Below, piece by piece: positions 1-64,000 of a DNA stretch of 64,000 bases. The stretch is from Sulfuricurvum sp. 17-40-25 (GTDB lineage Bacteria > Campylobacterota > Campylobacteria > Campylobacterales > Sulfurimonadaceae). Position 1 is the stretch's first letter; every line of letters begins with the position of its first letter. The position numbers and the translations under genes were made by a program. The stretch is from contig NCIJ01000002.1 of NCBI GenBank assembly GCA_002282015.1, positions 186,001 to 250,000 of the forward strand. The letters run 5' to 3'. The notes beneath the pieces are model-generated. The model was given only the letters and a program-made list of their open reading frames with translations. It was not told where the DNA came from and did no database searches.

Positions 1-452
1 ATGATTACAATTTTAGAATCAACAGGCAGCTTTAACACTTGATCAATAATATCTTGTGCCGACATTTTAGTAATTTGCTTGCCGCATAAATGACAATGTT
101 GAACACCGATTCGAGCGTACAATAAACGTAAATAATCATAAATTTCAGTAATGGTCCCTACAGTTGAACGTGGGTTCTTAGACGTTGTCTTCTGATCTAT
201 TGCAATAGCAGGCGTAAGCCCTTCTATCTTATCTACATCTGGTTTACCGACACGATCTAAAAATTGACGTGCATACGATGAAAGAGATTCGATATACCGA
301 CGCTGTCCCTCTGCATACAGAGTGTCAAAGGCCAATGTAGATTTTCCACTACCACTAATCCCAGTAAAGATAATAAGTGAGTTTTTGGGAATTTCTAGCG
401 ATATATTTTTTAAATTATGCTCACGTGCACCAATAATTTTAATCATGTCCAT
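1..452 (-). CDS. uvrA: UvrABC excinuclease subunit A, N-terminal part (cut by window edge)
   Basis: DNA-damage recognition ATPase of nucleotide excision repair. The visible 150 residues contain the first Walker A (GISGSGKST, residues 31-39), the family block with [15 protein letters not shown], and the first CxxC (CHLC) of a zinc module. The start at 452 has AGGA about 9 bases upstream; a second in-frame ATG at 446 is possible. The upstream permease gene stops 5 bases before it, so the two may be co-transcribed. The remaining roughly 800 residues lie left of the window. Confidence 0.95.
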
Positions 453-457
453 ACTGT

Positions 458-1198
458 TTATCCTAAAATGATTTTGTACGCCGTAAGGGCGAAAATAATA
501 CTATAAAAGGCTATAAGTACCTGTTTATAATGCTTAATATGTATTTTTTCCAGTAAATAAATGCCTATCCCGATACCAAATAAGGATGAAATAGCCATAA
601 CAAGCCCTGCTTGCCAATGTAACATACCTAAAAATCCCAGGGTGACAAACGACGACGTAGAGGTAAATAGCACAAAAAATAAACCAATAGCTGACGCTTT
701 TTTGAGTTCAAAACCCATAAATGTCACTAATATAGGTGTCATCAAAATTGCACCTCCAACCCCTAACATTCCTGAAAACAAGCCAATAAAACTTCCTATG
801 ACGACATAAAGAGGTCTATTGATTATTTCAGGTCGCGTAGGCTGTGGAGATGACATTACAAACCGTATAAGCGTAAAGACAACAATAGCTAAAAAAGACC
901 ATTCAAGCAATACTTCATCTAAAACTTTTACCAGCATTGCACCAAACATTGCTCCGACTAAACCGCCAAAACCAAAATATTTGATGTCACTGATGCTATA
1001 AGTCTTTTTCTTTTTATGCAGTAAAGCTGCCATAAAAGAGCCAAATACCATCTGCATTACCGATAAAACAATTGCTTCTTTGATCCCAAATCCTAGCATC
1101 ATTAGTAGAGGTACACTTACTGTCCCTCCTCCAATTCCAAAAAAACCGGATAAAGTCCCAACTGCCACACCCAAAACAATTAGTTCGATTGTCATCAT
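458..1198 (-). CDS. TauE/SafE family sulfite/anion exporter-type permease
   Basis: Inner-membrane protein of 246 residues, almost wholly hydrophobic, with about eight predicted membrane segments. It has the two internally related glycine-rich motifs of the family: [19 protein letters not shown] near residue 15 and [16 protein letters not shown] near residue 140. The family exports sulfite, sulfoacetate or other organosulfur anions, or is uncharacterised; a sulfur role would fit a sulfur-oxidising epsilonproteobacterium but this is inference. It lies directly upstream of uvrA on the same strand. ATG at 1198 or 1195 are equivalent start choices. Confidence 0.85.
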
Positions 1199-1316
1199 AT
1201 TACGCTTTATGTTCGATTATACATCGCGATTATACTTTAGTTTACCCCTATTCTTTCCTTGCAAATTTACGCTATAATTAAAAAACTTACTCAAATATAA
1301 CTTTATAGGGTTGCCA

Positions 1317-1739
1317 ATGTTACCAATAATTCTGCAAGCTGCTGAAAATTTTTGCATTCACCAAATCGGTTTACCACATACTACTGTTGATACAAATGAA
1401 AAAAAGAGAACACTTATTGCTTATTTAGACATAGAAACCAAAGATGGTGAAAAACATCGTGCCTATTTAGGATGTGACAAGCTATTAATACAGCATATTG
1501 CAGAGATCTACCTAGGTGAAGAAAGCTCAGATGAGGAGACTCTAATGGACATGTTACTTGAGACCACTAATATGATCATCGGGAGTGCAAAAGTTATCTC
1601 TGAAACGTCAGAGGTTAATGCATTTACCATTTCAACACCACATTTTCTAAAAGAAGATTCTTTCACTATACCTTATGACGCGATTCATACAATCAAAATT
1701 GCTGAGGGTGAAATGATGATTGCGATAAAGGCTTTATAA
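1317..1739 (+). CDS. cheX: CheX-like chemotaxis phosphatase-family protein
   Basis: 140-residue protein of the CheC/CheX/FliY phosphatase fold. The central LLETTNMIIGSAK segment carries the ExxN signature used by this family to dephosphorylate CheY-P. I chose the ATG at 1317 because AGGG at 1307-1310 is 6 bases upstream; an in-frame TTG at 1311 would have no spacing. A TATAAT hexamer at 1273-1278 is a likely -10. It is followed 2 bases later by fliN, so a role at the flagellar switch is likely. Only one ExxN motif is visible, as in CheX rather than CheC. Confidence 0.75.
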   Translation: MLPIILQAAENFCIHQIGLPHTTVDTNEKKRTLIAYLDIETKDGEKHRAYLGCDKLLIQHIAEIYLGEESSDEETLMDMLLETTNMIIGSAKVISETSEVNAFTISTPHFLKEDSFTIPYDAIHTIKIAEGEMMIAIKAL

Positions 1740-1741
1740 TT

Positions 1742-2074
1742 ATGGATGAAGAATTAGCCACTTCTACAGAGCCAGGGTTTGATCCACTCAAAGAACTTGC
1801 ATGGATGGATTATGAGGGATTACTTGACATGGAGGTTGAGTTCGTTTCGGATCTTGGGCAGACAACCCTCTCTTTGGGCGAAATACTCAAGCTGGAAAAA
1901 GGATCTGTAATAGATCTTGGAAAACCGGCCGGTGAAAGTGTCGAATCCTACGTCAATCAACGAATTATTGGAAAAGGTGAAGTAATGGTTTATGAAAAAA
2001 ATCTTGCGATTCGAATCAATGAAGTACTTGATTCAAGTGCAGTATTGTATTATTTATCCAAAGAGAGATTATGA
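1742..2074 (+). CDS. fliN: Flagellar motor switch protein FliN
   Basis: C-ring component that with FliM and FliG sets rotation direction and binds export complexes. The 110-residue protein has a short acidic N-terminus and one SpoA (surface presentation of antigens) domain from about residue 28 to 106, with the typical pattern of a beta strand (MEVEFVSDLGQTTLSLGEIL), SVIDLGKPAGE and a final INEVLDSS. The gene begins 2 bases after cheX and overlaps the next gene by 4 bases (ATGA), indicating translational coupling in a cheX-fliN-fliO-like unit. Confidence 0.9.
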   Translation: MDEELATSTEPGFDPLKELAWMDYEGLLDMEVEFVSDLGQTTLSLGEILKLEKGSVIDLGKPAGESVESYVNQRIIGKGEVMVYEKNLAIRINEVLDSSAVLYYLSKERL

Positions 2075-2967
2075 AAAAATTAGCCCTTATCTTACTGATA
2101 CCTGCAATACTATTTGGCTCAAAGATTCTCAGTTACAATATCTATGATCGTAACGACCATGTTGATATTATGCTTACCTTTGATACTCCCTATGAAGGTG
2201 TTTTACGCCAAAATAGACAAGGTGATATAATCGTTATAAAACTTGAGCAAGCATCAATTGATTCGCCTATAGTAAAAACCATCACCTCTGATTATTTACA
2301 AAAACTTGCAATATCACCTAGCGCTGATCAGATAGAAATCGTAGCAAATGTACCTGCTAATGTTATTCTTCAGGCATCTAAAACATCAGACTCGTATGGC
2401 TTAAGACTACGCTTTAACCCATCGCTTGCATCACCATCACAAGATAGCTTAACCGCACAAAATACTGCCACAAACGCCATGCTTCCAACAAAACAAGGCA
2501 ATGAGTTTGAACAAAGCTATTATGTTGTTATTGGAATATTAATCGTAGGGATTGCTATACTTTTTTGGCTCAAACAAGGAATCTCAAAAAAGACCCTAAA
2601 GATGCGTGATGAACCAAAGGTTCCATGGTCTTTTAAAACAGAAAAATCCAAAAATCCAATCTTATCATCAACTGCATCACTCAGCAATACATTAGGAGGG
2701 GGTGGAGTTCAGATTCGATTCCAAAAAACCCTCGATTCTTCCCACTCTGTTGCTATGCTCGATTTTGGTACACAAAGCTATCTCGTTCTTTTGGGTAATA
2801 ACACTATTTTACTCGACAAGTTTCAGGATAATATTCCTATTTCGCAAAATGAATTTGAAACAATGTTGCAATCAAAACATCAAGAACTGGATGGTTTTTT
2901 TCAATTGGGAACAACGCAAGATGAATCTTTTGATTCTTATAAAGAAAAGGCTTCTGGAGGATATTGA
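2071..2967 (+). CDS. FliO-like flagellar export membrane protein (probable)
   Basis: 298 residues: signal-like hydrophobic N-terminus (1-17), a beta-rich periplasmic region resembling an AMIN domain (about 20-115), one membrane segment (about 150-167), then a cytoplasmic tail whose last 80 residues (VQIRFQKTLDSSHSVAMLDF, YLVLLG) resemble the FliO C-domain. FliO assists assembly of FliP in the export gate. Epsilonproteobacterial FliO proteins are longer than the enterobacterial one and sit next to fliN, as here. The assignment rests on topology and neighbours more than on sequence identity; an unrelated AMIN-type envelope protein is the alternative. Confidence 0.55.
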   Translation: MKKLALILLIPAILFGSKILSYNIYDRNDHVDIMLTFDTPYEGVLRQNRQGDIIVIKLEQASIDSPIVKTITSDYLQKLAISPSADQIEIVANVPANVILQASKTSDSYGLRLRFNPSLASPSQDSLTAQNTATNAMLPTKQGNEFEQSYYVVIGILIVGIAILFWLKQGISKKTLKMRDEPKVPWSFKTEKSKNPILSSTASLSNTLGGGGVQIRFQKTLDSSHSVAMLDFGTQSYLVLLGNNTILLDKFQDNIPISQNEFETMLQSKHQELDGFFQLGTTQDESFDSYKEKASGGY

Positions 2968-2992
2968 TAAAGATTTTTTAGCATATCTTTAA

Positions 2993-3433
2993 TTATATCT
3001 TTCCTTTTTTATAGCCATTTAAAAGACGTAACATATTCTCATTGTGAGAGCTTTCAAGAAGTTTTAATGCAGTAACTCCTTCTTTATTACGAAGGTTTAC
3101 TTTTGCACCATTTCCTAAAAGAATACGTACAAAGGTAACATTACCTTGTTGTATCGCATAATGAAGCGGTGTATTATCCAGTTCAACATCACCCAAGTTA
3201 ATATCAGCACCTGCTTTTATTAATGCCAATAAACTCTCTTTTTGATTCAAGTTAACCGCATGTATTAATGGAGTAATACCCCTATCATTAGGTGCATTGA
3301 CATCATCACCCTCACCTAAAAGACGGTTGATTGCTTCTAGATTACCTTTGGCAACAGCAGAATGATAGGTTGTACATCCATTCAAAAACAGTAAAGACAT
3401 AGCACTGTAAAAAACTACTAATTTTATTCTCAT
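2993..3433 (-). CDS. Ankyrin-repeat lipoprotein
   Basis: 146-residue probable lipoprotein: hydrophobic signal peptide ending in LFLNGC, which gives a lipobox with Cys20. The mature part is three to four ankyrin repeats (for example GITPLIHAVNLNQKESLLAL and NTPLHYAIQQGNVTFVRILL), a protein-binding scaffold without enzymatic residues. The ATG at 3433 is preceded by AAGGAGG at 10 bases; the upstream in-frame TTG at 3442 is too close to that site. It follows the dihydrouridine synthase gene by 15 bases on the same strand and ends 25 bases from the convergent fliO-like gene. Partner unknown. Confidence 0.8.
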   Translation of the reverse strand: MRIKLVVFYSAMSLLFLNGCTTYHSAVAKGNLEAINRLLGEGDDVNAPNDRGITPLIHAVNLNQKESLLALIKAGADINLGDVELDNTPLHYAIQQGNVTFVRILLGNGAKVNLRNKEGVTALKLLESSHNENMLRLLNGYKKGKI

Positions 3434-3448
3434 ATTACACAATCCTCC

Positions 3449-4438
3449 TTAGCAATCGCAACTCATAGATGAGGCCTTAAAACCCTCATGAATTTGACGA
3501 TTTTCACGAAAAAACTTATCCACTACATCCATAAACTCATTAGGATTATCAATTCGATTCACCGCATCGCGTAATGCGGATGCGCCTTCATATCCCTTAG
3601 AATACGTATGGACATGCTTACGAAACAGCACGACACCTCTATCTCCATAAAAAGAGATCATACCCTTCACATGTTCCATGATAATGGCATGCTTTAGCAT
3701 TGGGTCAACGTCACTGTTACCCGTTTTTAATTGATGAAATATCCATGGAGCACCAACTGCCCCTCTTCCAATCATCGCACCATCAGCACCTGTATGCTTT
3801 AAAACCCATTGTGCTTTTTCATATGAATCAATATCACCATTAGCCAATACCGGTATTGAAACAGCTGCTTTAATTTCAGCAATAGCATCATAATCAACAG
3901 CTGCTTTAAACTTTCCAGCACGTGTTCGACCATGTACTGCAATAAAATCAGCTCCGCATTCCTGCACAAGTCTAGCAATTTCAACATGATTTTTTTCTTC
4001 AAAACCCAAACGTATTTTGACGCTAAGCGTTGATTTATTGGAATACTTTTTTATGGTTTCGATAATTTGTGCCATGCGTGGTAAATCTTTGAGTAAAGAA
4101 CTTCCTGATCCATGACACACAATCTTTGGCACAGGGCATCCACAGTTAAGATCAATGATATCAATATTATCTTGTTCATTCAAAATCTCAACAGCACGTC
4201 GGACAACATCAACCTCAGATCCTGCAATTTGCACTGAATAAGGGTCTTCATTAGGACTTCGTTCTAGCATTTTATATGTTTTTTCTGACCCATGAGCCAA
4301 TGCATTGGAACTGAGCATTTCACTGATCGTTAAGTCAGCCCCAAATTTCTTAACCACATTACGAAAAGGAAGATCCGTGTATCCTGCCAATGGAGCAAGT
4401 GCATATAAAGGAGTGTCGAAGGAAAGTTTGTTAGTCAT
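3449..4438 (-). CDS. dusB: tRNA-dihydrouridine synthase (DusB type)
   Basis: FMN-dependent enzyme that reduces uridine in the tRNA D-loop with NADPH. 329 residues, usual family length. TIM-barrel motifs are clear: LAPLAGYTDLPFR at the N-terminus, NCGCPVPKIVCHGSGSSLL with the catalytic cysteine near residue 100, HGRTRAGKF (FMN phosphate and tRNA contact), and NGDI followed by GADGAMIGRGAVGAPWIF. The helical tRNA-binding C-domain follows. The protein ends in SCDC, a short cysteine tail I cannot interpret. It lies at the downstream end of the long gltB operon-like run. DusB is chosen over DusA/C by overall sequence feel only. Confidence 0.9.
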   Translation of the reverse strand: MTNKLSFDTPLYALAPLAGYTDLPFRNVVKKFGADLTISEMLSSNALAHGSEKTYKMLERSPNEDPYSVQIAGSEVDVVRRAVEILNEQDNIDIIDLNCGCPVPKIVCHGSGSSLLKDLPRMAQIIETIKKYSNKSTLSVKIRLGFEEKNHVEIARLVQECGADFIAVHGRTRAGKFKAAVDYDAIAEIKAAVSIPVLANGDIDSYEKAQWVLKHTGADGAMIGRGAVGAPWIFHQLKTGNSDVDPMLKHAIIMEHVKGMISFYGDRGVVLFRKHVHTYSKGYEGASALRDAVNRIDNPNEFMDVVDKFFRENRQIHEGFKASSMSCDC

Positions 4439-4498
4439 GAATAGTACCTATCATAAGGAGCAATTGGAGAAAGAATATTCTTAATCCAATACGTAATA

Positions 4499-5524
4499 TT
4501 AATCGCAGTATCGTCGAAAAAAGATAGCAATATCGTAGTGTTTATTAGAACGCTTCAGATCTCTGTATGCTTTAAAAATCTGATATTCATCATGAGCCGT
4601 GTTATTGAGTAGTTCATTAGCAGTATCTATCATCTGCAAATCATACAAAGTGTAAAAATAAGCTTCCATCACATCATCGCATTGCTCACTCATAGATTCA
4701 AACAGACGTATTCTCTGCTCTGGTATCATATTTTTGGCCAATGCAATTGACAAGTTAATAAAGTCATGATTCGTTAATTTGAGACTTTTGATCAAATTGA
4801 TCAATTCATCATTATTCATCTCAATTCCATTTTCAGCATTGTTGATACGTCCAAGAAAAGTAAACAATGATGATTTTGTCAAAAGATTTTTGTATTTAAT
4901 AACCGAGCCCATTGATGCTGTTTTAACATACGATTCGTATGCCTTTTGACAAACTACATCACCATAAGTATCATGACGTGACAATACTTCATCAGCCGTC
5001 AATTCGCCACGTTCCAAACGGTTTAAATTGTTTTGGATCATCAATGATGTTGTATGCGCTAAATGAAATTTTTTAATATCGACTTTTTTATGTGCCTTAA
5101 CATCTGCAAGGAGAGTTAGTGCTTCATCAATCTTTTCATTCCCAATATCACGTAAATTTTCATAAGGTAAGATCAATGAATTATCGATTAATTTTCCCAT
5201 AAATTTATACGCATCGCTTTTAAATACATAATTTCGCTCAGAGATTCCCAATAGAGAATCACGCAATGCATCAACCATTTTTTCATGATCACGACTTAAA
5301 CGTCTAAGTTTAAAATTTCCAACTAAAACATATACTGCCATGTGCAACACACTTGCAAGATACAAAAGGGCAAGAGGCACCAGAACCCAAAAAGCAATCG
5401 GAAAATTTGGGAAATGAATACCTAATATATCAAATGAAATAGACTGCGTATTGATACTATAGACGGCTAAGCCGACTAAAATCATTAAAATGAATGACCC
5501 GATTGTATAACGTTTTAGTTGCAT
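4499..5524 (-). CDS. Conserved membrane protein of unknown function, two membrane helices and a helical cytoplasmic domain
   Basis: 341 residues. Two membrane helices near the N-terminus (about 9-27 and 43-70) with a short loop between, a topology like LapA-type proteins, then about 270 residues of mostly alpha-helical soluble sequence without cysteine motifs or nucleotide-binding signatures. Good upstream AAGGGG site supports the ATG at 5524. It starts 9 bases after dksA and sits in the same operon-like run as rlmH and dusB. I recognise it only as the kind of conserved gene found beside dksA in epsilonproteobacteria; no function can be assigned. Confidence 0.7.
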   Translation of the reverse strand: MQLKRYTIGSFILMILVGLAVYSINTQSISFDILGIHFPNFPIAFWVLVPLALLYLASVLHMAVYVLVGNFKLRRLSRDHEKMVDALRDSLLGISERNYVFKSDAYKFMGKLIDNSLILPYENLRDIGNEKIDEALTLLADVKAHKKVDIKKFHLAHTTSLMIQNNLNRLERGELTADEVLSRHDTYGDVVCQKAYESYVKTASMGSVIKYKNLLTKSSLFTFLGRINNAENGIEMNNDELINLIKSLKLTNHDFINLSIALAKNMIPEQRIRLFESMSEQCDDVMEAYFYTLYDLQMIDTANELLNNTAHDEYQIFKAYRDLKRSNKHYDIAIFFRRYCD

Positions 5525-5533
5525 TAATTCCCC

Positions 5534-5887
5534 TTAAGCTTTGTTCTTCTCCGCGATAGGACGGCACACAATACAGTATTTGGCGTGAGCCTTGACTTTT
5601 AAGCGTTGAAAACCTATCTCATCTTCACACATATCACATATGCCATATTGTTTTGACTTTATTTTACCCAATGCAACTTCGATTTCATTTAACTCTTTAA
5701 GCTGCTGTGCACCAATAGCACTTTCTACAAGATTTTCATTGCTTGCAGATGCATAATCACCTTCATCATTCAGTTCACTTTCACGAAGCTGTATCATTTC
5801 TTGCTCAACACCATTCAAATTTTTAATAATTTGAACTTTTCGAGCCAATAAAATCTCTTCAAAATAATGCAGTTCACTCTCTCTCAT
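5534..5887 (-). CDS. dksA: DksA/TraR family RNA polymerase-binding transcription factor
   Basis: 117 residues. N-terminal coiled coil carries the DxxDxA tip motif (DEGDYA) that reaches the polymerase secondary channel, and the C-terminal zinc finger is CxxC-X17-CxxC (CDMC ... CIVC). These are the two features needed to work with ppGpp in stringent control of rRNA and amino-acid genes. It is shorter than E. coli DksA (151 residues) mainly at the N-terminus, which is usual for epsilonproteobacterial versions. Lies between rlmH (8-base gap) and the unknown membrane protein. Confidence 0.92.
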   Translation of the reverse strand: MRESELHYFEEILLARKVQIIKNLNGVEQEMIQLRESELNDEGDYASASNENLVESAIGAQQLKELNEIEVALGKIKSKQYGICDMCEDEIGFQRLKVKAHAKYCIVCRPIAEKNKA

Positions 5888-5895
5888 ATGTTCCC

Positions 5896-6354
5896 TTATT
5901 TATGATACGGATGATTATTCAACAATGTAAAAGCTCGATATATCTGTTCTAACAAGACTGCTTTCGCAATCTTATGACTCATAGTAAGCTCAGAAAGACT
6001 AATAACGCTATCACATCGAGAAACAAACGACTCCTCAAAGCCAAATGCCCCTCCGATGAAAAATTGTATCGCGATTTTATCACACAGGAGCTTACTAAAA
6101 GCCAAGCTATCGCATTTTTTTCCATCAGGATGTAACGCAATAGAATATGTTTTGCCCAACATTGGTTCCAATAGCTTACTGTAGGCAATTTTTGACGCCT
6201 CCGCGCTGGTTTGATGTGCTTTGACTATTTCTTTTGGAAATAATTCAACATCATCTATTTTTGCAAAACGGGAAATCATTTTCAGTTGTTCTTGATACAG
6301 CGGATCGTAGAGACAGCGTTCTTTTTTAGCAATAGAGATTAGGGAAATATTCAC
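5896..6354 (-). CDS. rlmH: 23S rRNA (pseudouridine1915-N3)-methyltransferase RlmH
   Basis: 152-residue SPOUT methyltransferase that modifies pseudouridine 1915 in helix 69 of assembled ribosomes. The knot region has [12 protein letters not shown] and the SAM-binding FFIGGAFGF loop, followed by the C-terminal [19 protein letters not shown] motif typical of RlmH (Y-R-A, N-x-PYHK). The start is GTG at 6354, overlapping the thiE-like stop in GTGA, so translation is probably coupled. Confidence 0.95.
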
Positions 6355-6908
6355 AGCAATCCGCTGCCGATTACATGATACGTCACAAATTCAAAGATAT
6401 CGTCACTCTTCACTCCACCAATCGCAGCAACAGGATGGATGGACTCTTTTGCAAACTGATCCAATGAATCGCCCAATACACCTGCTTCCTTTTTGGTAGC
6501 CGTACTACGATAAGCACCTAAACCAATATAGTTAAGTTCTAAAGTATTTGCAATCGCTATTTCCTCACTGTTATGCGTCGAAAGTCCAATGATTTTATCG
6601 TTCCCGATTGCCAATTTAAGTATTGAAAGTGCACGAGAGGGGTCAGTGTCAATTGCATACAGGTCATCTTGACCAATATGAACACCATCACAATAAGCTG
6701 CCAACTCATAATGGTCATTGATGATTAAAAAACCGTCCCACAATTGACGCAGTTCAATCAGATCATTTTTTATAGTGGCAATGTCATCGTTTTTATTGCG
6801 ATACTGAACAATTTCACCGTTTAAAGATTTTACTTTGTCGATTAACTGTGCAAAGCTGACATCTCGTGCACGTAAAACGTCACGATCACATAAAGCATAC
6901 AGTCTCAT
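6351..6908 (-). CDS. thiE: Thiamine-phosphate synthase family protein (ThiE/TenI)
   Basis: 185-residue TIM-barrel protein. ThiE couples HMP-pyrophosphate and thiazole phosphate to thiamine phosphate. Recognisable blocks are VQYRNKNDD (substrate-binding QxRxK site), [36 protein letters not shown] and the final [10 protein letters not shown]...GSG loop. It is 20-30 residues shorter than E. coli ThiE and could be a TenI-like paralogue, but the S-T-x-TK loop and IGLSTHN motif fit a catalytic ThiE. No clear Shine-Dalgarno precedes the ATG; it begins 2 bases after accD, so coupling is probable. Confidence 0.8.
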
Positions 6909-6909
6909 A

Positions 6910-7752
6910 TTAAGGAAGAAGAAGAGTTAGCAGATCACTTAATGTATCTTTGAGCTCATTACGCCCTACGATCATATCAATAGACCCTTTTTCTAATAAA
7001 AATTCAGCTCTTTGAAACCCATCAGGAAGATCTGATCCAATGGTTTGCTTAATAACACGCTGACCAGCAAATCCCACCAATGCACCAGGCTCTGCAATAA
7101 TAATGTCCCCTAATGTTGCAAAAGATGCACTCACCCCACCCATAGTAGGATCCGTCAATAACGAAATATACGGGAGATTTGCTTGAGCTAAACGTGCTAA
7201 TGCTGCAGAGGTTTTGGACATTTGAAGCAATGAAAAAGTACTCTCTTGCATACGTGCACCACCACTTGCACTAACGATGATGACACCTTGTCGTTTTTCC
7301 AAAGCACGATTAATGGCACGTACAATTTTTTCACCCTCGACTGAACCCAAAGATCCACCCATAAAATTAAAATCAAATACGACTAACTGAACAGGAACAG
7401 AATTAATGGTACATTCACCACTCACAACAGACGAGTAACGGCCATTTTTAGCATAGGCTTCTTCAATGCGAGCAGCATAACTTTTTTTATCCACAAATTT
7501 CAAGGGATCGATTGGTTTTAAAGAAGCATCAAACTCTACAAAACTTCCTTCATCAGCAATGATAGCAAGGCGCTCTTGAACACCGATACGTAAATGAAAT
7601 CCACATTTCGGGCAAACATGATTTTGCTTTTCCATCTCTTTGTAGTACATCAATGATTGACATGAAGTACATTTTACCCAGTGAGACGGTGCTTCGCTTT
7701 TTGTAGGCTGTTTCTTTTTCTCGGAGTCACCGAACAGGTTAAATAGACTCAA
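6910..7752 (-). CDS. accD: Acetyl-CoA carboxylase carboxyltransferase subunit beta
   Basis: Transfers the carboxyl group from biotin to acetyl-CoA, the first committed step of fatty-acid synthesis, in an alpha2beta2 complex with AccA. 280 residues, typical length. N-terminal four-cysteine zinc ribbon at C28, C31, C47 and C50, then the crotonase-like core with GGSLGSVEGEKI, SASGGARMQES, LTDPTMGGVSASFA and GFAGQRVI. The start is TTG at 7752 with AAAGGAG 5 bases upstream, overlapping the preceding gene's TGA. Confidence 0.96.
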   Translation of the reverse strand: MSLFNLFGDSEKKKQPTKSEAPSHWVKCTSCQSLMYYKEMEKQNHVCPKCGFHLRIGVQERLAIIADEGSFVEFDASLKPIDPLKFVDKKSYAARIEEAYAKNGRYSSVVSGECTINSVPVQLVVFDFNFMGGSLGSVEGEKIVRAINRALEKRQGVIIVSASGGARMQESTFSLLQMSKTSAALARLAQANLPYISLLTDPTMGGVSASFATLGDIIIAEPGALVGFAGQRVIKQTIGSDLPDGFQRAEFLLEKGSIDMIVGRNELKDTLSDLLTLLLP

Positions 7753-8480
7753 AAATACTCCTTTTCAACTATCAAACGTATCCGTTCAAACACATCTTTA
7801 TTCGAGCTCAAGAGAATATATCTCTCATCTTGAAACCCATAAAGGTGTTGGCTCAAATACAAGCCTGCTTGGATATCAAACGACCGCATTGTACCTAAAA
7901 ATAACACATATTTAACATAAGGCGCATACGCTAATGAGAGTGCGAGTGCACCTGGAGAGCGATACTTTAACTTATTTTGCATCAGCCTTTCACCCAATAA
8001 AGGATGTTCAGGTGCTTTTTCAAAAAGACCTATTTTAGATTTTATATTAGTTACTACTGAAGTTTTATCTTCATATCGATTTATGCTCGTACGATAATAT
8101 TCATTTGCTGTACGTACAAAGATATCGCCATTGGCAAGATTGCATACAACAGCTTCGGTGGTATTACCATCAACTACCAATGCAACAGAGACGCCGTAAT
8201 AAGGGAAAGAAGAAGCAAAATTATCACTTCCATCAATGGGGTCCAAGATTATATTGTGAGACCCCTGAGGTGACATCCATCCACTCTCTTCTGAAAAAAC
8301 AGAACCAAATGAATGTAAATTTGTAAAAAATATTGTTTCAGCTTGTAAATCAATACCACTGCTAATATCTCCACCATGTCCCTTGTCAAATGAGTCAAAG
8401 AGAGACATGTCTTTAGAACCGGTAATTAAATCACGTACTTCTATACATGATTCTATAACCGCTTTTATAAACGGATTCAT
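7749..8480 (-). CDS. Inositol monophosphatase-family phosphatase
   Basis: 243 residues of the lithium-sensitive, Mg-dependent phosphatase superfamily (IMPase, CysQ, FBPase). Metal ligands are visible: FSEESG (Glu near 64), DPIDGSDNF (residues 80-88) and SFDIQAGLYL, which takes the place of the usual WDxAAG motif. Substrate cannot be told from sequence; inositol phosphate, PAP or a sugar phosphate are all possible. Its start overlaps the gltD stop as TAATG and its end overlaps the accD start, so it is translated within the gltB-gltD-accD run. Confidence 0.85.
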   Translation of the reverse strand: MNPFIKAVIESCIEVRDLITGSKDMSLFDSFDKGHGGDISSGIDLQAETIFFTNLHSFGSVFSEESGWMSPQGSHNIILDPIDGSDNFASSFPYYGVSVALVVDGNTTEAVVCNLANGDIFVRTANEYYRTSINRYEDKTSVVTNIKSKIGLFEKAPEHPLLGERLMQNKLKYRSPGALALSLAYAPYVKYVLFLGTMRSFDIQAGLYLSQHLYGFQDERYILLSSNKDVFERIRLIVEKEYF

Positions 8481-9862
8481 TATCCGAGCAATGCTTTAAC
8501 CATCGCACGTGCAGCTTCACGTCCATCATATGCTGCTGTTACTACTAAATCAGCACCTCTGTAACAATCGCCTCCTGCATAAATACCTGGAGTAGTTGTT
8601 TGGAATTTTTCATCAATAATAATTCCACCCCATGCATTGACAGCTATTCCATTCTCAGCCAAGATGGCAGGAACTTCTGGATCAAACCCAAGAGCCAAAA
8701 TGACTACATCAGCATTAACGTTAAAATCTCCGCCTTTGATTTCTTCCATTTTTTGTCTGCCACTTGCATCTTTAGCACCTAAAACAGTTTTTACCATGTG
8801 CATGGATACGGCTTTACCACTATCATTTAACACTACTTCTTTTGGGGATGCATGAAACACAAAATCAATCCCCTCTTCTACAGCATTTCGATACTCTTTT
8901 TGAGATCCTGGCATATTATGGGCATCACGACGATACAAACAGGTTACATTCTTTGCACCTTCACGTTTTGCAGTACGAACACAGTCCATAGCAGTATCAC
9001 CACCACCGATGACAACTACTTCCAAATCTTTGAAGTCAAATTTCTTATCATAACTTAGACCAAAGTTTTTACGTTGAAGCGCTGTTAAGTATTCCATTGC
9101 ATTATAGACATTTGATGCATTATCTCCTGCAATGTTTGGACTTTTTGATTTTGTTGCACCTAATCCAAGAAAAATAGCATCATGAGCATCTGCAATTTCA
9201 TCAAATTCAATGTCTTTACCAACTTCGCAATTAACGACAAGTTTCAAACCTGCATCAACAAGAAAACCAAGTCTTCGATCTACAATTTTCTTATCAAGTT
9301 TAAAGCCTGGAATACCATACGTTAATAATCCACCCGCACGATCACTTCGTTCATACATAGTGACAGCAATACCCGATCGTAGTAAATACGTGGCAGCAGA
9401 GAGACCAGCAGGACCTGATCCGATAATTGCGACTTTTTTATCTGTAGTAATACCTGGAGAATACGGCTTAAACCCTTGCTTAAAACCTTCTTCATTTATG
9501 AATGTCTCAATCGAACCAATCGTAATAGCTCCATGCCCGTCATTAAGAGTACAATCACCTTCACAAAGACGATCATGAGGGCATATACGTCCCATGACTT
9601 CAGGAAATGGTGACGGTTCATTGGAAAGATTAAACGCGAACTTCAAATCTTTTTCAGCTACCGCTTTTAACCACTGAGGAATGTAGTTGTGCAATGGACA
9701 TTTATTCAGACAAAATGGGTCCCCACATTGGATACAGCGATCACTTTGTGATGATGCTTCATAGGTATCAACAGGCTCATAGATTTCACTAAAATCTTTC
9801 AGTCGTTGAACAACACCCCGTTTTGTTGGGTCAATACGTTCTATAGTTAAAAATTCTCTCAT
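8480..9862 (-). CDS. gltD: Glutamate synthase [NADPH] small subunit
   Basis: 460 residues. Supplies electrons from NADPH through FAD and iron-sulfur centres to GltB. N-terminal cysteine motifs (CIQCGDPFCLNKCP and CPHDRLCEGDC) bind the 4Fe-4S clusters; an FAD-binding VAIIGSGPAGLSAATYL lies near residue 145 and an NADPH-binding VVVIGGGDTAMDCVR near 285; ALGFDP and GIYAGGDC close the FAD site. Good AAAGGGG upstream of the ATG. One base separates it from gltB. Confidence 0.97.
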   Translation of the reverse strand: MREFLTIERIDPTKRGVVQRLKDFSEIYEPVDTYEASSQSDRCIQCGDPFCLNKCPLHNYIPQWLKAVAEKDLKFAFNLSNEPSPFPEVMGRICPHDRLCEGDCTLNDGHGAITIGSIETFINEEGFKQGFKPYSPGITTDKKVAIIGSGPAGLSAATYLLRSGIAVTMYERSDRAGGLLTYGIPGFKLDKKIVDRRLGFLVDAGLKLVVNCEVGKDIEFDEIADAHDAIFLGLGATKSKSPNIAGDNASNVYNAMEYLTALQRKNFGLSYDKKFDFKDLEVVVIGGGDTAMDCVRTAKREGAKNVTCLYRRDAHNMPGSQKEYRNAVEEGIDFVFHASPKEVVLNDSGKAVSMHMVKTVLGAKDASGRQKMEEIKGGDFNVNADVVILALGFDPEVPAILAENGIAVNAWGGIIIDEKFQTTTPGIYAGGDCYRGADLVVTAAYDGREAARAMVKALLG

Positions 9863-9863
9863 T

Positions 9864-12800
9864 TTAGTCCCCTTTATCAGGATTAAGTGGCAATTTGGTT
9901 AAGTTTTTTGGACGTACTAACCAGAAGTTTCGAATCTCATTACGGAAGTTATTGAGAATCACTTGTGCTTTTTCACTTTGTGTTTCCGCTATGTAATCTT
10001 TCAAAAGACGTTTTAAATAGTGACGAGCTTCACCGCCATCATCGGTATCGATACGCAATGCATCTACGAGCTCACGATTAACATTTTCTACAAAACTATG
10101 TTTTTCATCATATACAAATGCGATACCACCGGTCATACCTGCACCAAAATTGATACCGGTTTGTCCCAAGATTACGACAATACCACCTGTCATGTACTCA
10201 CAAGCGTTATCACCCGTTCCCTCAACAATAGCAAGAGCCCCTGAATTACGAACCGCAAAACGCTCACCTACTGATCCAGAAACAAATAGTTTACCACCGG
10301 TTGCACCATAAAGACAAGTATTACCGCCAGCTGCGAATGCTTCACCTTGATTTGTAGAGGTAATAATAATCTTACCTCCATGCATCCCTTTTCCGATATA
10401 GTCATTTGCTACACCATTAAGGCGTATAGAGACACCATGAATCAAAAATGCCCCTAATGCTTGACCAGCGATACCTTGTAAATCAATACGGATCGTATCT
10501 GTTTTAAGCCCTTTATCACCATAGTATTGAGCAATTTCACCACTAATACGTGCACCAAAACTACGATTTACATTAGAAATATCACGTGAAATTCGAACCG
10601 AACGATCTGGATTTTTGATTGTTTCCATCGCTTCTGACAACACATCAATTTCAAATGCATTATCATCAAAAGGTTTATTACATGCAGTTTGACACGTATT
10701 GACCCCTTCTTCACGGTGTAAAATATTACTAAAATCAAACTTACGTGCAAAGTCAGTATCTATGATACGAAGTAAATCACTTCGACCTACCAATTCTTCC
10801 ATTGTCTTATATCCGAGTTTTGCCATGATTTGACGCACATCTTCAGCCAAATAGGTAAAATAATTGATAAGCTGATCTACCGTACCTTTAAAATAATCAG
10901 CACGTAGCATCTCATTTTGTGTTGCAATACCAACTGAACATTTATTTACATGACAGATACGAAGCATCTTACACCCAATAATAGTAAGCGCTGCGGTACC
11001 AAATGCGTAGCTCTCAGCTCCTAATAATGCAGCTTTAACAACATCTTGACCACTTTTGAGTCCACCGTCCGTTTGGACTTGCACAAGACCACGAAGATTA
11101 TTGACCTTCAATGCATTATGCGCTTCTGAGAGACCAAGTTCCCACGGATTTCCAGCATACTTTATCGATGTCAATGGTGCGGCACCTGTACCGCCATCAC
11201 CACCTGAGATAACGATTTTATCCGCATATGCTTTGGCTACACCCGCGGCAATCGTCCCAACACCAGCTGCTGATACCAGTTTAACCGCAACTTTTGCATT
11301 AGGGTTTACTTGTTTCATATCAAAAATAAGCTGTGCCAAATCCTCAATAGAATAAATATCGTGGTGAGGAGGAGGAGAAATGAGCGTAACACCCGGTGTC
11401 GTATGACGTAAACGTGCGATCAACGGTGATACTTTGTGACCAGGTAACTGTCCACCCTCACCTGGTTTTGCTCCTTGAGCTACTTTGATCTGAATTTCTT
11501 CGGCACTTCGTAAATACGCAGGTGTTACTCCAAAACGGCCAGAAGCCACTTGTTTGATCTTTGAGTTTTTTAAAGTATCAAAACGGGCAGAATCTTCTCC
11601 GCCCTCACCTGAATTACTTTGTGCACCGATTGTATTCATCGCAACTGCCATACATTCGTGTGCTTCAGGAGAAATAGATCCCAAACTCATTGCAGCAGAT
11701 GCAAAACGTTTAAATATTTCCTCTTTAGACTCAACTTCCGAAAGATCAATACTTGGACGGTCTGACTTAAATTCAAAGAAATCACGGATGTATTTTTGTC
11801 CACGTTTGTTGATGAGCCCACTTAACTGGTCAAAGTCTTCACGTTTACCGCTTTTAGATACGCGATGGATAGCATGAATCACGTCTGGACCAAAATCGTG
11901 ATGCTCTTGTCCATTGTAAAACTTATAGAATCCACCAATTTTCAAAGGAAAAATACGGTTAAACCCATCTTGTTCAAAGGCTTCTTTATGGTTTTTACTC
12001 AAACGCTCATCAATATCTTCATACGTCAAACCAGGGATTAGGACATGAGAATCCCCAAAACAGTCATTAGCAATCTCACGGCTCAAACCAACAATGTCAA
12101 ACAGACCTGAGTTACGATATGAGGCCATTGTTGCAATACCCATTTTTGACATAATCTTAAGTAGACCGCCATTAAGAGCATTGTGCGCTAACTTAAATGC
12201 TTCTGCGCAATTATCTTCATTTTCATTGGATTGTTTTACCCGTGATGCAATGGTAGTAAACAGCAAGCTAGGGTAAATAGAACTAGCACCATATGCAATA
12301 AGTGAAGCAGCACTGTGCGAATCGACAACTTCACCGGTAACCGCTACAATGGATCCTAAATGACGTATTTTAGCTGCTAATAGTGCACTACTTGTCCAGC
12401 CCACGGCCATCAACATAGGAATTGTTTTATGGTCACGATCCAGTCCGCTATCATCAAGTATGATGATACGAACACCCTCTTCTTTCACCGAATGAATAAT
12501 TTTTTCAACGAGCGCATTTAAAGCATCACGTAAGTTTCCTTTATATGCTGTCGAAAAGACTTCATGCAAATATGAAGACTGAAATCGTGGTGACTTTTTA
12601 TCACCGAATGATTTGAGAACTTCTAGTTTTTCTTTCAATAAGATTGGTGAAATAGCTTTTAGACGAATCGCATGGGTCGGGATCTCATCGAGTATATTAT
12701 GAATCTCACCAAAACCTGAGTTTAGACTCATAACGATTTTTTCACGGATTGGATCAATCGGAGGATTCGTCACTTGAGCAAAACGTTGTTTGAAAAAATC

Positions 12801-14300
12801 GCTGAAATTACGTTGCACGCTACTAAATGCCGCAAGAGGAGTGTCATCACCCATAGAACCAACAGCTTCTTTTCCATCGCGCATCATCGGTTCAATCACT
12901 TGTTCAACGATTTCTTGCGTAATGTTGAAATAACGTTGTCGTGTAATCAAGTCTTCTGCTGAACAATCACACTTGGTCTCATATTGATGCTCTACATGCT
13001 CTTGAAGATAGATCATATGTTCATTGAGCCAATTCATATATGGATTGGATTTTTTTAGATATTCATTAATATCTTCATCTTTAAGCACTTTTCCGAATTT
13101 CAGATCCAATCCGATCATCTGACCTGATTGCAAACGACCGCGCTCTTTGATGTTTTCTTCTGGAATATCAATAACACCATATTCGCTAGCGATCAAAAGG
13201 GTATCATCATGGGTGATGATATACTTTGAGGGGCGCAGACCGTTACGATCAAGAACACAACCGATGTAACGGCCATCTGTCAGTGAAAATGCGGCAGGTC
13301 CATCCCATGCTTCAAAAACGGTGGAATGGTATTCATAAAATGCACGTAGTTCAGCGTCCATATGAGGCGCATTTTGCCATGGTGCAGGGATAATTGCACG
13401 TGCAGCTTTAAAGAAGTCCATTCCATTGGCGATCAGAAATTCAAAGAAATTGTCCGCACTGGCACTGTCTGAACCACGAGGCTGTAAGATAGGCAAAAGG
13501 CGTGATATCTCTTCATCCGTAAAGACTTCACTTTTAATAGACTCAGATTTTACCGCGACATTAAAACGATTGGCTTCCACTGAGTTGATCTCACCATTGT
13601 GTGCAACAGAACGAAAAGGTTGTGCCAAACGCCATTTAGGAAGGGTATTGGTTGAAAAGCGCTGATGAAAAAGTGAGAAAGAAATTTTAAAGTTCTCATT
13701 TTGAAAGTCCGTATAAAACTCTTTGATATGCGTAGGCATAATCAAGCCTTTATACGAAATCACTTTTGAACTCATTGATGAAATATAAAAATCATCATTT
13801 TCTACAAGCTCATGCTCTGCCTCTTTACGACTCAAATACAGCAATGCATCAAAACGTCGGCTTGCCATCAAAGAATTAGGGGTTATAAAAATATGATAAA
13901 TATCAGGAAGAGTAGAAAGTGCCTGTTCCCCTAATGCATTTGTATCAACAGGAACAAGACGCTTAATAACTACTTTTAAATCATTATTGATACACATACG
14001 TTCCAAAACATCAAGACCAAATGTACCTTTTGTAAAGACAACGGCCACGGCATACATGTCCGGTAATTCAATCCCGCTCTCCAAAGCGATAGAGCGCATA
14101 AATTCCTGAGGCATTGAGAGAAGTAAACCACTTCCGTCACCCGTTTTACCATCTGCCGCTACAGCACCTCTATGCATCATACGTTCCAATGCAGTAATCG
14201 CATTTTCAAGCGTTTCATGTGATGGACGGTTTTTAATATTGGCAATCAGCCCAAAACCGCAGTTATCTTTAAATGATCGTAATAAATCTTGGTATTCCAC
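9864..14300 (-). CDS. gltB: Glutamate synthase large subunit
   Basis: 1478 residues. Converts glutamine plus 2-oxoglutarate to two glutamates, the main ammonium-assimilation route with glutamine synthetase. The class II amidotransferase nucleophile is Cys14, exposed after removal of a 13-residue propeptide (NCGFGLIA). The central domain, the FMN domain (KPGEGGQLPGHKVS, GGDGGTGAAPLTS), the 3Fe-4S cysteines (CKMLRICHVNKCSVG) and the C-terminal beta-helix rich in glycine (GGKIIIT, GGIVVILG) are all present. The start is GTG with AAGGTGG upstream. First gene of the long minus-strand run, so its promoter probably drives much of it. Confidence 0.97.
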   Translation of the reverse strand: MEYQDLLRSFKDNCGFGLIANIKNRPSHETLENAITALERMMHRGAVAADGKTGDGSGLLLSMPQEFMRSIALESGIELPDMYAVAVVFTKGTFGLDVLERMCINNDLKVVIKRLVPVDTNALGEQALSTLPDIYHIFITPNSLMASRRFDALLYLSRKEAEHELVENDDFYISSMSSKVISYKGLIMPTHIKEFYTDFQNENFKISFSLFHQRFSTNTLPKWRLAQPFRSVAHNGEINSVEANRFNVAVKSESIKSEVFTDEEISRLLPILQPRGSDSASADNFFEFLIANGMDFFKAARAIIPAPWQNAPHMDAELRAFYEYHSTVFEAWDGPAAFSLTDGRYIGCVLDRNGLRPSKYIITHDDTLLIASEYGVIDIPEENIKERGRLQSGQMIGLDLKFGKVLKDEDINEYLKKSNPYMNWLNEHMIYLQEHVEHQYETKCDCSAEDLITRQRYFNITQEIVEQVIEPMMRDGKEAVGSMGDDTPLAAFSSVQRNFSDFFKQRFAQVTNPPIDPIREKIVMSLNSGFGEIHNILDEIPTHAIRLKAISPILLKEKLEVLKSFGDKKSPRFQSSYLHEVFSTAYKGNLRDALNALVEKIIHSVKEEGVRIIILDDSGLDRDHKTIPMLMAVGWTSSALLAAKIRHLGSIVAVTGEVVDSHSAASLIAYGASSIYPSLLFTTIASRVKQSNENEDNCAEAFKLAHNALNGGLLKIMSKMGIATMASYRNSGLFDIVGLSREIANDCFGDSHVLIPGLTYEDIDERLSKNHKEAFEQDGFNRIFPLKIGGFYKFYNGQEHHDFGPDVIHAIHRVSKSGKREDFDQLSGLINKRGQKYIRDFFEFKSDRPSIDLSEVESKEEIFKRFASAAMSLGSISPEAHECMAVAMNTIGAQSNSGEGGEDSARFDTLKNSKIKQVASGRFGVTPAYLRSAEEIQIKVAQGAKPGEGGQLPGHKVSPLIARLRHTTPGVTLISPPPHHDIYSIEDLAQLIFDMKQVNPNAKVAVKLVSAAGVGTIAAGVAKAYADKIVISGGDGGTGAAPLTSIKYAGNPWELGLSEAHNALKVNNLRGLVQVQTDGGLKSGQDVVKAALLGAESYAFGTAALTIIGCKMLRICHVNKCSVGIATQNEMLRADYFKGTVDQLINYFTYLAEDVRQIMAKLGYKTMEELVGRSDLLRIIDTDFARKFDFSNILHREEGVNTCQTACNKPFDDNAFEIDVLSEAMETIKNPDRSVRISRDISNVNRSFGARISGEIAQYYGDKGLKTDTIRIDLQGIAGQALGAFLIHGVSIRLNGVANDYIGKGMHGGKIIITSTNQGEAFAAGGNTCLYGATGGKLFVSGSVGERFAVRNSGALAIVEGTGDNACEYMTGGIVVILGQTGINFGAGMTGGIAFVYDEKHSFVENVNRELVDALRIDTDDGGEARHYLKRLLKDYIAETQSEKAQVILNNFRNEIRNFWLVRPKNLTKLPLNPDKGD

Positions 14301-14400
14301 TGATATACCACCTTATGCATCGGAAAAATCCGGAAAATATTTGTATTTAATCTCTTTTTAAACATAACTAGTCTAAAGAGGATAAAAATTTCTTTATTTT

Positions 14401-14414
14401 ACCAATTATTTGGT
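14401..14414. promoter_or_regulatory. Small inverted repeat in the gltB-recO divergent intergenic region
   Basis: ACCAA-TTAT-TTGGT is a perfect 5-bp inverted repeat with a 4-base centre, 101 bases upstream of gltB and 69 upstream of recO in an otherwise AT-rich 182-base gap (14301-14482). Position suits a transcription-factor site for the nitrogen operon. The short arms also make chance occurrence plausible. Confidence 0.3.
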
Positions 14415-14482
14415 TAAAGTAGTTTAAAATACGGCTACAAAGAAGAAAAATTATTAGTTAAAGTGTAGTTTAGAAGCAAATA

Positions 14483-15100
14483 ATGCAGGGATTTATTATC
14501 AAACTTAGCCGTGTTCGGGATGAAGATATGATAGTTACCATCATATCCGAGGATTGCTTAACGACTCTTTATCGCTTTTACGGTGCACGTCATAGCCCTA
14601 TCAATTTAGGATTTAAAATCGATTATGAATCCGAATGTTCACTAAAAAGTTCTGTCGCACGAATGAAAGATGTCATCCATTTGGGTTATTCTTGGATGGG
14701 TGAATACGATCGTATTCTGATATGGCAGCAATTCATAGCGCTCTTTTATCCGCATATCAGCAGTTCCGAAGAAATTGGTCCTTTTTACTACCAATTATTA
14801 GACGATTGTGCCAATCAATGGGGTAAACAAAATCCAAAACGCCTTGCAATCGAAGGGTATGTTAAATTATTAGAATATGAAGGAAGGTTGCATTCACGGA
14901 TGAACTGTTTTTTTTGTAATGAATTTATAGAAACCAACATCTCACTCATACGTGCATTTTTACCTGCCCATCAAGAATGTTCACATACATTGTCTATCAA
15001 TGCAAAAGGACTTACTTGGTTGTATGAGCACTATTCGACACTGTTTTTAAATGATAATGAAGTTGAACGACTTTGGTATGTAATGAATGAGGGATTATGA
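14483..15100 (+). CDS. recO: DNA recombination protein RecO (epsilonproteobacterial type)
   Basis: 205 residues. RecO loads RecA onto SSB-coated DNA with RecR. The N-terminal OB-fold (MQGFIIKLSRVRDEDMIVTI) and the C-terminal helical part with one CxxC (CFFC near residue 143) match the short divergent RecO of epsilonproteobacteria, which lack RecF. It is about 35 residues shorter than E. coli RecO. Divergent from gltB; the next gene overlaps its stop by 4 bases. Confidence 0.75.
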   Translation: MQGFIIKLSRVRDEDMIVTIISEDCLTTLYRFYGARHSPINLGFKIDYESECSLKSSVARMKDVIHLGYSWMGEYDRILIWQQFIALFYPHISSSEEIGPFYYQLLDDCANQWGKQNPKRLAIEGYVKLLEYEGRLHSRMNCFFCNEFIETNISLIRAFLPAHQECSHTLSINAKGLTWLYEHYSTLFLNDNEVERLWYVMNEGL

Positions 15101-15411
15101 ATAACGGAACACTTTTTGCTGAAAAATCAATAATATCAAATAAAGAGTCTAAAATGAGTAAAAATGAAATCGGCGAAAAATTAATCAACCATTACCTTGA
15201 GCCTGAAACAGGTAAGCGTACTTCACTAAAACCTCTTCAAGCTACAAAAAAAACGGGAAAAACCCTTAATGATTTTTATGCAGAAATACAAACTAAAAAG
15301 AATAACTCAACTATCGAAAACCTTTATCATGCTAAAAGTGCAGCGCAAATCGAAGAAATCATGATTCAAAATCGTAGACTTATCGAAATGAACTACACAA
15401 AAAATTATTAA
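15097..15411 (+). CDS. Small hypothetical protein co-translated with recO
   Basis: 104 residues, basic, no membrane segment or cysteine. The ATG overlaps the recO TGA as ATGA, which supports the upstream start; an internal ATG at 15154 would give an 85-residue protein beginning MSKNEIGEKLINHYL. Lysine- and threonine-rich middle, then a helical C-terminus (AAQIEEIMIQNRRLIEMNY). I do not recognise a family. Ends 21 bases before the convergent Rrf2 gene. Confidence 0.5.
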   Translation: MNNGTLFAEKSIISNKESKMSKNEIGEKLINHYLEPETGKRTSLKPLQATKKTGKTLNDFYAEIQTKKNNSTIENLYHAKSAAQIEEIMIQNRRLIEMNYTKNY

Positions 15412-15432
15412 GCCATCAAGCTGTATACAGAT

Positions 15433-15837
15433 TTATATCTCGTAAAAATGAGGCTGATACGCTTGATCCAACTCGGATAGTTTCAGCGCGAATAATCCCT
15501 GCATCTTTACTTCGATATCTTTCCAAAAATATTCTAAGATCAAACTTGATCCTACGTTGCCTTCGATTTTATAAAACGGCCCTTCTAAAGCTTCAATAAT
15601 GTCAATAACTTCAATCTCATGGGCAAGACGTGCCAGTTTGTATCCACCGGATGCACCACGAATACTTATGACTAAGTTTTGACGGCGTAATATAGAAAGC
15701 AGTTGTTCTAAATAACCATGTGATATTTGCGTCATAGCCGCAATTTCTTTAACCTGCATAGATCTGCCATTAGTAGCATGTGATAGCACGTGCATAGCCG
15801 CTAATCCATAGATTGCTTTTGACGATAATGCTGCCAT
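15433..15837 (-). CDS. Rrf2-family transcriptional regulator without cysteines
   Basis: 134 residues with the Rrf2 winged helix: SSKAIYGLAAMHVL, MQVKEIAAMTQISHGYLEQL (recognition helix) and the wing IRGASGGYKLAR. IscR and NsrR bind an Fe-S cluster through three cysteines in the loop near residues 90-110; this protein contains no cysteine, so it cannot ligate a cluster that way and is closer to CymR-type Rrf2 proteins that sense through partners. Its start shares bases with the stop of the DUF4395 gene (TAATG). Confidence 0.85.
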   Translation of the reverse strand: MAALSSKAIYGLAAMHVLSHATNGRSMQVKEIAAMTQISHGYLEQLLSILRRQNLVISIRGASGGYKLARLAHEIEVIDIIEALEGPFYKIEGNVGSSLILEYFWKDIEVKMQGLFALKLSELDQAYQPHFYEI

Positions 15838-16280
15838 TAATTAAATCCTTTCGGATACATACGTTTGAAAAAGCTGTAAAACACACATGCTATACAATAA
15901 TCCAAAAATACATCCAATGCCACACATAGCAAGAAAATAAAAGCAATGATCCAAACACTGTATTGCAATCCAAGAAAACCCGATACCAGGATTCCAACGG
16001 TAAAAATCAATCCAAATATTGCGGCTAAACGCTTTGCCCCTGCATCTTCAAGATGAGTAGGTAGGTTCAAAAACACTTTAATAAAAGACGAAGTTCTAAA
16101 AATTGGGCTAAATCGTTTATATTTACTAAGGCGAACCATAAAATCAAGAATTAAAAAAATCAAGATGAATTTTTGCATCGTTATCAAATAGGTAATAACT
16201 CCTGTTGAAACGAAAATAGCACTAATTTTACTAATAGTAGAGTCAACCTGCCTAAAAATAATCGGACACCCTTTTGACAT
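15837..16280 (-). CDS. DUF4395 membrane protein coupled to an Rrf2 regulator
   Basis: 147 residues, four hydrophobic segments (about 25-45, 80-100, 105-125, with a shorter first one), and the family's CPI motif near the N-terminus (GCPIIFRQVD) and YCIACVFY near the end, giving three cysteines. DUF4395 genes are often near thioredoxin or sulfur genes, but no biochemical role is established. AAGGAATT precedes the ATG. Translationally coupled to the Rrf2 gene downstream, which suggests joint function or autoregulation. Confidence 0.75.
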   Translation of the reverse strand: MSKGCPIIFRQVDSTISKISAIFVSTGVITYLITMQKFILIFLILDFMVRLSKYKRFSPIFRTSSFIKVFLNLPTHLEDAGAKRLAAIFGLIFTVGILVSGFLGLQYSVWIIAFIFLLCVALDVFLDYCIACVFYSFFKRMYPKGFN

Positions 16281-16372
16281 AATAATTCCTTATAAATTTG
16301 CGCTATTATAATGGCAATTATTATTATATGCAAGTATCCATACTAATTTACTAATATATAAAGATTTATAGA

Positions 16373-17836
16373 CTATCGACGAATGGCATCACTCTCTTTT
16401 ACCCATAGGTTTTCACCCTCGCCGACTCCCTGAAAGACTCGATTGACAAAATACCCAGTAATATGGATCCAACCATTGGAAGCCGAACTACCGGTAAATG
16501 AACGTCGTGCTTCCCATGTATCAATCGCACGTCCGTTTGGAGCATTGTAAATAGATGCATTACTCGCCATACGATACACAGCAGATGATTTCTTGGAACT
16601 GCTAGGGCTACTCTCTGCTGCAGTCGTCACATTTTTTATTGCAGGTGCCACAAGCGTTTTAGATGCAGTGCGATTCATTGTTTTTGCCATAGGCGGTAAC
16701 GCTGGAAGTGGTGTTACCACTTTTTGTTTTACCGGTGTTTTAGATAAATCGCTTTTCAATTTAAGATTTAACGTTTTTGCACGCTCTAACTCCAAGGCCA
16801 ATTTGTCCATTTTACGTTGAGTATTTTCATCTACTATAGGTTTTGCGACAAGGACTGTTTTTGTCACTACTTTTTCTACAGGACGATCTTTATACACAAT
16901 TTTTTCAACAATTTTTTCTTTGACAACAGGTCTGTCTTTGTAAACGATTTTTTCTTGTGTCACAATACGATCTTTATAGACTACTTTTGCACCGTTTTTC
17001 TTTAGATACGCGATCATAGCACGAGCATTAGCAAGCTCACGTGTTAATTCGCGTACTTGTTCACTAGGTTTAGCTGTTTTTATCACCACTTTTTCGACAG
17101 GACGATCTTTGTACACAATTTTTTCAACAATTTTTTCTTTTATAACAGGTCTGTCTTTATAAACAACCTTATCCTGAGTCACAATACGGTCTTTATAGAT
17201 GACTTGAGCCGGTTGAGTCTGCGATTTTACTGGCATACTGCGTAACTGGGCTATCACCGTATTGGCAGCATTTAATTGTGATTGAAGTGCTTTTATTTTC
17301 TCTGTTGGTTCAACGACTTTTGTCACAATCAGCTCAGTTGGTTTGACTTTTGATGGCTGTGATTGAAGCTTTGCCAACATCGCTTTCGTCGCTTGCAACT
17401 CTTCGCGTACTTTGACGATTGATGAACTACCACCACGAAGTTCTTTTTGAGCAAGTGCCAGTTCCGCTTTAGCCTCGATCAGCGCTTTTTTTAACATCTC
17501 ACGCTCTTGCTTTGTCACTTGCTGTGTATGCAGTTGGGCTATGAGGTTTTTATTACGTGCAGTAGTCTCACGATAGGAACGATCTCGAAGAAGCATGGTC
17601 TGTTCTAGACTCTTGATAACCCCGTTTTTTCGATTTACTTCAAGCTCTAATTTTTGATTTTTATCTCTGACTTCGGCTAATACCTTGGGATCAATACCTT
17701 TTATCTCACTCTGGCTTGCACGGCACTCTTCGTATTTTTGACGTAATTTGCTTACCTCACTCAACACTGACTGAGCATCTCCGTTTGCGCCCATCAAAAT
17801 ACTCGCAGTATATAAAGAAAGTAACATTATTTTCAA
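16373..17836 (-). CDS. Secreted coiled-coil protein with duplicated KDRPV modules and C-terminal SH3-like domain
   Basis: 487 residues. Signal peptide (about 1-20), a coiled coil (about 22-140), two copies of a lysine/valine-rich module built from YKDRIV, VVYKDRPV, EKIVEKIVYKDRPVEKVV, linked by helical segments, then a bacterial SH3-like domain in the last 65 residues (ASIYNAPNGRAIDTW, WIHITGYF, LWVKESDAIRR). SH3 domains of this kind bind peptidoglycan, so an envelope-spanning structural role is likely but unproven. Start TTG at 17836 has AAAGG 7 bases upstream and overlaps the trmA TGA; the ATG at 17827 is poorly spaced. Confidence 0.75.
   Translation of the reverse strand: MKIMLLSLYTASILMGANGDAQSVLSEVSKLRQKYEECRASQSEIKGIDPKVLAEVRDKNQKLELEVNRKNGVIKSLEQTMLLRDRSYRETTARNKNLIAQLHTQQVTKQEREMLKKALIEAKAELALAQKELRGGSSSIVKVREELQATKAMLAKLQSQPSKVKPTELIVTKVVEPTEKIKALQSQLNAANTVIAQLRSMPVKSQTQPAQVIYKDRIVTQDKVVYKDRPVIKEKIVEKIVYKDRPVEKVVIKTAKPSEQVRELTRELANARAMIAYLKKNGAKVVYKDRIVTQEKIVYKDRPVVKEKIVEKIVYKDRPVEKVVTKTVLVAKPIVDENTQRKMDKLALELERAKTLNLKLKSDLSKTPVKQKVVTPLPALPPMAKTMNRTASKTLVAPAIKNVTTAAESSPSSSKKSSAVYRMASNASIYNAPNGRAIDTWEARRSFTGSSASNGWIHITGYFVNRVFQGVGEGENLWVKESDAIRR
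16864..16984 (-). repeat. Internal direct repeat, copy 2 (KDRPV module)
   Basis: About 120 bp directly repeated 219 bp away at 17083-17203, inside the coiled-coil protein gene. The copies differ at scattered, mostly synonymous positions, so this is an old duplication kept at protein level. Confidence 0.8.
17083..17203 (-). repeat. Internal direct repeat, copy 1 (KDRPV module)
   Basis: Partner of the repeat at 16864-16984; encodes the N-terminal-side module with YKDRIVTQDKVVYKDRPV and the EKIVEKIVYKDRPVEKVV segment. Homologous recombination between copies would delete 219 bp in frame (73 codons). Confidence 0.8.
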
Positions 17837-18948
17837 GATAAAACCTTTCGAGTAAGCTTAACACCGATTTCTAAATGATGCGTATACGGGAACTGATCAA
17901 ACAATGCCATAGACTCTACCGTGTGTGTCGTACTAAGAAGTTCAAGATCACGTAACAGTGTTTCAGGATTACAGGAAATATACAAAAGATGGTCAAAACG
18001 GCGTGCGAACTCACACGGTTCAGTTCCTAAACCACTACGGGGAGGATCCACAAAAAGAGTTTTGAGTTGATAATCCCCAAAGTTTTCTCCACCGATACGT
18101 TTGAAAACTCTCGTTTTATCCAAGGCTTGCGTGAACTCTTCCGCACTCAAGCGAACGAAATGGATGTTCTCTACTTGGTTTAGTTCCATGTTACGTTTTG
18201 CCGCGACAATAGAGGGCTTAGAGATCTCTGTTGCTAACACGCGGTCAAATTTAGCGGCAAAGGGGATCGTAAAATTACCGGCTCCACAATACAACTCCAA
18301 TAAATCTCCGCCAATGTTGTCCAATTGAGAGAGAGACCATTCAATCATCTTCTCATTGACTTTTGCATTGGGCTGAGTGAAACTATTTTCGATATGGACA
18401 TAGCGATACTTTCTATCTCCGATTTTGAGTGTTTCAGTCACATAGTCTTGAGACAAGATGAGTTTTTGTTTACGGCTTCGTCCGATGATGTGGATGTCCA
18501 ATTTTGCTGCTATAGCCTTGGCTATTGCTTGCCATTGTTCATCCAAGGCTCGGTGATACAACAAACTGGCAACCACTTCACCCGCTTGTGTCGAGAGAAA
18601 ATCGATTCCGAATAGTTTATGCTCGATTTTTGCTTCACATATCGCATCCAACAGTGGAGTCATTACGTCAGCGATAGACTGTGAAACGATCGAGCAACTG
18701 TTGATCTTTACCGAGCCTTGCTTGTCCATACGGCTCATGGCATACGATACGGCTCCCTCATCATGATAGACTTTGAACTCAGATCGATAACGATAGCGTT
18801 CACTTTCAGAAGCAAATACATCGATCTTCCCCTGATAATAGGGTGCAAAACTTTCGATGATGGAACTCGTTTTAGCATTTAGCTGTTCATCGTATCCGCT
18901 CTCATACACACGACAACTACCACATGTTCCAAAATATTCACACTGCAC
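17833..18948 (-). CDS. trmA: tRNA (uracil-5-)-methyltransferase TrmA
   Basis: 371 residues, SAM-dependent enzyme forming ribothymidine at tRNA position 54. N-terminal CEYFGTCGSC cysteines, SAM motif LLELYCGAGNFTIPFA, DPPRSGLG and the catalytic cysteine in LLYISCNPETLLRDL are all visible. GTG start at 18948 with AGGGAT upstream. TrmA is preferred to RlmC/RlmD by length and absence of an N-terminal TRAM domain. Lies between fliP and the coiled-coil gene. Confidence 0.9.
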   Translation of the reverse strand: MQCEYFGTCGSCRVYESGYDEQLNAKTSSIIESFAPYYQGKIDVFASESERYRYRSEFKVYHDEGAVSYAMSRMDKQGSVKINSCSIVSQSIADVMTPLLDAICEAKIEHKLFGIDFLSTQAGEVVASLLYHRALDEQWQAIAKAIAAKLDIHIIGRSRKQKLILSQDYVTETLKIGDRKYRYVHIENSFTQPNAKVNEKMIEWSLSQLDNIGGDLLELYCGAGNFTIPFAAKFDRVLATEISKPSIVAAKRNMELNQVENIHFVRLSAEEFTQALDKTRVFKRIGGENFGDYQLKTLFVDPPRSGLGTEPCEFARRFDHLLYISCNPETLLRDLELLSTTHTVESMALFDQFPYTHHLEIGVKLTRKVLS

Positions 18949-18956
18949 TTCTATCC

Positions 18957-19691
18957 CTACTTAACACTGGCGATCAGGTTACCGATGAGAAGATTCCACC
19001 CATCGACCATGATAAAGACCAAGATTTTAAACGGCATCGAGATCATTACCGGTGGTAACATCATCATACCCATAGACATCAGGATGGAAGCAACAACCAT
19101 GTCAATGACCAAAAAGGGCAAAAAGAGCAAGAACCCGATCTCAAAAGCAGTTTTAAGCTCACTGATGACGAATGCCGGGATAACGATCGTAAGTGGTACT
19201 TCTTTGATTGACTGCGGGTTTTGCATATGCCGTATACGCAAGAACAAGGCTAAATCTTTTTCTCTCGTATTACGCACCATGAAATTTTTAAACGGATCGG
19301 TTGTTTTTTCAAATGCTTCGTCATAGGAGATAAGATTCTCACTGTACGGTTTAATCCCCTCATCATACGCTTTGGTCGCAACGGGTTCCATCACAAATAT
19401 CGTAAGAATAAGTGCCAACATGACCAAAAGCTGGGTAGGAGGGACTTGCTGTGTCCCCAATGCCTGACGCAAAAATCCAAATACGATCACAAATCGGGTA
19501 AAGGTTGTCATGACGAGAACCAGACTCGGTGCCAGAAACAACACGGTTAGCATCATCAAAACATTGAGTGAACTGACCATTTGTGCAGGTGTATCAGGGG
19601 AGGCTAAGTTGAAGCTCATGCTAGGAACAGGGTTACTGGCCGCAAAAACTGTAGCGCCCATCCAAAGCATAACCATTAATATACGAGCCAA
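18957..19691 (-). CDS. fliP: Flagellar type III export gate protein FliP
   Basis: 244 residues, core of the FliPQR export gate. Signal peptide (FliP is cleaved), then the membrane segments and family motifs FTRFVIVFGFLRQALGTQQ, FVISELKTAFEIGFLLFLPF and the C-terminal SMGMMMLPPVMISMPFKILVF. Start TTG at 19691 follows AGGGGTGG by 4 bases; an in-frame ATG at 19676 has no ribosome site. Single flagellar gene here, with trmA downstream, as usual for dispersed epsilonproteobacterial flagellar loci. Confidence 0.96.
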   Translation of the reverse strand: MARILMVMLWMGATVFAASNPVPSMSFNLASPDTPAQMVSSLNVLMMLTVLFLAPSLVLVMTTFTRFVIVFGFLRQALGTQQVPPTQLLVMLALILTIFVMEPVATKAYDEGIKPYSENLISYDEAFEKTTDPFKNFMVRNTREKDLALFLRIRHMQNPQSIKEVPLTIVIPAFVISELKTAFEIGFLLFLPFLVIDMVVASILMSMGMMMLPPVMISMPFKILVFIMVDGWNLLIGNLIASVK

Positions 19692-19796
19692 ATAACCACC
19701 CCTAAACGTCTTTTAAGTAGGCGATAATACCACAAACTATGTGTAGTTCTCGATTAATTCTGCTAAAATTACACTAATTTGTTCGTAGGAGCCCTT

Positions 19797-21101
19797 ATGT
19801 CCCACTCTCTCTCCATTGTTATCCTTGCTGCAGGAAAAGGGAGTCGGATGAAATCGCCCAAAGCGAAAGTCCTACATGAGATTTGCGGACGTGAGATGCT
19901 GTATTACAGTATCAAAGCCGCACGTGCTCTTAGCGATGATGTTATCGTCGTGGTTGCGCATCAAAAAGATGCTGTAATCGCTGCTATGGAACGCTATTTT
20001 GAGGGTCTTATCTTTGTGACCCAAGATACTGAGAATTTTCCAGGTACGGGCGGTGCCATGATGGAGGTCAAACCAAAGCATGAGAATGTCCTCGTGCTCA
20101 ATGGCGACATGCCTCTCATAACCCAGCACTCTGTGAGTGAATTTATGAAAAGCGACAGCGATATCGTGATGTCGGTTATCGAGCTCGAAGACTCTAGCGG
20201 TTATGGTCGAGTGGTGATTGAAAACGGTCATGTTGTGCGTATCGTTGAAGAAAAAGATGCAAGTGACATAGAAAAATCTATACTCACGGTCAATGCTGGT
20301 GTTTATGCCTTTAAACGAAGCGTTTTAGAAATGTATCTGCCAAAACTTTCCAATGATAATGCCCAAAGCGAATACTATCTCACCGACGTCATCGCCCTCG
20401 CCCGTAATGATGGATTAGAGATCTCACCGCTCATCGTCGAAGAAGTGGAGTTCAAAGGTGTTAATTCGAAATTCGACCTCTCAACTGCCGAGATCATCAT
20501 GATGAATCGAATCCGTCGTACTTGGATGGATGCAGGTGTCGTTATGCAACTGCCCCAAACCATTTATATTGAAGAAGGCGTTCGTTTCGAGGGGGAATCC
20601 ATCCTCGAAAACGGCGTGCGACTGTGTGGTGATACCCTCATAGTCAATTCCCATATCAAAGCACACAGCGTAATCGAAAATTCTACGGTTCAGGACTCTG
20701 ATGTAGGCCCACTGGCTCATCTACGTCCATTAAGCGTTTTAAAAAACACCCATGTCGGGAATTTCGTTGAAGTTAAAAAATCAACACTCAACGGCGTAAA
20801 AGCGGGACATCTAAGCTACATAGGCGATGCAACTATCGATGAGGGAACCAACATCGGTGCGGGGACTATCACCTGCAACTACGATGGGGTTAAAAAATAC
20901 CAAACCATCATCGGAAAAAATGTCTTTATCGGAAGTGACTCTCAGCTCGTTGCTCCCGTAGAGATTGCGGACAATGTGATGATCGCCGCAGGGACAACTG
21001 TTACCTCAGGTAAATACGAAAGCGATCTATTGATCCTCAGCCGTACCCCTGTTCGTAAAATCAGCGGTTTCTTTACTAAATTTTTCGGTAAAGGTGCCTA
21101 A
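19797..21101 (+). CDS. glmU: Bifunctional UDP-GlcNAc pyrophosphorylase / glucosamine-1-phosphate acetyltransferase
   Basis: 434 residues. Makes UDP-N-acetylglucosamine for peptidoglycan and LPS. N-terminal uridyltransferase signature LAAGKGSRMKSPKAKVLHE and MPLITQHS; C-terminal left-handed beta-helix with hexapeptide repeats, ending in VGNFVEVKKSTL, GHLSYIGDA, NYDG and FIGSDSQLVAPV, the acetyltransferase site. ATG at 19797 has AGGAG 7 bases upstream; the longer in-frame TTG start at 19779 lacks a site. First gene of a six-gene plus-strand run with 1-8 base overlaps. Confidence 0.97.
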   Translation: MSHSLSIVILAAGKGSRMKSPKAKVLHEICGREMLYYSIKAARALSDDVIVVVAHQKDAVIAAMERYFEGLIFVTQDTENFPGTGGAMMEVKPKHENVLVLNGDMPLITQHSVSEFMKSDSDIVMSVIELEDSSGYGRVVIENGHVVRIVEEKDASDIEKSILTVNAGVYAFKRSVLEMYLPKLSNDNAQSEYYLTDVIALARNDGLEISPLIVEEVEFKGVNSKFDLSTAEIIMMNRIRRTWMDAGVVMQLPQTIYIEEGVRFEGESILENGVRLCGDTLIVNSHIKAHSVIENSTVQDSDVGPLAHLRPLSVLKNTHVGNFVEVKKSTLNGVKAGHLSYIGDATIDEGTNIGAGTITCNYDGVKKYQTIIGKNVFIGSDSQLVAPVEIADNVMIAAGTTVTSGKYESDLLILSRTPVRKISGFFTKFFGKGA

Positions 21102-22336
21102 TGCTAATCCCTGCCAATTTACTCGAAGGTAAAAAGATACTCTTGGGAGTCACAGGTTCTATTGCCGCGTATAAAACCCTCGAACTCTTGCGTCTGTATA
21201 CCAAAGCAGGTGCTCAGGTACGTGTGGTCATGAGTCCCTCTGCCAAAAAATTTATCGCGCCATTGAGTTTTGAAGCACTGAGCCACAACCGAGTCCTAGA
21301 TGATACCAACGAATCATGGGCAGATGATTTTAATCATATCAAAACCTCTCAATGGGCCGATATCATGGTCATCGCTCCTGTATCTGCCAATACCATTGCC
21401 AAGCTCGCAGCGGGTATCGCGGATACGATACTCACCCAATGCGCCCTCGCCTATCCAAAGACCATACTGATCTCTCCCTCTGCAAACACCCATATGATCC
21501 AAAATCCGATGATCCAAAAAGCACTCCAAAACCTTGCCAGTGCCAACTATGAGATGGTCTCTACACAGACTAAAGAGTTGGCATGTGAAACCGTAGGCGA
21601 TGGTGCTATGGCGGATCCGATTGAAATCTTTTATGAAACGGCAAAAATCTTGCTCAAAGATCCTTATTGGGAAGAGAGATCTGTCGTTATCACCGGTGGA
21701 GGAACACGAGAAAAAATAGATGAAGTACGTTATATCTCTAATTTTTCTTCAGGAAAAATGGCAAAATCGATTGCTCTTTCTCTGTATTTCAAAGGGGCAA
21801 GTGTGTGCTACATCACCACAAAAGGTAATGCTGGCCTACCAAAAAACATCCGAACCATAGACGTAGAGGATGCAAAAGAGATGCTCAAATCTACCAAAGA
21901 TGCCATTTTGAGTGCCAAGGAAAATACCCAAACCGTTAAGCGTCCCTTTTTGTTTATGGTAGCAGCAGTAGCTGATTTTACCCCTAAACATCCAAAACAA
22001 GGAAAACTCAAAAAATCAGCCCTAGGTGAAAATTGGCAGATTGAACTGGAACAGACATCCGATATTTTGAGTACACTGCTCAAAGATCGAGAAGGGGTCA
22101 CCACCATCGCTTTTAAAGCTGAAATGGATGACCAAGAAGGGCTAAATAATGCAAAAAATCTTTTAGCGCAAAAAAAGGTAGATGCGGTGTGCTACAATCT
22201 TCTCCAAGATGCAAAAAGTTTTGGCGGAGAAGAGAACAGCATTACCTTTATTACCAACAACGATCAAGTAGATTTGGGACGACACAGTAAATTTGATCTT
22301 GCAGAAAAGATTTTAGAACAAGCATCGGCATTATGA
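21101..22336 (+). CDS. coaBC: Bifunctional phosphopantothenoylcysteine decarboxylase / phosphopantothenate-cysteine ligase
   Basis: 411 residues, two steps of coenzyme A synthesis. CoaC flavoprotein half: LLGVTGSIAAYKTLELLR, PVSANTIAKLAAGIAD, and a substrate loop PSANTHM in place of the usual PAMNxxM; active-site flap ACETVGDGAMADP keeps the cysteine. CoaB half from about residue 190: ITGGGTREKIDEVRYISNFSSGKMA and AAVADFTPKH. Starts as TAATG on the glmU stop. The PSAN variant departs from the E. coli motif; both activities are still expected. Together with coaD at 33.3 kb this covers much of CoA synthesis. Confidence 0.95.
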   Translation: MLIPANLLEGKKILLGVTGSIAAYKTLELLRLYTKAGAQVRVVMSPSAKKFIAPLSFEALSHNRVLDDTNESWADDFNHIKTSQWADIMVIAPVSANTIAKLAAGIADTILTQCALAYPKTILISPSANTHMIQNPMIQKALQNLASANYEMVSTQTKELACETVGDGAMADPIEIFYETAKILLKDPYWEERSVVITGGGTREKIDEVRYISNFSSGKMAKSIALSLYFKGASVCYITTKGNAGLPKNIRTIDVEDAKEMLKSTKDAILSAKENTQTVKRPFLFMVAAVADFTPKHPKQGKLKKSALGENWQIELEQTSDILSTLLKDREGVTTIAFKAEMDDQEGLNNAKNLLAQKKVDAVCYNLLQDAKSFGGEENSITFITNNDQVDLGRHSKFDLAEKILEQASAL

Positions 22337-23013
22337 GTAATAACCCTAGTCATATCGCGATCATCATGGACGGCAACGGACGATGGGCACAAGCACAGGA
22401 TAAAAACCGTACCTTTGGGCATGAAAAAGGTTCTGAGGTAGTACGTACCATTACAACCTATTGTGCCAAAAACCCTGAGATCGACCGACTGACCCTCTAC
22501 GCTTTTAGTACCGAAAACTGGAAACGTCCAAAGCTGGAAGTCGAGTTTTTGATGAAGCTACTGCAAAAGTACCTCAAGCAGGAATTACCGACTTATTTAG
22601 AGGGAAATATCCGTTTTCAGCCTATTGGCGATCTCTCTGCCTTTTCAACGAGCTTGCAAAGCACAATACGTGAGGTCAAAGAAGCGACCCAGCACTGCAC
22701 AGGACTTATCCAAAGTCTGGCACTAAACTATGGAGGGCGTGATGAGATCATACGTGCGGCTGTTGCATTACAAGCGGCACAGACTCCTATTAGCTTTGAT
22801 TTAATATCACAAACGCTGGACTGCGATACCGATGTCGATCTATTGATTCGAACTGGAGGCGATCACCGTCTCTCCAATTTTATGCTTTGGCAATCAGCGT
22901 ATGCAGAGCTGTTTTTTACTGACACGTTGTGGCCAGAATTTACAACGGATGAGTTGGAAAAGATCATACAAAAATTTAAAAAAGTTGAACGACGTTTTGG
23001 GGGACTTAATTAA
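22333..23013 (+). CDS. uppS: Undecaprenyl diphosphate synthase (cis-prenyltransferase)
   Basis: 226 residues. Makes the C55 lipid carrier for peptidoglycan and LPS. Signature IIMDGNGRWAQ with the catalytic aspartate, FSTENWKRP, LNYGGRDEI, and DLLIRTGGDHRLSNFMLWQSAYAEL are all present. ATG overlaps the coaBC TGA. Confidence 0.97.
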   Translation: MSNNPSHIAIIMDGNGRWAQAQDKNRTFGHEKGSEVVRTITTYCAKNPEIDRLTLYAFSTENWKRPKLEVEFLMKLLQKYLKQELPTYLEGNIRFQPIGDLSAFSTSLQSTIREVKEATQHCTGLIQSLALNYGGRDEIIRAAVALQAAQTPISFDLISQTLDCDTDVDLLIRTGGDHRLSNFMLWQSAYAELFFTDTLWPEFTTDELEKIIQKFKKVERRFGGLN

Positions 23014-23762
23014 TGGAAATGATATTAGTAGCAATAGCGGGGCTCATGATAGGCTCTTTTCTCAATGTCTTGATCCTTCGCACACCTATTGATCAAAGTA
23101 TCTCTTTTCCTGCGTCTCATTGCATGAGCTGTAATACGCCACTGCGTGCCTGGCACAATGTTCCCCTCCTCTCATGGCTTTTTTTACGCGGAAAATGTGC
23201 TTTTTGTGGTGTAAAAATATCCATTCAATACCCACTTATCGAACTGCTCACCGCATTGATCTTTGTGTGTGCTGCATGGAAACTTGGGATCACGTATCAG
23301 GCATTTGGTATTGCGATGGTGTTTGCATTGCTCTTGGCACTCTCGGTTATCGATTTTCGATATAAAATGGTTCCTGACAGTATCAATCTTAGCGCCCTGA
23401 CCTTCGCCATATTCAGTGTTACCTCATGGGGAGGGTTTGTTGCCAATTTTACCAATGCGCTATTATTGGCAGGTGGATTTTCACTCTTGCGTTTTTATCT
23501 CTCCTATGCGATTAAAAAAGAAGCGATGGGCGAAGCGGACATCATGATAGCAGCTACCATGGGTGCTGTTTTGGGTATCAAACTGGCACTTGTTGCTGTC
23601 TTCCTCTCCGCGGTTTTAGCATTGCCAGCACTGCTTTTGACACGTACGGAAGACGAAGAGTCCGAACAACTCCCCTTTATTCCATTTTTGGCCATTGCAA
23701 CATGGATTGTATTGATGTTTGATACCGAAGTCTCTCTTTATTTGGTAACGCTTTATGGGTAA
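23013..23762 (+). CDS. pilD: Type IV prepilin leader peptidase / N-methyltransferase
   Basis: 249 residues, polytopic. Cleaves and N-methylates type IV pilin-like precursors. The cytoplasmic zinc-binding loop has CMSCN and CAFCG; the first catalytic aspartate is in SVIDFRYKMVPD. The second is in AMGEADIMI, where the usual GxGD is GEAD. Implies type IV pili, a type II system or competence pseudopili elsewhere in the genome. Starts on the uppS stop (TAATG). Confidence 0.92.
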   Translation: MEMILVAIAGLMIGSFLNVLILRTPIDQSISFPASHCMSCNTPLRAWHNVPLLSWLFLRGKCAFCGVKISIQYPLIELLTALIFVCAAWKLGITYQAFGIAMVFALLLALSVIDFRYKMVPDSINLSALTFAIFSVTSWGGFVANFTNALLLAGGFSLLRFYLSYAIKKEAMGEADIMIAATMGAVLGIKLALVAVFLSAVLALPALLLTRTEDEESEQLPFIPFLAIATWIVLMFDTEVSLYLVTLYG

Positions 23763-24777
23763 ATTAAAACACTATATTTTTTCCCATTTAAACGTTCTGT
23801 TTTTCTCTATTTTTATACCCTTGTTTACGATTGCATCGGTTATCTTTTTGATCAAAATTGCGACGTTGACCTCAGTTATTAACCTAAGCCTCTCTGAGAT
23901 GGGAAAACTTTATATTTTCGCTCTCCCTGAGCTTCTTTTCTACACTCTACCTATTGCTTTTTTTGTATCTGCAGCACTGACTCTTTTTCGGCTATCTAAT
24001 GATAATGAAATGGTCGTCGTATTTTCGATGGGAATATCTCCACGGTTTTTAGTACGTATATTGGCACTTCCTGCTTTTACACTCAGCCTCTTAATGCTTA
24101 TCAACTTCTTGGTGATAACCCCTTATATAAAACACATCAGTAAAAGCTTTAGTCAATCTAAAAAAAGTGAAGCCAAGTTCAATTTAACCGCTTCAGAATT
24201 CGGTCACCATTTTGGAGACTGGATGATTTTTATCAACAAAAGTGACAATGAAAACCGTACCTACGGTGGTATTGTTTTGTTTAACAAAGGGGAAAAAGAG
24301 GAGATTCTTATCGTAGCAAATGATGCAGAACTCATCAATAATAGCGGTTTATTACAACTAAAACTCCATAATGGCGAAGGCTATTCCTACAATAACGATA
24401 CCTTTAAACATATGAAATTTAAAACCCTTATGATCAATGACAGTATGGAAAAAAGTCTTTATGCATACAATGGTATTTTAGGATATTGGCAAAGCTATAA
24501 AGAAGAAAGCTTTAAACAAAAGCTATTAATCACAAATACATTGCTTAGTGTGTTCCCCCTTCTTTCTATTTTTCTCATCATCGCACTTGGTGTAGTACAT
24601 GCTCGTCACCAAAAACGGTGGATCTATTTATGGCTCTTTTTGAGTATCGTCATTTACTACGCTGCTGCGATTGTCCTGCAACAATGGTTGACATTTTGGA
24701 CTATACCCGCCGTTGCCATTGGTTGGCTTCTCATTACCTACACTTTCTATCGACGCCTGGTTGGTAGTCGCTTTTGA
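23755..24777 (+). CDS. LptF/LptG-family LPS export permease
   Basis: 340 residues: three membrane helices, a periplasmic beta-jellyroll (about 130-250) and three more helices, the layout of LptF/LptG, which extract LPS from the inner membrane with LptB. Sequence such as LPIAFFVSAALTLFRLSNDNEMVVVFSMGIS carries the coupling-helix region. I cannot tell LptF from LptG. Overlaps the pilD end by 8 bases and truA by 4. Confidence 0.88.
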   Translation: MGKLKHYIFSHLNVLFFSIFIPLFTIASVIFLIKIATLTSVINLSLSEMGKLYIFALPELLFYTLPIAFFVSAALTLFRLSNDNEMVVVFSMGISPRFLVRILALPAFTLSLLMLINFLVITPYIKHISKSFSQSKKSEAKFNLTASEFGHHFGDWMIFINKSDNENRTYGGIVLFNKGEKEEILIVANDAELINNSGLLQLKLHNGEGYSYNNDTFKHMKFKTLMINDSMEKSLYAYNGILGYWQSYKEESFKQKLLITNTLLSVFPLLSIFLIIALGVVHARHQKRWIYLWLFLSIVIYYAAAIVLQQWLTFWTIPAVAIGWLLITYTFYRRLVGSRF

Positions 24778-25502
24778 ACCGTGCCAAGATCACCCTGAGC
24801 TATAACGGTTCAGCGTTCATGGGCTCGCAACAGCAGCCTACTACTACTAATACCGTCATAGGAACCCTCACCATAGCTCTCAAACGTCTCAAGATAGCTT
24901 CCGTACCCAAAGGTTCAGGCAGAACAGACCGAGGGGTCCACGCCACCCATCAAGTGATGCACATTGACCTCCCCCACTTTTGGACCGATATGCGACGTCT
25001 TAAAGACATGCTAAATCTCCAACTTCCCCCCTCTGTACGAATACGACGTATCGAGTTTGTATCGCCAGAATTTCATGCCCGTTACGGTGCGAGAAAACGG
25101 GTCTATCGCTATATCTTCAAAGAAGGAATAAGCAACCCATTTGAAGACGATTTCGTCACTTTCGTCCCCTCCCTAAACCGTGAGCTTATCAGCGATGCTA
25201 TCACAGCGTTTCAAGGTGACCACAACTTTGAGCTGTTCAAAAAAAGCGGTGATGATATGGAACACTATGTTCGCCGTATTTATCGTGCCTATGCCTACTC
25301 TCGTCAGGGCTATTTTATTCTAGTCTTCGAGGGAAATGGCTTTTTACGCTCCCAAATACGTCTTATGGTGGGTTTTTTGCTAAAAATTTCCAGCGGCAAA
25401 GCCACCAAAGAACAACTTATCGAACAGCTCAATGGGGTAAAACGCCACAGCACCAGTATTGCACCCCATAATGGACTCTATTTGACTCGTATAAAATACT
25501 AG
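24774..25502 (+). CDS. truA: tRNA pseudouridine(38-40) synthase
   Basis: 242 residues. Isomerises uridines 38-40 in the tRNA anticodon arm. Catalytic aspartate in GSGRTDRGVHATHQ; YDGSxF-like opening YNGSAFMGSQQQP; FHARYGARKRVYRY and the final LYLTRIKY. Start is TTG at 24774, overlapping the permease TGA as TTGA; no ATG or GTG is available in frame near it. Last gene of the glmU run. Confidence 0.95.
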   Translation: MNRAKITLSYNGSAFMGSQQQPTTTNTVIGTLTIALKRLKIASVPKGSGRTDRGVHATHQVMHIDLPHFWTDMRRLKDMLNLQLPPSVRIRRIEFVSPEFHARYGARKRVYRYIFKEGISNPFEDDFVTFVPSLNRELISDAITAFQGDHNFELFKKSGDDMEHYVRRIYRAYAYSRQGYFILVFEGNGFLRSQIRLMVGFLLKISSGKATKEQLIEQLNGVKRHSTSIAPHNGLYLTRIKY

Positions 25503-25536
25503 TTTAGTCATATAGACTAAACTTAGTTGATATCTC

Positions 25537-25565
25537 TTGCATTACAAAAACTCTTTTGTTATAAT
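25537..25565 (+). promoter_or_regulatory. Sigma-70 promoter of htpG
   Basis: TTGCAT (25537-25542), 17-base spacer, TATAAT (25560-25565). Transcription would begin near 25572, giving a leader of about 114 bases. No CIRCE-type inverted repeat (TTAGCACTC-N9-GAGTGCTAA) is visible here. Confidence 0.7.
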
Positions 25566-25571
25566 CACATC

Positions 25572-25685
25572 CGCTAAAGGCACGTTAACGTGCTTGGGCC
25601 TCCTGCCGAAGGAAGCTTAGCGTTAGCGTAGCCGAATGGGGCTTTGCCCCGAGGCGTATTAATCAAATAAAAAGGAATTAGTCAC
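25572..25685 (+). promoter_or_regulatory. Structured 5' leader of htpG
   Basis: GC-rich compared with surrounding intergenic DNA. Holds a perfect 14-bp palindrome GCACGTTAACGTGC (25580-25593), a hairpin GGGGC-TTT-GCCCC (25638-25650), and a closing stem GCCTC (25598-25602) with GAGGC (25651-25655). The ribosome site AAGGAA and the ATG lie outside these stems, so this does not look like a classic RNA thermometer. It could be a stability element or an inserted repeat. Confidence 0.5.
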
Positions 25686-27566
25686 ATGGCAAAACATCAG
25701 TTTCAGACCGAAGTTTCACAAATCTTACAGTTAATGATCCACTCTCTTTACTCAAATAAAGAGATCTTTGTTCGCGAACTCGTATCCAATAGTTCAGATG
25801 CACTTGACAAGCTCAACATGCTTGTCCTCACCGATGACGCATACAAAGGGATTACATTTAACCCTCGTATCGACATCGTCGTGGATAAAGAGGCTAAGAC
25901 TCTTACCATCAGCGACAGCGGTATCGGTATGAATGAGACAGACCTAGTAGAAAACCTAGGAACCATCGCAAAATCAGGAACCAAAGCATTTTTATCACAG
26001 CTATCAGGTGATCAGAAAAAAGATTCTAATCTTATCGGACAGTTCGGTGTCGGTTTCTACGCCGCATTCATGGTTGCGGATCGTGTTGAAGTCATCAGCC
26101 GTAAAGCAGGTGAAGAGAGCGCGTATAAGTGGAGCTCAATGGCAGGCAGTGAGTATGATCTCGAACCTGCAACGCGTGACACACACGGTACAAGCATCAT
26201 TATGCACCTAAAAGACGATGAGGATGAGTTCCTAGAAGCACACCGTATCGAAACCATCATCAAAAAATATTCTAACCACATCCCTTTCCCGATCTTCATG
26301 GACAAAGAGGAATACGTAGCACCAGCAGAGGGTGAAGAAAAAGGATCAAACGAGATCAAAAACGTTCAGATCAACAAAGCAAACGCTCTGTGGACGATCA
26401 GTAAATCGGATATTAGCGACGATGAATACAAAGACTTCTACTCAAGCATCGCTCACGATTCTGCTGAGCCATTGATGTGGATGCATAACAAGGCTGAGGG
26501 ATCATTGGAGTACACAACCCTATTCTATATCCCATCTAAAGCACCGATGGACTTGTACCGTGTTGATTACCAAAGCGGTGTCAAACTCTATATTAACCGT
26601 GTCTTCATCTCAGATGATGAGAAAGAGCTTATGCCGACTTACTTGCGTTTCTTACGTGGTGTGATCGATTCTGCTGACCTACCACTAAACGTCAGCCGTG
26701 AGATCTTACAAAGTAACAAAGTCATGGCAAAGATCAAGAACGCATCGGTCAAAAAAGTACTCGGTGAGCTTTCAAAAGTTTCTGAAAACGATACAGAAAA
26801 ATACGACGCATTCTACAAAGAGTTCGGTAATGTTCTCAAAGAGGGTCTCTACAGCGACATGGGCAACCGTGAGAGAATCATGGATCTTCTCAAACTCAAC
26901 ACGTTGAACTCTGCAGAACCTGTAATGTTCAGTAAGTTCGTAGAGGGTGTAGATGCTGAGAAAAAAGAGATCTATTACATCACTGCTAAGATGTCTCTAC
27001 AGATGCTCAAAAACTCTCCGTCACTAGAGCGTTTTAAAGCAAAAGGGATTGATGTCCTAGTACTCAACGAAGAGATCGACACCATCGTATTCCCAATGGT
27101 AAACGAGTACAAAGAGTTCAAACTCATCAATGTCACTGATGCAACACTCGAAGAGACCGAAGAAGAGAAAAAAGAGCACGAAGAAAAAGCAAAAGGGCTT
27201 GAAGGTTTCATCGGTCAACTCCAAAGCGCACTAGGCGAGAGCGTATCCAAAGTCGAAACAACCTTTGACCTGACAGACTCAGCGGTTTGTATCAAAGTGG
27301 ACAAAGAAGATTCTGGCTACATGATGGCACAGATGATGAAACAGTTCGGGAACATGGGTGGCGACATGCCAGCACCAAAACAAATCCTACAGATCAATCC
27401 GAACCATGACTTGATCAAAAAGCTCAGCGACAGCGCTGATGTAAATCTTATCGAAGACGCAGCACACGTATTGCTCGATCAGGCGAAACTCTATGAGGGT
27501 GAAACCCTTGCAGACACTGCAGGATTTATCGCACGTCTTAACCGTATTATGGCTAAAGCGCTGTAA
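25686..27566 (+). CDS. htpG: Molecular chaperone HtpG (Hsp90)
   Basis: 626 residues, full length. GHKL ATPase motifs ELVSNSSDALDK, DSGIGM, IGQFGVGFYAAF and the HGTSIIMHL region, then middle and C-terminal dimerisation domains. The charged linker seen in eukaryotic Hsp90 is absent, as in all bacterial HtpG. AAAAGGAATT precedes the ATG. Monocistronic: it has its own promoter and is followed by a hairpin at 27576-27595. Confidence 0.98.
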   Translation: MAKHQFQTEVSQILQLMIHSLYSNKEIFVRELVSNSSDALDKLNMLVLTDDAYKGITFNPRIDIVVDKEAKTLTISDSGIGMNETDLVENLGTIAKSGTKAFLSQLSGDQKKDSNLIGQFGVGFYAAFMVADRVEVISRKAGEESAYKWSSMAGSEYDLEPATRDTHGTSIIMHLKDDEDEFLEAHRIETIIKKYSNHIPFPIFMDKEEYVAPAEGEEKGSNEIKNVQINKANALWTISKSDISDDEYKDFYSSIAHDSAEPLMWMHNKAEGSLEYTTLFYIPSKAPMDLYRVDYQSGVKLYINRVFISDDEKELMPTYLRFLRGVIDSADLPLNVSREILQSNKVMAKIKNASVKKVLGELSKVSENDTEKYDAFYKEFGNVLKEGLYSDMGNRERIMDLLKLNTLNSAEPVMFSKFVEGVDAEKKEIYYITAKMSLQMLKNSPSLERFKAKGIDVLVLNEEIDTIVFPMVNEYKEFKLINVTDATLEETEEEKKEHEEKAKGLEGFIGQLQSALGESVSKVETTFDLTDSAVCIKVDKEDSGYMMAQMMKQFGNMGGDMPAPKQILQINPNHDLIKKLSDSADVNLIEDAAHVLLDQAKLYEGETLADTAGFIARLNRIMAKAL

Positions 27567-27575
27567 TCTTTCCTC

Positions 27576-27595
27576 ATTCCCGTGAAAACGGGAAT
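27576..27595. repeat. dRS3-like 20-bp inverted repeat after htpG
   Basis: ATTCCC-GTGAAAAC-GGGAAT, an 8-bp perfect stem with GAAA loop, 9 bases after the htpG stop. It matches the ATTCCC-N8-GGGAAT form of neisserial dRS3 repeats, which are REP-like and used by some filamentous phages as insertion sites. No T-run follows, so it is not a standard terminator, although it may stabilise the htpG transcript end. Confidence 0.65.
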
Positions 27596-27688
27596 CCACG
27601 CTAAAACTGATTAAAAAAACATCAATTATATTCTTCATATATATTCTCAAATGACTATAATAATTCATCCTATTTATGAGATTATTAT

Positions 27689-27916
27689 ATGCTACCAGCT
27701 AAATATACCTTTTTAGTACAATCTTTACTTGTATCAGGGTTTATGAGCTTTATGGTTTCAGGCGTTATTACTTACTTAAACTTAGGTATTATCCCTAGAT
27801 TTTTTAGTATTTGGATACATGCTTGGCTAATCGCTTACGCTATTGCATACCCTGCAATATTAATTGTTTTTCCTTTTGCCAGAAAATTATCACTCAGACT
27901 ATGCTCAAGAAATTAA
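27689..27916 (+). CDS. DUF2798-family small membrane protein
   Basis: 75 residues with two membrane helices (about 8-30 and 40-65). The pattern KYTFLVQSLLVSGFMSFMVS and FSIWIHAWLIAYAIAYPA fits DUF2798, a family of small two-helix inner-membrane proteins of unknown role. Flanked by two REP-like hairpins, at 27576 and 27926. No strong ribosome site upstream. Confidence 0.7.
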   Translation: MLPAKYTFLVQSLLVSGFMSFMVSGVITYLNLGIIPRFFSIWIHAWLIAYAIAYPAILIVFPFARKLSLRLCSRN

Positions 27917-27925
27917 CTTTTTCTT

Positions 27926-27949
27926 ACTCCCACTCTGAAGAGTGGGAGT
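27926..27949. repeat. REP-like perfect hairpin
   Basis: ACTCCCACTC-TGAA-GAGTGGGAGT: 10-bp perfect stem, 4-base loop, 10 bases after the DUF2798 stop and followed at 27958 by CTCGGGAACGAG, a second small inverted element. The TTTTTC just before the stem and lack of a T-run after it on the plus strand argue against a simple plus-strand terminator. Resembles extragenic palindromes mobilised by REP-associated transposases. Confidence 0.6.
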
Positions 27950-27983
27950 ACATACAACTCGGGAACGAGAGAGTAGAAAAAAA

Positions 27984-28559
27984 TTAACCTTCCTCATCAT
28001 TACCAAAACTGAACGTCACATTTGAATCAGAGATTTTTTGGTAGAGGCTTATTTTTTTTCTATATGGCATCCATTTAATCAAGAACGTAGCCAATGACTC
28101 CCACAGTGATACCCAAGCAGCCACCGTCAAACCCTCTGCAATCACTCCTCCAATAATACTGTTTTTTGCCAATGCACTATCATTTACTAACACAGATAAT
28201 CCAGCGAGAGTCAGACCTGTAAAAAGAAGAATAATCGATGTTCGCATCATCTCTTTCATCTTTTTAAGCTCTAATTCTTTCATGTAGAGAAAAAAATGGT
28301 TGATACTGTTTCGGACTCTTGATATTGCATCATCTGTTGACTCTTGTTCTAAAGAAAATTCGATTAGAAACAGTTCCCTGTCAATCTCAGATACGCTGTC
28401 GATAATGTATTCAACCAGATCTTGATTTAAATCTTTTTTTAGAAAATGAGATTTTCTGTCAAAATTATCATACAAATCTTCTATTTTATGGGCTGAAATA
28501 TTGATAATGACTTCACCGCTCTCATTTCTTTCATATCGTTCAAGTATCTCTTTTTTCAT
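27984..28559 (-). CDS. Hypothetical protein with helical cytoplasmic part and two C-terminal membrane segments
   Basis: 191 residues from the ATG at 28559 (a TTG at 28604 would add 15). N-terminal 115 residues are charged and helical (EIDRELFLIEFSLEQES, NHFFLYMKELELKKMKEMM); then membrane segments at about 117-135 and 145-175 and a short polar tail. No family recognised. Divergent from the Nudix gene. The ribosome site is weak, so the start is uncertain. Confidence 0.55.
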   Translation of the reverse strand: MKKEILERYERNESGEVIINISAHKIEDLYDNFDRKSHFLKKDLNQDLVEYIIDSVSEIDRELFLIEFSLEQESTDDAISRVRNSINHFFLYMKELELKKMKEMMRTSIILLFTGLTLAGLSVLVNDSALAKNSIIGGVIAEGLTVAAWVSLWESLATFLIKWMPYRKKISLYQKISDSNVTFSFGNDEEG

Positions 28560-28680
28560 TCTAAACCACTTATTAATATTTACTGTATAGCTATTATATA
28601 TCAATACATATCTATCTAAAAATCAAAAATGACTTTTCTTTTAGGACATATGATTAAAATTCTCTTATAACCAATTATAT

Positions 28681-29262
28681 GTGAGTATCATGAGAACACA
28701 GCGAGTACCATTTGGACAAACTAATGCAGATAAGAAAAATGCGGTTTTTTTAGCCATATACGTCGAATCCATTGCTCCATGGAAATATTTCAAAGACGAC
28801 ATGCAGCATCTTAAATGCCCAGCACTCATCATGGTTGATCGATGGGATGGACGCATGGGGTTTCCTGGAGGAACGGTGGATGAGGGAGAGAAACTTATGG
28901 AAGCTTTGATGCGTGAGATCAAAGAAGAGATAGGCATCACGATCAAACCCTCTCATATTCGTCAAATTGCTTCTCATGAAAGCCGTATCGTCACTCATTT
29001 TTATGGATTAAAAGTACTCGAAATAGAGTTTTTGCATATCTACTATCATATTCTCAATAACTTTTCACGCTCGATACTCCTGCATGCTTATGAAGAGGGA
29101 GACCAATCTCACTTTATGTCTGAGATAACAGGCATTAAAATCGTTCCACTGCTCAGACACGGGAACAAAGGAATTGATAGGTTTTTGGAAAACTCTTTTG
29201 CGGGGTCCAGTAAAGAAGATCTTGAAGTTTTTCTTACAGAAGTTCTAAATATAAACCTCTAA
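28681..29262 (+). CDS. Nudix hydrolase
   Basis: 193 residues. Perfect Nudix box, G-x5-E-x7-REI-x-EE-x-G-I, in GGTVDEGEKLMEALMREI (about residues 61-78) followed by KEEIGI, with upstream WDGRMGFPGG. Nudix enzymes hydrolyse nucleoside diphosphates linked to another group; the segment before the box resembles Nudt16-like RNA/inosine-diphosphate hydrolases, but the substrate is not determined. Start either GTG 28681 or ATG 28690. A TATAAC at 28666-28671 would place the transcript start within about 10 bases of it, leaving little leader. Confidence 0.85.
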   Translation: MSIMRTQRVPFGQTNADKKNAVFLAIYVESIAPWKYFKDDMQHLKCPALIMVDRWDGRMGFPGGTVDEGEKLMEALMREIKEEIGITIKPSHIRQIASHESRIVTHFYGLKVLEIEFLHIYYHILNNFSRSILLHAYEEGDQSHFMSEITGIKIVPLLRHGNKGIDRFLENSFAGSSKEDLEVFLTEVLNINL

Positions 29263-29273
29263 AGGAGTCAATC

Positions 29274-29654
29274 ATGAACGATCATGCCCTTGATATTACA
29301 ATCGATCAAGATGGAAATGAGTTTACAATCAGAATGAAGATTGTCGGGACATTAAAGCACAGTGACTATGATTTACTCAATCCTATGATGGAAAATGCAC
29401 TTGCAGGGATCAATGAACCAAAAGTAAAAATACTCGTTGATCTTCTCGATTTTACAGGGTATGAACTGCAAGCAGTTTGGGATGACTTTAAGTTTGGAAT
29501 TAAATACAACAAAATATTTACTAAAATTGCTGTGGTAGGTAATAAAAGTTGGGAAGAAACGGGGATTACTATAGCCAACTGGTTTGTACATGCGCAGATG
29601 AAATATTTTGGGTTAGAAAAAGATGCAGTAGAATGGTTAGTATCCACTCCATAG
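29274..29654 (+). CDS. SpoIIAA-like (STAS-related) protein
   Basis: 126 residues of the SpoIIAA-like fold: VGTLKHSDYDLLNPMME, KVKILVDLLDFTGYELQAVWDDF and FTKIAVVGNKSWEE fit the family of small soluble proteins often annotated as STAS/SpoIIAA-like. Function is unknown outside a few cases. AAAGGAG precedes the ATG, 11 bases after the Nudix gene, so the two are probably co-transcribed. Confidence 0.8.
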   Translation: MNDHALDITIDQDGNEFTIRMKIVGTLKHSDYDLLNPMMENALAGINEPKVKILVDLLDFTGYELQAVWDDFKFGIKYNKIFTKIAVVGNKSWEETGITIANWFVHAQMKYFGLEKDAVEWLVSTP

Positions 29655-29678
29655 GAGAGATACACTTAATTCATTTAT

Positions 29679-30089
29679 CTATAAAAGCTCAGAATCATCA
29701 AATATAGTATTGTTAACATCATCATGAATAATACGATTGGCTTCTAGCATACGTTCACAAACAGATTCAATCGTTTCACCTTTTTTCAATGCGATTAGAC
29801 TGCCTTTTAAATTGTATTCTTTGTACTGATTCACCAATTTTTCCAAAGCACATCTGGCACCAATATGGTCAACAAATGTGAATAAAACAGCTATATAATG
29901 GTCATTAACACGTTTTGCAACATCACTTTGTCTCACACTGTCTATAAGATTGGCTTTATCAATATCATATTCATCGCAAGCGACCAAAGCCAAATTAGCC
30001 TCAATATGGTATCTATCAAGTGTATAGAGAGCCATTTTAATATCTTGCTCAAATGCAACCATCAAATCCGATTTTGTTAACTCTTTCAT
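29679..30089 (-). CDS. Hypothetical protein resembling a degenerate GGDEF-fold domain
   Basis: 136 residues from ATG 30089, which has AAGGA at 5 bases (ATG 30092 is too close). The order of segments, FEQDIKMALYTLDRYHIEANLALV, SVRQSDVAKRVNDHYIAVLF, a helix with CALEKLVNQYKE, SLIALKKGETIESV and MLEANRIIHDD, echoes a GGDEF domain, but the GG(D/E)EF active-site loop is replaced by NDHYIAV. If the relation is real it cannot make cyclic di-GMP and may be a regulatory or receptor remnant. Convergent with the SpoIIAA-like gene. Confidence 0.5.
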   Translation of the reverse strand: MKELTKSDLMVAFEQDIKMALYTLDRYHIEANLALVACDEYDIDKANLIDSVRQSDVAKRVNDHYIAVLFTFVDHIGARCALEKLVNQYKEYNLKGSLIALKKGETIESVCERMLEANRIIHDDVNNTIFDDSELL

Positions 30090-30372
30090 CATATTCCTTA
30101 ATAGCAGTTATACATAGTTTAGCCATAATCTATTGTATTTTACACAATAATCAATCACTTTTATAAAAATTGGGTAGTGAGTGATTAAGCAAAAGTCTAT
30201 ACAATTACGTAAATGATTAATCGATACTCAAGGAACCCTCATCAAACCCTCATACTCTGATAGAAAAACAACACCAAAGAAAAATTATCCAAACCCTCCT
30301 CAAAACTTTACACGCAAAGCACCGCCAAAAAAAGAAAATTTAGAAACCCTGCAAGTCAATGATATCAAAACG

Positions 30373-30585
30373 ATGTTCATGCATTGGTTCAAATCCAGCA
30401 ATGCGCTCGCAGGCCACGTAATGACCAAAGCAGATGTGGTGAAAGCCATTTTAAAAAAATTGGACTCAAAACAAGATAAATTTTTTACAAGAGCAATGGA
30501 TGAGCTTACCAATGAGTCGATTATCGAAGTTCAGACAGACGGTGTTACCCTCGTATTAACCCAAAAAGGTGCTGATCTTCTTTAG
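30373..30585 (+). CDS. Small hypothetical protein, winged-helix-like; reading frame extends upstream
   Basis: 70 residues from the ATG at 30373: MFMHWFKSSNALAGHVMTKA, VVKAILKKLDSKQDKFFTRA, MDELTNESIIEVQTDGVTLV, LTQKGADLL, which looks like a winged-helix fold. The same frame is open upstream to about 30213 and reads as a plausible basic N-terminus (KPSYSDRKTTPKKNYPNPPQ). AAGGA at 30230-30234 is 6 bases before ATC at 30241, exactly where a start codon would be expected. Either an unusual ATC start gives about 114 residues or a mutation removed the original ATG. Confidence 0.5.
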   Translation: MFMHWFKSSNALAGHVMTKADVVKAILKKLDSKQDKFFTRAMDELTNESIIEVQTDGVTLVLTQKGADLL

Positions 30586-30645
30586 TTTCAAGAAGTTAGC
30601 AAAAAAATAGAGTAAAATTCCATCAACAATACCAAAAGGATCACT

Positions 30646-30924
30646 ATGGCATGGGCAACAGCACGACACATATTAGTAGATACACAAGAAGAGTGTAATG
30701 CACTCAAAGGAAAAATTGAAAACGGCGAATCATTCGAAAGCGCTGCGGCTGAACACTCAAAGTGTCCATCAGGACGCAAAGGCGGAGACCTCGGTAAGTT
30801 TAGTCCTGGACAAATGGTTCCTGAGTTTGATACAGCAGTATTTAACGGTGACGTAGGTGTTTTATACGGTCCTATTGAAACCCAATTTGGTTATCACTTG
30901 CTCGAAATCACTGCGAGAGGTTAA
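30646..30924 (+). CDS. ppiC: Small parvulin-type peptidyl-prolyl isomerase
   Basis: 92 residues, one rotamase domain and nothing else, like E. coli PpiC (parvulin 10). Catalytic features ARHILVDTQEECNALK, FESAAAEHSKCPSGRKGGDLG, FSPGQMVPEFD and FGYHLLEI are complete. No signal peptide, so cytoplasmic. Ribosome site AAAAGGATC before the ATG. Confidence 0.93.
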   Translation: MAWATARHILVDTQEECNALKGKIENGESFESAAAEHSKCPSGRKGGDLGKFSPGQMVPEFDTAVFNGDVGVLYGPIETQFGYHLLEITARG

Positions 30925-30935
30925 GCATTTGATCC

Positions 30936-31848
30936 ATGATTAAACGCTTTAACGCCCTCTTCCCTCTGTGGGCCATTGTATTTTCCACAATGGCGTACAT
31001 TTATCCTCAAATTTTTTCATCATTCTCCTCTAGTATTTCCTACTTACTGATTGGTATTATGTTGTTTATGGGTATGACACTGACCCCTCGTGATTTTTTG
31101 CGTGCAGTTCAAATGCCAAAAGTCATTATCGTAGGTCTATGTTTACAATTTTTCATTATGCCTTTAAGCGCATTACTCATTTCAAGACTGTATGGTTTGT
31201 CTGATGAACTTATGATTGGGATGCTATTGGTTGGGTCAGTCTCTGGCGGAACAGCATCCAATGTCATCACCTATCTTGCACGTGGGGACGTAGCTCTCTA
31301 TTACGATGACAACTGTTTCAACACTGCTAAGTGTATTAGCAACCCCATTGCTGACTTATATCTATGTTGGACAAAGTTTGGATATTCCCCTATTGGATAT
31401 GCTGTTTAGCATTTTAAAAATCGTCATCTTTCCTGTATTACTAGGAGTAATCCTAAATCGTATTTTCAGCACACCTATTCAAAAAAATGAGCCCTATTTA
31501 GCAACACTTTCGATGATCTTTATCCTCACTATCATCGCCATTGTTGTGTCACTTAATCATGATAATATGACCTCCGTAGGAGTATTGATCATGAGTGCCG
31601 TGATACTGCATAATGCAATCGGTTTGTTCAGTGGATACACTATAACCTATCTCTTTGGATACGATGCAAAAGTCTGTCGAACCATTGCTATCGAAGTGGG
31701 CATGCAAAACTCAGGACTCGCCGTTGCTTTGGCACTTAAGTATTTTTCACCGCTAAGTGCACTTCCCGGAGCCATATTTAGCATTTGGCATAATCTCTCC
31801 GGCGCATTGTTAGCCAGCTATTGGAGCCGTAAAAAGTCCGATATTTAG
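30936..31848 (+). pseudogene. Bile acid:sodium symporter (BASS) family transporter, frameshifted
   Basis: Two overlapping frames together give one BASS/arsenite-like transporter of about 300 residues. Frame one (from ATG 30936) runs through the motif SVSGGTASNVITYLARGDVA and then leaves the family to a stop at 31409; the +1 frame continues from about 31297 as SITMTTVSTLLSVLATPL to 31848 with the remaining membrane helices. The break falls at GCTCTCTATT (31293-31302): restoring one CT to the short CT run would yield VALSITMTT. So a 2-bp slippage deletion is likely, or a sequencing error or phase-variable state. Confidence 0.8.
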
Positions 31849-31903
31849 GCTTCTTTGGCATCATTCCAACCAAATGTGTCTTACTTATGTTAAAATCACA
31901 CTT

Positions 31904-32773
31904 ATGTACCTGCGATTATTGACTCTTTTATTTTTATTTTTTACCGTGTCGTATTGTGAGACGCTTCAACAGTCCTATACGTTTAAAGAACCGAAAATCT
32001 TTTCAACGGACTTGGTAAGCGATTGTCCAAAACGTTTTGAGATCTTGCAAATACCCGATGACAAACCCACCTATCGTATCAATGCGCAAATAATTGCCAA
32101 AACCTATGAACTCAATGGATGCAGCGTAGATGTTGGTAGAGTGCGTTATGTTAACTTTATCAAAGAAACCGCACTGGATGTTTCACCCTTGAAACAACAA
32201 CTCATGGATGTTTTCATCTCGACTTATCCTACTATGATTATTCAAAAAATAAACGTTTTTCCGCGAGGTTATATCGAATCCATTCCCGAAAATTCCAAAG
32301 CTGTATTGGATCGCGATATCACGGATAGAAATGATGGAACTTTTTACGTTCTGGATAAAAGCGGTATACGGCGTTATTTTGATTTTACACTTGAAGCGTC
32401 TCTCAATGTATTGCACAGCAGTCAAAAAATAAATCGTAATGATATTCTGACAACCACAAATTCATCCCAAAAATTGGTCCGATTTACTCAGTTTCGCGGT
32501 AAACCTCTTAGTGCTATACCCTCTGATAGACAACGTTTTAGACGTTCTTTACGCGAGAATATTCCCATTGTTGATCGTCATCTCGAACCACTTCCCATTG
32601 TATTAAGAGGCTCAAAAGTGAGTGTACAAGTACAAAGCGGCTTAGTCATCGTCGAGTTTATCGCAACGGCCACGCAAGAAGGGGCACTGTATGATATTAT
32701 TACAATTGAAAAAAGCGATAAAAAAAGGGCAAAAGCCAAAGTGATCGGAGAAAATCGGGTGGAATTACAATGA
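31904..32773 (+). CDS. flgA: Flagellar P-ring assembly chaperone FlgA
   Basis: 289 residues from ATG 31904, which starts directly at a signal peptide (MYLRLLTLLFLFFTVSYC). FlgA is a periplasmic chaperone for FlgI polymerisation. The C-terminal SAF-type domain is typical (LRGSKVSVQVQSGLVIVEF, A-x-ATQEGALYDIITI, KVIGENRVEL). The N-terminal half is diverged, as in epsilonproteobacteria. No ribosome site is visible before this ATG; an upstream ATG at 31874 adds 10 residues. Overlaps ubiX by 4 bases. Confidence 0.88.
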   Translation: MYLRLLTLLFLFFTVSYCETLQQSYTFKEPKIFSTDLVSDCPKRFEILQIPDDKPTYRINAQIIAKTYELNGCSVDVGRVRYVNFIKETALDVSPLKQQLMDVFISTYPTMIIQKINVFPRGYIESIPENSKAVLDRDITDRNDGTFYVLDKSGIRRYFDFTLEASLNVLHSSQKINRNDILTTTNSSQKLVRFTQFRGKPLSAIPSDRQRFRRSLRENIPIVDRHLEPLPIVLRGSKVSVQVQSGLVIVEFIATATQEGALYDIITIEKSDKKRAKAKVIGENRVELQ

Positions 32774-33297
32774 AAGTAGTTGTAGGGATCAGCGGTGCCA
32801 GTGGTGCCAGTTTGGGTCTGAAGTTTGTCAGAGCCCTAGCTCCTGAGATACAAAAACATGTTATTGTCTCCGAGCATGCACAAATAGTACTTGATAAAGA
32901 AGAAAATACAACCGTGCACACCAACAATGAAATCTGGGCTTCTGTTGCTTCTGGTTCCTATGGTGCGGATGCCATGATTATCGTTCCATGCAGTATGAAC
33001 ACCCTGGCAAAGATAGCCTGCGGGATCGCTGACAACCTTATAACGCGTGCGGCCAGTGTCATGATCAAAGAGCGCCGAACACTCGTCTTGGCTCCTCGTG
33101 AGATCCCATTTTCACCTATCGCTTTAGAAAACATGCACAAACTTTCACAGATGGGAGTGATTATAGCGCCTCCAGTGCTCGCCTATTATTCAGGTCAAGA
33201 AAGTCTCGATGAGATGGAAAATTTTATGATTGGTAAATGGTGTGATTTGATGAATATTGAAAACAACCTGTACAAGCGCTGGAGTGATCATGCATAA
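32770..33297 (+). CDS. ubiX: Flavin prenyltransferase UbiX
   Basis: 175 residues. Makes prenylated FMN, the cofactor of UbiD-type decarboxylases used in quinone synthesis. Motifs VVGISGASGASLGLKFV, SGSYGADAMIIVPCSMNTLAKIA, REIPFSPIALENM and APPVLAYY match the family. No ubiD gene is in the window. ATG overlaps the flgA TGA. Confidence 0.95.
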   Translation: MKVVVGISGASGASLGLKFVRALAPEIQKHVIVSEHAQIVLDKEENTTVHTNNEIWASVASGSYGADAMIIVPCSMNTLAKIACGIADNLITRAASVMIKERRTLVLAPREIPFSPIALENMHKLSQMGVIIAPPVLAYYSGQESLDEMENFMIGKWCDLMNIENNLYKRWSDHA

Positions 33298-33781
33298 AGT
33301 TGCTCTGTATCCGGGAACATTTGATCCGATAACCAACGGTCATTTTGACATCATTGAGCGTGCGCTTAAACTCTTTGATGAAGTAGTTGTCGCGGTTGCG
33401 GAGTCTTCTGATAAACACCCAAGATTTACCCTTGCAGAACGTGTTCATATGGTAGAACTAGCCATCAAAGATCTTGATCGTGTACGTGTTGTTGGATTTA
33501 ATATTCTGACCGTAGAATTAGCAAAATCGATCAACTCTACGGTTCTTATCCGTGGACTTCGAGCCATCAGTGATTTTGAATTTGAGCTTCAACTGGGGTA
33601 TTTGAATAATTCATTACAACCCGATATCGAAACGGTCTATTTGATGCCAAAACTTCAACACGCTTTTATCAGTTCATCTATTGTTCGTAATCTCTTAAAG
33701 TTCAATGGAAAAACTGAGCATTTATTACCGGCTTCCGTTCAAAATGTTATTTGGGGTATGCAAACATGTACGTTACCATAG
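33290..33781 (+). CDS. coaD: Phosphopantetheine adenylyltransferase
   Basis: 163 residues. Adenylylates 4'-phosphopantetheine in coenzyme A synthesis. Signature LYPGTFDPITNGHFDIIERA with the TxxH nucleotidyltransferase motif, RGLRAISDFEFE, and HAFISSSIVRNLL. ATG at 33290 has GGAG at 5 bases and overlaps the ubiX stop by 8; an upstream ATG at 33257 would only add unrelated residues. Confidence 0.97.
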   Translation: MHKVALYPGTFDPITNGHFDIIERALKLFDEVVVAVAESSDKHPRFTLAERVHMVELAIKDLDRVRVVGFNILTVELAKSINSTVLIRGLRAISDFEFELQLGYLNNSLQPDIETVYLMPKLQHAFISSSIVRNLLKFNGKTEHLLPASVQNVIWGMQTCTLP

Positions 33782-34347
33782 AGGGCATTGACACGGCAGG
33801 AAAAAGTACTCAAATAGAGGCGTTACGTGGACTCTTTACAGATGCCGTATTTACCAAAGAACCGGGTGGTACCGATGTTGGACAAACCATACGGTCTATG
33901 GTGCTTAACGGAGAGATGCAGAGTAAACACGCAGAGATGTTTATGTTTTTAGCCGATCGGGCGGAACATACCCATAACGTTATTATCCCTAACATCCATA
34001 ACCTTATCATCTCCGATCGATCGTGCGTTTCAGGCGTAGCCTACGCAACCGTCCAAGATGTTTGTGATATGGATACTCTCGTGCAACTCAATCGTTTAGC
34101 TACCAACAACCATTTACCCCATCATGTCTTTATCTTGCAATTGACACCCCAAGAGCTCACCTATCGATTATCTCAAAAAGAACATGATGCCATCGAAGCT
34201 AGAGGGATCGATTATCTCCTCTCTATACAAGATGCTCTAATTGCCTCAGCACATGCATTAGGAATTGTAACCCATGTAATCGATGCGTCACAATCTATTG
34301 ATACTATCACACTCGAGATTGCTAATCTCATCAAAGGACACTTATGA
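33766..34347 (+). CDS. tmk: Thymidylate kinase
   Basis: 193 residues. Phosphorylates dTMP to dTDP. P-loop in IEGIDTAGKSTQ, then the KEPGGT, FLFxADRAEH-type MFMFLADRAEH and SDRSCVSGVAYA motifs. The family often has DGSGKST or DGAGKST; here it is DTAGKST. ATG at 33766 follows GGGGT by 9 bases and overlaps coaD by 16; the upstream ATG at 33751 lacks a suitable site. Confidence 0.95.
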   Translation: MYVTIEGIDTAGKSTQIEALRGLFTDAVFTKEPGGTDVGQTIRSMVLNGEMQSKHAEMFMFLADRAEHTHNVIIPNIHNLIISDRSCVSGVAYATVQDVCDMDTLVQLNRLATNNHLPHHVFILQLTPQELTYRLSQKEHDAIEARGIDYLLSIQDALIASAHALGIVTHVIDASQSIDTITLEIANLIKGHL

Positions 34348-35555
34348 TTCAATCACTGCGCGGGATGAACGATATCCTCTCACCAGAATATGAGCGCTTT
34401 GAGCATTTTATAGAAACGGCAACCTCTATTGCCAAACGGTATGGATTTCACTATGTTGAGACGCCATTACTCGAAGAAACCGCATTATTCAAGCGTTCTG
34501 TAGGGGAAAGCAGTGACATCGTAGGAAAAGAGATGTATCAGTTCACTGATAAAGGGGGCAATGATGTTTGTTTGCGCCCTGAGGGCACTGCGGGAGTCGT
34601 ACGTGCCTTTATCCAGCAAAAACTGGATAAAAAAGGAGGCATTCACCGTTTTTACTATCATGGTGCTATGTTTCGTTACGAGCGTCCACAAAAAGGACGT
34701 TTGAGAGAATTTCATCAATTCGGCGTAGAGAGTTTCGGAGTGGACTCGGTGTATGAAGATGCGCTTATGATCATGATGGTGGCAGATATTCTCAAAGCAC
34801 TAGGTATCGGTTACCGTCTACAGCTCAACTCATTGGGTGACCAAAACTGTATGCCACAATATCGCGAAAATCTCATATCGTTTATCGATGCGTGCGGGGA
34901 TGAAATCTGTGAAGATTGTCAACGACGTAAATCTACCAATCCAATCCGCGTTTTGGATTGTAAAAATGAAAAATGCCAAACTCTCTACGCAACTGCTCCA
35001 AAACTGATCAATCAACTGTGCGGTGGATGTGAAAGTGATTTTACAACTCTAAAACGTATTTTGGATGATCACGCTATCGCGTATGAAATCGATACCCATT
35101 TAGTACGCGGATTGGATTATTATTCCAAAACTGCTTTTGAATTTGTAAGTGACAACATTGGTTCTCAAAGTGCGATTGCCGGTGGAGGACGATACGATCG
35201 TCTTATCGAGTTTTTAGATGGGAAACCTACTCCTGCAGTGGGCTTTGCGATTGGCATTGAGCGTCTTTTAGAACTCATCGTTATGCCTGAACCTGTTCGA
35301 GACGGGTATTATTTTGGTGCTATGGAAAGTGAATCATTGGCAATGATTCTCAAATGTGCTGAAAAATACCGTCAGACTCATAAAGCTGTCGTTGAATACG
35401 AGGCTAAAAATCTCAAAAACCACCTCAAGGGTGCCGATCGTATCAATGCCCGCTACTGTGCTGTGATCGGAGAAAATGAGCGAAACAGTAATTCTATATG
35501 GATTAAAGATTTACTTGAGCAAAAAGAGACTATTATCTCACTAGATACACTATAA
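34344..35555 (+). CDS. hisS: Histidyl-tRNA synthetase
   Basis: 403 residues, class II synthetase. Motif 1 region (RGMNDILSPE), motif 2 FRYERPQKGRLREFHQFGVE, histidine-specific LVRGLDYYSKTAFEFV, and motif 3 GFAIGIERLLELI. A CxxC...CxxC insertion (CEDCQRRK, CGGCESD) is visible near residues 190-235, typical of many bacterial HisRS. Overlaps tmk by 4 bases. Confidence 0.97.
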   Translation: MIQSLRGMNDILSPEYERFEHFIETATSIAKRYGFHYVETPLLEETALFKRSVGESSDIVGKEMYQFTDKGGNDVCLRPEGTAGVVRAFIQQKLDKKGGIHRFYYHGAMFRYERPQKGRLREFHQFGVESFGVDSVYEDALMIMMVADILKALGIGYRLQLNSLGDQNCMPQYRENLISFIDACGDEICEDCQRRKSTNPIRVLDCKNEKCQTLYATAPKLINQLCGGCESDFTTLKRILDDHAIAYEIDTHLVRGLDYYSKTAFEFVSDNIGSQSAIAGGGRYDRLIEFLDGKPTPAVGFAIGIERLLELIVMPEPVRDGYYFGAMESESLAMILKCAEKYRQTHKAVVEYEAKNLKNHLKGADRINARYCAVIGENERNSNSIWIKDLLEQKETIISLDTL

Positions 35556-35568
35556 AAGGCTTCTTAAA

Positions 35569-37302
35569 ATGTTTGAAGTGATTGAGAATACTGCTCTTGA
35601 CGTATGGCAAAATGCTATACAAATTGGTTTTTGGATTATTCCTATTTTACTCTTCATGCTGTTCGTGCATGACCGCTACGTACAGCGTACACATCAGCTT
35701 CTAGTCCATTATCCCATCATCGGGCGTATGCGTTATGTCTTTGAAGCTCTTCGTGAGCCAATGCGCCAATATTTTGCAAGTGAAGCGTTTTATGATTCAC
35801 GCGACAAGATCGATTGGGTCTATAAAGCTGCTAAGAATGTTCCCAATTTTATGTCGTTTTCACTCACTCAACCCTTTAACCACTCACGTTTTATTGTTAA
35901 ACACTCTTCTCATGTCTTAAATGAGTCAGAACTCTCGACTGATCTTGGAATAACCTTTGGTGAAAAACGCCCCAAGCCTTTCAAAACAGCTACCCCAATC
36001 CTACGTTCTGCCATGAGTGACGGTGCGCTTAGTCCTGAGGGAATTCGCTCTTTTGCACTGGGATCTACTATGGGGCATTTTCCTGTCAATACCGGAGAGG
36101 GAGGGTTAACTTCTAACTTCTTTTATACCCATCGTCCTGATCTCAAAGATATGGAATATCTTGAGACGATAAGTGCCACATGGTTTGCAGAACTAGCATT
36201 TAAAGTATCCGCTTTTTTATTCAATCGTGGTCTTGCAATCAAACTATATCGACGCATACTTTTAAACAGCAAGACTGAAAATACGTATCTGTATGACCCT
36301 GTTTCCCACATTTTGTTTCGAATCAACTGGAATGCACCATTGAGTGCTTTCCCAAAAGAAGTTCCAAAAGACATGCCTGACATCATTTTTCAAATTGGTT
36401 CAGGCCTTTACGGCGTTCGAGACAAAGAAGGAAAATTTGATTTTGATCGATACAGTAAAGTAATGCGATTTTGCCGTATGACAGAAATCAAGATTGCACA
36501 AGGGGCAAAGCAAACAGGCGGTAAACTCACGGCTGCAAAAGTTTCAGACGATATTGCCTTTTATCGAGGTGTTGAAGCACATAAAGACCTTATCTCCCCT
36601 AACCGCTTTCCGTTTGCATCTAATGATGATGAGCTTTTAAGTTTTATCGCAAAACTTCAAGATATTTCACTCAAACCCGTCGGTATGAAGATCGTCATAT
36701 CGGATGATGCCAATGTACGTTCACTTGCCGAAAGTATGTCCATACGTAAACGCGCAAATCTGACTAATCCTGACTTCATTAATGTTGACAGCGGGGATGG
36801 AGGAAGTGCTACTGCACCATTAGAACTTATGGGTTCAGTCGGGCTTACAACGCTTAATGCCCTATATATTTTAGATACCGTTATGAAAGACTATGGTTTA
36901 CGTGATGATCTCAAACTTATCGCCAGTGGTAAGATTTTAACCCCAGATGATGTTGTCATTACCTTGGCTATGGGAGCAGATGCCGTTGGTATTGCTCGAG
37001 GGTTTATGATGAGTGCCGGCTGTATACGTGCTCGTATGTGTGCAGGTGTCGGATCGCATCACTGTCCTGTCGGACTGGCAACCCAAGACCCCACACTTCG
37101 TGCATCCTTTTTGGTCATTCGAAAAGCAGGAGAGATTGCCAACTATCATAATAATCTTCTCAAAGGTATCAAAAATATGTTGGCAGTTATGGGACTTAAA
37201 AACATAACGGATCTTTCACGAAGTCATCTAACCTATCGAAACCAAAGTGGAGAAATCTACTTTGACGTTGATATGTATTTCCACCAAAAATTCCACCACT
37301 AA
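35569..37302 (+). CDS. Membrane-anchored glutamate-synthase-like FMN protein
   Basis: 577 residues. An N-terminal membrane helix (about 19-38) precedes a single glutamate-synthase FMN/Fe-S domain: LSPEGIRSFALGS, KIAQGAKQTGGKL, VDSGDGGSATAPLELM, GADAVGIARGF and the cysteines of CIRARMC and HHCPVGLATQ. The amidotransferase domain and the beta-helix of GltB are missing, so it cannot use glutamine itself. Such stand-alone proteins are of uncertain function (ammonia- or ferredoxin-dependent activity has been suggested). Downstream speA is 9 bases away, which may link it to arginine/glutamate metabolism. Confidence 0.85.
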   Translation: MFEVIENTALDVWQNAIQIGFWIIPILLFMLFVHDRYVQRTHQLLVHYPIIGRMRYVFEALREPMRQYFASEAFYDSRDKIDWVYKAAKNVPNFMSFSLTQPFNHSRFIVKHSSHVLNESELSTDLGITFGEKRPKPFKTATPILRSAMSDGALSPEGIRSFALGSTMGHFPVNTGEGGLTSNFFYTHRPDLKDMEYLETISATWFAELAFKVSAFLFNRGLAIKLYRRILLNSKTENTYLYDPVSHILFRINWNAPLSAFPKEVPKDMPDIIFQIGSGLYGVRDKEGKFDFDRYSKVMRFCRMTEIKIAQGAKQTGGKLTAAKVSDDIAFYRGVEAHKDLISPNRFPFASNDDELLSFIAKLQDISLKPVGMKIVISDDANVRSLAESMSIRKRANLTNPDFINVDSGDGGSATAPLELMGSVGLTTLNALYILDTVMKDYGLRDDLKLIASGKILTPDDVVITLAMGADAVGIARGFMMSAGCIRARMCAGVGSHHCPVGLATQDPTLRASFLVIRKAGEIANYHNNLLKGIKNMLAVMGLKNITDLSRSHLTYRNQSGEIYFDVDMYFHQKFHH

Positions 37303-37311
37303 AGGTCATAA

Positions 37312-39141
37312 ATGCAAAATTACGGTATTGATATCTGGGGTGAAAACAATTTTATGATTGACCAGGGTAAAGTCAAAGTTAATTATAAAAGTTCACCGTC
37401 GCTTATAGAAATCACAGAAAGAATTCGAAAGACCAATTTACGTGGGCCACTAATACTACGTTTCCCTCACCTAATCGGAAAACAGATCAATCTTTTGTAC
37501 TCAAACTTTCAACGTGCAATTTTCGAAAACGACTATACCGGTAAATTTCGTGCCGTATTCCCCCTAAAAGTAAATCAATTTCCCGAAGCCGTCGATGCCA
37601 TCGTCGAACTGGGTGAAAAATACAGTTATGGGTTGGAAGCCGGTTCAAAAGCAGAACTTGCCATTGCAATGGCAAAAACACCTATGGGATCCCCAATCAC
37701 CGTCAATGGATTCAAAGACGAAGAGATGGTCACTCTAAGCTTCATGGCAGCACAAATGGGTCATGACATCACCATTACGATCGAAGGGCTGGGTGAGCTT
37801 GAGTGGATCATTGATGTAGCACAATCCTGCGGTCTAAAAGTTCCAAATATCGGTTTCAGGGTTCGTTTACAAAGTGAAGGAAGCGGTATTTGGGCTAAAA
37901 GTAGTGGTTTAAGTGCAAAATTCGGGCTTACCTCTACGGAACTCATCGAAGCCATCGGAATGCTCCAAGATAATAACATGGTACAGTATTTCACTATGAT
38001 TCACTTCCACGTCGGTTCTCAGATGCAAGATATCTCTACACTCAAACGGGTCTTACGTGAGTCCGGAAATATCTATGCTGAACTCAAAAAAATGGGTGCT
38101 ACAAATCTTAATGCGATTAATATTGGTGGGGGTTTAGCGGTTGAATATTCTCAACACAGTTCAACTCGTTTACGCAACTATACCCTTGAAGAGTTTTCTA
38201 ACAGTGTTGTTTTCTTACTGCGTGAGATCATGAATGCAAAGGGAGTTGAACATCCAGACATTTATACCGAGTCTGGACGTTTTATTGTTGCATCCCATTC
38301 AGTCTTAATCGCACCGGTTCTTGAACTGTTTTCACATGATTATCAAGCAAAATCATTAAAATTAAAAGACAAAAACCCTCCCCTAATTGAGGAGTTATGC
38401 GAATTAAATTCATTACTCACTCCTCGTACGTGTATTGAATACATGCACGATGCCCTTGACCATATGGAATCACTCTTAACCCTCTTTAATCTTGGTCATA
38501 TTGATCTGCAAGACCGATCCAATGCAGAGATCTTGGTACATCAGATTATCAAAAAATCACTCTATCTTTCTCAAGATAATCCTATGCCCGAAATCGAACG
38601 ACTGCAAGTAAAAATGCAAGAGCGCTATTTGATTAACAGCTCGATCTTCCAAAGTATCCCCGATTATTGGGGACTACAACAGCAGTTTCCGATCATGCCT
38701 CTCGACAGGCTCGATGTTCCTGCCATACGTGCCGCTAGTCTTTGGGATATTACCTGTGACAGCGATGGAGAAATCCGGTTTAAACCTGACACACCCCTAT
38801 ATCTGCATGACATTGATCTAGATGAAGAGGATTATTTTCTAGCTTTCTTTAATGTAGGTGCTTATCAAGAGACACTGGGCATGAATCACAATCTATTTAC
38901 ACACCCTAGCGAGTGTACTATTCTCATCAACGATACGGGATACGAAATCGAAAACTTTACCGAATCCGACAATATTCTCAATATTCTTGAAGATATCGGG
39001 TATGACGCCTCTAAACTTCTAACCAACCTTAAAAATAAGTTGGCAACGAGCGAGTTTATTACAGAAGAAGAAAAAACTGATACACTTCAAAAGCTAGAAA
39101 TGTACCTCTATCAAAATGGGTATTTAAGAACAACACGTTAA
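37312..39141 (+). CDS. speA: Biosynthetic arginine decarboxylase
   Basis: 609 residues, PLP enzyme of the alanine-racemase fold family making agmatine from arginine for polyamine synthesis. Typical SpeA sequence: YGIDIWGENNFMI, AVFPLKVNQ with the PLP lysine near residue 89, GLEAGSKAEL, HFHVGSQ, NIGGGLAVEY and YTESGRFIV. AAAGGTC precedes the ATG. Confidence 0.96.
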   Translation: MQNYGIDIWGENNFMIDQGKVKVNYKSSPSLIEITERIRKTNLRGPLILRFPHLIGKQINLLYSNFQRAIFENDYTGKFRAVFPLKVNQFPEAVDAIVELGEKYSYGLEAGSKAELAIAMAKTPMGSPITVNGFKDEEMVTLSFMAAQMGHDITITIEGLGELEWIIDVAQSCGLKVPNIGFRVRLQSEGSGIWAKSSGLSAKFGLTSTELIEAIGMLQDNNMVQYFTMIHFHVGSQMQDISTLKRVLRESGNIYAELKKMGATNLNAINIGGGLAVEYSQHSSTRLRNYTLEEFSNSVVFLLREIMNAKGVEHPDIYTESGRFIVASHSVLIAPVLELFSHDYQAKSLKLKDKNPPLIEELCELNSLLTPRTCIEYMHDALDHMESLLTLFNLGHIDLQDRSNAEILVHQIIKKSLYLSQDNPMPEIERLQVKMQERYLINSSIFQSIPDYWGLQQQFPIMPLDRLDVPAIRAASLWDITCDSDGEIRFKPDTPLYLHDIDLDEEDYFLAFFNVGAYQETLGMNHNLFTHPSECTILINDTGYEIENFTESDNILNILEDIGYDASKLLTNLKNKLATSEFITEEEKTDTLQKLEMYLYQNGYLRTTR

Positions 39142-39151
39142 GGAGATTTCT

Positions 39152-39853
39152 TTGGGGCTATTAAGTGAGATTTCTGAAGACTTTTCAAATGTATATAAAA
39201 ATGACCCTGCCATAAGCTCTCCCGCAGAGTTTCTTTTTAACTATCCGGGTGTATGGGCTATATTTTGGTACCGCATTGCCAATCGTCTTTATCGCAATAA
39301 TTTTAGAGCCGTTGCCCGTATGATTATGGGAATTAGCCAAATTTTGACAAACATTGATATTCACCCGGGTGCAACGATCGGAAATCGTGTGTTTATTGAT
39401 CATGGCATGGGTGTCGTTATCGGGCAAACCGCTATCATCGAAGATGACGTATTAATCTATCAAGGGGTTACGCTTGGTGGAGTCAGTCTCATTGCCGGTA
39501 AACGCCATCCTACGATCAAACGCGGTGCCGTAATCGGTGCCGGTGCCAAGATCTTGGGCAATATCACCATTGGTGAAAACTCAAAAGTGGGTGCAAACTC
39601 TGTTGTCGTACGTAATGTCCCTGAAAACAGTACCGCTATTGGAATTCCCGCACATGTCATACAAAAAGGGCGTGACAAAGATCCATTTAGTCACAACAAA
39701 CTTCCAGATATCAACAAAGAGATGTTTGAGTACCTACTCAAACGTGTTGCAGTCTTGGAGCATATTTTGGTTCAGGACAATACTGAAATTCTTGAGCAAG
39801 ATTTACAGCTTGAAGATATCTATGAATCGTTTATCAGAGCTATGAAAAATTAG
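39152..39853 (+). CDS. cysE: Serine O-acetyltransferase
   Basis: 233 residues. First step of cysteine synthesis. Left-handed beta-helix of hexapeptide repeats with IDIHPGATIGNRVFIDHGMG (catalytic His), GQTAIIEDDVLIYQGVTLGG, KRHPTIKRGAVIGAGAKILG. Shorter than E. coli CysE because the N-terminal helical domain is reduced. Start TTG at 39152, 6 bases after AAGGAG; the upstream gene ends 10 bases before. Confidence 0.94.
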   Translation: MGLLSEISEDFSNVYKNDPAISSPAEFLFNYPGVWAIFWYRIANRLYRNNFRAVARMIMGISQILTNIDIHPGATIGNRVFIDHGMGVVIGQTAIIEDDVLIYQGVTLGGVSLIAGKRHPTIKRGAVIGAGAKILGNITIGENSKVGANSVVVRNVPENSTAIGIPAHVIQKGRDKDPFSHNKLPDINKEMFEYLLKRVAVLEHILVQDNTEILEQDLQLEDIYESFIRAMKN

Positions 39854-39933
39854 TATACCTCTTCTTATGGATTAATCCAGTTTTAACCCATAAGCCTCTA
39901 GAATGAAATAAAATCTAAAGTTTCGGGTGTTGG

Positions 39934-41277
39934 ATGAGATTTTCTTTCTTTAAAGTCGCGTTTGTTATCATCATTAATTCGTCACTGTTGCTGCAAGCAA
40001 CCGCATTAGATAGCAATAAACTGCGTTCTGGTCTTTCCATCAATAATTTTCCCACTACCCTAGCAACCCTAACTGCTGATAAATCCGATGACAACGAGTT
40101 TTGGTATTGGCTCAATCTCGGACGTCTGCAACAAGCTAATGGCGATTTTACCTCCTCCATCCAATCCTTTGAACATGCCTATGCTATTTTAGATGAATAC
40201 GAAAACAGAGCATCCATCAGCTTACGAAATGTTGGTTCCTTTTTAGGATCATCTCTTATGAGCAAGGGGAGTGAAACGTATTATGGAAAAGGGTATGAGC
40301 GTACCTCGATGCATACACTAAACGCACTTAACTATCTCATGCTGGGTAATTTTGAAAGTGCTTCCGTAGAGATGCGCCGCATGGAACAACGTCAAGAGTT
40401 TTGGCTCAAAGAAAGTGAAGCAAAGATCCAAGAAGCCGCAAAAAATAAACAAGAAGCACGTCAAAAAGGAAGTGACACTTCTCAAGTACCGCAAAGCTAC
40501 TCGTTATCAGCCATGCTGGACGATGATGATGTCAGAACATTGGCCAACAATTATCAAGACCCGTTCTCCTATACCCTTAGCAGTATTATTTTGGATATCT
40601 CAGGTCAATCCGAAGCATCCGGAAACTCGTCCCAAATCAGTTTAAAAAGGGCATTGGCTCTTAATCCAGATGTCTCAAAGGTATTTTCAAACCTGCCCGA
40701 TAGTACCCAAAAGATGGATGTCACTGTCATACTGTTGTCCGGTATCGCTCCTGCTATGAAAATTGAAAAAATCCGTTTTCCCATCTTTTATGGTGCCAAC
40801 TATACCAGCATAGACTTACCTTCATATACAGTACCAAAAGATGATATAAGCGGTATTACGATTACGACCGATAAGCTACAGCTACAACCTCCTAGACTTC
40901 TAAAAACGGATATAATGGCTTATAAGACACTCAAAGATGAACTTCCTGGAGAACTCGCCAAATCAGTGGTTCGTGCCACTACCAAGGCTGTTGCTTCCAA
41001 ACAGGCCTCCGATCATTTTGGAAATTTAGGGGGACTTGTGGCATCATTACTGTTCGATGTTGGTAGCAGTTTCGCAGACTCAGGATTTAGAAACTGGGAG
41101 ATGATGCCAAATTCTGGCTATATAGCCAAGTTTGAAGCTACCAAGAACTCAACAGTTACGCTAAAACTCAATAATATTCAGGAGTCAATTATGCTTCCAT
41201 CGGATAAAAAGGGGACCATCGTTCTCATCAATTATTTAACTCCCGACAATATAAGGATTGATCATGTCAGCTACTAA
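39934..41277 (+). CDS. COG3014-like periplasmic/envelope protein of the LpoB neighbourhood
   Basis: 447 residues. Signal peptide (about 1-24), TPR-like helical region (FWYWLNLGRLQQANGDFTSS, MHTLNALNYLMLGNFESASV), a lysine/glutamine-rich coiled stretch near residues 155-180, and a beta-rich C-terminal half containing a hydrophobic glycine-rich segment. Matches the kind of conserved protein encoded next to YcfL-like and LpoB-like lipoproteins. Role unknown; the context suggests outer-membrane regulation of peptidoglycan synthesis. Overlaps the next gene by 14 bases. Confidence 0.65.
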   Translation: MRFSFFKVAFVIIINSSLLLQATALDSNKLRSGLSINNFPTTLATLTADKSDDNEFWYWLNLGRLQQANGDFTSSIQSFEHAYAILDEYENRASISLRNVGSFLGSSLMSKGSETYYGKGYERTSMHTLNALNYLMLGNFESASVEMRRMEQRQEFWLKESEAKIQEAAKNKQEARQKGSDTSQVPQSYSLSAMLDDDDVRTLANNYQDPFSYTLSSIILDISGQSEASGNSSQISLKRALALNPDVSKVFSNLPDSTQKMDVTVILLSGIAPAMKIEKIRFPIFYGANYTSIDLPSYTVPKDDISGITITTDKLQLQPPRLLKTDIMAYKTLKDELPGELAKSVVRATTKAVASKQASDHFGNLGGLVASLLFDVGSSFADSGFRNWEMMPNSGYIAKFEATKNSTVTLKLNNIQESIMLPSDKKGTIVLINYLTPDNIRIDHVSY

Positions 41278-41629
41278 AAACGTTTTAATTGCACTTAGTG
41301 TATCTATTTTATTCATTGGATCTTTTTCTGGATGCAGCTCCAAAAATATTAATATTATTGGTGAAAAGCGAATAGAAATCATAAAGCATAAAGCGATTCA
41401 AGAAGGTACTTTCTTAAAAATAATGGCGGAATTGGAAAACACGGATTATGATGAGACAGAAGGCTTTGTCTATCAAATAGAATGGATTGACAAAAATGGT
41501 TTGATAATAGACACTACTCCATGGAGAGCGGTAACCATACATCAAAACCAGAAAGTTCAAATCGTCGAAATGACCAATTTTCCTAATATTGTTGATTATA
41601 ATATCATTGTCTCTGTACCTAATAAATAA
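41264..41629 (+). CDS. YcfL-like lipoprotein
   Basis: 121 residues. Signal peptide ending IGSFSGCSSK gives a lipobox cysteine near residue 24. The mature domain is immunoglobulin-like (LKIMAELENTDYDETEGFVY, IEWIDKNGLIIDTTPWRAVTI), as in the DUF1425/YcfL family. In E. coli ycfL is adjacent to lpoB, the same order as here. ATG at 41264 is 6 bases after AAGGA-TTG; the TTG at 41258 is too close. Confidence 0.75.
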   Translation: MSATKNVLIALSVSILFIGSFSGCSSKNINIIGEKRIEIIKHKAIQEGTFLKIMAELENTDYDETEGFVYQIEWIDKNGLIIDTTPWRAVTIHQNQKVQIVEMTNFPNIVDYNIIVSVPNK

Positions 41630-41640
41630 GGAAAATACTC

Positions 41641-42255
41641 ATGAAAACAATACTAACGACCTCACTTTCAATCACTATAGCTGCGCTTTTGTTAAGCGGA
41701 TGTGCCCCTAAAGGCGGTGCTGGTATGGTTGGATACGATTCAAATGTAAAATACGGGGACGCCAAAGCGGTCGAAACCGTGACTGCAGATTTTGGTTCAA
41801 CGGATTTACAATCTACCGCTGAATCATTGACCCAATCTCTTTTGGAATCACGTTACATTGCAAAAGCAGCCCAACCACCAAAAGTACGCTTACGTGCCGT
41901 TAATAACCTAACCTACGAGCATATCGATACCAAAGCAATCACTGATAAAATTCGTATCAAACTTCTAAAATCCGGACAAGTGCGTTTCTTGGCAGACACC
42001 GCCAATCTCAATCAGGTTAAAGACGAGCGTGAACTAACAGCTGCTGCAACTGCGAACAAAGTAAACAAAGCAATGGCAGATTCAGATTACATCATAACCG
42101 GAAATGTCCGATCCATCAAAAAAGCAAATGATGATGTCAAAGATGTCTATTACAACGTTTCTATGGAACTTGTAGATCCGCAAAGTGGTGAAATACTGTG
42201 GGCAGATGAGAAAGAGATTCGTAAAGTGACTTCAAAATCAACCGTAGGATGGTAA
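41641..42255 (+). CDS. lpoB: LpoB-like penicillin-binding-protein activator lipoprotein
   Basis: 204 residues. Lipobox LLLSGC (Cys near 21), a short linker and the LpoB/CsgG-like alpha-beta domain: FGSTDLQSTAESLTQSLLES, VRLRAVNNLTYEHIDTKAIT, DYIITGNVRSI, VSMELVDPQSGEILWADEKE. In E. coli LpoB stimulates PBP1B from the outer membrane; here the PBP partner is unknown. Preceded by YcfL-like lipoprotein and followed 4 bases later by a glycine-zipper protein. Confidence 0.85.
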   Translation: MKTILTTSLSITIAALLLSGCAPKGGAGMVGYDSNVKYGDAKAVETVTADFGSTDLQSTAESLTQSLLESRYIAKAAQPPKVRLRAVNNLTYEHIDTKAITDKIRIKLLKSGQVRFLADTANLNQVKDERELTAAATANKVNKAMADSDYIITGNVRSIKKANDDVKDVYYNVSMELVDPQSGEILWADEKEIRKVTSKSTVGW

Positions 42256-42259
42256 GATT

Positions 42260-42661
42260 ATGAAACATTCACTCTCATTAAGTCTATTACTGTGTATAGC
42301 CATCTCTGCTAGCTATGCCCAATCACCCTCTAGTGTTGTTATCGATGGTGTAGAATATGCTCCTGTTCCGAATACAAAACAAGAAACCTATACGATCCCT
42401 CAAAGCTCTCTTCAAGGCTCAGAAAACTGTTGGTATGAGCAAGTGCCTATTCCCACTGTTGTGAATGAATCTCCCAACCTATATGGCGCCATTGTAGGTG
42501 GAATACTAGGAGGAGTGATCGGTCATCAATTTGGAAGTGGAAGAGGTAGAACAGCAGCAACTATCGGAGGGGCAGCTCTAGGTACTGCATTAGGTTCAAC
42601 TACGCCGCAAGCACAGCCGCAACAATATCAGACCATACGCAAGTGTAATACGAGCCGTTAG
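42260..42661 (+). CDS. Glycine-zipper 2TM-domain outer-membrane protein
   Basis: 133 residues. Signal peptide (about 1-20, ending SASYA), a polar middle with VVIDGVEYAPVP, then LYGAIVGGILGGVIGHQFGS and TAATIGGAALGTALG, the 17-kDa-antigen type glycine zipper. Such domains insert in the outer membrane or bind other envelope proteins. Good AGGATGG ribosome site. Final gene of the LpoB-like cluster; ends 6 bases before convergent ribBA. Confidence 0.8.
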   Translation: MKHSLSLSLLLCIAISASYAQSPSSVVIDGVEYAPVPNTKQETYTIPQSSLQGSENCWYEQVPIPTVVNESPNLYGAIVGGILGGVIGHQFGSGRGRTAATIGGAALGTALGSTTPQAQPQQYQTIRKCNTSR

Positions 42662-42667
42662 AAAGAG

Positions 42668-43705
42668 TTAATCCTCTTTCGTCGGATCTATAATCTCTAC
42701 AACATCCAATCCAAACCCGTTGAGTGCCGAAAACTCTGTATTTTTATTATCCGCTAAAAGCCGCATATGACGAACACCCAAAATCTTTAAGATCTGCGCA
42801 CCGATACCGTATTCTTTCATATTACCATTGCTGTTATTAGGCTTATTAATAAACAGTAGTACACCGCTGTTTTGCTTGAGATAGTGTATGGAATCAATCA
42901 GCTGAATGTAGCGACTTTGATTGAGTAAGAGATCAATATCAGGTATGACATTATGAACACGCACATTTGCCGTTTCTGCCGCTTTATAAAACACAATCGC
43001 AGTATGCTCATCACCTTGGTGATCCGAAAAGAGATATTTTTTAACATTCACACCAAAGAATTCGATCTCTTCTTCGGAGGTGGCTTTTACCAAAATCTCA
43101 TTGGCAAGACGATACTCAACTATATCTGAGATATAGACCGTTTTTAAATCATGTTTTAACGCAAAAATATCCAGATCATCACGACGTGCCATTGAGCCGT
43201 CTTCTTTCATTATCTCACAGATAACCGCAGATTCCGCCAAACCTGAGAGTCTGCACAGATCAACAGACCCTTCTGTATGCCCGATACGAACCAGTGTCCC
43301 GCCTTCTTTCGCGATCAATGGAAAAATATGCCCTGGCATAACCAGTTCTTCTGGGTGACTGATCGGATTGGCCAGAATCTTAATTGTCATGTCTCGCTCA
43401 TGAGTCGAAATACCGGTAGTCGCAGCAGTAGCATCTACAGAGACCGTGAAGGCTGTTTCATGCATAGACGAGTTTGACTTTACCATTGGCTCTAAATTAA
43501 GTCTCTTGGCGATTGTAGGGTTAATGGCTACACATATCAATCCTTTGGCATGCGTAGCCATGAAATTAACATGATCTGGGCTTGAAAAAACAGAAGCATA
43601 GACAAGGTCGCCTTCATTCTCACGGTCTTCATCATCGACCATGATGACCATACGCCCTTTTTTGAACTCTTCAATTGCTTCTTGCACACGTTTTATTGCT
43701 GACAT
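42668..43705 (-). CDS. ribB: RibBA-type protein: active DHBP synthase half, degenerate GTP cyclohydrolase II half
   Basis: 345 residues. N-terminal 200 residues make 3,4-dihydroxy-2-butanone 4-phosphate for riboflavin: MVDDEDRENEGDLVYAS, FMATHAKGLICVAI, TGISTHERDMTI, GHIFPLIAKEGG and RIGHTEGSVDLCRLSG are intact. The C-terminal part is homologous to RibA but lacks the three zinc cysteines (the usual GDxLGSxxCDCG segment is absent), so cyclohydrolase activity is unlikely. This form is known in epsilonproteobacteria. ATG 43705 is spaced better from AAAGAG than the ATG at 43708. Confidence 0.9.
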   Translation of the reverse strand: MSAIKRVQEAIEEFKKGRMVIMVDDEDRENEGDLVYASVFSSPDHVNFMATHAKGLICVAINPTIAKRLNLEPMVKSNSSMHETAFTVSVDATAATTGISTHERDMTIKILANPISHPEELVMPGHIFPLIAKEGGTLVRIGHTEGSVDLCRLSGLAESAVICEIMKEDGSMARRDDLDIFALKHDLKTVYISDIVEYRLANEILVKATSEEEIEFFGVNVKKYLFSDHQGDEHTAIVFYKAAETANVRVHNVIPDIDLLLNQSRYIQLIDSIHYLKQNSGVLLFINKPNNSNGNMKEYGIGAQILKILGVRHMRLLADNKNTEFSALNGFGLDVVEIIDPTKED

Positions 43706-43816
43706 CATAATCTCTTTAATTTTAGTATATATTTAACGATTATTATAGTCAAATAGGGTTAAAAACCCATCAGAATCAAAATAAACCCATTTTTTTCAGA
43801 AATCCTCCCTCAGGTC

Positions 43817-43845
43817 TTGACAATTTTCCCAAAAGAATCTATAAT
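43817..43845 (+). promoter_or_regulatory. Perfect consensus sigma-70 promoter of the tRNA pair
   Basis: TTGACA (43817-43822), exactly 17 bases, TATAAT (43840-43845). The first tRNA begins 25 bases after the -10. This is a full match to both hexamers and spacer length, rare for an epsilonproteobacterium. Confidence 0.9.
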
Positions 43846-43870
43846 TTCGGCCTCTTAAAAGAGAACCCAC

Positions 43871-43945
43871 TGGGGTATAGGCAAATGGTATGCCAACAGT
43901 TTTTGGTACTGTAGATTGGAGGTTCGAGTCCTCCTACCCCATCCA
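43871..43945 (+). tRNA. tRNA-Gln (anticodon TTG)
   Basis: Full cloverleaf: acceptor TGGGGTA/TACCCCA, D stem GGCA/TGCC, anticodon stem ACAGT/ACTGT with loop TTTTGGT (anticodon TTG reads CAA), T stem GGAGG/CCTCC with TTCGAGT. Discriminator T, CCA encoded at 43943-43945. Eleven bases precede the next tRNA. Confidence 0.95.
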
Positions 43946-43956
43946 CATTTTTAGTT

Positions 43957-44033
<77 letters not shown>

Positions 44034-44178
44034 ATTCACAAAAGATATCTCTTCAATAATTCTTACTCATAAGTATATTACCTTAAAATTATACGCATCA
44101 TTATGAACTTTCAAATCAATTTATCGTAATTTTCGATTCACTAAGTATGATTCCAACAACGAAGCATAAAGGATTAGT

Positions 44179-44544
44179 ATGACAGATTTTGGAGACTTTA
44201 AATCACTATCAACTGAAGAATTCCAGGAAAAGAAAGCTGAAGGGTGTGCCGTAATAGACATAAGAAGACCCGACGAATGGGGATATTACGGTGTTATCGA
44301 GGGGAGTCATAAGATCACCTTTTTCGATGAAATGGGACAATATGATCTTAATCAATTTATGGACGCCTTTAGCCAAATTGTCAAAGATAAACAGCAACCT
44401 TTTATACTGGTGTGTGCTCATGCAAATAGAACAAAAACAATAGGCAGATTTATGGGCTCTGAACTTGGGTATGAAAATGTTTACGAGCTTGATGGCGGGA
44501 TCAATTACGGATGGATCGATCAAGGTTTAAAAACGGTACCTTAG
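44179..44544 (+). CDS. Single-domain rhodanese-like sulfurtransferase
   Basis: 121 residues, one rhodanese domain. AVIDIRRPDEWGYYGVIEGS and the active-site loop VCAHANRTKTIG with the catalytic cysteine, then YELDGGINYGW. The loop is CxxxxR as in sulfur-transferring rhodaneses. Likely moves sulfane sulfur or detoxifies it; no physiological partner is adjacent. AAAGGATTAGT precedes the ATG. Confidence 0.9.
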   Translation: MTDFGDFKSLSTEEFQEKKAEGCAVIDIRRPDEWGYYGVIEGSHKITFFDEMGQYDLNQFMDAFSQIVKDKQQPFILVCAHANRTKTIGRFMGSELGYENVYELDGGINYGWIDQGLKTVP

Positions 44545-44571
44545 TATCTAGATATGATATCTACTATAGAA

Positions 44572-44594
44572 CTCTGATATTATCAGGGTTTTTT
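44572..44594 (+). terminator. Rho-independent terminator after the rhodanese gene
   Basis: CTCTGAT-ATT-ATCAGGG hairpin (one G-T pair) followed by a run of six T. Lies 27 bases after the rhodanese stop. Confidence 0.7.
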
Positions 44595-44732
44595 ACAATT
44601 ACTTCATCAATGATCGGCCTCATAAATCAACAAATAACTACTACCAATAAATAAAAAGTTCTCCTATAATTAGGGTATTAAAAAACTGTAACGCTACATC
44701 AATTTAACATTTTAAATATCAAGGATTATAGG

Positions 44733-44927
44733 ATGACTATAGAAGAAATTGCTTTTGAATTAGAGTTAGCAGGATTGAGTAGAGAACAGCAAATAAAATT
44801 AATATCATCTATCAAAAGAGGTGGTTTTGACGCAAAAGCGATCGATAAAAAACTGATACTTATGGGCTTCACACCAATATTCAGTATTTATGATGATGAC
44901 GAAGCAGATACTCAGGAAAAGGCTTAG
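44733..44927 (+). CDS. Small hypothetical protein
   Basis: 64 residues, acidic, no cysteine or membrane segment: a helical body (TIEEIAFELELAGLSREQQI, KLISSIKRGGFDAKAIDKKL) and an acidic tail. The pattern resembles tiny helical adaptor-like proteins, but no family is recognised. AAGGATTATAGG precedes the ATG, so translation is credible. Alone between the rhodanese terminator and the convergent HerA-like gene. Confidence 0.5.
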   Translation: MTIEEIAFELELAGLSREQQIKLISSIKRGGFDAKAIDKKLILMGFTPIFSIYDDDEADTQEKA

Positions 44928-44956
44928 TAATCACCAAATAATTTTCATCCTAAGAC

Positions 44957-46420
44957 TCAGCGCTTGAAAATACTGCCTAAGATTCCCCGTATAATCGTAC
45001 GTCCCAGTTGAGAACCGATGGCTCTTGCGGCTGATTTGGCCAACGCTTCCGCTGCACTTTCTCTGCCTCTTGCGGATGGTTTATTGAGAGCTTTTTCTTC
45101 TTTTTCGCGGTTTTTTTCTGCTTCTAGTTTTGCTTTTTCTACCATTTGCGCTTCAACTCTTTTGTTCAACAGTTCATAAGCCGATTCGCCATCTACTCTT
45201 TGATCGTATGTATCGCCAACCAAAGAATCATTTCTGAGTTTTTGTCGAATTTCCGGTGATACAGGTCCGATCTGTGAGAATGGAGGTATGATGAGTGCGC
45301 GTTGTGTAATTGTTGGTGTCCCTTTTTCATCCAAAAAGGAGACTAATGCCTCACCCACTCCCAATTCCATTAATGCGGTGAGCTCATCCAAGTCTTTATT
45401 ATCACGCATGGTTTGCGCGGCTGCTCTAACGGCTTTTTGATCTTTGGGTGTAAATGCTCGCAGGGCATGGGCTACACGATTTCCCAACTGTGCCGCGATA
45501 CTCTCAGGTATGTCACCTGGATGCTGGGTAATAAAATAGACACCTACCCCCTTGGAGCGGATTAGGCGAACTACTTGCTCTATTTTTTCAATCAACACAT
45601 TAGGAGCATCATTAAAAAGGAGATGTGCTTCGTCAAAAAAGAACAGGAGTTTTGGTACCTTTATATCTCCCGCTTCTGGAAGGGTTTCAAAAAGTTCTGC
45701 AAGTATCCACAATAAGAGAGATGCGTACAGTTTAGGGGTATTCATGAGTTTGGTGGCATCGAGTAGATTAACGACTCCTTTGCCATCAACGGTTTGTATT
45801 AAATCATGAATATTTAGCATTGGTTCGCCAAAAAGATGCTCTCCCCCTTGGGATTCCAAAGTCAGTAGTGAACGCTGAATCGCTCCTATGGATGCGGTGG
45901 AAACATTCCCATAGCTTAGGCTCAAGTCTTTGGCACGTTCACCCACGTTTTGTATCATCGCCCGTAGGTCTTTTAGATCCAAAAGGGCCAAGTTTTCATC
46001 ATCCGCTACTTTAAATGCTAAGGTCAAAACACCGCTTTGCGTTTCATTGAGTCCCAACAAACGAGATAACAAAAGCGGTCCCATATCGCTCACGGTAGCA
46101 CGAACAGGATGACCATTTTCACCCCATACATCCCAGAAGGTAACTGGAAAGCTTTGATAGTCTGCTGGAATGCCTAGTGTTTCAAATCGTTGTGTAACCT
46201 TTGCGTTACTACCGCCTTCTTGTGCAATCCCGCTTAGATCGCCTTTAATATCCGAAACAACGCATGGGACACCCAGCAAGGAAAAACTTTCTATGATTTT
46301 TTGAAGAGTGATGGTTTTACCCGTTCCCGTTGCGCCTGTTATCAGGCCATGTCGATTGGCCATTTGAGGCAATAATGTCAAAAGTTGATCTTCAGATTTA
46401 CCGATAGGAGCTATATTCAT
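44957..46420 (-). CDS. HerA/DUF853-type AAA+ ATPase
   Basis: 487 residues. Walker A GATGTGKT at residues 29-36, Walker [13 protein letters not shown], sensor-like [10 protein letters not shown] and [20 protein letters not shown], the layout of the HerA/FtsK-superfamily DUF853 proteins. Ends with a charged coiled coil (about 430-460) and [14 protein letters not shown] tail. Bacterial DUF853 proteins are widespread, cytosolic and unassigned; no NurA partner lies beside it, so it should not be read as a defence gene. Separated from the alanine dehydrogenase gene by 33 bases. Confidence 0.85.
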
Positions 46421-46453
46421 ATATTTTCACTTTATTTTTATTTTTGAGTAACT

Positions 46454-47542
46454 TTAGCCAAACTTTAGCTCATGGGCTTGTGCCACTGCCTCGTTTGTCA
46501 AGATACCCTTATAGGTATTGAGCGCCGATTTTATGCTGTCCTCTTTTAACAACTCATCCAATGGCTTTGACGCTATTTTTAATGCGTATGGCAAGGTCGC
46601 ATTGGTTAATGCTATTGTCGATGTTCTAGGGTACATTCCGGGCATATTAGCTACACAATAGTGGACAATACCATCAACTTGAAATGTTGGATTGGAGTGT
46701 GTTGTCGGATGTGAGGTTTCAAAACACCCTCCCTGATCTATCGAAACATCAACTAAAACCGATCCTTTTTTCATCAATCCAAGCATATCGCGTGTTATGA
46801 GTTTTGGGGCTCGCTCGCCTGGGAGCAACACTGTGCCGATTATAAGATCAGCATCTTTGATTGCAGTGACTATAGCGTCATGCGTTGAATAGATCATGGC
46901 AACATTGGGCTGCATTACATCACGCAAATAGGTCAGACGCTCAGTATTAATATCTATTAATATCACATCACTTCCCAGCCCTGCTGCTGCATCTGCTGCT
47001 GACTTACCGGCAACCCCTGCTCCCAGAACAACGACACGATTGTGCTCAACACCTACTGCCCCACCCAGGAGTCTGCCGCTTCCGCCATTATAACGCCCTA
47101 GATGAACCGCTCCAAACAACGTTGCCATACGACCCGCTATCTCACTCATAGGCTCCAGTAATGGTAAGCGGTTCCCGATACGAAGTGTCTCGTACGCTAA
47201 TGAGGTTACTTTTTTCTCCAGTAAGATCTCGGTCAATCGTTTATCAGCCGCTAGGTGAAGATACGTAAAGAGTATTTGACCCTCACGCAGTAACTCGTAT
47301 TCTGCTTCGATCGGTTCTTTGACCTTCATGATCATCTCTGATCGCTTGAATATCTCACGAGCTGTGGGCACTACAATGGCGCCCGCTTTTTCATAATCAG
47401 CGTTTGCAAATCCACTTCCGATCCCGGCATTAGTTTCAACCAGGACCTCATGTCCAGCTTTTATGAGTTCCATCACCCCTGATGGAGTAATCCCTACTCG
47501 ATATTCATCGGTTTTAATCTCTTTTGGTATCCCTACAGTCAT
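46454..47542 (-). CDS. ald: Alanine dehydrogenase
   Basis: 362 residues. NAD-dependent oxidative deamination of alanine to pyruvate and ammonia. MTVGIPKEIKTDEYRVGI, SDMIMKVKEP-like SEMIMKVKEP, QILFTYLHLAAD, the NAD fold VVVLGAGVAGKSAADAA and KGSVLVDVSIDQGGCFE are diagnostic. ATG at 47542 has AGGAG 8 bases upstream; the frame extends to 47590 without support. Confidence 0.95.
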   Translation of the reverse strand: MTVGIPKEIKTDEYRVGITPSGVMELIKAGHEVLVETNAGIGSGFANADYEKAGAIVVPTAREIFKRSEMIMKVKEPIEAEYELLREGQILFTYLHLAADKRLTEILLEKKVTSLAYETLRIGNRLPLLEPMSEIAGRMATLFGAVHLGRYNGGSGRLLGGAVGVEHNRVVVLGAGVAGKSAADAAAGLGSDVILIDINTERLTYLRDVMQPNVAMIYSTHDAIVTAIKDADLIIGTVLLPGERAPKLITRDMLGLMKKGSVLVDVSIDQGGCFETSHPTTHSNPTFQVDGIVHYCVANMPGMYPRTSTIALTNATLPYALKIASKPLDELLKEDSIKSALNTYKGILTNEAVAQAHELKFG

Positions 47543-47562
47543 GATAGTACTCCTGTGTATGC

Positions 47563-48216
47563 TTAACGTGCCATATCCGCTTCTAACCAACCCTCAACGT
47601 CTTCTACAAAAAAGTCAATGGATTCGTCCAAGACATGCCCAGCACCCTCAAAACCATGCTGTCGATAGTTTTCGCTAACAAGCGGTGCACGAATAGCCGC
47701 AAAACTTTCATCCTCACTGTTACTTTTACCCCAGACATCGAATGTTTTGACCTTTATCTTCGGCATGTTATCGGTACACGAGATCAATTTACTCTTGTTC
47801 CCACGGCATCCTACTGCAATGTATCCTGCAATCGGGGCATTAGGATGAGAGACCAAATAACTGCTGGTCATCCCTGCCCCAAGCGAATGTCCCATCAAAT
47901 AGATCTTTTTAACACCCTTACTGCGTAAAAAAGAGATAGCCTGATCGATCATAAGATCCACTTTTGGCTGTTCCTTTTCATAGTCTTCGTACGCTTCATA
48001 TTGATTGGGCATTTGTAACGACAGCGTATGAAATCCCATGTCTTGATTGAGAGATATGCGTAAAGGCTTGACGACTTTAAAGTCAGGGCCCATACCCTTA
48101 CCATGTGCCAAGATCATCCCAATATCATTTTTACCTTCCAAATAGAGCGCTTTTTGGGGCATTGACACAGCAAACACATAGACGGGCAGTAACAGTAAAA
48201 GTAGATAAAAACGCAT
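47563..48216 (-). CDS. Secreted alpha/beta hydrolase
   Basis: 217 residues. Signal peptide MRFYLLLLLLPVYVFA. Nucleophile elbow GHSLGAGM with Ser near residue 109, an oxyanion-type region GMILAHGKGMG near the N-terminus, and a terminal EGAGHVLDES histidine motif, which complete a Ser-Asp-His triad pattern. Dienelactone-hydrolase or esterase-like; substrate unknown. ATG at 48216 follows AAGGATATCTC. Twenty bases upstream of ald on the same strand. Confidence 0.75.
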   Translation of the reverse strand: MRFYLLLLLLPVYVFAVSMPQKALYLEGKNDIGMILAHGKGMGPDFKVVKPLRISLNQDMGFHTLSLQMPNQYEAYEDYEKEQPKVDLMIDQAISFLRSKGVKKIYLMGHSLGAGMTSSYLVSHPNAPIAGYIAVGCRGNKSKLISCTDNMPKIKVKTFDVWGKSNSEDESFAAIRAPLVSENYRQHGFEGAGHVLDESIDFFVEDVEGWLEADMAR

Positions 48217-48245
48217 GAGATATCCTTTTGTTGGTTTATTCAATA

Positions 48246-49283
48246 TTAGCGATGATTGTTCACCGTTGATGGGATATGATCACCGCTGGCTTGCAGGGCA
48301 ATAGCTTCAGGGTGTTTTTTGTAATGCTGACGTACTACATGGGCCAAGAGAGCTTTTATCTTTTCATCTACGAGTATTTTATCACCCTCTCCCAAAGAAT
48401 CAATAATGGATTGTAAAAGATCGTTTTGAACCCCGTTTAATCTGCCAACCCATGATTGTAATAGTTTTTTATCCACGTGTGATGGTAATGACCCCATAAT
48501 CCCTACATCGTTTTGATCGTGTATCAGTAATCCCGATGTAGTACCACGGTCGAGTGTAAGTACTTGGAGTAAATACAGTGTATGGTATTGGAGTTGATTT
48601 GATTGTGCGACCTCATCGTAACTCGTACGCTTTTGTATCGCATTACGGATTATTGTGATATAGGTATCGATGACTTTTTTACCGAAACTCAGGGCAAACT
48701 CTTGATCCGCGACCTCATCGCCTGTGTTAAAGTTTTCGAGATAAAAGTGAGAGACACCTCGATGACGACCTAAGGCAGGGATGTAAAAATAACGATTTCC
48801 CTGAGCGCTTCCCTCTTCATAATAACTTCCAGCTGCATCTTTTAGCATATTCTCGAACTGTAGTGTATCGGCTGTGTCTGGATTACTTGGGTTTAGATCT
48901 GCCATGACTCTCCAATACCCGCTTCCATCACGCATTTGTGTCCAGCTGATATGCATATGCATCGAGGGTACTAATGGATTTTTTGGATGTATGATCGTGG
49001 AGATTGCGGTTGCCGAAGAGAGTTTTTTAGTAGCATCGTCATCATAGTGTACTTGCGAATAATTGACTGAGCCTCGATTGAACAGTTGTTCGTCAGATGA
49101 TTCATATCGAATCCCTCCTCCATGCGCTCCTTCATCACGGAACCATTCAACAGGACCAAATGGTTTGTCTGATCCTAAAGTCTTTGAGAGAACATTGAGT
49201 GCGTCTACAAAATAGGACTGTAATTCTATTACGATTGTTGAAGCGGTATGGGCGCTTGGTGATTTTGGAGCTATTCGTTTCAT
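48246..49283 (-). CDS. hemF: Divergent HemF-type (oxygen-dependent) coproporphyrinogen III oxidase
   Basis: 345 residues. Sequence follows HemF: FNRGSVNYSQVHYDDD, AISTIIHPKNPLVPSMHMHI, ADLNPSNPD, a RHRGVSHFYLENF segment and LTLDRGTTSGLL with the conserved aspartate-arginine pair. Oxidatively decarboxylates coproporphyrinogen III for haem. Departures include QVHYDDD and LSFGKKVI segments, and the family is more common in aerobes than in epsilonproteobacteria, which mostly use HemN. Start at ATG 49283; a GTG at 49292 is an alternative. The assignment is good but the protein is diverged. Confidence 0.8.
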   Translation of the reverse strand: MKRIAPKSPSAHTASTIVIELQSYFVDALNVLSKTLGSDKPFGPVEWFRDEGAHGGGIRYESSDEQLFNRGSVNYSQVHYDDDATKKLSSATAISTIIHPKNPLVPSMHMHISWTQMRDGSGYWRVMADLNPSNPDTADTLQFENMLKDAAGSYYEEGSAQGNRYFYIPALGRHRGVSHFYLENFNTGDEVADQEFALSFGKKVIDTYITIIRNAIQKRTSYDEVAQSNQLQYHTLYLLQVLTLDRGTTSGLLIHDQNDVGIMGSLPSHVDKKLLQSWVGRLNGVQNDLLQSIIDSLGEGDKILVDEKIKALLAHVVRQHYKKHPEAIALQASGDHIPSTVNNHR

Positions 49284-49334
49284 GGATATCACTTCTATTG
49301 ATTTATCTTCTTATCAAATGATACCCTTTACACT

Positions 49335-49904
49335 CTATAAAAAACTTGACCTATGGGCAAAACTCTCGATAAGTTCAAACTTACTCTCTATATTCTCATA
49401 ACTGTGATTCCCACCCTCCTCTACTATGACCGTTGCCTCTTCAAATTTGCGTTGTGCCACGCTGTAGTCTAATAGTTCATCGTTGGTTTGTAGCAAGACT
49501 AAATACTGTTGCGGTGTAATCTCATTAACCTCATACTCTCTTAGAGCACGGGTATGTTGTCCCAGCCATTCAAAATGACTACCGTCATGATAGTTATAAG
49601 CACTTCCGAGTACTTTTTCCAATGTATCATAAGGCTGTGTTGATGGATTGATCAATACCGCTTTTAACCCGTAATGCTCAGCGAGATATATCGCATAATA
49701 TCCACCTAGTGATGAACCGATAAGAGTGACTGTCGCATGATCGATCATCTGCTCTATAAGCTGTTTAAGGGTATCAATAGCCAATGCTGGTACATAGGAC
49801 AACGAGGGACATATAATCGTATCCCTATACTGCTCACGAAAGAGACTGGCTTTAACTCCCAATCCGCTTCCGCCAAATCCGTGTATGTAAATATATTTAT
49901 TCAT
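49335..49904 (-). CDS. YqiA-like alpha/beta-hydrolase esterase
   Basis: 189 residues. YIHGFGGSGLGVKASLF, IGSSLGGYYAIYLAEHYG (nucleophile serine), INPSTQP, LLQTNDELLDY and GGNHSYEN line up with the YqiA/YcfP group of small cytosolic hydrolases. Physiological substrate unknown. Five bases downstream of the methyltransferase gene. Confidence 0.85.
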   Translation of the reverse strand: MNKYIYIHGFGGSGLGVKASLFREQYRDTIICPSLSYVPALAIDTLKQLIEQMIDHATVTLIGSSLGGYYAIYLAEHYGLKAVLINPSTQPYDTLEKVLGSAYNYHDGSHFEWLGQHTRALREYEVNEITPQQYLVLLQTNDELLDYSVAQRKFEEATVIVEEGGNHSYENIESKFELIESFAHRSSFL

Positions 49905-49909
49905 TGGTC

Positions 49910-50512
49910 TTACTTTACTGCTGTTACTAAAAATATCGGGTAGTTTCCATCTTCTCTGTTGACACTGTAAGCATCATGAAAGCGTACGTTTCTAAATCCT
50001 GCTTTCTCAATCGTGTTGCGTAAGCGTTCTGTGTTAAATCCAAAATGATGGACGCCGTCATTACCGTGTTGTGCGTGAAACGTTCCATCCTCTTCTTCTA
50101 GATCAGCGATGGCGATAAACCCGTCACGTTCTAAATGGGCATAGAATGTTTCAAACAAACCTGCCGTGTCCGCAACATGGTGCATTGCCATCGAACTGAC
50201 GATTCCGTTAAACTTTTGCTCTAAAGGCTTATCCATAATATCTTGCAGTATAGTAGCTACCTGTAACGATGAAGTATTTTTAGATTCCAATTGTTCGAGC
50301 ATACCACTCGATAGATCCACTCCCGTAACCGACCGTACCATAGGAGCTATTTTAAAACTCAATAGCCCGGTACCTGCACCAAAATCCAGTATCTTCATCG
50401 TATTGAGCAGTGCGATACGGCTGGTCAGTGTTTTAAATACGGCACTTGCAATATTTTGTCTCGTATCACCGCTGTCCCACTCTTGTGCCACATTATCAAA
50501 TCGTTGTGTCAT
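49910..50512 (-). CDS. Class I SAM-dependent methyltransferase
   Basis: 200 residues. Motif I ILDFGAGTGLLSFKIAP, acidic motif VTGVDLSSGML, and GIVSSMAMHHVAD before a C-terminal substrate-binding region. No family-specific motif for substrate. GGAGGATTAAATA precedes the ATG at 50512, so the start is secure. Probably part of the 50747-to-44957 minus-strand run. Confidence 0.85.
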   Translation of the reverse strand: MTQRFDNVAQEWDSGDTRQNIASAVFKTLTSRIALLNTMKILDFGAGTGLLSFKIAPMVRSVTGVDLSSGMLEQLESKNTSSLQVATILQDIMDKPLEQKFNGIVSSMAMHHVADTAGLFETFYAHLERDGFIAIADLEEEDGTFHAQHGNDGVHHFGFNTERLRNTIEKAGFRNVRFHDAYSVNREDGNYPIFLVTAVK

Positions 50513-50537
50513 TATTTAATCCTCCATTACTATTGAA

Positions 50538-50747
50538 TTAATAGTAATCGTATTCTCCTGCCGTTATATCTGCTTTGATCTTATCAAGTGCTTCTTGCAT
50601 AATCGCGACCAACTGCTTTGCCGCCGCATGATCATCGACCTCAGGAACATCCCAGTCTGTGATGGTCATATTGGCTTTAAAAAACAGTTCTACACCCTTG
50701 GTTATTTCTTCTTTTCGGCTCGCTAGCTCTTTTTCCAATGCACCCAT
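50538..50747 (-). CDS. Small hypothetical protein
   Basis: 69 residues, soluble, acidic: two amphipathic helices (LEKELASRKEEITKGVELFF and AAAKQLVAIMQEALDKIKAD) around a WDVPEVDDH turn, ending GEYDYY. AAAAGGAG precedes the ATG. No family known to me; possibly co-transcribed with the methyltransferase gene 25 bases downstream. Confidence 0.55.
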   Translation of the reverse strand: MGALEKELASRKEEITKGVELFFKANMTITDWDVPEVDDHAAAKQLVAIMQEALDKIKADITAGEYDYY

Positions 50748-50797
50748 AAAAACTCCTTTTTGTATATCTTACCATACTAATGGATACTAATTAAAGA

Positions 50798-50803
50798 TAT
50801 AAT
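50798..50803 (+). promoter_or_regulatory. -10 hexamer directly upstream of the HlyD-like gene
   Basis: TATAAT ends 6 bases before the ATG at 50810, so transcription would begin at or next to the start codon. No -35 is clear. Suggests a leaderless transcript. Confidence 0.45.
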
Positions 50804-50809
50804 AATTAG

Positions 50810-51769
50810 ATGAAAAATTTATACCTCTTGTTTACCTCTGTTATCGTCCTATTCATCCTCAATGGATGTCAAAAAGAAAATGTTAATGTGTATCAAGGCT
50901 ATGCAGAGGGTGAATATGTCAATATTTCCTCATCCCAAAGTGGAATACTCGATAAGCTATTCGTTAAACGCGGGGATAGCGTTGTTACCAATAGCAATTT
51001 ATATGCATTGGAATGTGACAGTGAAGTCATCGCATTAACTCAAGCCCATGAATCATTGTCGGTTGCTAAATCAACTCTAGCTGATTATCAAAAAGGGGCA
51101 CGCCCTCAAGAACTGGATGTCCTAAAATCTCAACTCGAACAAGCCCTAGCCAATGCCGATTATGCACAAGTACAACTCAAACGCAATACCCTTCTGTATG
51201 CATCAAACGCGGTATCAAAAGAGCAATTGGATAATTCAACTACATTGGCAAAGAGTACCTCATCCCGTGTCAGTGAACTCAAAAATGCACTTCAAGTTGC
51301 CAAACTCTCCAAACGCGTTGACCAAATCCAAGCACAAAAAGCACATATCAAAGAGCTAGAGGCACTCATCAAACAAGCGCAGTGGAAGCTAAATGAAAAA
51401 GCACTTAAGTCGCGTTCTGATGCATTGGTATTTGATACTCTGTATCGCGAAGGCGAGTGGGTACCCTCAGGAGGTATCGTCGTACGGTTATTACCTCCCC
51501 AAAATATCAAAGTACGATTTTTTGTACCTCAAGAGATTGCCGAACAGCTAACTATCAACCAAAAAACAACCATCATAGCACGAGCTGATGGAAAAAAATT
51601 CCCTGCCCATGTCACTTATATCTCAACACAATCCGAATACACCCCTCCCATCATTTACAGTAATGAGACTAAAGACCAACTCACCTACATGATCGAAGCC
51701 TATACCAATGCTGTAGATGCGCATTACCTACATCCAGGTCAACCTGTGGAAGTATCTCTTGGACGCTAA
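50810..51769 (+). CDS. HlyD/MacA-family periplasmic adaptor lipoprotein
   Basis: 319 residues. Lipobox FILNGC (Cys near 20). Barrel-sandwich halves around a long coiled coil: SGILDKLFVKRGDSV, coiled coil about 75-200 rich in K/Q/L, then ALVFDTLYREGEWVPSGGIV and RFFVPQEIAEQL. Layout like E. coli YbhG, joining an inner-membrane ABC exporter to the outer membrane. No ribosome site precedes ATG 50810. Operon with the next two genes; overlaps the ABC gene by 11 bases. Confidence 0.85.
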   Translation: MKNLYLLFTSVIVLFILNGCQKENVNVYQGYAEGEYVNISSSQSGILDKLFVKRGDSVVTNSNLYALECDSEVIALTQAHESLSVAKSTLADYQKGARPQELDVLKSQLEQALANADYAQVQLKRNTLLYASNAVSKEQLDNSTTLAKSTSSRVSELKNALQVAKLSKRVDQIQAQKAHIKELEALIKQAQWKLNEKALKSRSDALVFDTLYREGEWVPSGGIVVRLLPPQNIKVRFFVPQEIAEQLTINQKTTIIARADGKKFPAHVTYISTQSEYTPPIIYSNETKDQLTYMIEAYTNAVDAHYLHPGQPVEVSLGR

Positions 51770-52688
51770 TGACTTTGCCATCAATGTAACTGGACTTAAT
51801 AAATATTTTGGTGACAAGCATGTCGTTAAAGATCTCTCTCTCCAAGTAGGACATGGAGAGATCGTCGGTTTTTTAGGACCAAACGGGAGCGGAAAAACAA
51901 CGGCAATTCGTATGATGTGTGGGCTGTTGACTCCCGATAGCGGTGAGGGAACGTGTTTAGGATACGATATTGTAACCCAAAGTGATGCCATCAAACGTGA
52001 AGTCGGATACATGACCCAAAGATTTTCGTATTGGGAAGATTTGAGTATCCGTGAAAACCTCGATTTTGTCGCACGTGTCTATGAACTGGCCAACCGTAAT
52101 AATGTTGTTGATGAAGCACTCAGATCTCTGGGACTCACCTCGCGTTCAAGCCAACTAGCCAAATCACTCTCAGGGGGTTGGAAACAACGTCTTGCTCTTG
52201 CAGCGTGTATGCTCCGCCACCCCAAACTGCTTCTTCTAGATGAACCAACCGCCGGTGTTGATCCCAGTGCCCGAAGAGATTTTTGGGAAGAACTGCATGA
52301 GTTGGCAAATAAAGGTGTCTCAGTGCTTATCAGTACTCACTATATGGATGAAGCAGAGCGATGCCATAAACTGGCCTATCTCTCATACGGTACTTTGCTT
52401 GCACAAGGAAGTGCCAAAGAGATCATTGAGCGCCAGGCGCTGTATACATACGAAGTAACAGGGGATCGATTAATGGAGATCTCCAAAATACTCGAACACA
52501 ATGGTGCGATAGAACAAACCGTGATTTTCGGCTCGACACTGCATGTCAGCGGAAAAGATCCATCCGACATCGAGACTGCACTCAAAGAGTATCCTTTCAA
52601 ACCTATCCCTACCTCGCTTGAAGATGTTTTTATTCACCTGATGAAAACCTCCACCGACAACTATGGAGATGCTGATGTTACTCATTAG
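51759..52688 (+). CDS. ABC exporter ATP-binding protein
   Basis: 309 residues. Walker A GPNGSGKTTA, Q-loop YMTQRFSYWEDL, signature LSGGWKQRLALA, Walker B LLLLDEPTAG, H-loop STHYMDEAERC; the C-terminal extension of drug/ABC-2 type exporters follows. I chose TTG at 51759, which has GGAAG 6 bases upstream and overlaps the adaptor stop; the ATG at 51717 would run back through that gene. YbhF-like, though with one ATPase domain rather than two. Confidence 0.9.
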   Translation: MDANDFAINVTGLNKYFGDKHVVKDLSLQVGHGEIVGFLGPNGSGKTTAIRMMCGLLTPDSGEGTCLGYDIVTQSDAIKREVGYMTQRFSYWEDLSIRENLDFVARVYELANRNNVVDEALRSLGLTSRSSQLAKSLSGGWKQRLALAACMLRHPKLLLLDEPTAGVDPSARRDFWEELHELANKGVSVLISTHYMDEAERCHKLAYLSYGTLLAQGSAKEIIERQALYTYEVTGDRLMEISKILEHNGAIEQTVIFGSTLHVSGKDPSDIETALKEYPFKPIPTSLEDVFIHLMKTSTDNYGDADVTH

Positions 52689-53817
52689 ACCATTTAGTCT
52701 GTCACGATGGTGGGCGATCGTACTCAAAGAGTTTCTCCAGCTAAAACGAGACAAAGTAACCTTTGCCATGATGATCGTCTTACCGATCATCCAACTCGCA
52801 CTGTTTGGATTTGCGATCAATACCGATCCAAAATACCTACCCACCGCTATCATCTCGGGAGATAAAAGCGAGTTTACACGCACTCTGATATCTTCCATGC
52901 AAACCTCCCAATATTTTAAAATCGATACCCGCTATACAACCCCTGCACAAGCCCAAGAGGCACTAAAAAAAGGAGAGATCCTTTTTATCCTCACCATCCC
53001 GACAGATTTTACACGTCAGCTTTTACGTGGTCAGAAGCCCTCACTATTATTTGAAGCAGATGCTACGGATCCCGTTACCGTTTCAACCGCACTGTCTGCT
53101 ATGCAAGGCATAACCTCCCAAGTCGCGACCAAAGATCTAAGGGGTCCTCTTGCACACCTCTCTATTCAAAAAGAACCGTTTGATATCAGGGTTCATAGAC
53201 TCTATAATCCAAACGGCATCAATCAGTACAACATCATCCCAGGCCTGATGGGAACCATCATGACCATGACACTCACCATGATGACCGCACTCGCCATTAC
53301 CCGTGAACGCGAACGCGGTACTATGGAAAACCTGCTGGCAACTCCCGCACGACCGCTTGAGATCATGACGGGTAAAATCATCCCCTATGTCTTCATCGGA
53401 CTTATCCAAGCAACGATCATATTACTTGCTTCCTATTTTGTATTTCATGTCCCCTTTAACGGCTCGATTGGTTTAGCTTATGGGGTAGCCCTGCTCTTTA
53501 TCGCGGTCAATCTTACCATTGGTATCACCATCTCCTCTCTGGCGCAAAACATGTTACAAGCACTGCAACTTACTATTTTCTTTTTCCTCCCAAGCATCCT
53601 GCTCTCTGGCTTTATGTTCCCATTTTCCGGCATGCCGCGTTGGGCACAACATGTGGGTGAGCTCCTGCCCCTCACCTATTTCAACCGCCTTATTCGTGGT
53701 ATCGTTTTAAAAGACAATAATCTGGCTATGTTATGGCCTAATATCTGGCCATTACTGATCATAGGAATAGTCATGATGACACTGGCGGTCAGGTTTTATA
53801 AAAAAACGCTCGATTAA
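52675..53817 (+). CDS. ABC-2 type exporter permease
   Basis: 380 residues. One N-terminal membrane helix (VTFAMMIVLPIIQLALFGFA), a large periplasmic loop (about 45-185), then five helices: MGTIMTMTLTMMTALAITRE, EIMTGKIIPYVFIGLIQATI and so on, the YbhS/YhhJ arrangement. ATG at 52675 has GGAG 6 bases upstream; overlaps the ATPase gene by 14. Cargo (drug, lipid, fatty acid) unknown. Confidence 0.88.
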   Translation: MLLIRPFSLSRWWAIVLKEFLQLKRDKVTFAMMIVLPIIQLALFGFAINTDPKYLPTAIISGDKSEFTRTLISSMQTSQYFKIDTRYTTPAQAQEALKKGEILFILTIPTDFTRQLLRGQKPSLLFEADATDPVTVSTALSAMQGITSQVATKDLRGPLAHLSIQKEPFDIRVHRLYNPNGINQYNIIPGLMGTIMTMTLTMMTALAITRERERGTMENLLATPARPLEIMTGKIIPYVFIGLIQATIILLASYFVFHVPFNGSIGLAYGVALLFIAVNLTIGITISSLAQNMLQALQLTIFFFLPSILLSGFMFPFSGMPRWAQHVGELLPLTYFNRLIRGIVLKDNNLAMLWPNIWPLLIIGIVMMTLAVRFYKKTLD

Positions 53818-53826
53818 AATCCTCTT

Positions 53827-53855
53827 TTGATTTTCATTGACCGTACCGCTATAAT
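53827..53855 (+). promoter_or_regulatory. Promoter of the flavoprotein gene, start codon at expected transcript start
   Basis: TTGATT (53827-53832), 17 bases, TATAAT (53850-53855), then only five bases to the ATG at 53861. With a normal start point about 6-7 bases after the -10, the mRNA would be leaderless; no ribosome site exists. Confidence 0.6.
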
Positions 53856-53860
53856 GGCGC

Positions 53861-55120
53861 ATGCAAAATCCCACACAACCTTCTTTTGATGTCATCGTCG
53901 TAGGTGGTGGTGCCGCAGGTCTCATCGCAGCCATCACCGCCGCACGTTTGGGCAAAAAAGTACTACTTCTGGAAAAACTCTCCCAAATCGCCGCTAAACT
54001 CAAAGCAACAGGCGGTGGACGGTGCAACATGACCAATACTCTCTCTAATGAAGAATTTATGTCACGCTTCGGGCGCGATGGCCGCTTTATGACCCCTGCT
54101 CTTAAAGCAATGGATCATAAAAATGTCATAACTTTTTTTCGTGAAATCGGGGTAGAGAGCCATGCACCAGATGGATATCGGGTATTTCCAATCACACACA
54201 GTGCCCTCACTATCATTGCAGCACTCACGGATGAGATGAATAAGTTGGGCGTGAATATCATTACCTCAGCACGCGCAAAGACAATCGAACATGATGGCCA
54301 AAGAACCATCGGTGTGTCAACCCAAGAAAACACCTATTATGCCCATAATGTCATTATCGCTACCGGAGGATTAGGCTATCCGCAATTGGGTGCAGAGGGT
54401 GATGGCTATACCATGGCATCTACTATAGGTCATAAGGTCACCGAACTCTATCCCGCTATGATGCCGCTTCACACCAAGGAAAGCTGGGTGGCCAACTGCC
54501 GTGCCGACACCCTTCCTAAAGTCGAGATCAGAATCGATCTTCCTAAAGCTAAAAAAATACGGCTAAAAGGGGACCTGATCTTTACCAATCATGGTATCAG
54601 AGGGCCCGTTGTCCTAGACGCAGCACGTGAAATCAACCCTTTTCTCACCGAGCACAAAGAAGTCCCTCTACTGTGTAATTTCACCAAAGGGCTTAATGAA
54701 AATCAGTTGCTCGATCATATCAAAAATGAGATTCACAAAAATCCAGAGCAATCAATATTAACTCATATTAAAACGCTTCTGCCTGAGGCACTTTCCAGAG
54801 AAATATGTGCTATGGCCCTTGCAGACCCGGATGTAGGGTTCAACAAACTACCCGGTTTGCAACGAGATCAGATCATCAAACTATTGGCATGGACACCTCT
54901 CACGGTTACCGGTCATGACGGATTTAAAATGGCCATGATCACCAGAGGTGGTGTGTCGTTAAAAGAAATACGACCTGAAACTATGGAGAGCAAGCTACTC
55001 AAAGGGCTGTTTTTTTGCGGAGAAGTAATGAACCTCGACGGTCCCTGCGGCGGTTATAATTTACAATGGTCCTTTGCCAGTGGATACACTGCAGGACATT
55101 TAGGAGACATAAACTCATGA
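53861..55120 (+). CDS. HI0933/YhiN-family FAD/NAD(P)-dependent oxidoreductase
   Basis: 419 residues. FAD-binding VIVVGGGAAGLIAAITAARL at the N-terminus, family signature LKATGGGRCNMTN, IIATGGLGYPQLGAEGDGY and the C-terminal GLFFCGEVMNLDGPCGGYNL. BaiN/YhiN proteins are flavoproteins of mostly unknown reaction; BaiN reduces bile-acid intermediates in some gut bacteria but not here by necessity. Probably a leaderless message. Its stop overlaps the deacetylase start (ATGA). Confidence 0.85.
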   Translation: MQNPTQPSFDVIVVGGGAAGLIAAITAARLGKKVLLLEKLSQIAAKLKATGGGRCNMTNTLSNEEFMSRFGRDGRFMTPALKAMDHKNVITFFREIGVESHAPDGYRVFPITHSALTIIAALTDEMNKLGVNIITSARAKTIEHDGQRTIGVSTQENTYYAHNVIIATGGLGYPQLGAEGDGYTMASTIGHKVTELYPAMMPLHTKESWVANCRADTLPKVEIRIDLPKAKKIRLKGDLIFTNHGIRGPVVLDAAREINPFLTEHKEVPLLCNFTKGLNENQLLDHIKNEIHKNPEQSILTHIKTLLPEALSREICAMALADPDVGFNKLPGLQRDQIIKLLAWTPLTVTGHDGFKMAMITRGGVSLKEIRPETMESKLLKGLFFCGEVMNLDGPCGGYNLQWSFASGYTAGHLGDINS

Positions 55121-55956
55121 AAACTATAATACTTATAGGACTGTTTTTTACATCCGTGCTTTTGGGAGCACAGAATAGGACGATTTACGACATTAGAGGA
55201 AACTCTTTTCTACTAGATGCCAACATGACCCTTTTTTTAGGAAACTGGCGTACGGCTACCGTCACTCCTATTCAACATGGCACCTATAAAAACGTCATCG
55301 TAAACGGCGATACGGATGTTAAAAGTGTTACACTGACATTCGATGATGCACCCGATGAAAACAATACCTATAAACTGCTCGATATTCTCAAAGAGCACAA
55401 TGTAAAAGCCGCTTTTTTTATGATTGGTGGGACTATGAAGGATGATAATGTCACCGTTGTAAAACTCACTCATGACATGGGACACCTCGTGTTAAGTCAC
55501 AGCTTTAACCATCCCCGTATGACCGATCTTAGTGCCAGTGATATGAGATTACAGCTTACCCGTACTGCACAGCGTATAGAATCCATTACAGGTAAGTATC
55601 CCGTTCTCTTTCGCCCACCCTACGGCTCAATCAATGCTGAGGTAGTAGATGTGATCAATGAACACGAGATGACGACGGTTCTGTGGTCTTTGGACTCACT
55701 GGATTGGACACTCAAAGACCCCGAAGCCGTCATCCAAAACGTCACTTCCAATGTCCGTAACGGTGATATCATTCTAATGCACCGTAATGCGGTTTCTGTA
55801 GCTGCCCTGCCAAAAATCATCGAGAACTTAAAAGCACAAGGGTATGCTTTTGTCCAACTCGACAATATGATAGGTATTAAACCCTACCGTGAGCCATCTG
55901 TTGTTTCAGATGAATGGGGTTGTTGCTCATGGCTGCAAAGGCTTTTGGGAATGTAG
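55117..55956 (+). CDS. Secreted polysaccharide deacetylase
   Basis: 279 residues from ATG 55117. Signal peptide about 1-18 (LLGA cleavage region). NodB-homology domain: TFDDAPDENN (metal and base aspartates), SHSFNHPRM (metal histidines), RPPYGSIN and ILMHRNAV with the usual order. Probably removes acetyl from peptidoglycan or another glycan. The upstream portion of the frame to 55066 lies inside the flavoprotein gene. The 3' end overlaps the convergent GDPD gene by 80 bases. Confidence 0.85.
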   Translation: MKTIILIGLFFTSVLLGAQNRTIYDIRGNSFLLDANMTLFLGNWRTATVTPIQHGTYKNVIVNGDTDVKSVTLTFDDAPDENNTYKLLDILKEHNVKAAFFMIGGTMKDDNVTVVKLTHDMGHLVLSHSFNHPRMTDLSASDMRLQLTRTAQRIESITGKYPVLFRPPYGSINAEVVDVINEHEMTTVLWSLDSLDWTLKDPEAVIQNVTSNVRNGDIILMHRNAVSVAALPKIIENLKAQGYAFVQLDNMIGIKPYREPSVVSDEWGCCSWLQRLLGM

Positions 55957-56590
55957 CGGGGTCTTGGGCATCCACTGTCCAAAAGATCACCTTGTTTGTT
56001 TCCAAAAGGCTTTGTGTCTTAGGATGATGTAACAGCGTAATATCGATATCAAAAGCGTATACATACCCATAAGCACTCTCAAAATCATTTCGTTCCAATA
56101 CCTCAACATCTTCGATAAGCTTATGCAGCTTTATCATGGGGTTAAGGGCATGAAAATCTTCCAATATCCCATCATCAAAACTCGATACTTCTAACCAATC
56201 AAGCTTATCGGCAATCATAGGCTCGACAATGGCCGCTATCTTATCCCATGTTTTGGGATGATGTTTGATCTCTAAAATCACCCCGATTTGACCATCAATC
56301 CTCTGCAATGCATCCGCCAATGTAGGTAAGTATTCAATACGTAGGGTTGGATCAAAGTACGAACTGATGTCGATATGCCTCAAGACCTCATAGGGCAAGG
56401 CTTCAACCCCCTCACTTCTACCGCACACACGTTTTAAACTGCTGTCATGAAAGATCATAGGAACATTATCGGCACTCAGACGTATGTCCGTTTCAATCAT
56501 CCACGCACCCGCTTTGATCGCTTCATCAAAAGCCAAGAGTGTGTTTTCAGGAAATAAAGCGCTAAAACCTCTGTGGGCGATTATGTGCAT
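55877..56590 (-). CDS. Glycerophosphodiester phosphodiesterase
   Basis: 237 residues. IIAHRGFSALFPENTLLAF, AGAWMIETDIRLS and MIFHDSSLKR carry the catalytic His/Glu/Asp set; VILEIKHHP and a terminal FWTVDAQDP complete the TIM barrel. Releases glycerol 3-phosphate from glycerophosphodiesters. No signal peptide, so cytosolic like UgpQ. ATG at 56590 follows AAGGAG at 5 bases. Divergent from glpD with a 43-base gap. Confidence 0.93.
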   Translation of the reverse strand: MHIIAHRGFSALFPENTLLAFDEAIKAGAWMIETDIRLSADNVPMIFHDSSLKRVCGRSEGVEALPYEVLRHIDISSYFDPTLRIEYLPTLADALQRIDGQIGVILEIKHHPKTWDKIAAIVEPMIADKLDWLEVSSFDDGILEDFHALNPMIKLHKLIEDVEVLERNDFESAYGYVYAFDIDITLLHHPKTQSLLETNKVIFWTVDAQDPATFPKAFAAMSNNPIHLKQQMAHGRV

Positions 56591-56633
56591 AACCACTCCT
56601 TTTTTTTGCTACACTATTATATCGGGAGTTATT

Positions 56634-57752
56634 ATGAAATATGATATTATCATCATCGGTGCAGGTATCAATGGATGCGCTATCGCACGCGAGGCTTCAA
56701 AGCTAGGCAAACGTGTAGCTGTGATCGATAAACAAACCATTGGGTCTGGCGCTTCTTCTCGCTCATCTCGGCTTATCCATGGCGGATTGCGCTACCTCGA
56801 ACACGGTGATTTTGCATTGGTCAAAGAGGCACTGTACGATCGTTCCCGTCTCATAGCCGCCTACCCTGATCTCGTAGTTTTACGTCCATTTACACTGCCT
56901 GTGTATGCAGGTGTTGGACGTCCATGGTGGATTATCAAAGCAGGACTTTATCTATACGATCTATTTTCACGTTTTATCGCACCGCACCATGTCATGAGCA
57001 TGGAGATATTTACCTCATCCTTCCCAGCCTTAAAGACAAAGGGTCTTCGTAAAATCTTCACCTATTACGATGCCAAGACAAATGATCTGCTACTCACCCA
57101 AACCGTAGCCCAAGAAGCGCAAGAACTAGGAACAGTTTTTTTTGAAAATACAACACTGCATGAGATCAAGCATCATGAAAACACCTTTGAACTTTTATGC
57201 GGTGATCGACACCTAGAAACTCCGATACTCATCAATGCTACGGGCCCATGGATCGATGAGATCAATCACCGCTTCAATCTCCCCTCACGTTACAAGATCA
57301 GTAAAATCAGCGGGATTCATATCGTCATAGATGGGCTTCTTACTCCTGAACCTGTTTTTTTACAGACCGATCACCATAGGATCTTTTTCATCATTCCTGA
57401 GAACAAGGCCAATCAAACCGTTATAGGAACAACCGAGCGTCGTGAGACCAGTGAAACCGATGAGGTACACATCAACGAAGAAGACATCAATTATCTCCTC
57501 ACCCATACCAATCATTTTCTAACCACTCCTCTAAAACGTGAAGATGTGATTGATAGCTACATCGGTGTACGTCCTCTCATAGAATCGAAAAAGAGTATGG
57601 TCAAGACATCCAGAGAATATCAGCTCGATCTGCACGATTTTGGACAGACACAACTACTGCATGTTTTCGGTGGAAAGCTCACTACCCACTCGTCACTGGC
57701 CCAAAAAGCCATCAACCTTTTACCGTTATATAAGAACAAAGTAAATATTTAA
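56634..57752 (+). CDS. glpD: Glycerol-3-phosphate dehydrogenase-like FAD oxidoreductase (short GlpD/GlpA form)
   Basis: 372 residues. FAD motif IIIIGAGINGCAIAREASKL, GSGASSRSSRLIHGGLRYLEHG, GATG-like ATGPWIDEI, IGTTERRETSETDEVHI, GVRPL and HVFGGKLTTHSSLAQKA. It lacks the 120-residue C-terminal helical domain of E. coli GlpD, so it is a core-only enzyme. Oxidises glycerol 3-phosphate and passes electrons to quinone or another acceptor. ATG 56634 has GGGAG upstream; the frame extends to 56484 without support. Pairs functionally with the divergent GDPD. Confidence 0.9.
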   Translation: MKYDIIIIGAGINGCAIAREASKLGKRVAVIDKQTIGSGASSRSSRLIHGGLRYLEHGDFALVKEALYDRSRLIAAYPDLVVLRPFTLPVYAGVGRPWWIIKAGLYLYDLFSRFIAPHHVMSMEIFTSSFPALKTKGLRKIFTYYDAKTNDLLLTQTVAQEAQELGTVFFENTTLHEIKHHENTFELLCGDRHLETPILINATGPWIDEINHRFNLPSRYKISKISGIHIVIDGLLTPEPVFLQTDHHRIFFIIPENKANQTVIGTTERRETSETDEVHINEEDINYLLTHTNHFLTTPLKREDVIDSYIGVRPLIESKKSMVKTSREYQLDLHDFGQTQLLHVFGGKLTTHSSLAQKAINLLPLYKNKVNI

Positions 57753-57760
57753 TAGAAAGC

Positions 57761-58027
57761 TTATGCTTCCAGTCGAATCTTTCCAGTCGCATATTGATGC
57801 ACTAACGATGAAATAATAGTTTGGTAAGGTATTCCTGTCTCTTGAGCCTTGTTTTTAATGATCGTTACATCACCTAGACTTAGACGGATCGTAATGTTTT
57901 TTGATTTCGATAAATATTCTTTGGCCGCTTGACGAGCCAATGCAATCTCTTCATCAGCATCTACACTTCGAACGAGCTTATCATTTTCCAGAGCGTTTAA
58001 AATCGCCATTTCTTCAGTATCAAACAT
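57761..58027 (-). CDS. CopG/BrnA-like antitoxin
   Basis: 88 residues. C-terminal ribbon-helix-helix: KNITIRLSLGDVTIIKNKAQ, ETGIPYQTIISSLVHQYATG. The first 35 residues are acidic and probably neutralise the toxin. Overlaps the upstream toxin gene by 8 bases, with toxin first and antitoxin second, the BrnT-BrnA order. ATG start. As RHH proteins of this type bind an operator upstream of the pair, autoregulation is expected. Confidence 0.75.
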   Translation of the reverse strand: MFDTEEMAILNALENDKLVRSVDADEEIALARQAAKEYLSKSKNITIRLSLGDVTIIKNKAQETGIPYQTIISSLVHQYATGKIRLEA

Positions 58028-58295
58028 TTGTGTCTCCTTTATATATCTTTTTTGCTTTTCGGCTTGGAATAATTGTCTTTAAAAATATCCCTTCTTCATT
58101 ACAAATAAAAGGGATCAGATAAACATATTCCAATGCTTCAACAACATAGATCTTTTGTCCACTGTAATTGACTTGATCGGGATGATCGTATACATCTAAG
58201 ACTTTTCCGGCATCTATAGCCGCAATAATCTCTTCAAATCCAATACCTCTACTTTGCTTGAGAAGTTCATTTTTTTCTTTACCATAGGTAATCAA
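58020..58295 (-). CDS. BrnT-like toxin (RelE-related RNase fold)
   Basis: 91 residues. KNELLKQSRGIGFEEIIAAI, VLDVYDHPDQVNYSGQKIYVV, YVYLIPFICNEEGIFLKTII and SRKAKKIYK follow the BrnT pattern of N-terminal helix, central strands and C-terminal R-x-A-x-K-x-Y. BrnT proteins are RNases that stall translation. TTG start at 58295, 6 bases after AAAGG. The C-terminal basic patch SRKAKKIYKG is the likely catalytic or RNA-binding face. Assigned by pattern; a different RelE/DUF4258 family is the alternative. Confidence 0.65.
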   Translation of the reverse strand: MITYGKEKNELLKQSRGIGFEEIIAAIDAGKVLDVYDHPDQVNYSGQKIYVVEALEYVYLIPFICNEEGIFLKTIIPSRKAKKIYKGDTNV

Positions 58296-58315
58296 TAGAA
58301 ACCTTTATAATATAC

Positions 58316-58326
58316 ATACATTGTAT
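58316..58326. promoter_or_regulatory. Possible toxin-antitoxin operator
   Basis: ATACA-T-TGTAT, a 5-bp inverted repeat 20 bases upstream of the toxin start, within AT-rich sequence that also contains TATAAT-like hexamers on the minus strand. A plausible ribbon-helix-helix site; short, so uncertain. Confidence 0.35.
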
Positions 58327-58508
58327 TATATATCGACAAAAGTAAATTTAAGATGAATATTTTATTCATGTACTATTCTTTATTCAATCTAAGCTTATAT
58401 TTATAATGTTGTGAGAGCAACACTACGCTATAATACGCGTAATATTTATCGTTTGCTCTCCAGCTTACCTTACCCTCGTTTTAGAGGTTTACACTCCTAA
58501 GGACTTTC

Positions 58509-59789
58509 ATGTCATCGACTATCAAACGCCAAAACCACCGTATCCACCCTTGTAATGCTGCCCGTAAAACGGAGTTGCTTAATTTTGTAATCTCTCAAAA
58601 CCCTGCCCGATCTATTCTCATCGTAACTACCAATGATACAAAAGCGATTGATGTAACACAAACCAAAGAGATCACTATCGTAAGCGACAGTGATTTAGTA
58701 CAGCCTAGTGAGACGATGTATGACATCGTTATCAGTTATGATCTACCTGACAAAGCAATCATCTACATGACACGCTACGCTCGTGCAAAAGAGTTTGCCA
58801 TTATCTTGTTAGGTTCTGAGGATCAAAAAAATCTGTATGCTATCGAAACACTTTTCGGCCGTACTATCACACAAGAGCCTGTTGCAGGTTTTGAGCCAAA
58901 CTTCGGTATCGCAGTTGAGCAAAAAAACAAAGAAGAGATGGCTGCACAACGTGCACAGCGTGAGGAAGAACGCAATAAACCGCGTTCAGCCAAACGTGAT
59001 TTTAAGCCTCGTCGTGATGATGCGCGACCTGAGTTCAAGCGTGAAGATCGTGGTCCTCGTGACGATAACCGTCCAGCCCGTAAACCGTATGAAGGGAACA
59101 AGGATGATTCGCGAAGCGAGTTCAAACCTCGCCGTGATGATTCACGACCTGATTTTAAACGCGAAGACCGCGGTCCACGAGACGACAATCGTCCGGCTCG
59201 TAAACCGTATGAGGGCAATAAAACTGAGTCAAGAAATCCATGGGATAAGAAACCAAGACCTACAGAGTTTTTGGGCAAAGATGAAAATGGTAAACCGATT
59301 TTTGGTACTAAAACACGTGAACGTAATCACTATATTGATGGCACACCAAGAAGCGATGCGGATAAGTTTGCAAAAACAGCTTACGTGAATAAGCCAAAAT
59401 TCTTTGGTGAACATGATAAAGCTCAAAAAAATGATGAAGGAAAAAAACCTTTCAATCCTGAACGTAAACCGTATGAGGGAAAACAGGCGTTTAACAAAGA
59501 CGATAAACGCCCATTTGAAGATAAGAAGCCTTACGGTGATAAAAAGCCATTTGGGGATAAAAAACCGTACGGAGACAAGAAGCCTTTTGGAGATAAAAAA
59601 CCATATGGTGACAAGAAGCCGTACGGAGATAAAAAACCTTATGGTGAGAAAAAGCCCTATAACAACAAATCAACGAGTAATTACAAACCATCCTTTGACG
59701 CACACAAACCTGCGCATACCGATACAGCGCCCAAGCGAGCACCACGCCGTATCAGCGTAAAATCTCTCAAGCCATCAGAAGATAAATAG
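58509..59789 (+). CDS. Helicase-derived, catalytically dead RhlE-like RecA2 protein with long repetitive charged tail
   Basis: 426 residues. About 1-150 align in order with the second RecA domain of RhlE/DEAD-box helicases: IHPCNAARKTELLNFVI (compare HPVDKRRKRELL), SILIVTT, then DIVISYDLPDKAIIYMTRYARAKEFA, YAIETLFGRTI and a GFEPNFGI strand. The whole first RecA domain (Q, Walker A, DEAD) is absent, motif V is missing and motif VI reads MTRYARA instead of HRIGRTAR. The remaining 275 residues are disordered: two 40-residue RDD/RGP units (DNA 59001-59240) and an array of KKP[YF]G hexapeptides. Ribosome site AAGGACTTTC before the ATG, so it is expressed, not obviously a pseudogene. Likely an RNA-binding, condensate-type protein (inference). 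Confidence 0.7.
   Translation: MSSTIKRQNHRIHPCNAARKTELLNFVISQNPARSILIVTTNDTKAIDVTQTKEITIVSDSDLVQPSETMYDIVISYDLPDKAIIYMTRYARAKEFAIILLGSEDQKNLYAIETLFGRTITQEPVAGFEPNFGIAVEQKNKEEMAAQRAQREEERNKPRSAKRDFKPRRDDARPEFKREDRGPRDDNRPARKPYEGNKDDSRSEFKPRRDDSRPDFKREDRGPRDDNRPARKPYEGNKTESRNPWDKKPRPTEFLGKDENGKPIFGTKTRERNHYIDGTPRSDADKFAKTAYVNKPKFFGEHDKAQKNDEGKKPFNPERKPYEGKQAFNKDDKRPFEDKKPYGDKKPFGDKKPYGDKKPFGDKKPYGDKKPYGDKKPYGEKKPYNNKSTSNYKPSFDAHKPAHTDTAPKRAPRRISVKSLKPSEDK
59001..59240 (+). repeat. Two 120-bp tandem units (40 residues each) in the helicase-derived gene
   Basis: Units 59001-59120 and 59121-59240 encode FKPRRDD-A/S-RP-E/D-FKREDRGPR... with nearly identical protein (about 33 of 40 residues) but many synonymous changes, for example CGTGGTCCTCGT against CGCGGTCCACGA. 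Selection appears to act on the protein repeat. Confidence 0.85.
59502..59660 (+). repeat. Array of 18-bp units encoding [DE]KKP[YF]G
   Basis: About nine degenerate hexapeptide units (DKRPFE, DKKPYG, DKKPFG ... EKKPYN) with varied codons (aaaaagcc, aagaagcc, aaaaaacc). Length variation between strains by slippage is likely. Confidence 0.85.
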
Positions 59790-59896
59790 ATACAGATAAC
59801 GCTTTTATCGCCCCTATATCGAATTCTGATTAATCGATATCAAAAACTATACTCTTTACAGATTTTCGATTAAATTTATAGAGAAGTTCTTTTAGG

Positions 59897-59923
59897 TTAT
59901 TGGAAGATTGAATCTTCCAATAA
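59897..59923. terminator. Inverted repeat downstream of the HPP gene
   Basis: 13-bp perfect arms (TTATTGGAAGATT and AATCTTCCAATAA) with a single central base, 10 bases after the HPP gene end on the minus strand. No T-run follows on either strand, so terminator function is uncertain; it could be an mRNA end stabiliser. Confidence 0.4.
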
Positions 59924-59932
59924 GCAAGTTTA

Positions 59933-60445
59933 TTAAAACCAATACGATGGATAAGTATTTTTTTGATCAAGATTTAGGTACAGTAGAGCTACAACAACTA
60001 AAATTATTGCACCTACTAAGGTTGGAAGTCCTAAAAATGACCAGCTGGCACCTGTGAGAAAAACGATCAACGGATTAGAACCCGCAGGTGGGTGGACAGT
60101 TTTTGTTGCAAGCATTACCGCTATTGCTGTTGCTAGAGCCAAAGCCATACTCCACCATTCAATTCCGACAAAGTGATAAAAGGATAAACCTATCAATGTC
60201 GATAAAAAATGACCCGCAATAACATTCCTGGGTTGTGAAAATGGACTTTTAGGAAATCCAAACAATAAGACACATGAGGCTCCAAATGATCCTAATACAA
60301 GTGGTTTATCTATTGTTTCTGTTAAAAATCCTATAGTTGAGATTGCGATTAATCCGCCAAACCAAGCAAATACTATAGATTTAAATGAAGCTGACGGAGG
60401 AAGAGATGCGCTCTCTCCCAAAAATTTTTTAAAATATGTCTTCAT
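59933..60445 (-). CDS. HPP-family membrane protein
   Basis: 170 residues, about four to five membrane helices (for example FAWFGGLIAISTIGFL and LALATAIAVMLATKTV), with the family signature HPPAGSNPLIVFL near residue 118. Some HPP proteins transport nitrite (NitT); most are unassigned. AAGGATATATAG precedes the ATG. Ten bases downstream of the haem-oxygenase-fold gene and so in the same TetR-controlled unit. Confidence 0.85.
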   Translation of the reverse strand: MKTYFKKFLGESASLPPSASFKSIVFAWFGGLIAISTIGFLTETIDKPLVLGSFGASCVLLFGFPKSPFSQPRNVIAGHFLSTLIGLSFYHFVGIEWWSMALALATAIAVMLATKTVHPPAGSNPLIVFLTGASWSFLGLPTLVGAIILVVVALLYLNLDQKNTYPSYWF

Positions 60446-60455
60446 CTATATATCC

Positions 60456-61217
60456 TTAATATTCTATTGGAACAATGAGTTCACCATTCAAATTGAATTT
60501 CGGTGAGATCGTCATACCAATCCACGAATGTAGCATACTTGCCCACAATTCAATACCTTCTAAAGCTTTAGCAATTAATATTTGTCCTCTGATGGAAGTT
60601 GCTTCATGTACTTCAATATATTCAAGTCCCATAATACTATGATGTTCGTCGGCTTCAACATGAACATCAAAATAATCATGTCCAATACCCAATAAATGCA
60701 TTTTAGGTGATATAGCTTTAAAAAAATCATTTGAACAACGTTCAATCCCACTGTTTAGACCAACCAACCATTTTTCACGATCTTGTTCTATAGCCATTTG
60801 ATAAGCATAATTGACACAAGCATTTGTTTCTCTGGTTGCGATAGTGTTATAAACTTCATCTTTACTATTAATGATTTTATTTTTAAGCATCCAATCCATG
60901 AGCATAGCTGAATGATCTGCTTCTCCATATGCATGCTTTGCATAAAAAGGCATCATAGAGGTTTCACTAAGGGGTGTTAATGCAAGCATTAATCCCATAA
61001 CTTTTGGAAATGTATCAGAGTGATAGTACAACTGACAAACGGCATTTTTAAATTCTTGAGGATCTTGAATATTGTCTAGCCATTTAAAAAATGGCATATT
61101 TTTTACACATTGTGAAGCATTATAGATTGGTTTAACAATCCAATTATGCTTAAGTTCAAGAGCGCTTAATTGCTTTTCATTGATTTCTTCGTAAATTGTA
61201 GTGTTAACATCTGTCAT
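60456..61217 (-). CDS. Haem-oxygenase-like iron-containing redox enzyme (HDO superfamily), function unknown
   Basis: 253 residues, mainly alpha-helical. Candidate metal-ligand motifs YGEADHSAMLMDW and DVHVEADEHHSIMGLEYI, spaced like the His/Glu/Asp ligands of haem-oxygenase-fold diiron oxidases (PqqC/TenA-like). No signal peptide. AAGGATATCAA before the ATG. It is first in a two-gene unit with the HPP protein, behind the CAAAC-N4-GTTTG operator at 61306. The reaction cannot be predicted; a diiron oxidase or oxygenase acting on a small toxic substrate is a reasonable guess. Confidence 0.65.
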   Translation of the reverse strand: MTDVNTTIYEEINEKQLSALELKHNWIVKPIYNASQCVKNMPFFKWLDNIQDPQEFKNAVCQLYYHSDTFPKVMGLMLALTPLSETSMMPFYAKHAYGEADHSAMLMDWMLKNKIINSKDEVYNTIATRETNACVNYAYQMAIEQDREKWLVGLNSGIERCSNDFFKAISPKMHLLGIGHDYFDVHVEADEHHSIMGLEYIEVHEATSIRGQILIAKALEGIELWASMLHSWIGMTISPKFNLNGELIVPIEY

Positions 61218-61302
61218 TTGATATCCTTTTTTTTATTTGGTTTTTGAATACATATCGTGAAGCCGTATTAATGTTTATATTGTTCGCCTCCTGTGGTTAG
61301 TT

Positions 61303-61319
61303 AAACAAACGTTTGTTTG
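61303..61319. promoter_or_regulatory. TetR operator upstream of the HDO-HPP operon
   Basis: AAACAAACGTTTGTTT at 61303-61318 is a perfect 16-bp palindrome; it contains CAAACGTTTGTTTG (61306-61319), which differs at one of 14 bases from the site at 61906-61919. It lies 86 bases upstream of the HDO start and 20 bases after the TetR gene stop. Confidence 0.8.
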
Positions 61320-61338
61320 ATAAAATAAGCAAAAAAAA

Positions 61339-61896
61339 TCAATCAAACTTTGCAATTAATTTTTTGCCGATTCTGAGGTACGAATCAGAGTTATCATAGA
61401 GGTTCATCATCATAATTGCTCCTTGCCATGAAGCAACTACTTCCGAGGCAATTTCTTTTGATAAATGTGAATCAAAATTATTTTTAAGAATTTCAATCAG
61501 GGCATGTTCCCAATTTGTAAAATAAGCAACAATTTCCTCTTTAAACTCAGGAAGATCGTGTGCAGCTTCGAGAGCTAAATTGCCAAGTAAGCACCCTCCA
61601 GCACTTTTTAAAAAATATTCATCGTTTTTTTTAACGAATTGAATCATCTTATCTTTATCACTTAAATGGGTTTGATATGCAATGCTGAAAATATGTTGAT
61701 TAAAATATTCATGAATATATTTAAGAGATTCTAAACCAATTTGTTCTTTGCTTTTAAAATAATGGTACATACTTCCTTTTATAAGTCCACATGCCTCTCC
61801 AATATTTGCCATAGTTGTATTGTGATAACCATGTATTTTAAAAAGAGCAACTGACTCTTTAATGATAGATTCTCTGTCTGTTTTTATAATTGGCAT
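61339..61896 (-). CDS. TetR-family repressor
   Basis: 185 residues from ATG 61896 (the TTG at 61908 falls within an operator). N-terminal helix-turn-helix: SIIKESVALFKIHGYHNTTM, ANIGEACGLIKGSMYHYFKS, KEQIGLESLKYI. Ligand domain of the AcrR/NemA-regulator kind with LLGNLALEAAHDLPEF and two close cysteines near residue 95 (GGCLLG has one). Autoregulation is suggested by an operator over its own leader. Target operon lies immediately downstream on the same strand. Confidence 0.9.
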   Translation of the reverse strand: MPIIKTDRESIIKESVALFKIHGYHNTTMANIGEACGLIKGSMYHYFKSKEQIGLESLKYIHEYFNQHIFSIAYQTHLSDKDKMIQFVKKNDEYFLKSAGGCLLGNLALEAAHDLPEFKEEIVAYFTNWEHALIEILKNNFDSHLSKEIASEVVASWQGAIMMMNLYDNSDSYLRIGKKLIAKFD

Positions 61897-61904
61897 TCTT
61901 TTAT

Positions 61905-61920
61905 CCAAACGATTGTTTGG
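61905..61920. promoter_or_regulatory. TetR operator over the tetR leader
   Basis: CCAAAC-GATT-GTTTGG, a 6-bp inverted repeat with 4-base centre. It overlaps the region just upstream of the ATG at 61896, in good position for autorepression. Shares the CAAAC-N4-GTTTG core with 61306-61319. Confidence 0.8.
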
Positions 61921-61985
61921 GAAAATAATACACTATTAAAAATAAGTTGTCAATAGTGTTGTCATAAGAGTTAGAATAAATTTAG

Positions 61986-62095
61986 TTAATCATTTTCTGT
62001 AGCTGGTATCCAACGATACTCCAAGATCTTTGGCAACATCACGCGGAGGAACACCGCTGGCAAGCAGCTTTTACGAATCGTTGTAGAGTAGAAAA
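61986..62095 (-). pseudogene. Decayed serine recombinase (resolvase/invertase) C-terminal fragment
   Basis: Minus-strand reading in shifting frames gives IRK, then KLLASGVPPRDVAKDLGVS, then YRWIPATEND and a TAA at 61986-61988. This is the C-terminal helix-turn-helix of Hin/Pin-type recombinases, normally written ...LLASGVPPRDVAKNLGVSIPTLYRWVPA. The SxPTL stretch is deleted with a frameshift, and another shift lies at the left of LLASG. No catalytic domain is present. A trace of an old mobile element or inversion system. Confidence 0.7.
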
Positions 62096-62137
62096 ATAAA
62101 GAAGATATGGTCGCACAACGCGCCAAGCGTAGACTGC

Positions 62138-62530
62138 TTACTTATTACCCGGAATAATTTTGTATTCTACAAGGATATACGTCACATCATTAGCATGTAA
62201 CTCATCTATTATTTTATAATTTTGAATCTGTCGTTTCGTAAGAATCGTAATGTGCTGATCTACCTGAGTCGAAGTAATCTCACTGCTTTTGTGCACAGAG
62301 GTAATTGAGCGTACATTGCTTTGTAGCTGTGTTGAAATATCGTTAAGTGCTTTGCTCTTTGCTTCTAAAAAATTCCTGCCACTCCCCACACCATAAACAT
62401 TTGATTCAGTCATTAGAGGATGTTCAAGTACATAAACCGGAAGTGGATTTTGTGACTTTAACCAATTAAAAGGCCAAAATCCATACAGACTCTGGAAGCT
62501 GATCATTAAAAGCAAAAAATATTTCCCCAC
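62138..62530 (-). CDS. LPP20-like envelope protein
   Basis: 130 residues. Signal peptide (MGKYFLLLMISFQSLYGF region) and an LPP20-like domain: VYGVGSGRNFLEAKSKALND, ISTQLQSNVRSITSVHKSSE, YKIIDELHANDVTYILVEYKI. No lipobox cysteine. Starts with GTG at 62530, with GGAG 6 bases upstream. Last gene of the lipoprotein operon that enters the window from the right, 12 bases after the 300-residue lipoprotein. Confidence 0.7.
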   Translation of the reverse strand: MGKYFLLLMISFQSLYGFWPFNWLKSQNPLPVYVLEHPLMTESNVYGVGSGRNFLEAKSKALNDISTQLQSNVRSITSVHKSSEITSTQVDQHITILTKRQIQNYKIIDELHANDVTYILVEYKIIPGNK

Positions 62531-62542
62531 GCCCTACTCCAA

Positions 62543-63445
62543 TTAATATCTGGGACGAATAATATCGCCCACCTCTATTGCACTGTTGTGGTCTTCGTCA
62601 TCCATCATCATCCATGCATACCGAGGTGTTATTTGATCTGACACTGTTGCGGTTCCAATACGTACTTTATTCGTTATTATTTTACCATCGACCTCATCTT
62701 TAAAGACAAGTTCTTTAGAAACCAGCAGTTTATCCCCTTCCTTTAAGCCTTCATTTGTCCCCATGTTAACCATAAAAATAAATTCCTCATCATTTTCGAT
62801 GGAAACTTTTTTACTAATAACTAATCCTTCTGGTCCTACTTCATTAGCAATTTGTTTCAAAAGTTTTGTAAGGGTACCTTGTAATGATTGGACATATTTA
62901 GACCGCCCTACCTCTGATTTGTAGTTACTGATGACTCTATAACTTGGCGTATTATCCGCTTGAAAAAACTTTTTTTGCCCATCAGGAGTAGTAAGCTCAG
63001 CTACTACAGCTGTATTAACAAAATAGATCCAATAAGGATCTGTATAGTAACTCTCATCTTTGATTACTAAACCATTATCTGTCTTAATCTTCCGTAATTT
63101 TTTAACATATTTAGAAGGGGTAAATTTTGATTCAGAGCTTAGATTATGAAGAGTCAATTTTAATTTATAAGAACCGTTTTGATCGAGTTTAAATACTTTT
63201 TTTTCATCATTATATGCAAGAAAATAATCCCGCATCGTAAGCGTAAAATCACTCCATCCATTTGATTCTATTTTTACATTGGCATTAAGATCAGGATGGA
63301 TTACCTTGTAATTTTCTTTATTATTGTCTAAAATATTGATAGATGAGATATCCTTATATTTATACAAATCAACCTTCGTCGTTGCACATCCGCTTAACAA
63401 CAAAAGTGTTCCTGAAAGTATATAAAGGCTATTTAGCTGTTTCAC
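62543..63445 (-). CDS. Lipoprotein with FlgT-like C-terminal domain
   Basis: 300 residues. Lipobox LLLSGC (Cys near 19). Mature N-terminal part is beta-rich with no recognised motif; the last 90 residues (MVNMGTNEGLKEGDKLLVSK, RIGTATVSDQITPRYAWMMM, AIEVGDIIRPRY) resemble the GLKxGD...VGDxVR repeat of FlgT/LpoB-associated proteins. Start GTG at 63445 with GGAG upstream overlaps the upstream small lipoprotein gene by 17 bases. Probably outer-membrane, part of the flagellar base or cell-wall machinery. Confidence 0.65.
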   Translation of the reverse strand: MKQLNSLYILSGTLLLLSGCATTKVDLYKYKDISSINILDNNKENYKVIHPDLNANVKIESNGWSDFTLTMRDYFLAYNDEKKVFKLDQNGSYKLKLTLHNLSSESKFTPSKYVKKLRKIKTDNGLVIKDESYYTDPYWIYFVNTAVVAELTTPDGQKKFFQADNTPSYRVISNYKSEVGRSKYVQSLQGTLTKLLKQIANEVGPEGLVISKKVSIENDEEFIFMVNMGTNEGLKEGDKLLVSKELVFKDEVDGKIITNKVRIGTATVSDQITPRYAWMMMDDEDHNSAIEVGDIIRPRY

Positions 63446-63557
63446 GATCCAGTTCTCCCATCGTCTTATCCATCATCACGGCATTAGGATTTGCAGGATG
63501 AGAACTGCATCCCATGACCGACAAAGCTATCAAAATCACAAGGGCTACTGTCTTCAT
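63429..63557 (-). CDS. 42-residue lipoprotein
   Basis: ATG at 63557 shares TAATG with the preceding LPP20-like stop. MKTVALVILIALSVMGCSSH gives a short signal peptide with lipobox SVMGC (Cys17); the mature peptide of 26 residues (PANPNAVMMDKTMGELDRET) carries no known motif. Too short for usual gene-calling, but both overlaps argue that it is translated. Confidence 0.75.
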   Translation of the reverse strand: MKTVALVILIALSVMGCSSHPANPNAVMMDKTMGELDRETAK

Positions 63558-64000
63558 TATTTTTTACCCTCGCCATCGAGTTCTTTCCACACTTGGGTCG
63601 CTTGAAACTTGTGCCACAGTGCTTCTTGGTTGTTAAACGATGATTGTACGCTTGATTTGATCTGCTGATCGACAATTGTCGCATCCAATGCGTACAGAGT
63701 GTAGAGGACTCCAGTATCTTTATCTAAAAAGAGTTTCTTTTGCTGAGACTGTCTCAAGGTCACATCAGAGATCTGCTTTGTAGCGTATTGGACTGCATGA
63801 TCCATTGTCGCATCTTCACCAAGTCCTAGTTCCTGTGTAGCACGTTTGTACATATTTTTGACACGAAGTTCCATCTGGCGCCCTAACTCGTCACGTGCAA
63901 CAGCTGCAGCTTCAATACGTTGCATCTCTATATCCTGTGCTTTATTTGGTTTTGCGGAACCGGATGCTGCATACTTATCACCCAATACTGTCGGTTCTTG
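63557..64000 (-). CDS. LPP20-like protein, C-terminal part (cut by window edge)
   Basis: The frame is open to the window end; 147 residues are visible, ending LDGEGKK. The LPP20-type region AQDIEMQRIEAAAVARDELG, RQMELRVKNMYKRATQELG, KLFLDKDTGVLYTLYALDAT is followed by a helical end. H. pylori Lpp20 and Vibrio/Campylobacter FlgP belong to this family. The N-terminus, which would show a signal peptide or lipobox, is outside. First visible gene of the operon. Confidence 0.7.
   Translation of the reverse strand, partial: QEPTVLGDKYAASGSAKPNKAQDIEMQRIEAAAVARDELGRQMELRVKNMYKRATQELGLGEDATMDHAVQYATKQISDVTLRQSQQKKLFLDKDTGVLYTLYALDATIVDQQIKSSVQSSFNNQEALWHKFQATQVWKELDGEGKK

Follow-up and report, generated by a model that had tools for sequence, protein, structure and literature searches.

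The window (the whole 64,000-nt stretch of Sulfuricurvum sp. 17-40-25 that was analysed) harbored, in this order, genes encoding a TetR-family repressor, a predicted haem-oxygenase-fold oxidase (HDO), and an HPP-family membrane protein, flanked by remnants of Tn3-type genes (Table 1). All three proteins had Pfam matches above cut-off (TetR_N plus a C-terminal domain, PF14518, and PF04982, respectively), with the TetR domains scoring 51.5, 41.4, and 38.7 bits against cut-offs of 24, 27, and 27 bits, and the HPP protein matching PF04982 over its full length (173 vs 27.2 bits, 4.6e-51). The sequence-only reading had placed this system at 60456-61920, a range that takes in tetR and HDO and leaves the HPP gene outside. 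Comparison with relatives set the conserved start of tetR at the ATG at 61896, the upstream TTG at 61908 being a product of mechanical ORF listing. In addition, a ribosome-binding-like AGGAGG was observed ~70-95 nt before the HDO start, both in the window (61287-61292) and at L007 (~5900-5905), a related locus, with no obvious gene behind it, possibly indicating a short leader peptide. Beyond the cassette, the plus-strand protein ending at 59789 contained an extended stretch of KPYGDKKPFGDK-type repeats (59400-59680).

Table 1. Features of the tetR-HDO-HPP locus, in window coordinates.
Feature	Position	Strand	Description
tetR	61339..61896	-	185 aa, TetR_N + TetR_C_13/LmrA-YxaF-like C-terminal domain, Cys102
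HDO	60456..61217	-	PF14518 haem-oxygenase-fold oxidase (predicted), 253 aa
HPP-family membrane protein	59933..60445	-	PF04982, 170 aa, starts 10 nt behind HDO
tetR promoter, sigma-70-like	61925..61953	-	TTGACA-17-TATTAT, 11/12 consensus matches (promoter scan)
Operator 1 (putative)	61905..61920	no strand	minus-strand reading CCAAACAATCGTTTGG; core 23 nt upstream of tetR ATG, 5 nt behind -10 hexamer
Operator 2 (putative)	61303..61319	no strand	minus-strand core CAAACAAACGTTTG (61306-61319), between tetR and HDO; perfect 16-bp palindrome 61303-61318
Tn3-type resolvase gene remnant	61986..62072	-	3' end, helix-turn-helix part
Tn3-type transposase gene remnant	59786..59826	-	41 nt from 3' end

The two near-identical sites proposed earlier as operators were recovered at 61306-61319 (CAAACGTTTGTTTG) and 61906-61919 (CAAACGATTGTTTG), agreeing at 13 of 14 bases and both containing CAAAC-N4-GTTTG, and they were the only exact matches to this motif in the 64-kb window. 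With up to one mismatch allowed, 7 matches were found in the window vs a mean of 3.05 in shuffled sequences. First-order Markov simulations yielded the motif in 0.04% of draws for the gap upstream of tetR (241 nt) and in 0.02% of draws for the gap downstream of it (121 nt). The 61306 site overlaps a longer dyad, AAACAAACGTTTGTTT, which is the perfect palindrome listed in Table 1, and on the minus strand the operator 2 register common to relatives reads CAAACAAWCGTTTG. Genome-wide, CAAAC-N4-GTTTG occurred at 8 places in the genome to which the window belongs, compared with 5 for a reversed control pattern; the 6 places remaining after the two operators were treated as background because they were about as many as the control matches, and a wider regulon in this genome was rejected on the same count.

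A protein search with the TetR across 248 genomes of the order (cut-off 1e-15) recovered 10 genomes, including its own. Eight of the nine other relatives were 48-62% identical to the window TetR, and all eight carried CAAAC-N4-GTTTG in the leader, 22-26 nt before the tetR start, with a second site just behind tetR in 7/8. The same operator pair surrounded tetR at L006 and L007, two loci found by the HDO search. Counting the window, L006, L007, and the eight relatives, operator 1 was present in 11/11 loci and operator 2 in 10/11, with HDO carried by 3 of these 11 (the window, L006, and L007). The spacing from operator 1 to operator 2 was 594-604 bp across loci, owing to the constant length of tetR. 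At the ninth relative, 35% identical to the window TetR (L044/L053), CAAAC-N4-GTTTG was absent, and a related palindrome, TACCAA-N4-TTGGTA, was recognised by eye in the leader. A scan of 10 genomes with CAAACNNNCGTTTG placed 19 of 25 matches at tetR loci, compared with 5 matches for the reversed pattern, and in seven genomes this tetR accounted for the only two matches. The sites are present, not absent, at orthologous loci, a point singled out beforehand as decisive, and the proposal that the TetR and the site pair belong together was supported, with both sequence and position being kept. By these results, the TetR with its operator pair is probably a dedicated local switch.

The window promoter lies directly before operator 1, and a -10-like hexamer ended exactly 5 nt before the operator 1 core in 11/11 loci. 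This hexamer had 5/6 consensus matches in nine loci and 4/6 in two, against a background in tetR coding DNA in which 8% of windows reached 5 and 31% reached 4. Operator 1 probably covers the transcription start site, a placement that fits autorepression. At operator 2, a preceding hexamer with 5/6 matches was found in 2 of 10 loci and one with 3/6 in a single locus, with none in the other seven, and the promoter scan of the window detected no promoter there. Being mostly without a -10-like hexamer, operator 2 probably acts as a roadblock or a loop partner in one autoregulated operon, and a single tetR-HDO-HPP transcript appears likelier than two separately repressed promoters. Thus, of the earlier proposal that the repressor probably controls both tetR and the HDO-HPP pair, the pairing of the TetR with both sites is retained, whereas operator 2 stands on no recognisable promoter and control through one operon is the likelier arrangement. 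The main rival to the roadblock or loop reading is a promoter without a -35 box at operator 2, which would drive HDO-HPP alone and have its start covered by that operator. In the loci with operator 2, the tetR stop is recurrently followed by a T-run and the DNA immediately ahead of the operator is AT-rich, and promoters without a -35 box occur in Campylobacter, all in keeping with a second promoter, but the inconsistent hexamer and the empty promoter scan count against it, and we regard two separately repressed promoters as somewhat unlikely.

The genes following the repressor differed among loci. HDO and then HPP stood behind operator 2 in the window, L006, and L007, HPP alone did so at L047, L048, and L051, and a DUF1348 gene followed the repressor at L045, L049, L050, and also L052, which is without operator 2 (DUF1348 was called by Pfam scan for three of these four loci or their copies, and by tblastn likeness for L049). 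The view of HDO-HPP as the fixed target of this repressor was therefore abandoned. At L046, the ~2.4 kb behind operator 2 lacked an 80-aa open frame. In this locus (4641-8409, tetR on the plus strand), short direct repeats (TTTCAATACACCATGTGTATAGG...) follow operator 2, and then a Cas1-like open frame, so that the place of the target gene of relatives seems to be taken by a CRISPR-like array.

HDO and HPP occurred together in 9 of 13 further HDO loci, with HPP directly downstream in seven, upstream at L013, and on the opposite strand ~1.2 kb off at L015; no HPP adjoined HDO at L010 (where the contig ends), L011, L014, and L017, nor did it at L034/L054. The records of the HDO loci were titled Sulfurovum, Thiotrichales, Gammaproteobacteria, Gallionellaceae, Methylocapsa, Aneurinibacillus, and others. 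Over HDO-HPP, regulators of at least three types were found, namely this TetR, a divergently transcribed TetR of another type, and a CGNR/ABATE protein. The second-type TetR was located at four of the nine paired loci, L008, L009, L012, and L016, with ACAGACNNGTCTGT in 4/4 of the tetR-HDO gaps, and an additional, weaker ACAGACNNGTCTGT copy closer to tetR was noted in the L012 and L016 gaps. The divergent CGNR/ABATE-type gene was detected in two HDO loci, L015 and L017 (in the latter named by likeness to the Pfam-scanned L015 protein), with HPP also present at L015 only. Moreover, HDO adjoined DUF1348 on a Beijerinckia plasmid, with a TetR gene nearby. The recurrence of HDO-HPP under several regulators indicates that the enzyme-permease pair is the conserved unit and that the regulators have been exchanged.

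Tn3-family unit transposons with regulated passengers are known, e.g., the mer elements. L006 contained a Tn3-family element (~179-6302) with 54-bp end inverted repeats, an intact resolvase (PF00239, 164.5 bits), tetR-HDO-HPP, and an intact transposase (PF01526, DDE_Tnp_Tn3, 406.9 bits); no 5-bp direct target duplication was seen around it. Window positions 62072-59827 were 95% identical to L006 871-3131, and the match resumed in the transposase tail (window 59826-59786, L006 6159-6199). These partial resolvase and transposase matches indicate that the window copy, with ~87 nt of the resolvase and 41 nt of the transposase left, is not an intact Tn3 but a decayed element whose passenger genes are still open. 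On the strength of these matches, the window cassette is a Tn3-family passenger, an origin that the sequence-only reading did not include. Known Tn3-family transposons with regulated passengers resemble L006 in having inverted repeats, a resolvase, an operon with its own repressor, and a transposase, but the passenger of L006 and the window is an uncharacterised oxidase-permease pair, and the window copy differs further from unit transposons in having lost its transposase and most of its resolvase.

Relative to L006, with few substitutions in each gene, dN and dS were 0.011 and 0.039 for tetR, 0.010 and 0.072 for HDO, and 0.052 and 0.291 for HPP, giving dN/dS below 1 in all three. tetR and HDO were 98% identical between the two loci; the HPP gene (window 59933-60445, L006 2513-3022) was 73-84% identical over its first 180 nt and 92-100% identical over the rest, which suggests that HPP is a mosaic produced by recombination inside the gene. 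The L006 record is titled Izemoplasmatales, and this 11-kb contig, with a passenger 95% identical to that of the window, may have been misbinned. The genome of the window also contained, on L020 (1-10485, contig C4), a sister Tn3-type transposase that was 95% identical with one in-frame stop, located downstream of genes with the look of copper handling (multicopper oxidase, outer-membrane efflux type) and adjoined by a different resolvase.

Among 298 genomes of the order that were searched, HDO was found in its own genome only, and its absence from the other 297 is as expected for horizontal gain. The same single genome was found among 298 genomes of the phylum, a draw overlapping the order sample, and L007, titled Sulfurovum and carrying HDO, came from another collection. 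In the class around the genome of L012, HDO was detected in 2 of 321 genomes at 1e-30 (that of L012 and L034), and a tblastn search of plasmids found it in 2 of 72,556 records.

The AlphaFold model of HDO (pLDDT 85) had CADD (Z 17.4; 201 residues, 2.9 A), UndA (16.9), and AetD (16.1) as its nearest structures, with TenA relatives nearly equal to HDOs in fold score (3oql, Z 16.8). Identity to the solved members in structural alignments was at most 18%, and a sequence search against the PDB gave no significant relative. Residues E99, H102, E159, H186, D190, and H193 were invariant in 11/11 aligned HDO sequences, i.e., the window and 10 of the 13 further loci, with L015 left out for its in-frame stop, L016 for a frameshift, and L018 because the contig end cuts it. 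These six residues are putative metal ligands by the spacing in UndA and CADD and not by the geometry of the model, in which confidence drops below 50 at residues 96-98, adjoining two of the putative ligands. The six residues fit the pattern of three histidines and three carboxylates (3H/3C) described for HDOs (PMC13108848). The haem-oxygenase-type fold suggested at the outset is supported, as are residues of the 3H/3C type. We infer that HDO is a putative dimetal enzyme activating O2 or peroxide. It shares the seven-helix fold, as modelled, and the three invariant histidines and three carboxylates with UndA, CADD, SznF, AetD, and the DtpC of Acinetobacter, but is set apart from the solved members by its low identity, its predicted control by a repressor, its pairing with HPP, and its surroundings, in which no biosynthetic cluster was recognised. 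A reaction has been assigned to about a dozen HDOs in a superfamily of more than 10,000; fatty acids and amino acids are the main substrates of those characterised, among which are several N-oxygenases (PMC13108848).

As for the signal perceived by the TetR, the best NCBIfam match was AcuR (NF051457), whose 81.7 bits fell far under the equivalog cut-off of 247, so the protein was not filed as AcuR. The operator site presumably resembles a PsrA box, and a PsrA identity was rejected as well (E 0.06). Cys102 aligned with Cys106 of NemR in a column kept in all 17 aligned TetRs, and the same cysteine in 3 of 5 PDB relatives displayed indicates that it is common in the TetR subfamily. With this cysteine being widespread and the position of NemR Lys175 occupied by Asn, a Cys-Lys switch of the NemR type is not supported as such; the location of Cys102 makes an oxidant or electrophile that reacts with thiols a candidate inducer. 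In NemR, Cys106 is involved in responding to HOCl (PMC7464077), and Cys100 of its homologue AltR is needed for the thiosulfinate response (PMC13178969). The window shares with NemR-nemA-gloA of Escherichia coli and AltR of Pantoea ananatis an inverted-repeat operator placed at the promoter of the repressor gene, structural genes that follow this gene, a conserved cysteine in the GC(L) position, and probably autorepression by the TetR; NemR additionally has a TetR_C_13-type domain in common with it. The window differs from them in operator sequence, in the second operator directly after tetR, in the Asn substitution, and in its targets, which are HDO, HPP, or DUF1348 among its TetR kin rather than NemA/GloA or the alt genes.

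Further hints of a role against reactive species are indirect. They come from DtpC, an HDO-like protein that limits H2O2 in dried Acinetobacter cells (PMC13232832), from a fungal DUF1348 protein linked to cercosporin resistance, the knock-out being as resistant as the wild type (PMC4608573), and from an HPP gene beside hcpR1 in Desulfovibrio that rises with NO (PMC5701242). Alternatively, the TetR may sense a non-reactive, acrylate-like small carboxylate, as AcuR does, and HDO-HPP would then form an uptake and catabolic route instead of a protective one. The AcuR match and the fatty and amino acid substrates of known HDOs are consistent with such a route, but the score far below the AcuR cut-off, the neighbours of HDO-HPP viewed by eye, among which no recurrent catabolic gene was recognised, and the link of the alternative partner DUF1348 to cercosporin resistance make it unlikely.

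The window HPP protein resembles, in its full-length match, a family that includes a cyanobacterial and chloroplast nitrite transporter, an HPP protein reportedly having been given this function in the title of a 2014 study by Maeda. A nitrogen-oxide route, in which HDO would be an N-oxygenase or a nitro/nitroso handler and HPP would move nitrite, could draw on that title, on the NO-responsive Desulfovibrio gene, and on the N-oxygenases among HDOs, but it is quite improbable given that the neighbourhood is not recognisably one of nitrogen assimilation, that no nitrogen-metabolism gene recurring beside the pair was recognised by eye, and that nitrite transport by this HPP branch is putative.

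Taken together, we consider it reasonably probable that the locus is an autoregulated, inducible tetR-HDO-HPP operon, brought in as a Tn3-family passenger and directed against a reactive compound, the cassette probably serving inducible stress protection. The detoxification or uptake route suggested at the outset is likewise putative. In the resting cell, a TetR dimer would occupy operator 1, at its own start site, as well as operator 2, ~600 bp downstream; occupation of operator 1 would keep the whole tetR-HDO-HPP transcript off, and operator 2 would tighten repression of the structural genes by roadblock or looping. The TetR would be released by a small ligand or by a compound that oxidises or attacks thiols, in the latter case most likely via Cys102, whereupon HDO, as a dimetal enzyme activating O2 or peroxide, would destroy or modify the offending compound and HPP would be the membrane transporter of a product or of a related small anion.

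This kind of switch is known, and in the open-access literature searched, by title and start of abstract, its set of partners, the HDO-HPP pairing, and the Tn3 carriage were not found treated. To our knowledge, no function has been established for DUF1348 or for most HPP proteins. More tentatively, as a possibility that we would rate short of probable, an undescribed family of TetR-operator switches may govern interchangeable protective genes (HDO-HPP, HPP alone, or DUF1348) against reactive chemical stress. In that case, HDO would be a novel dimetal oxidase that protects against stress in concert with HPP, and the cassette would spread between phyla, partly on Tn3 elements. The dedicated repressor and its defined operator provide a direct handle on this system, in that the inducer, found through an operator 1 reporter, would point to the HDO substrate. 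Furthermore, its state as a Tn3 passenger suggests that the trait has been under selection and exchanged among environmental bacteria.
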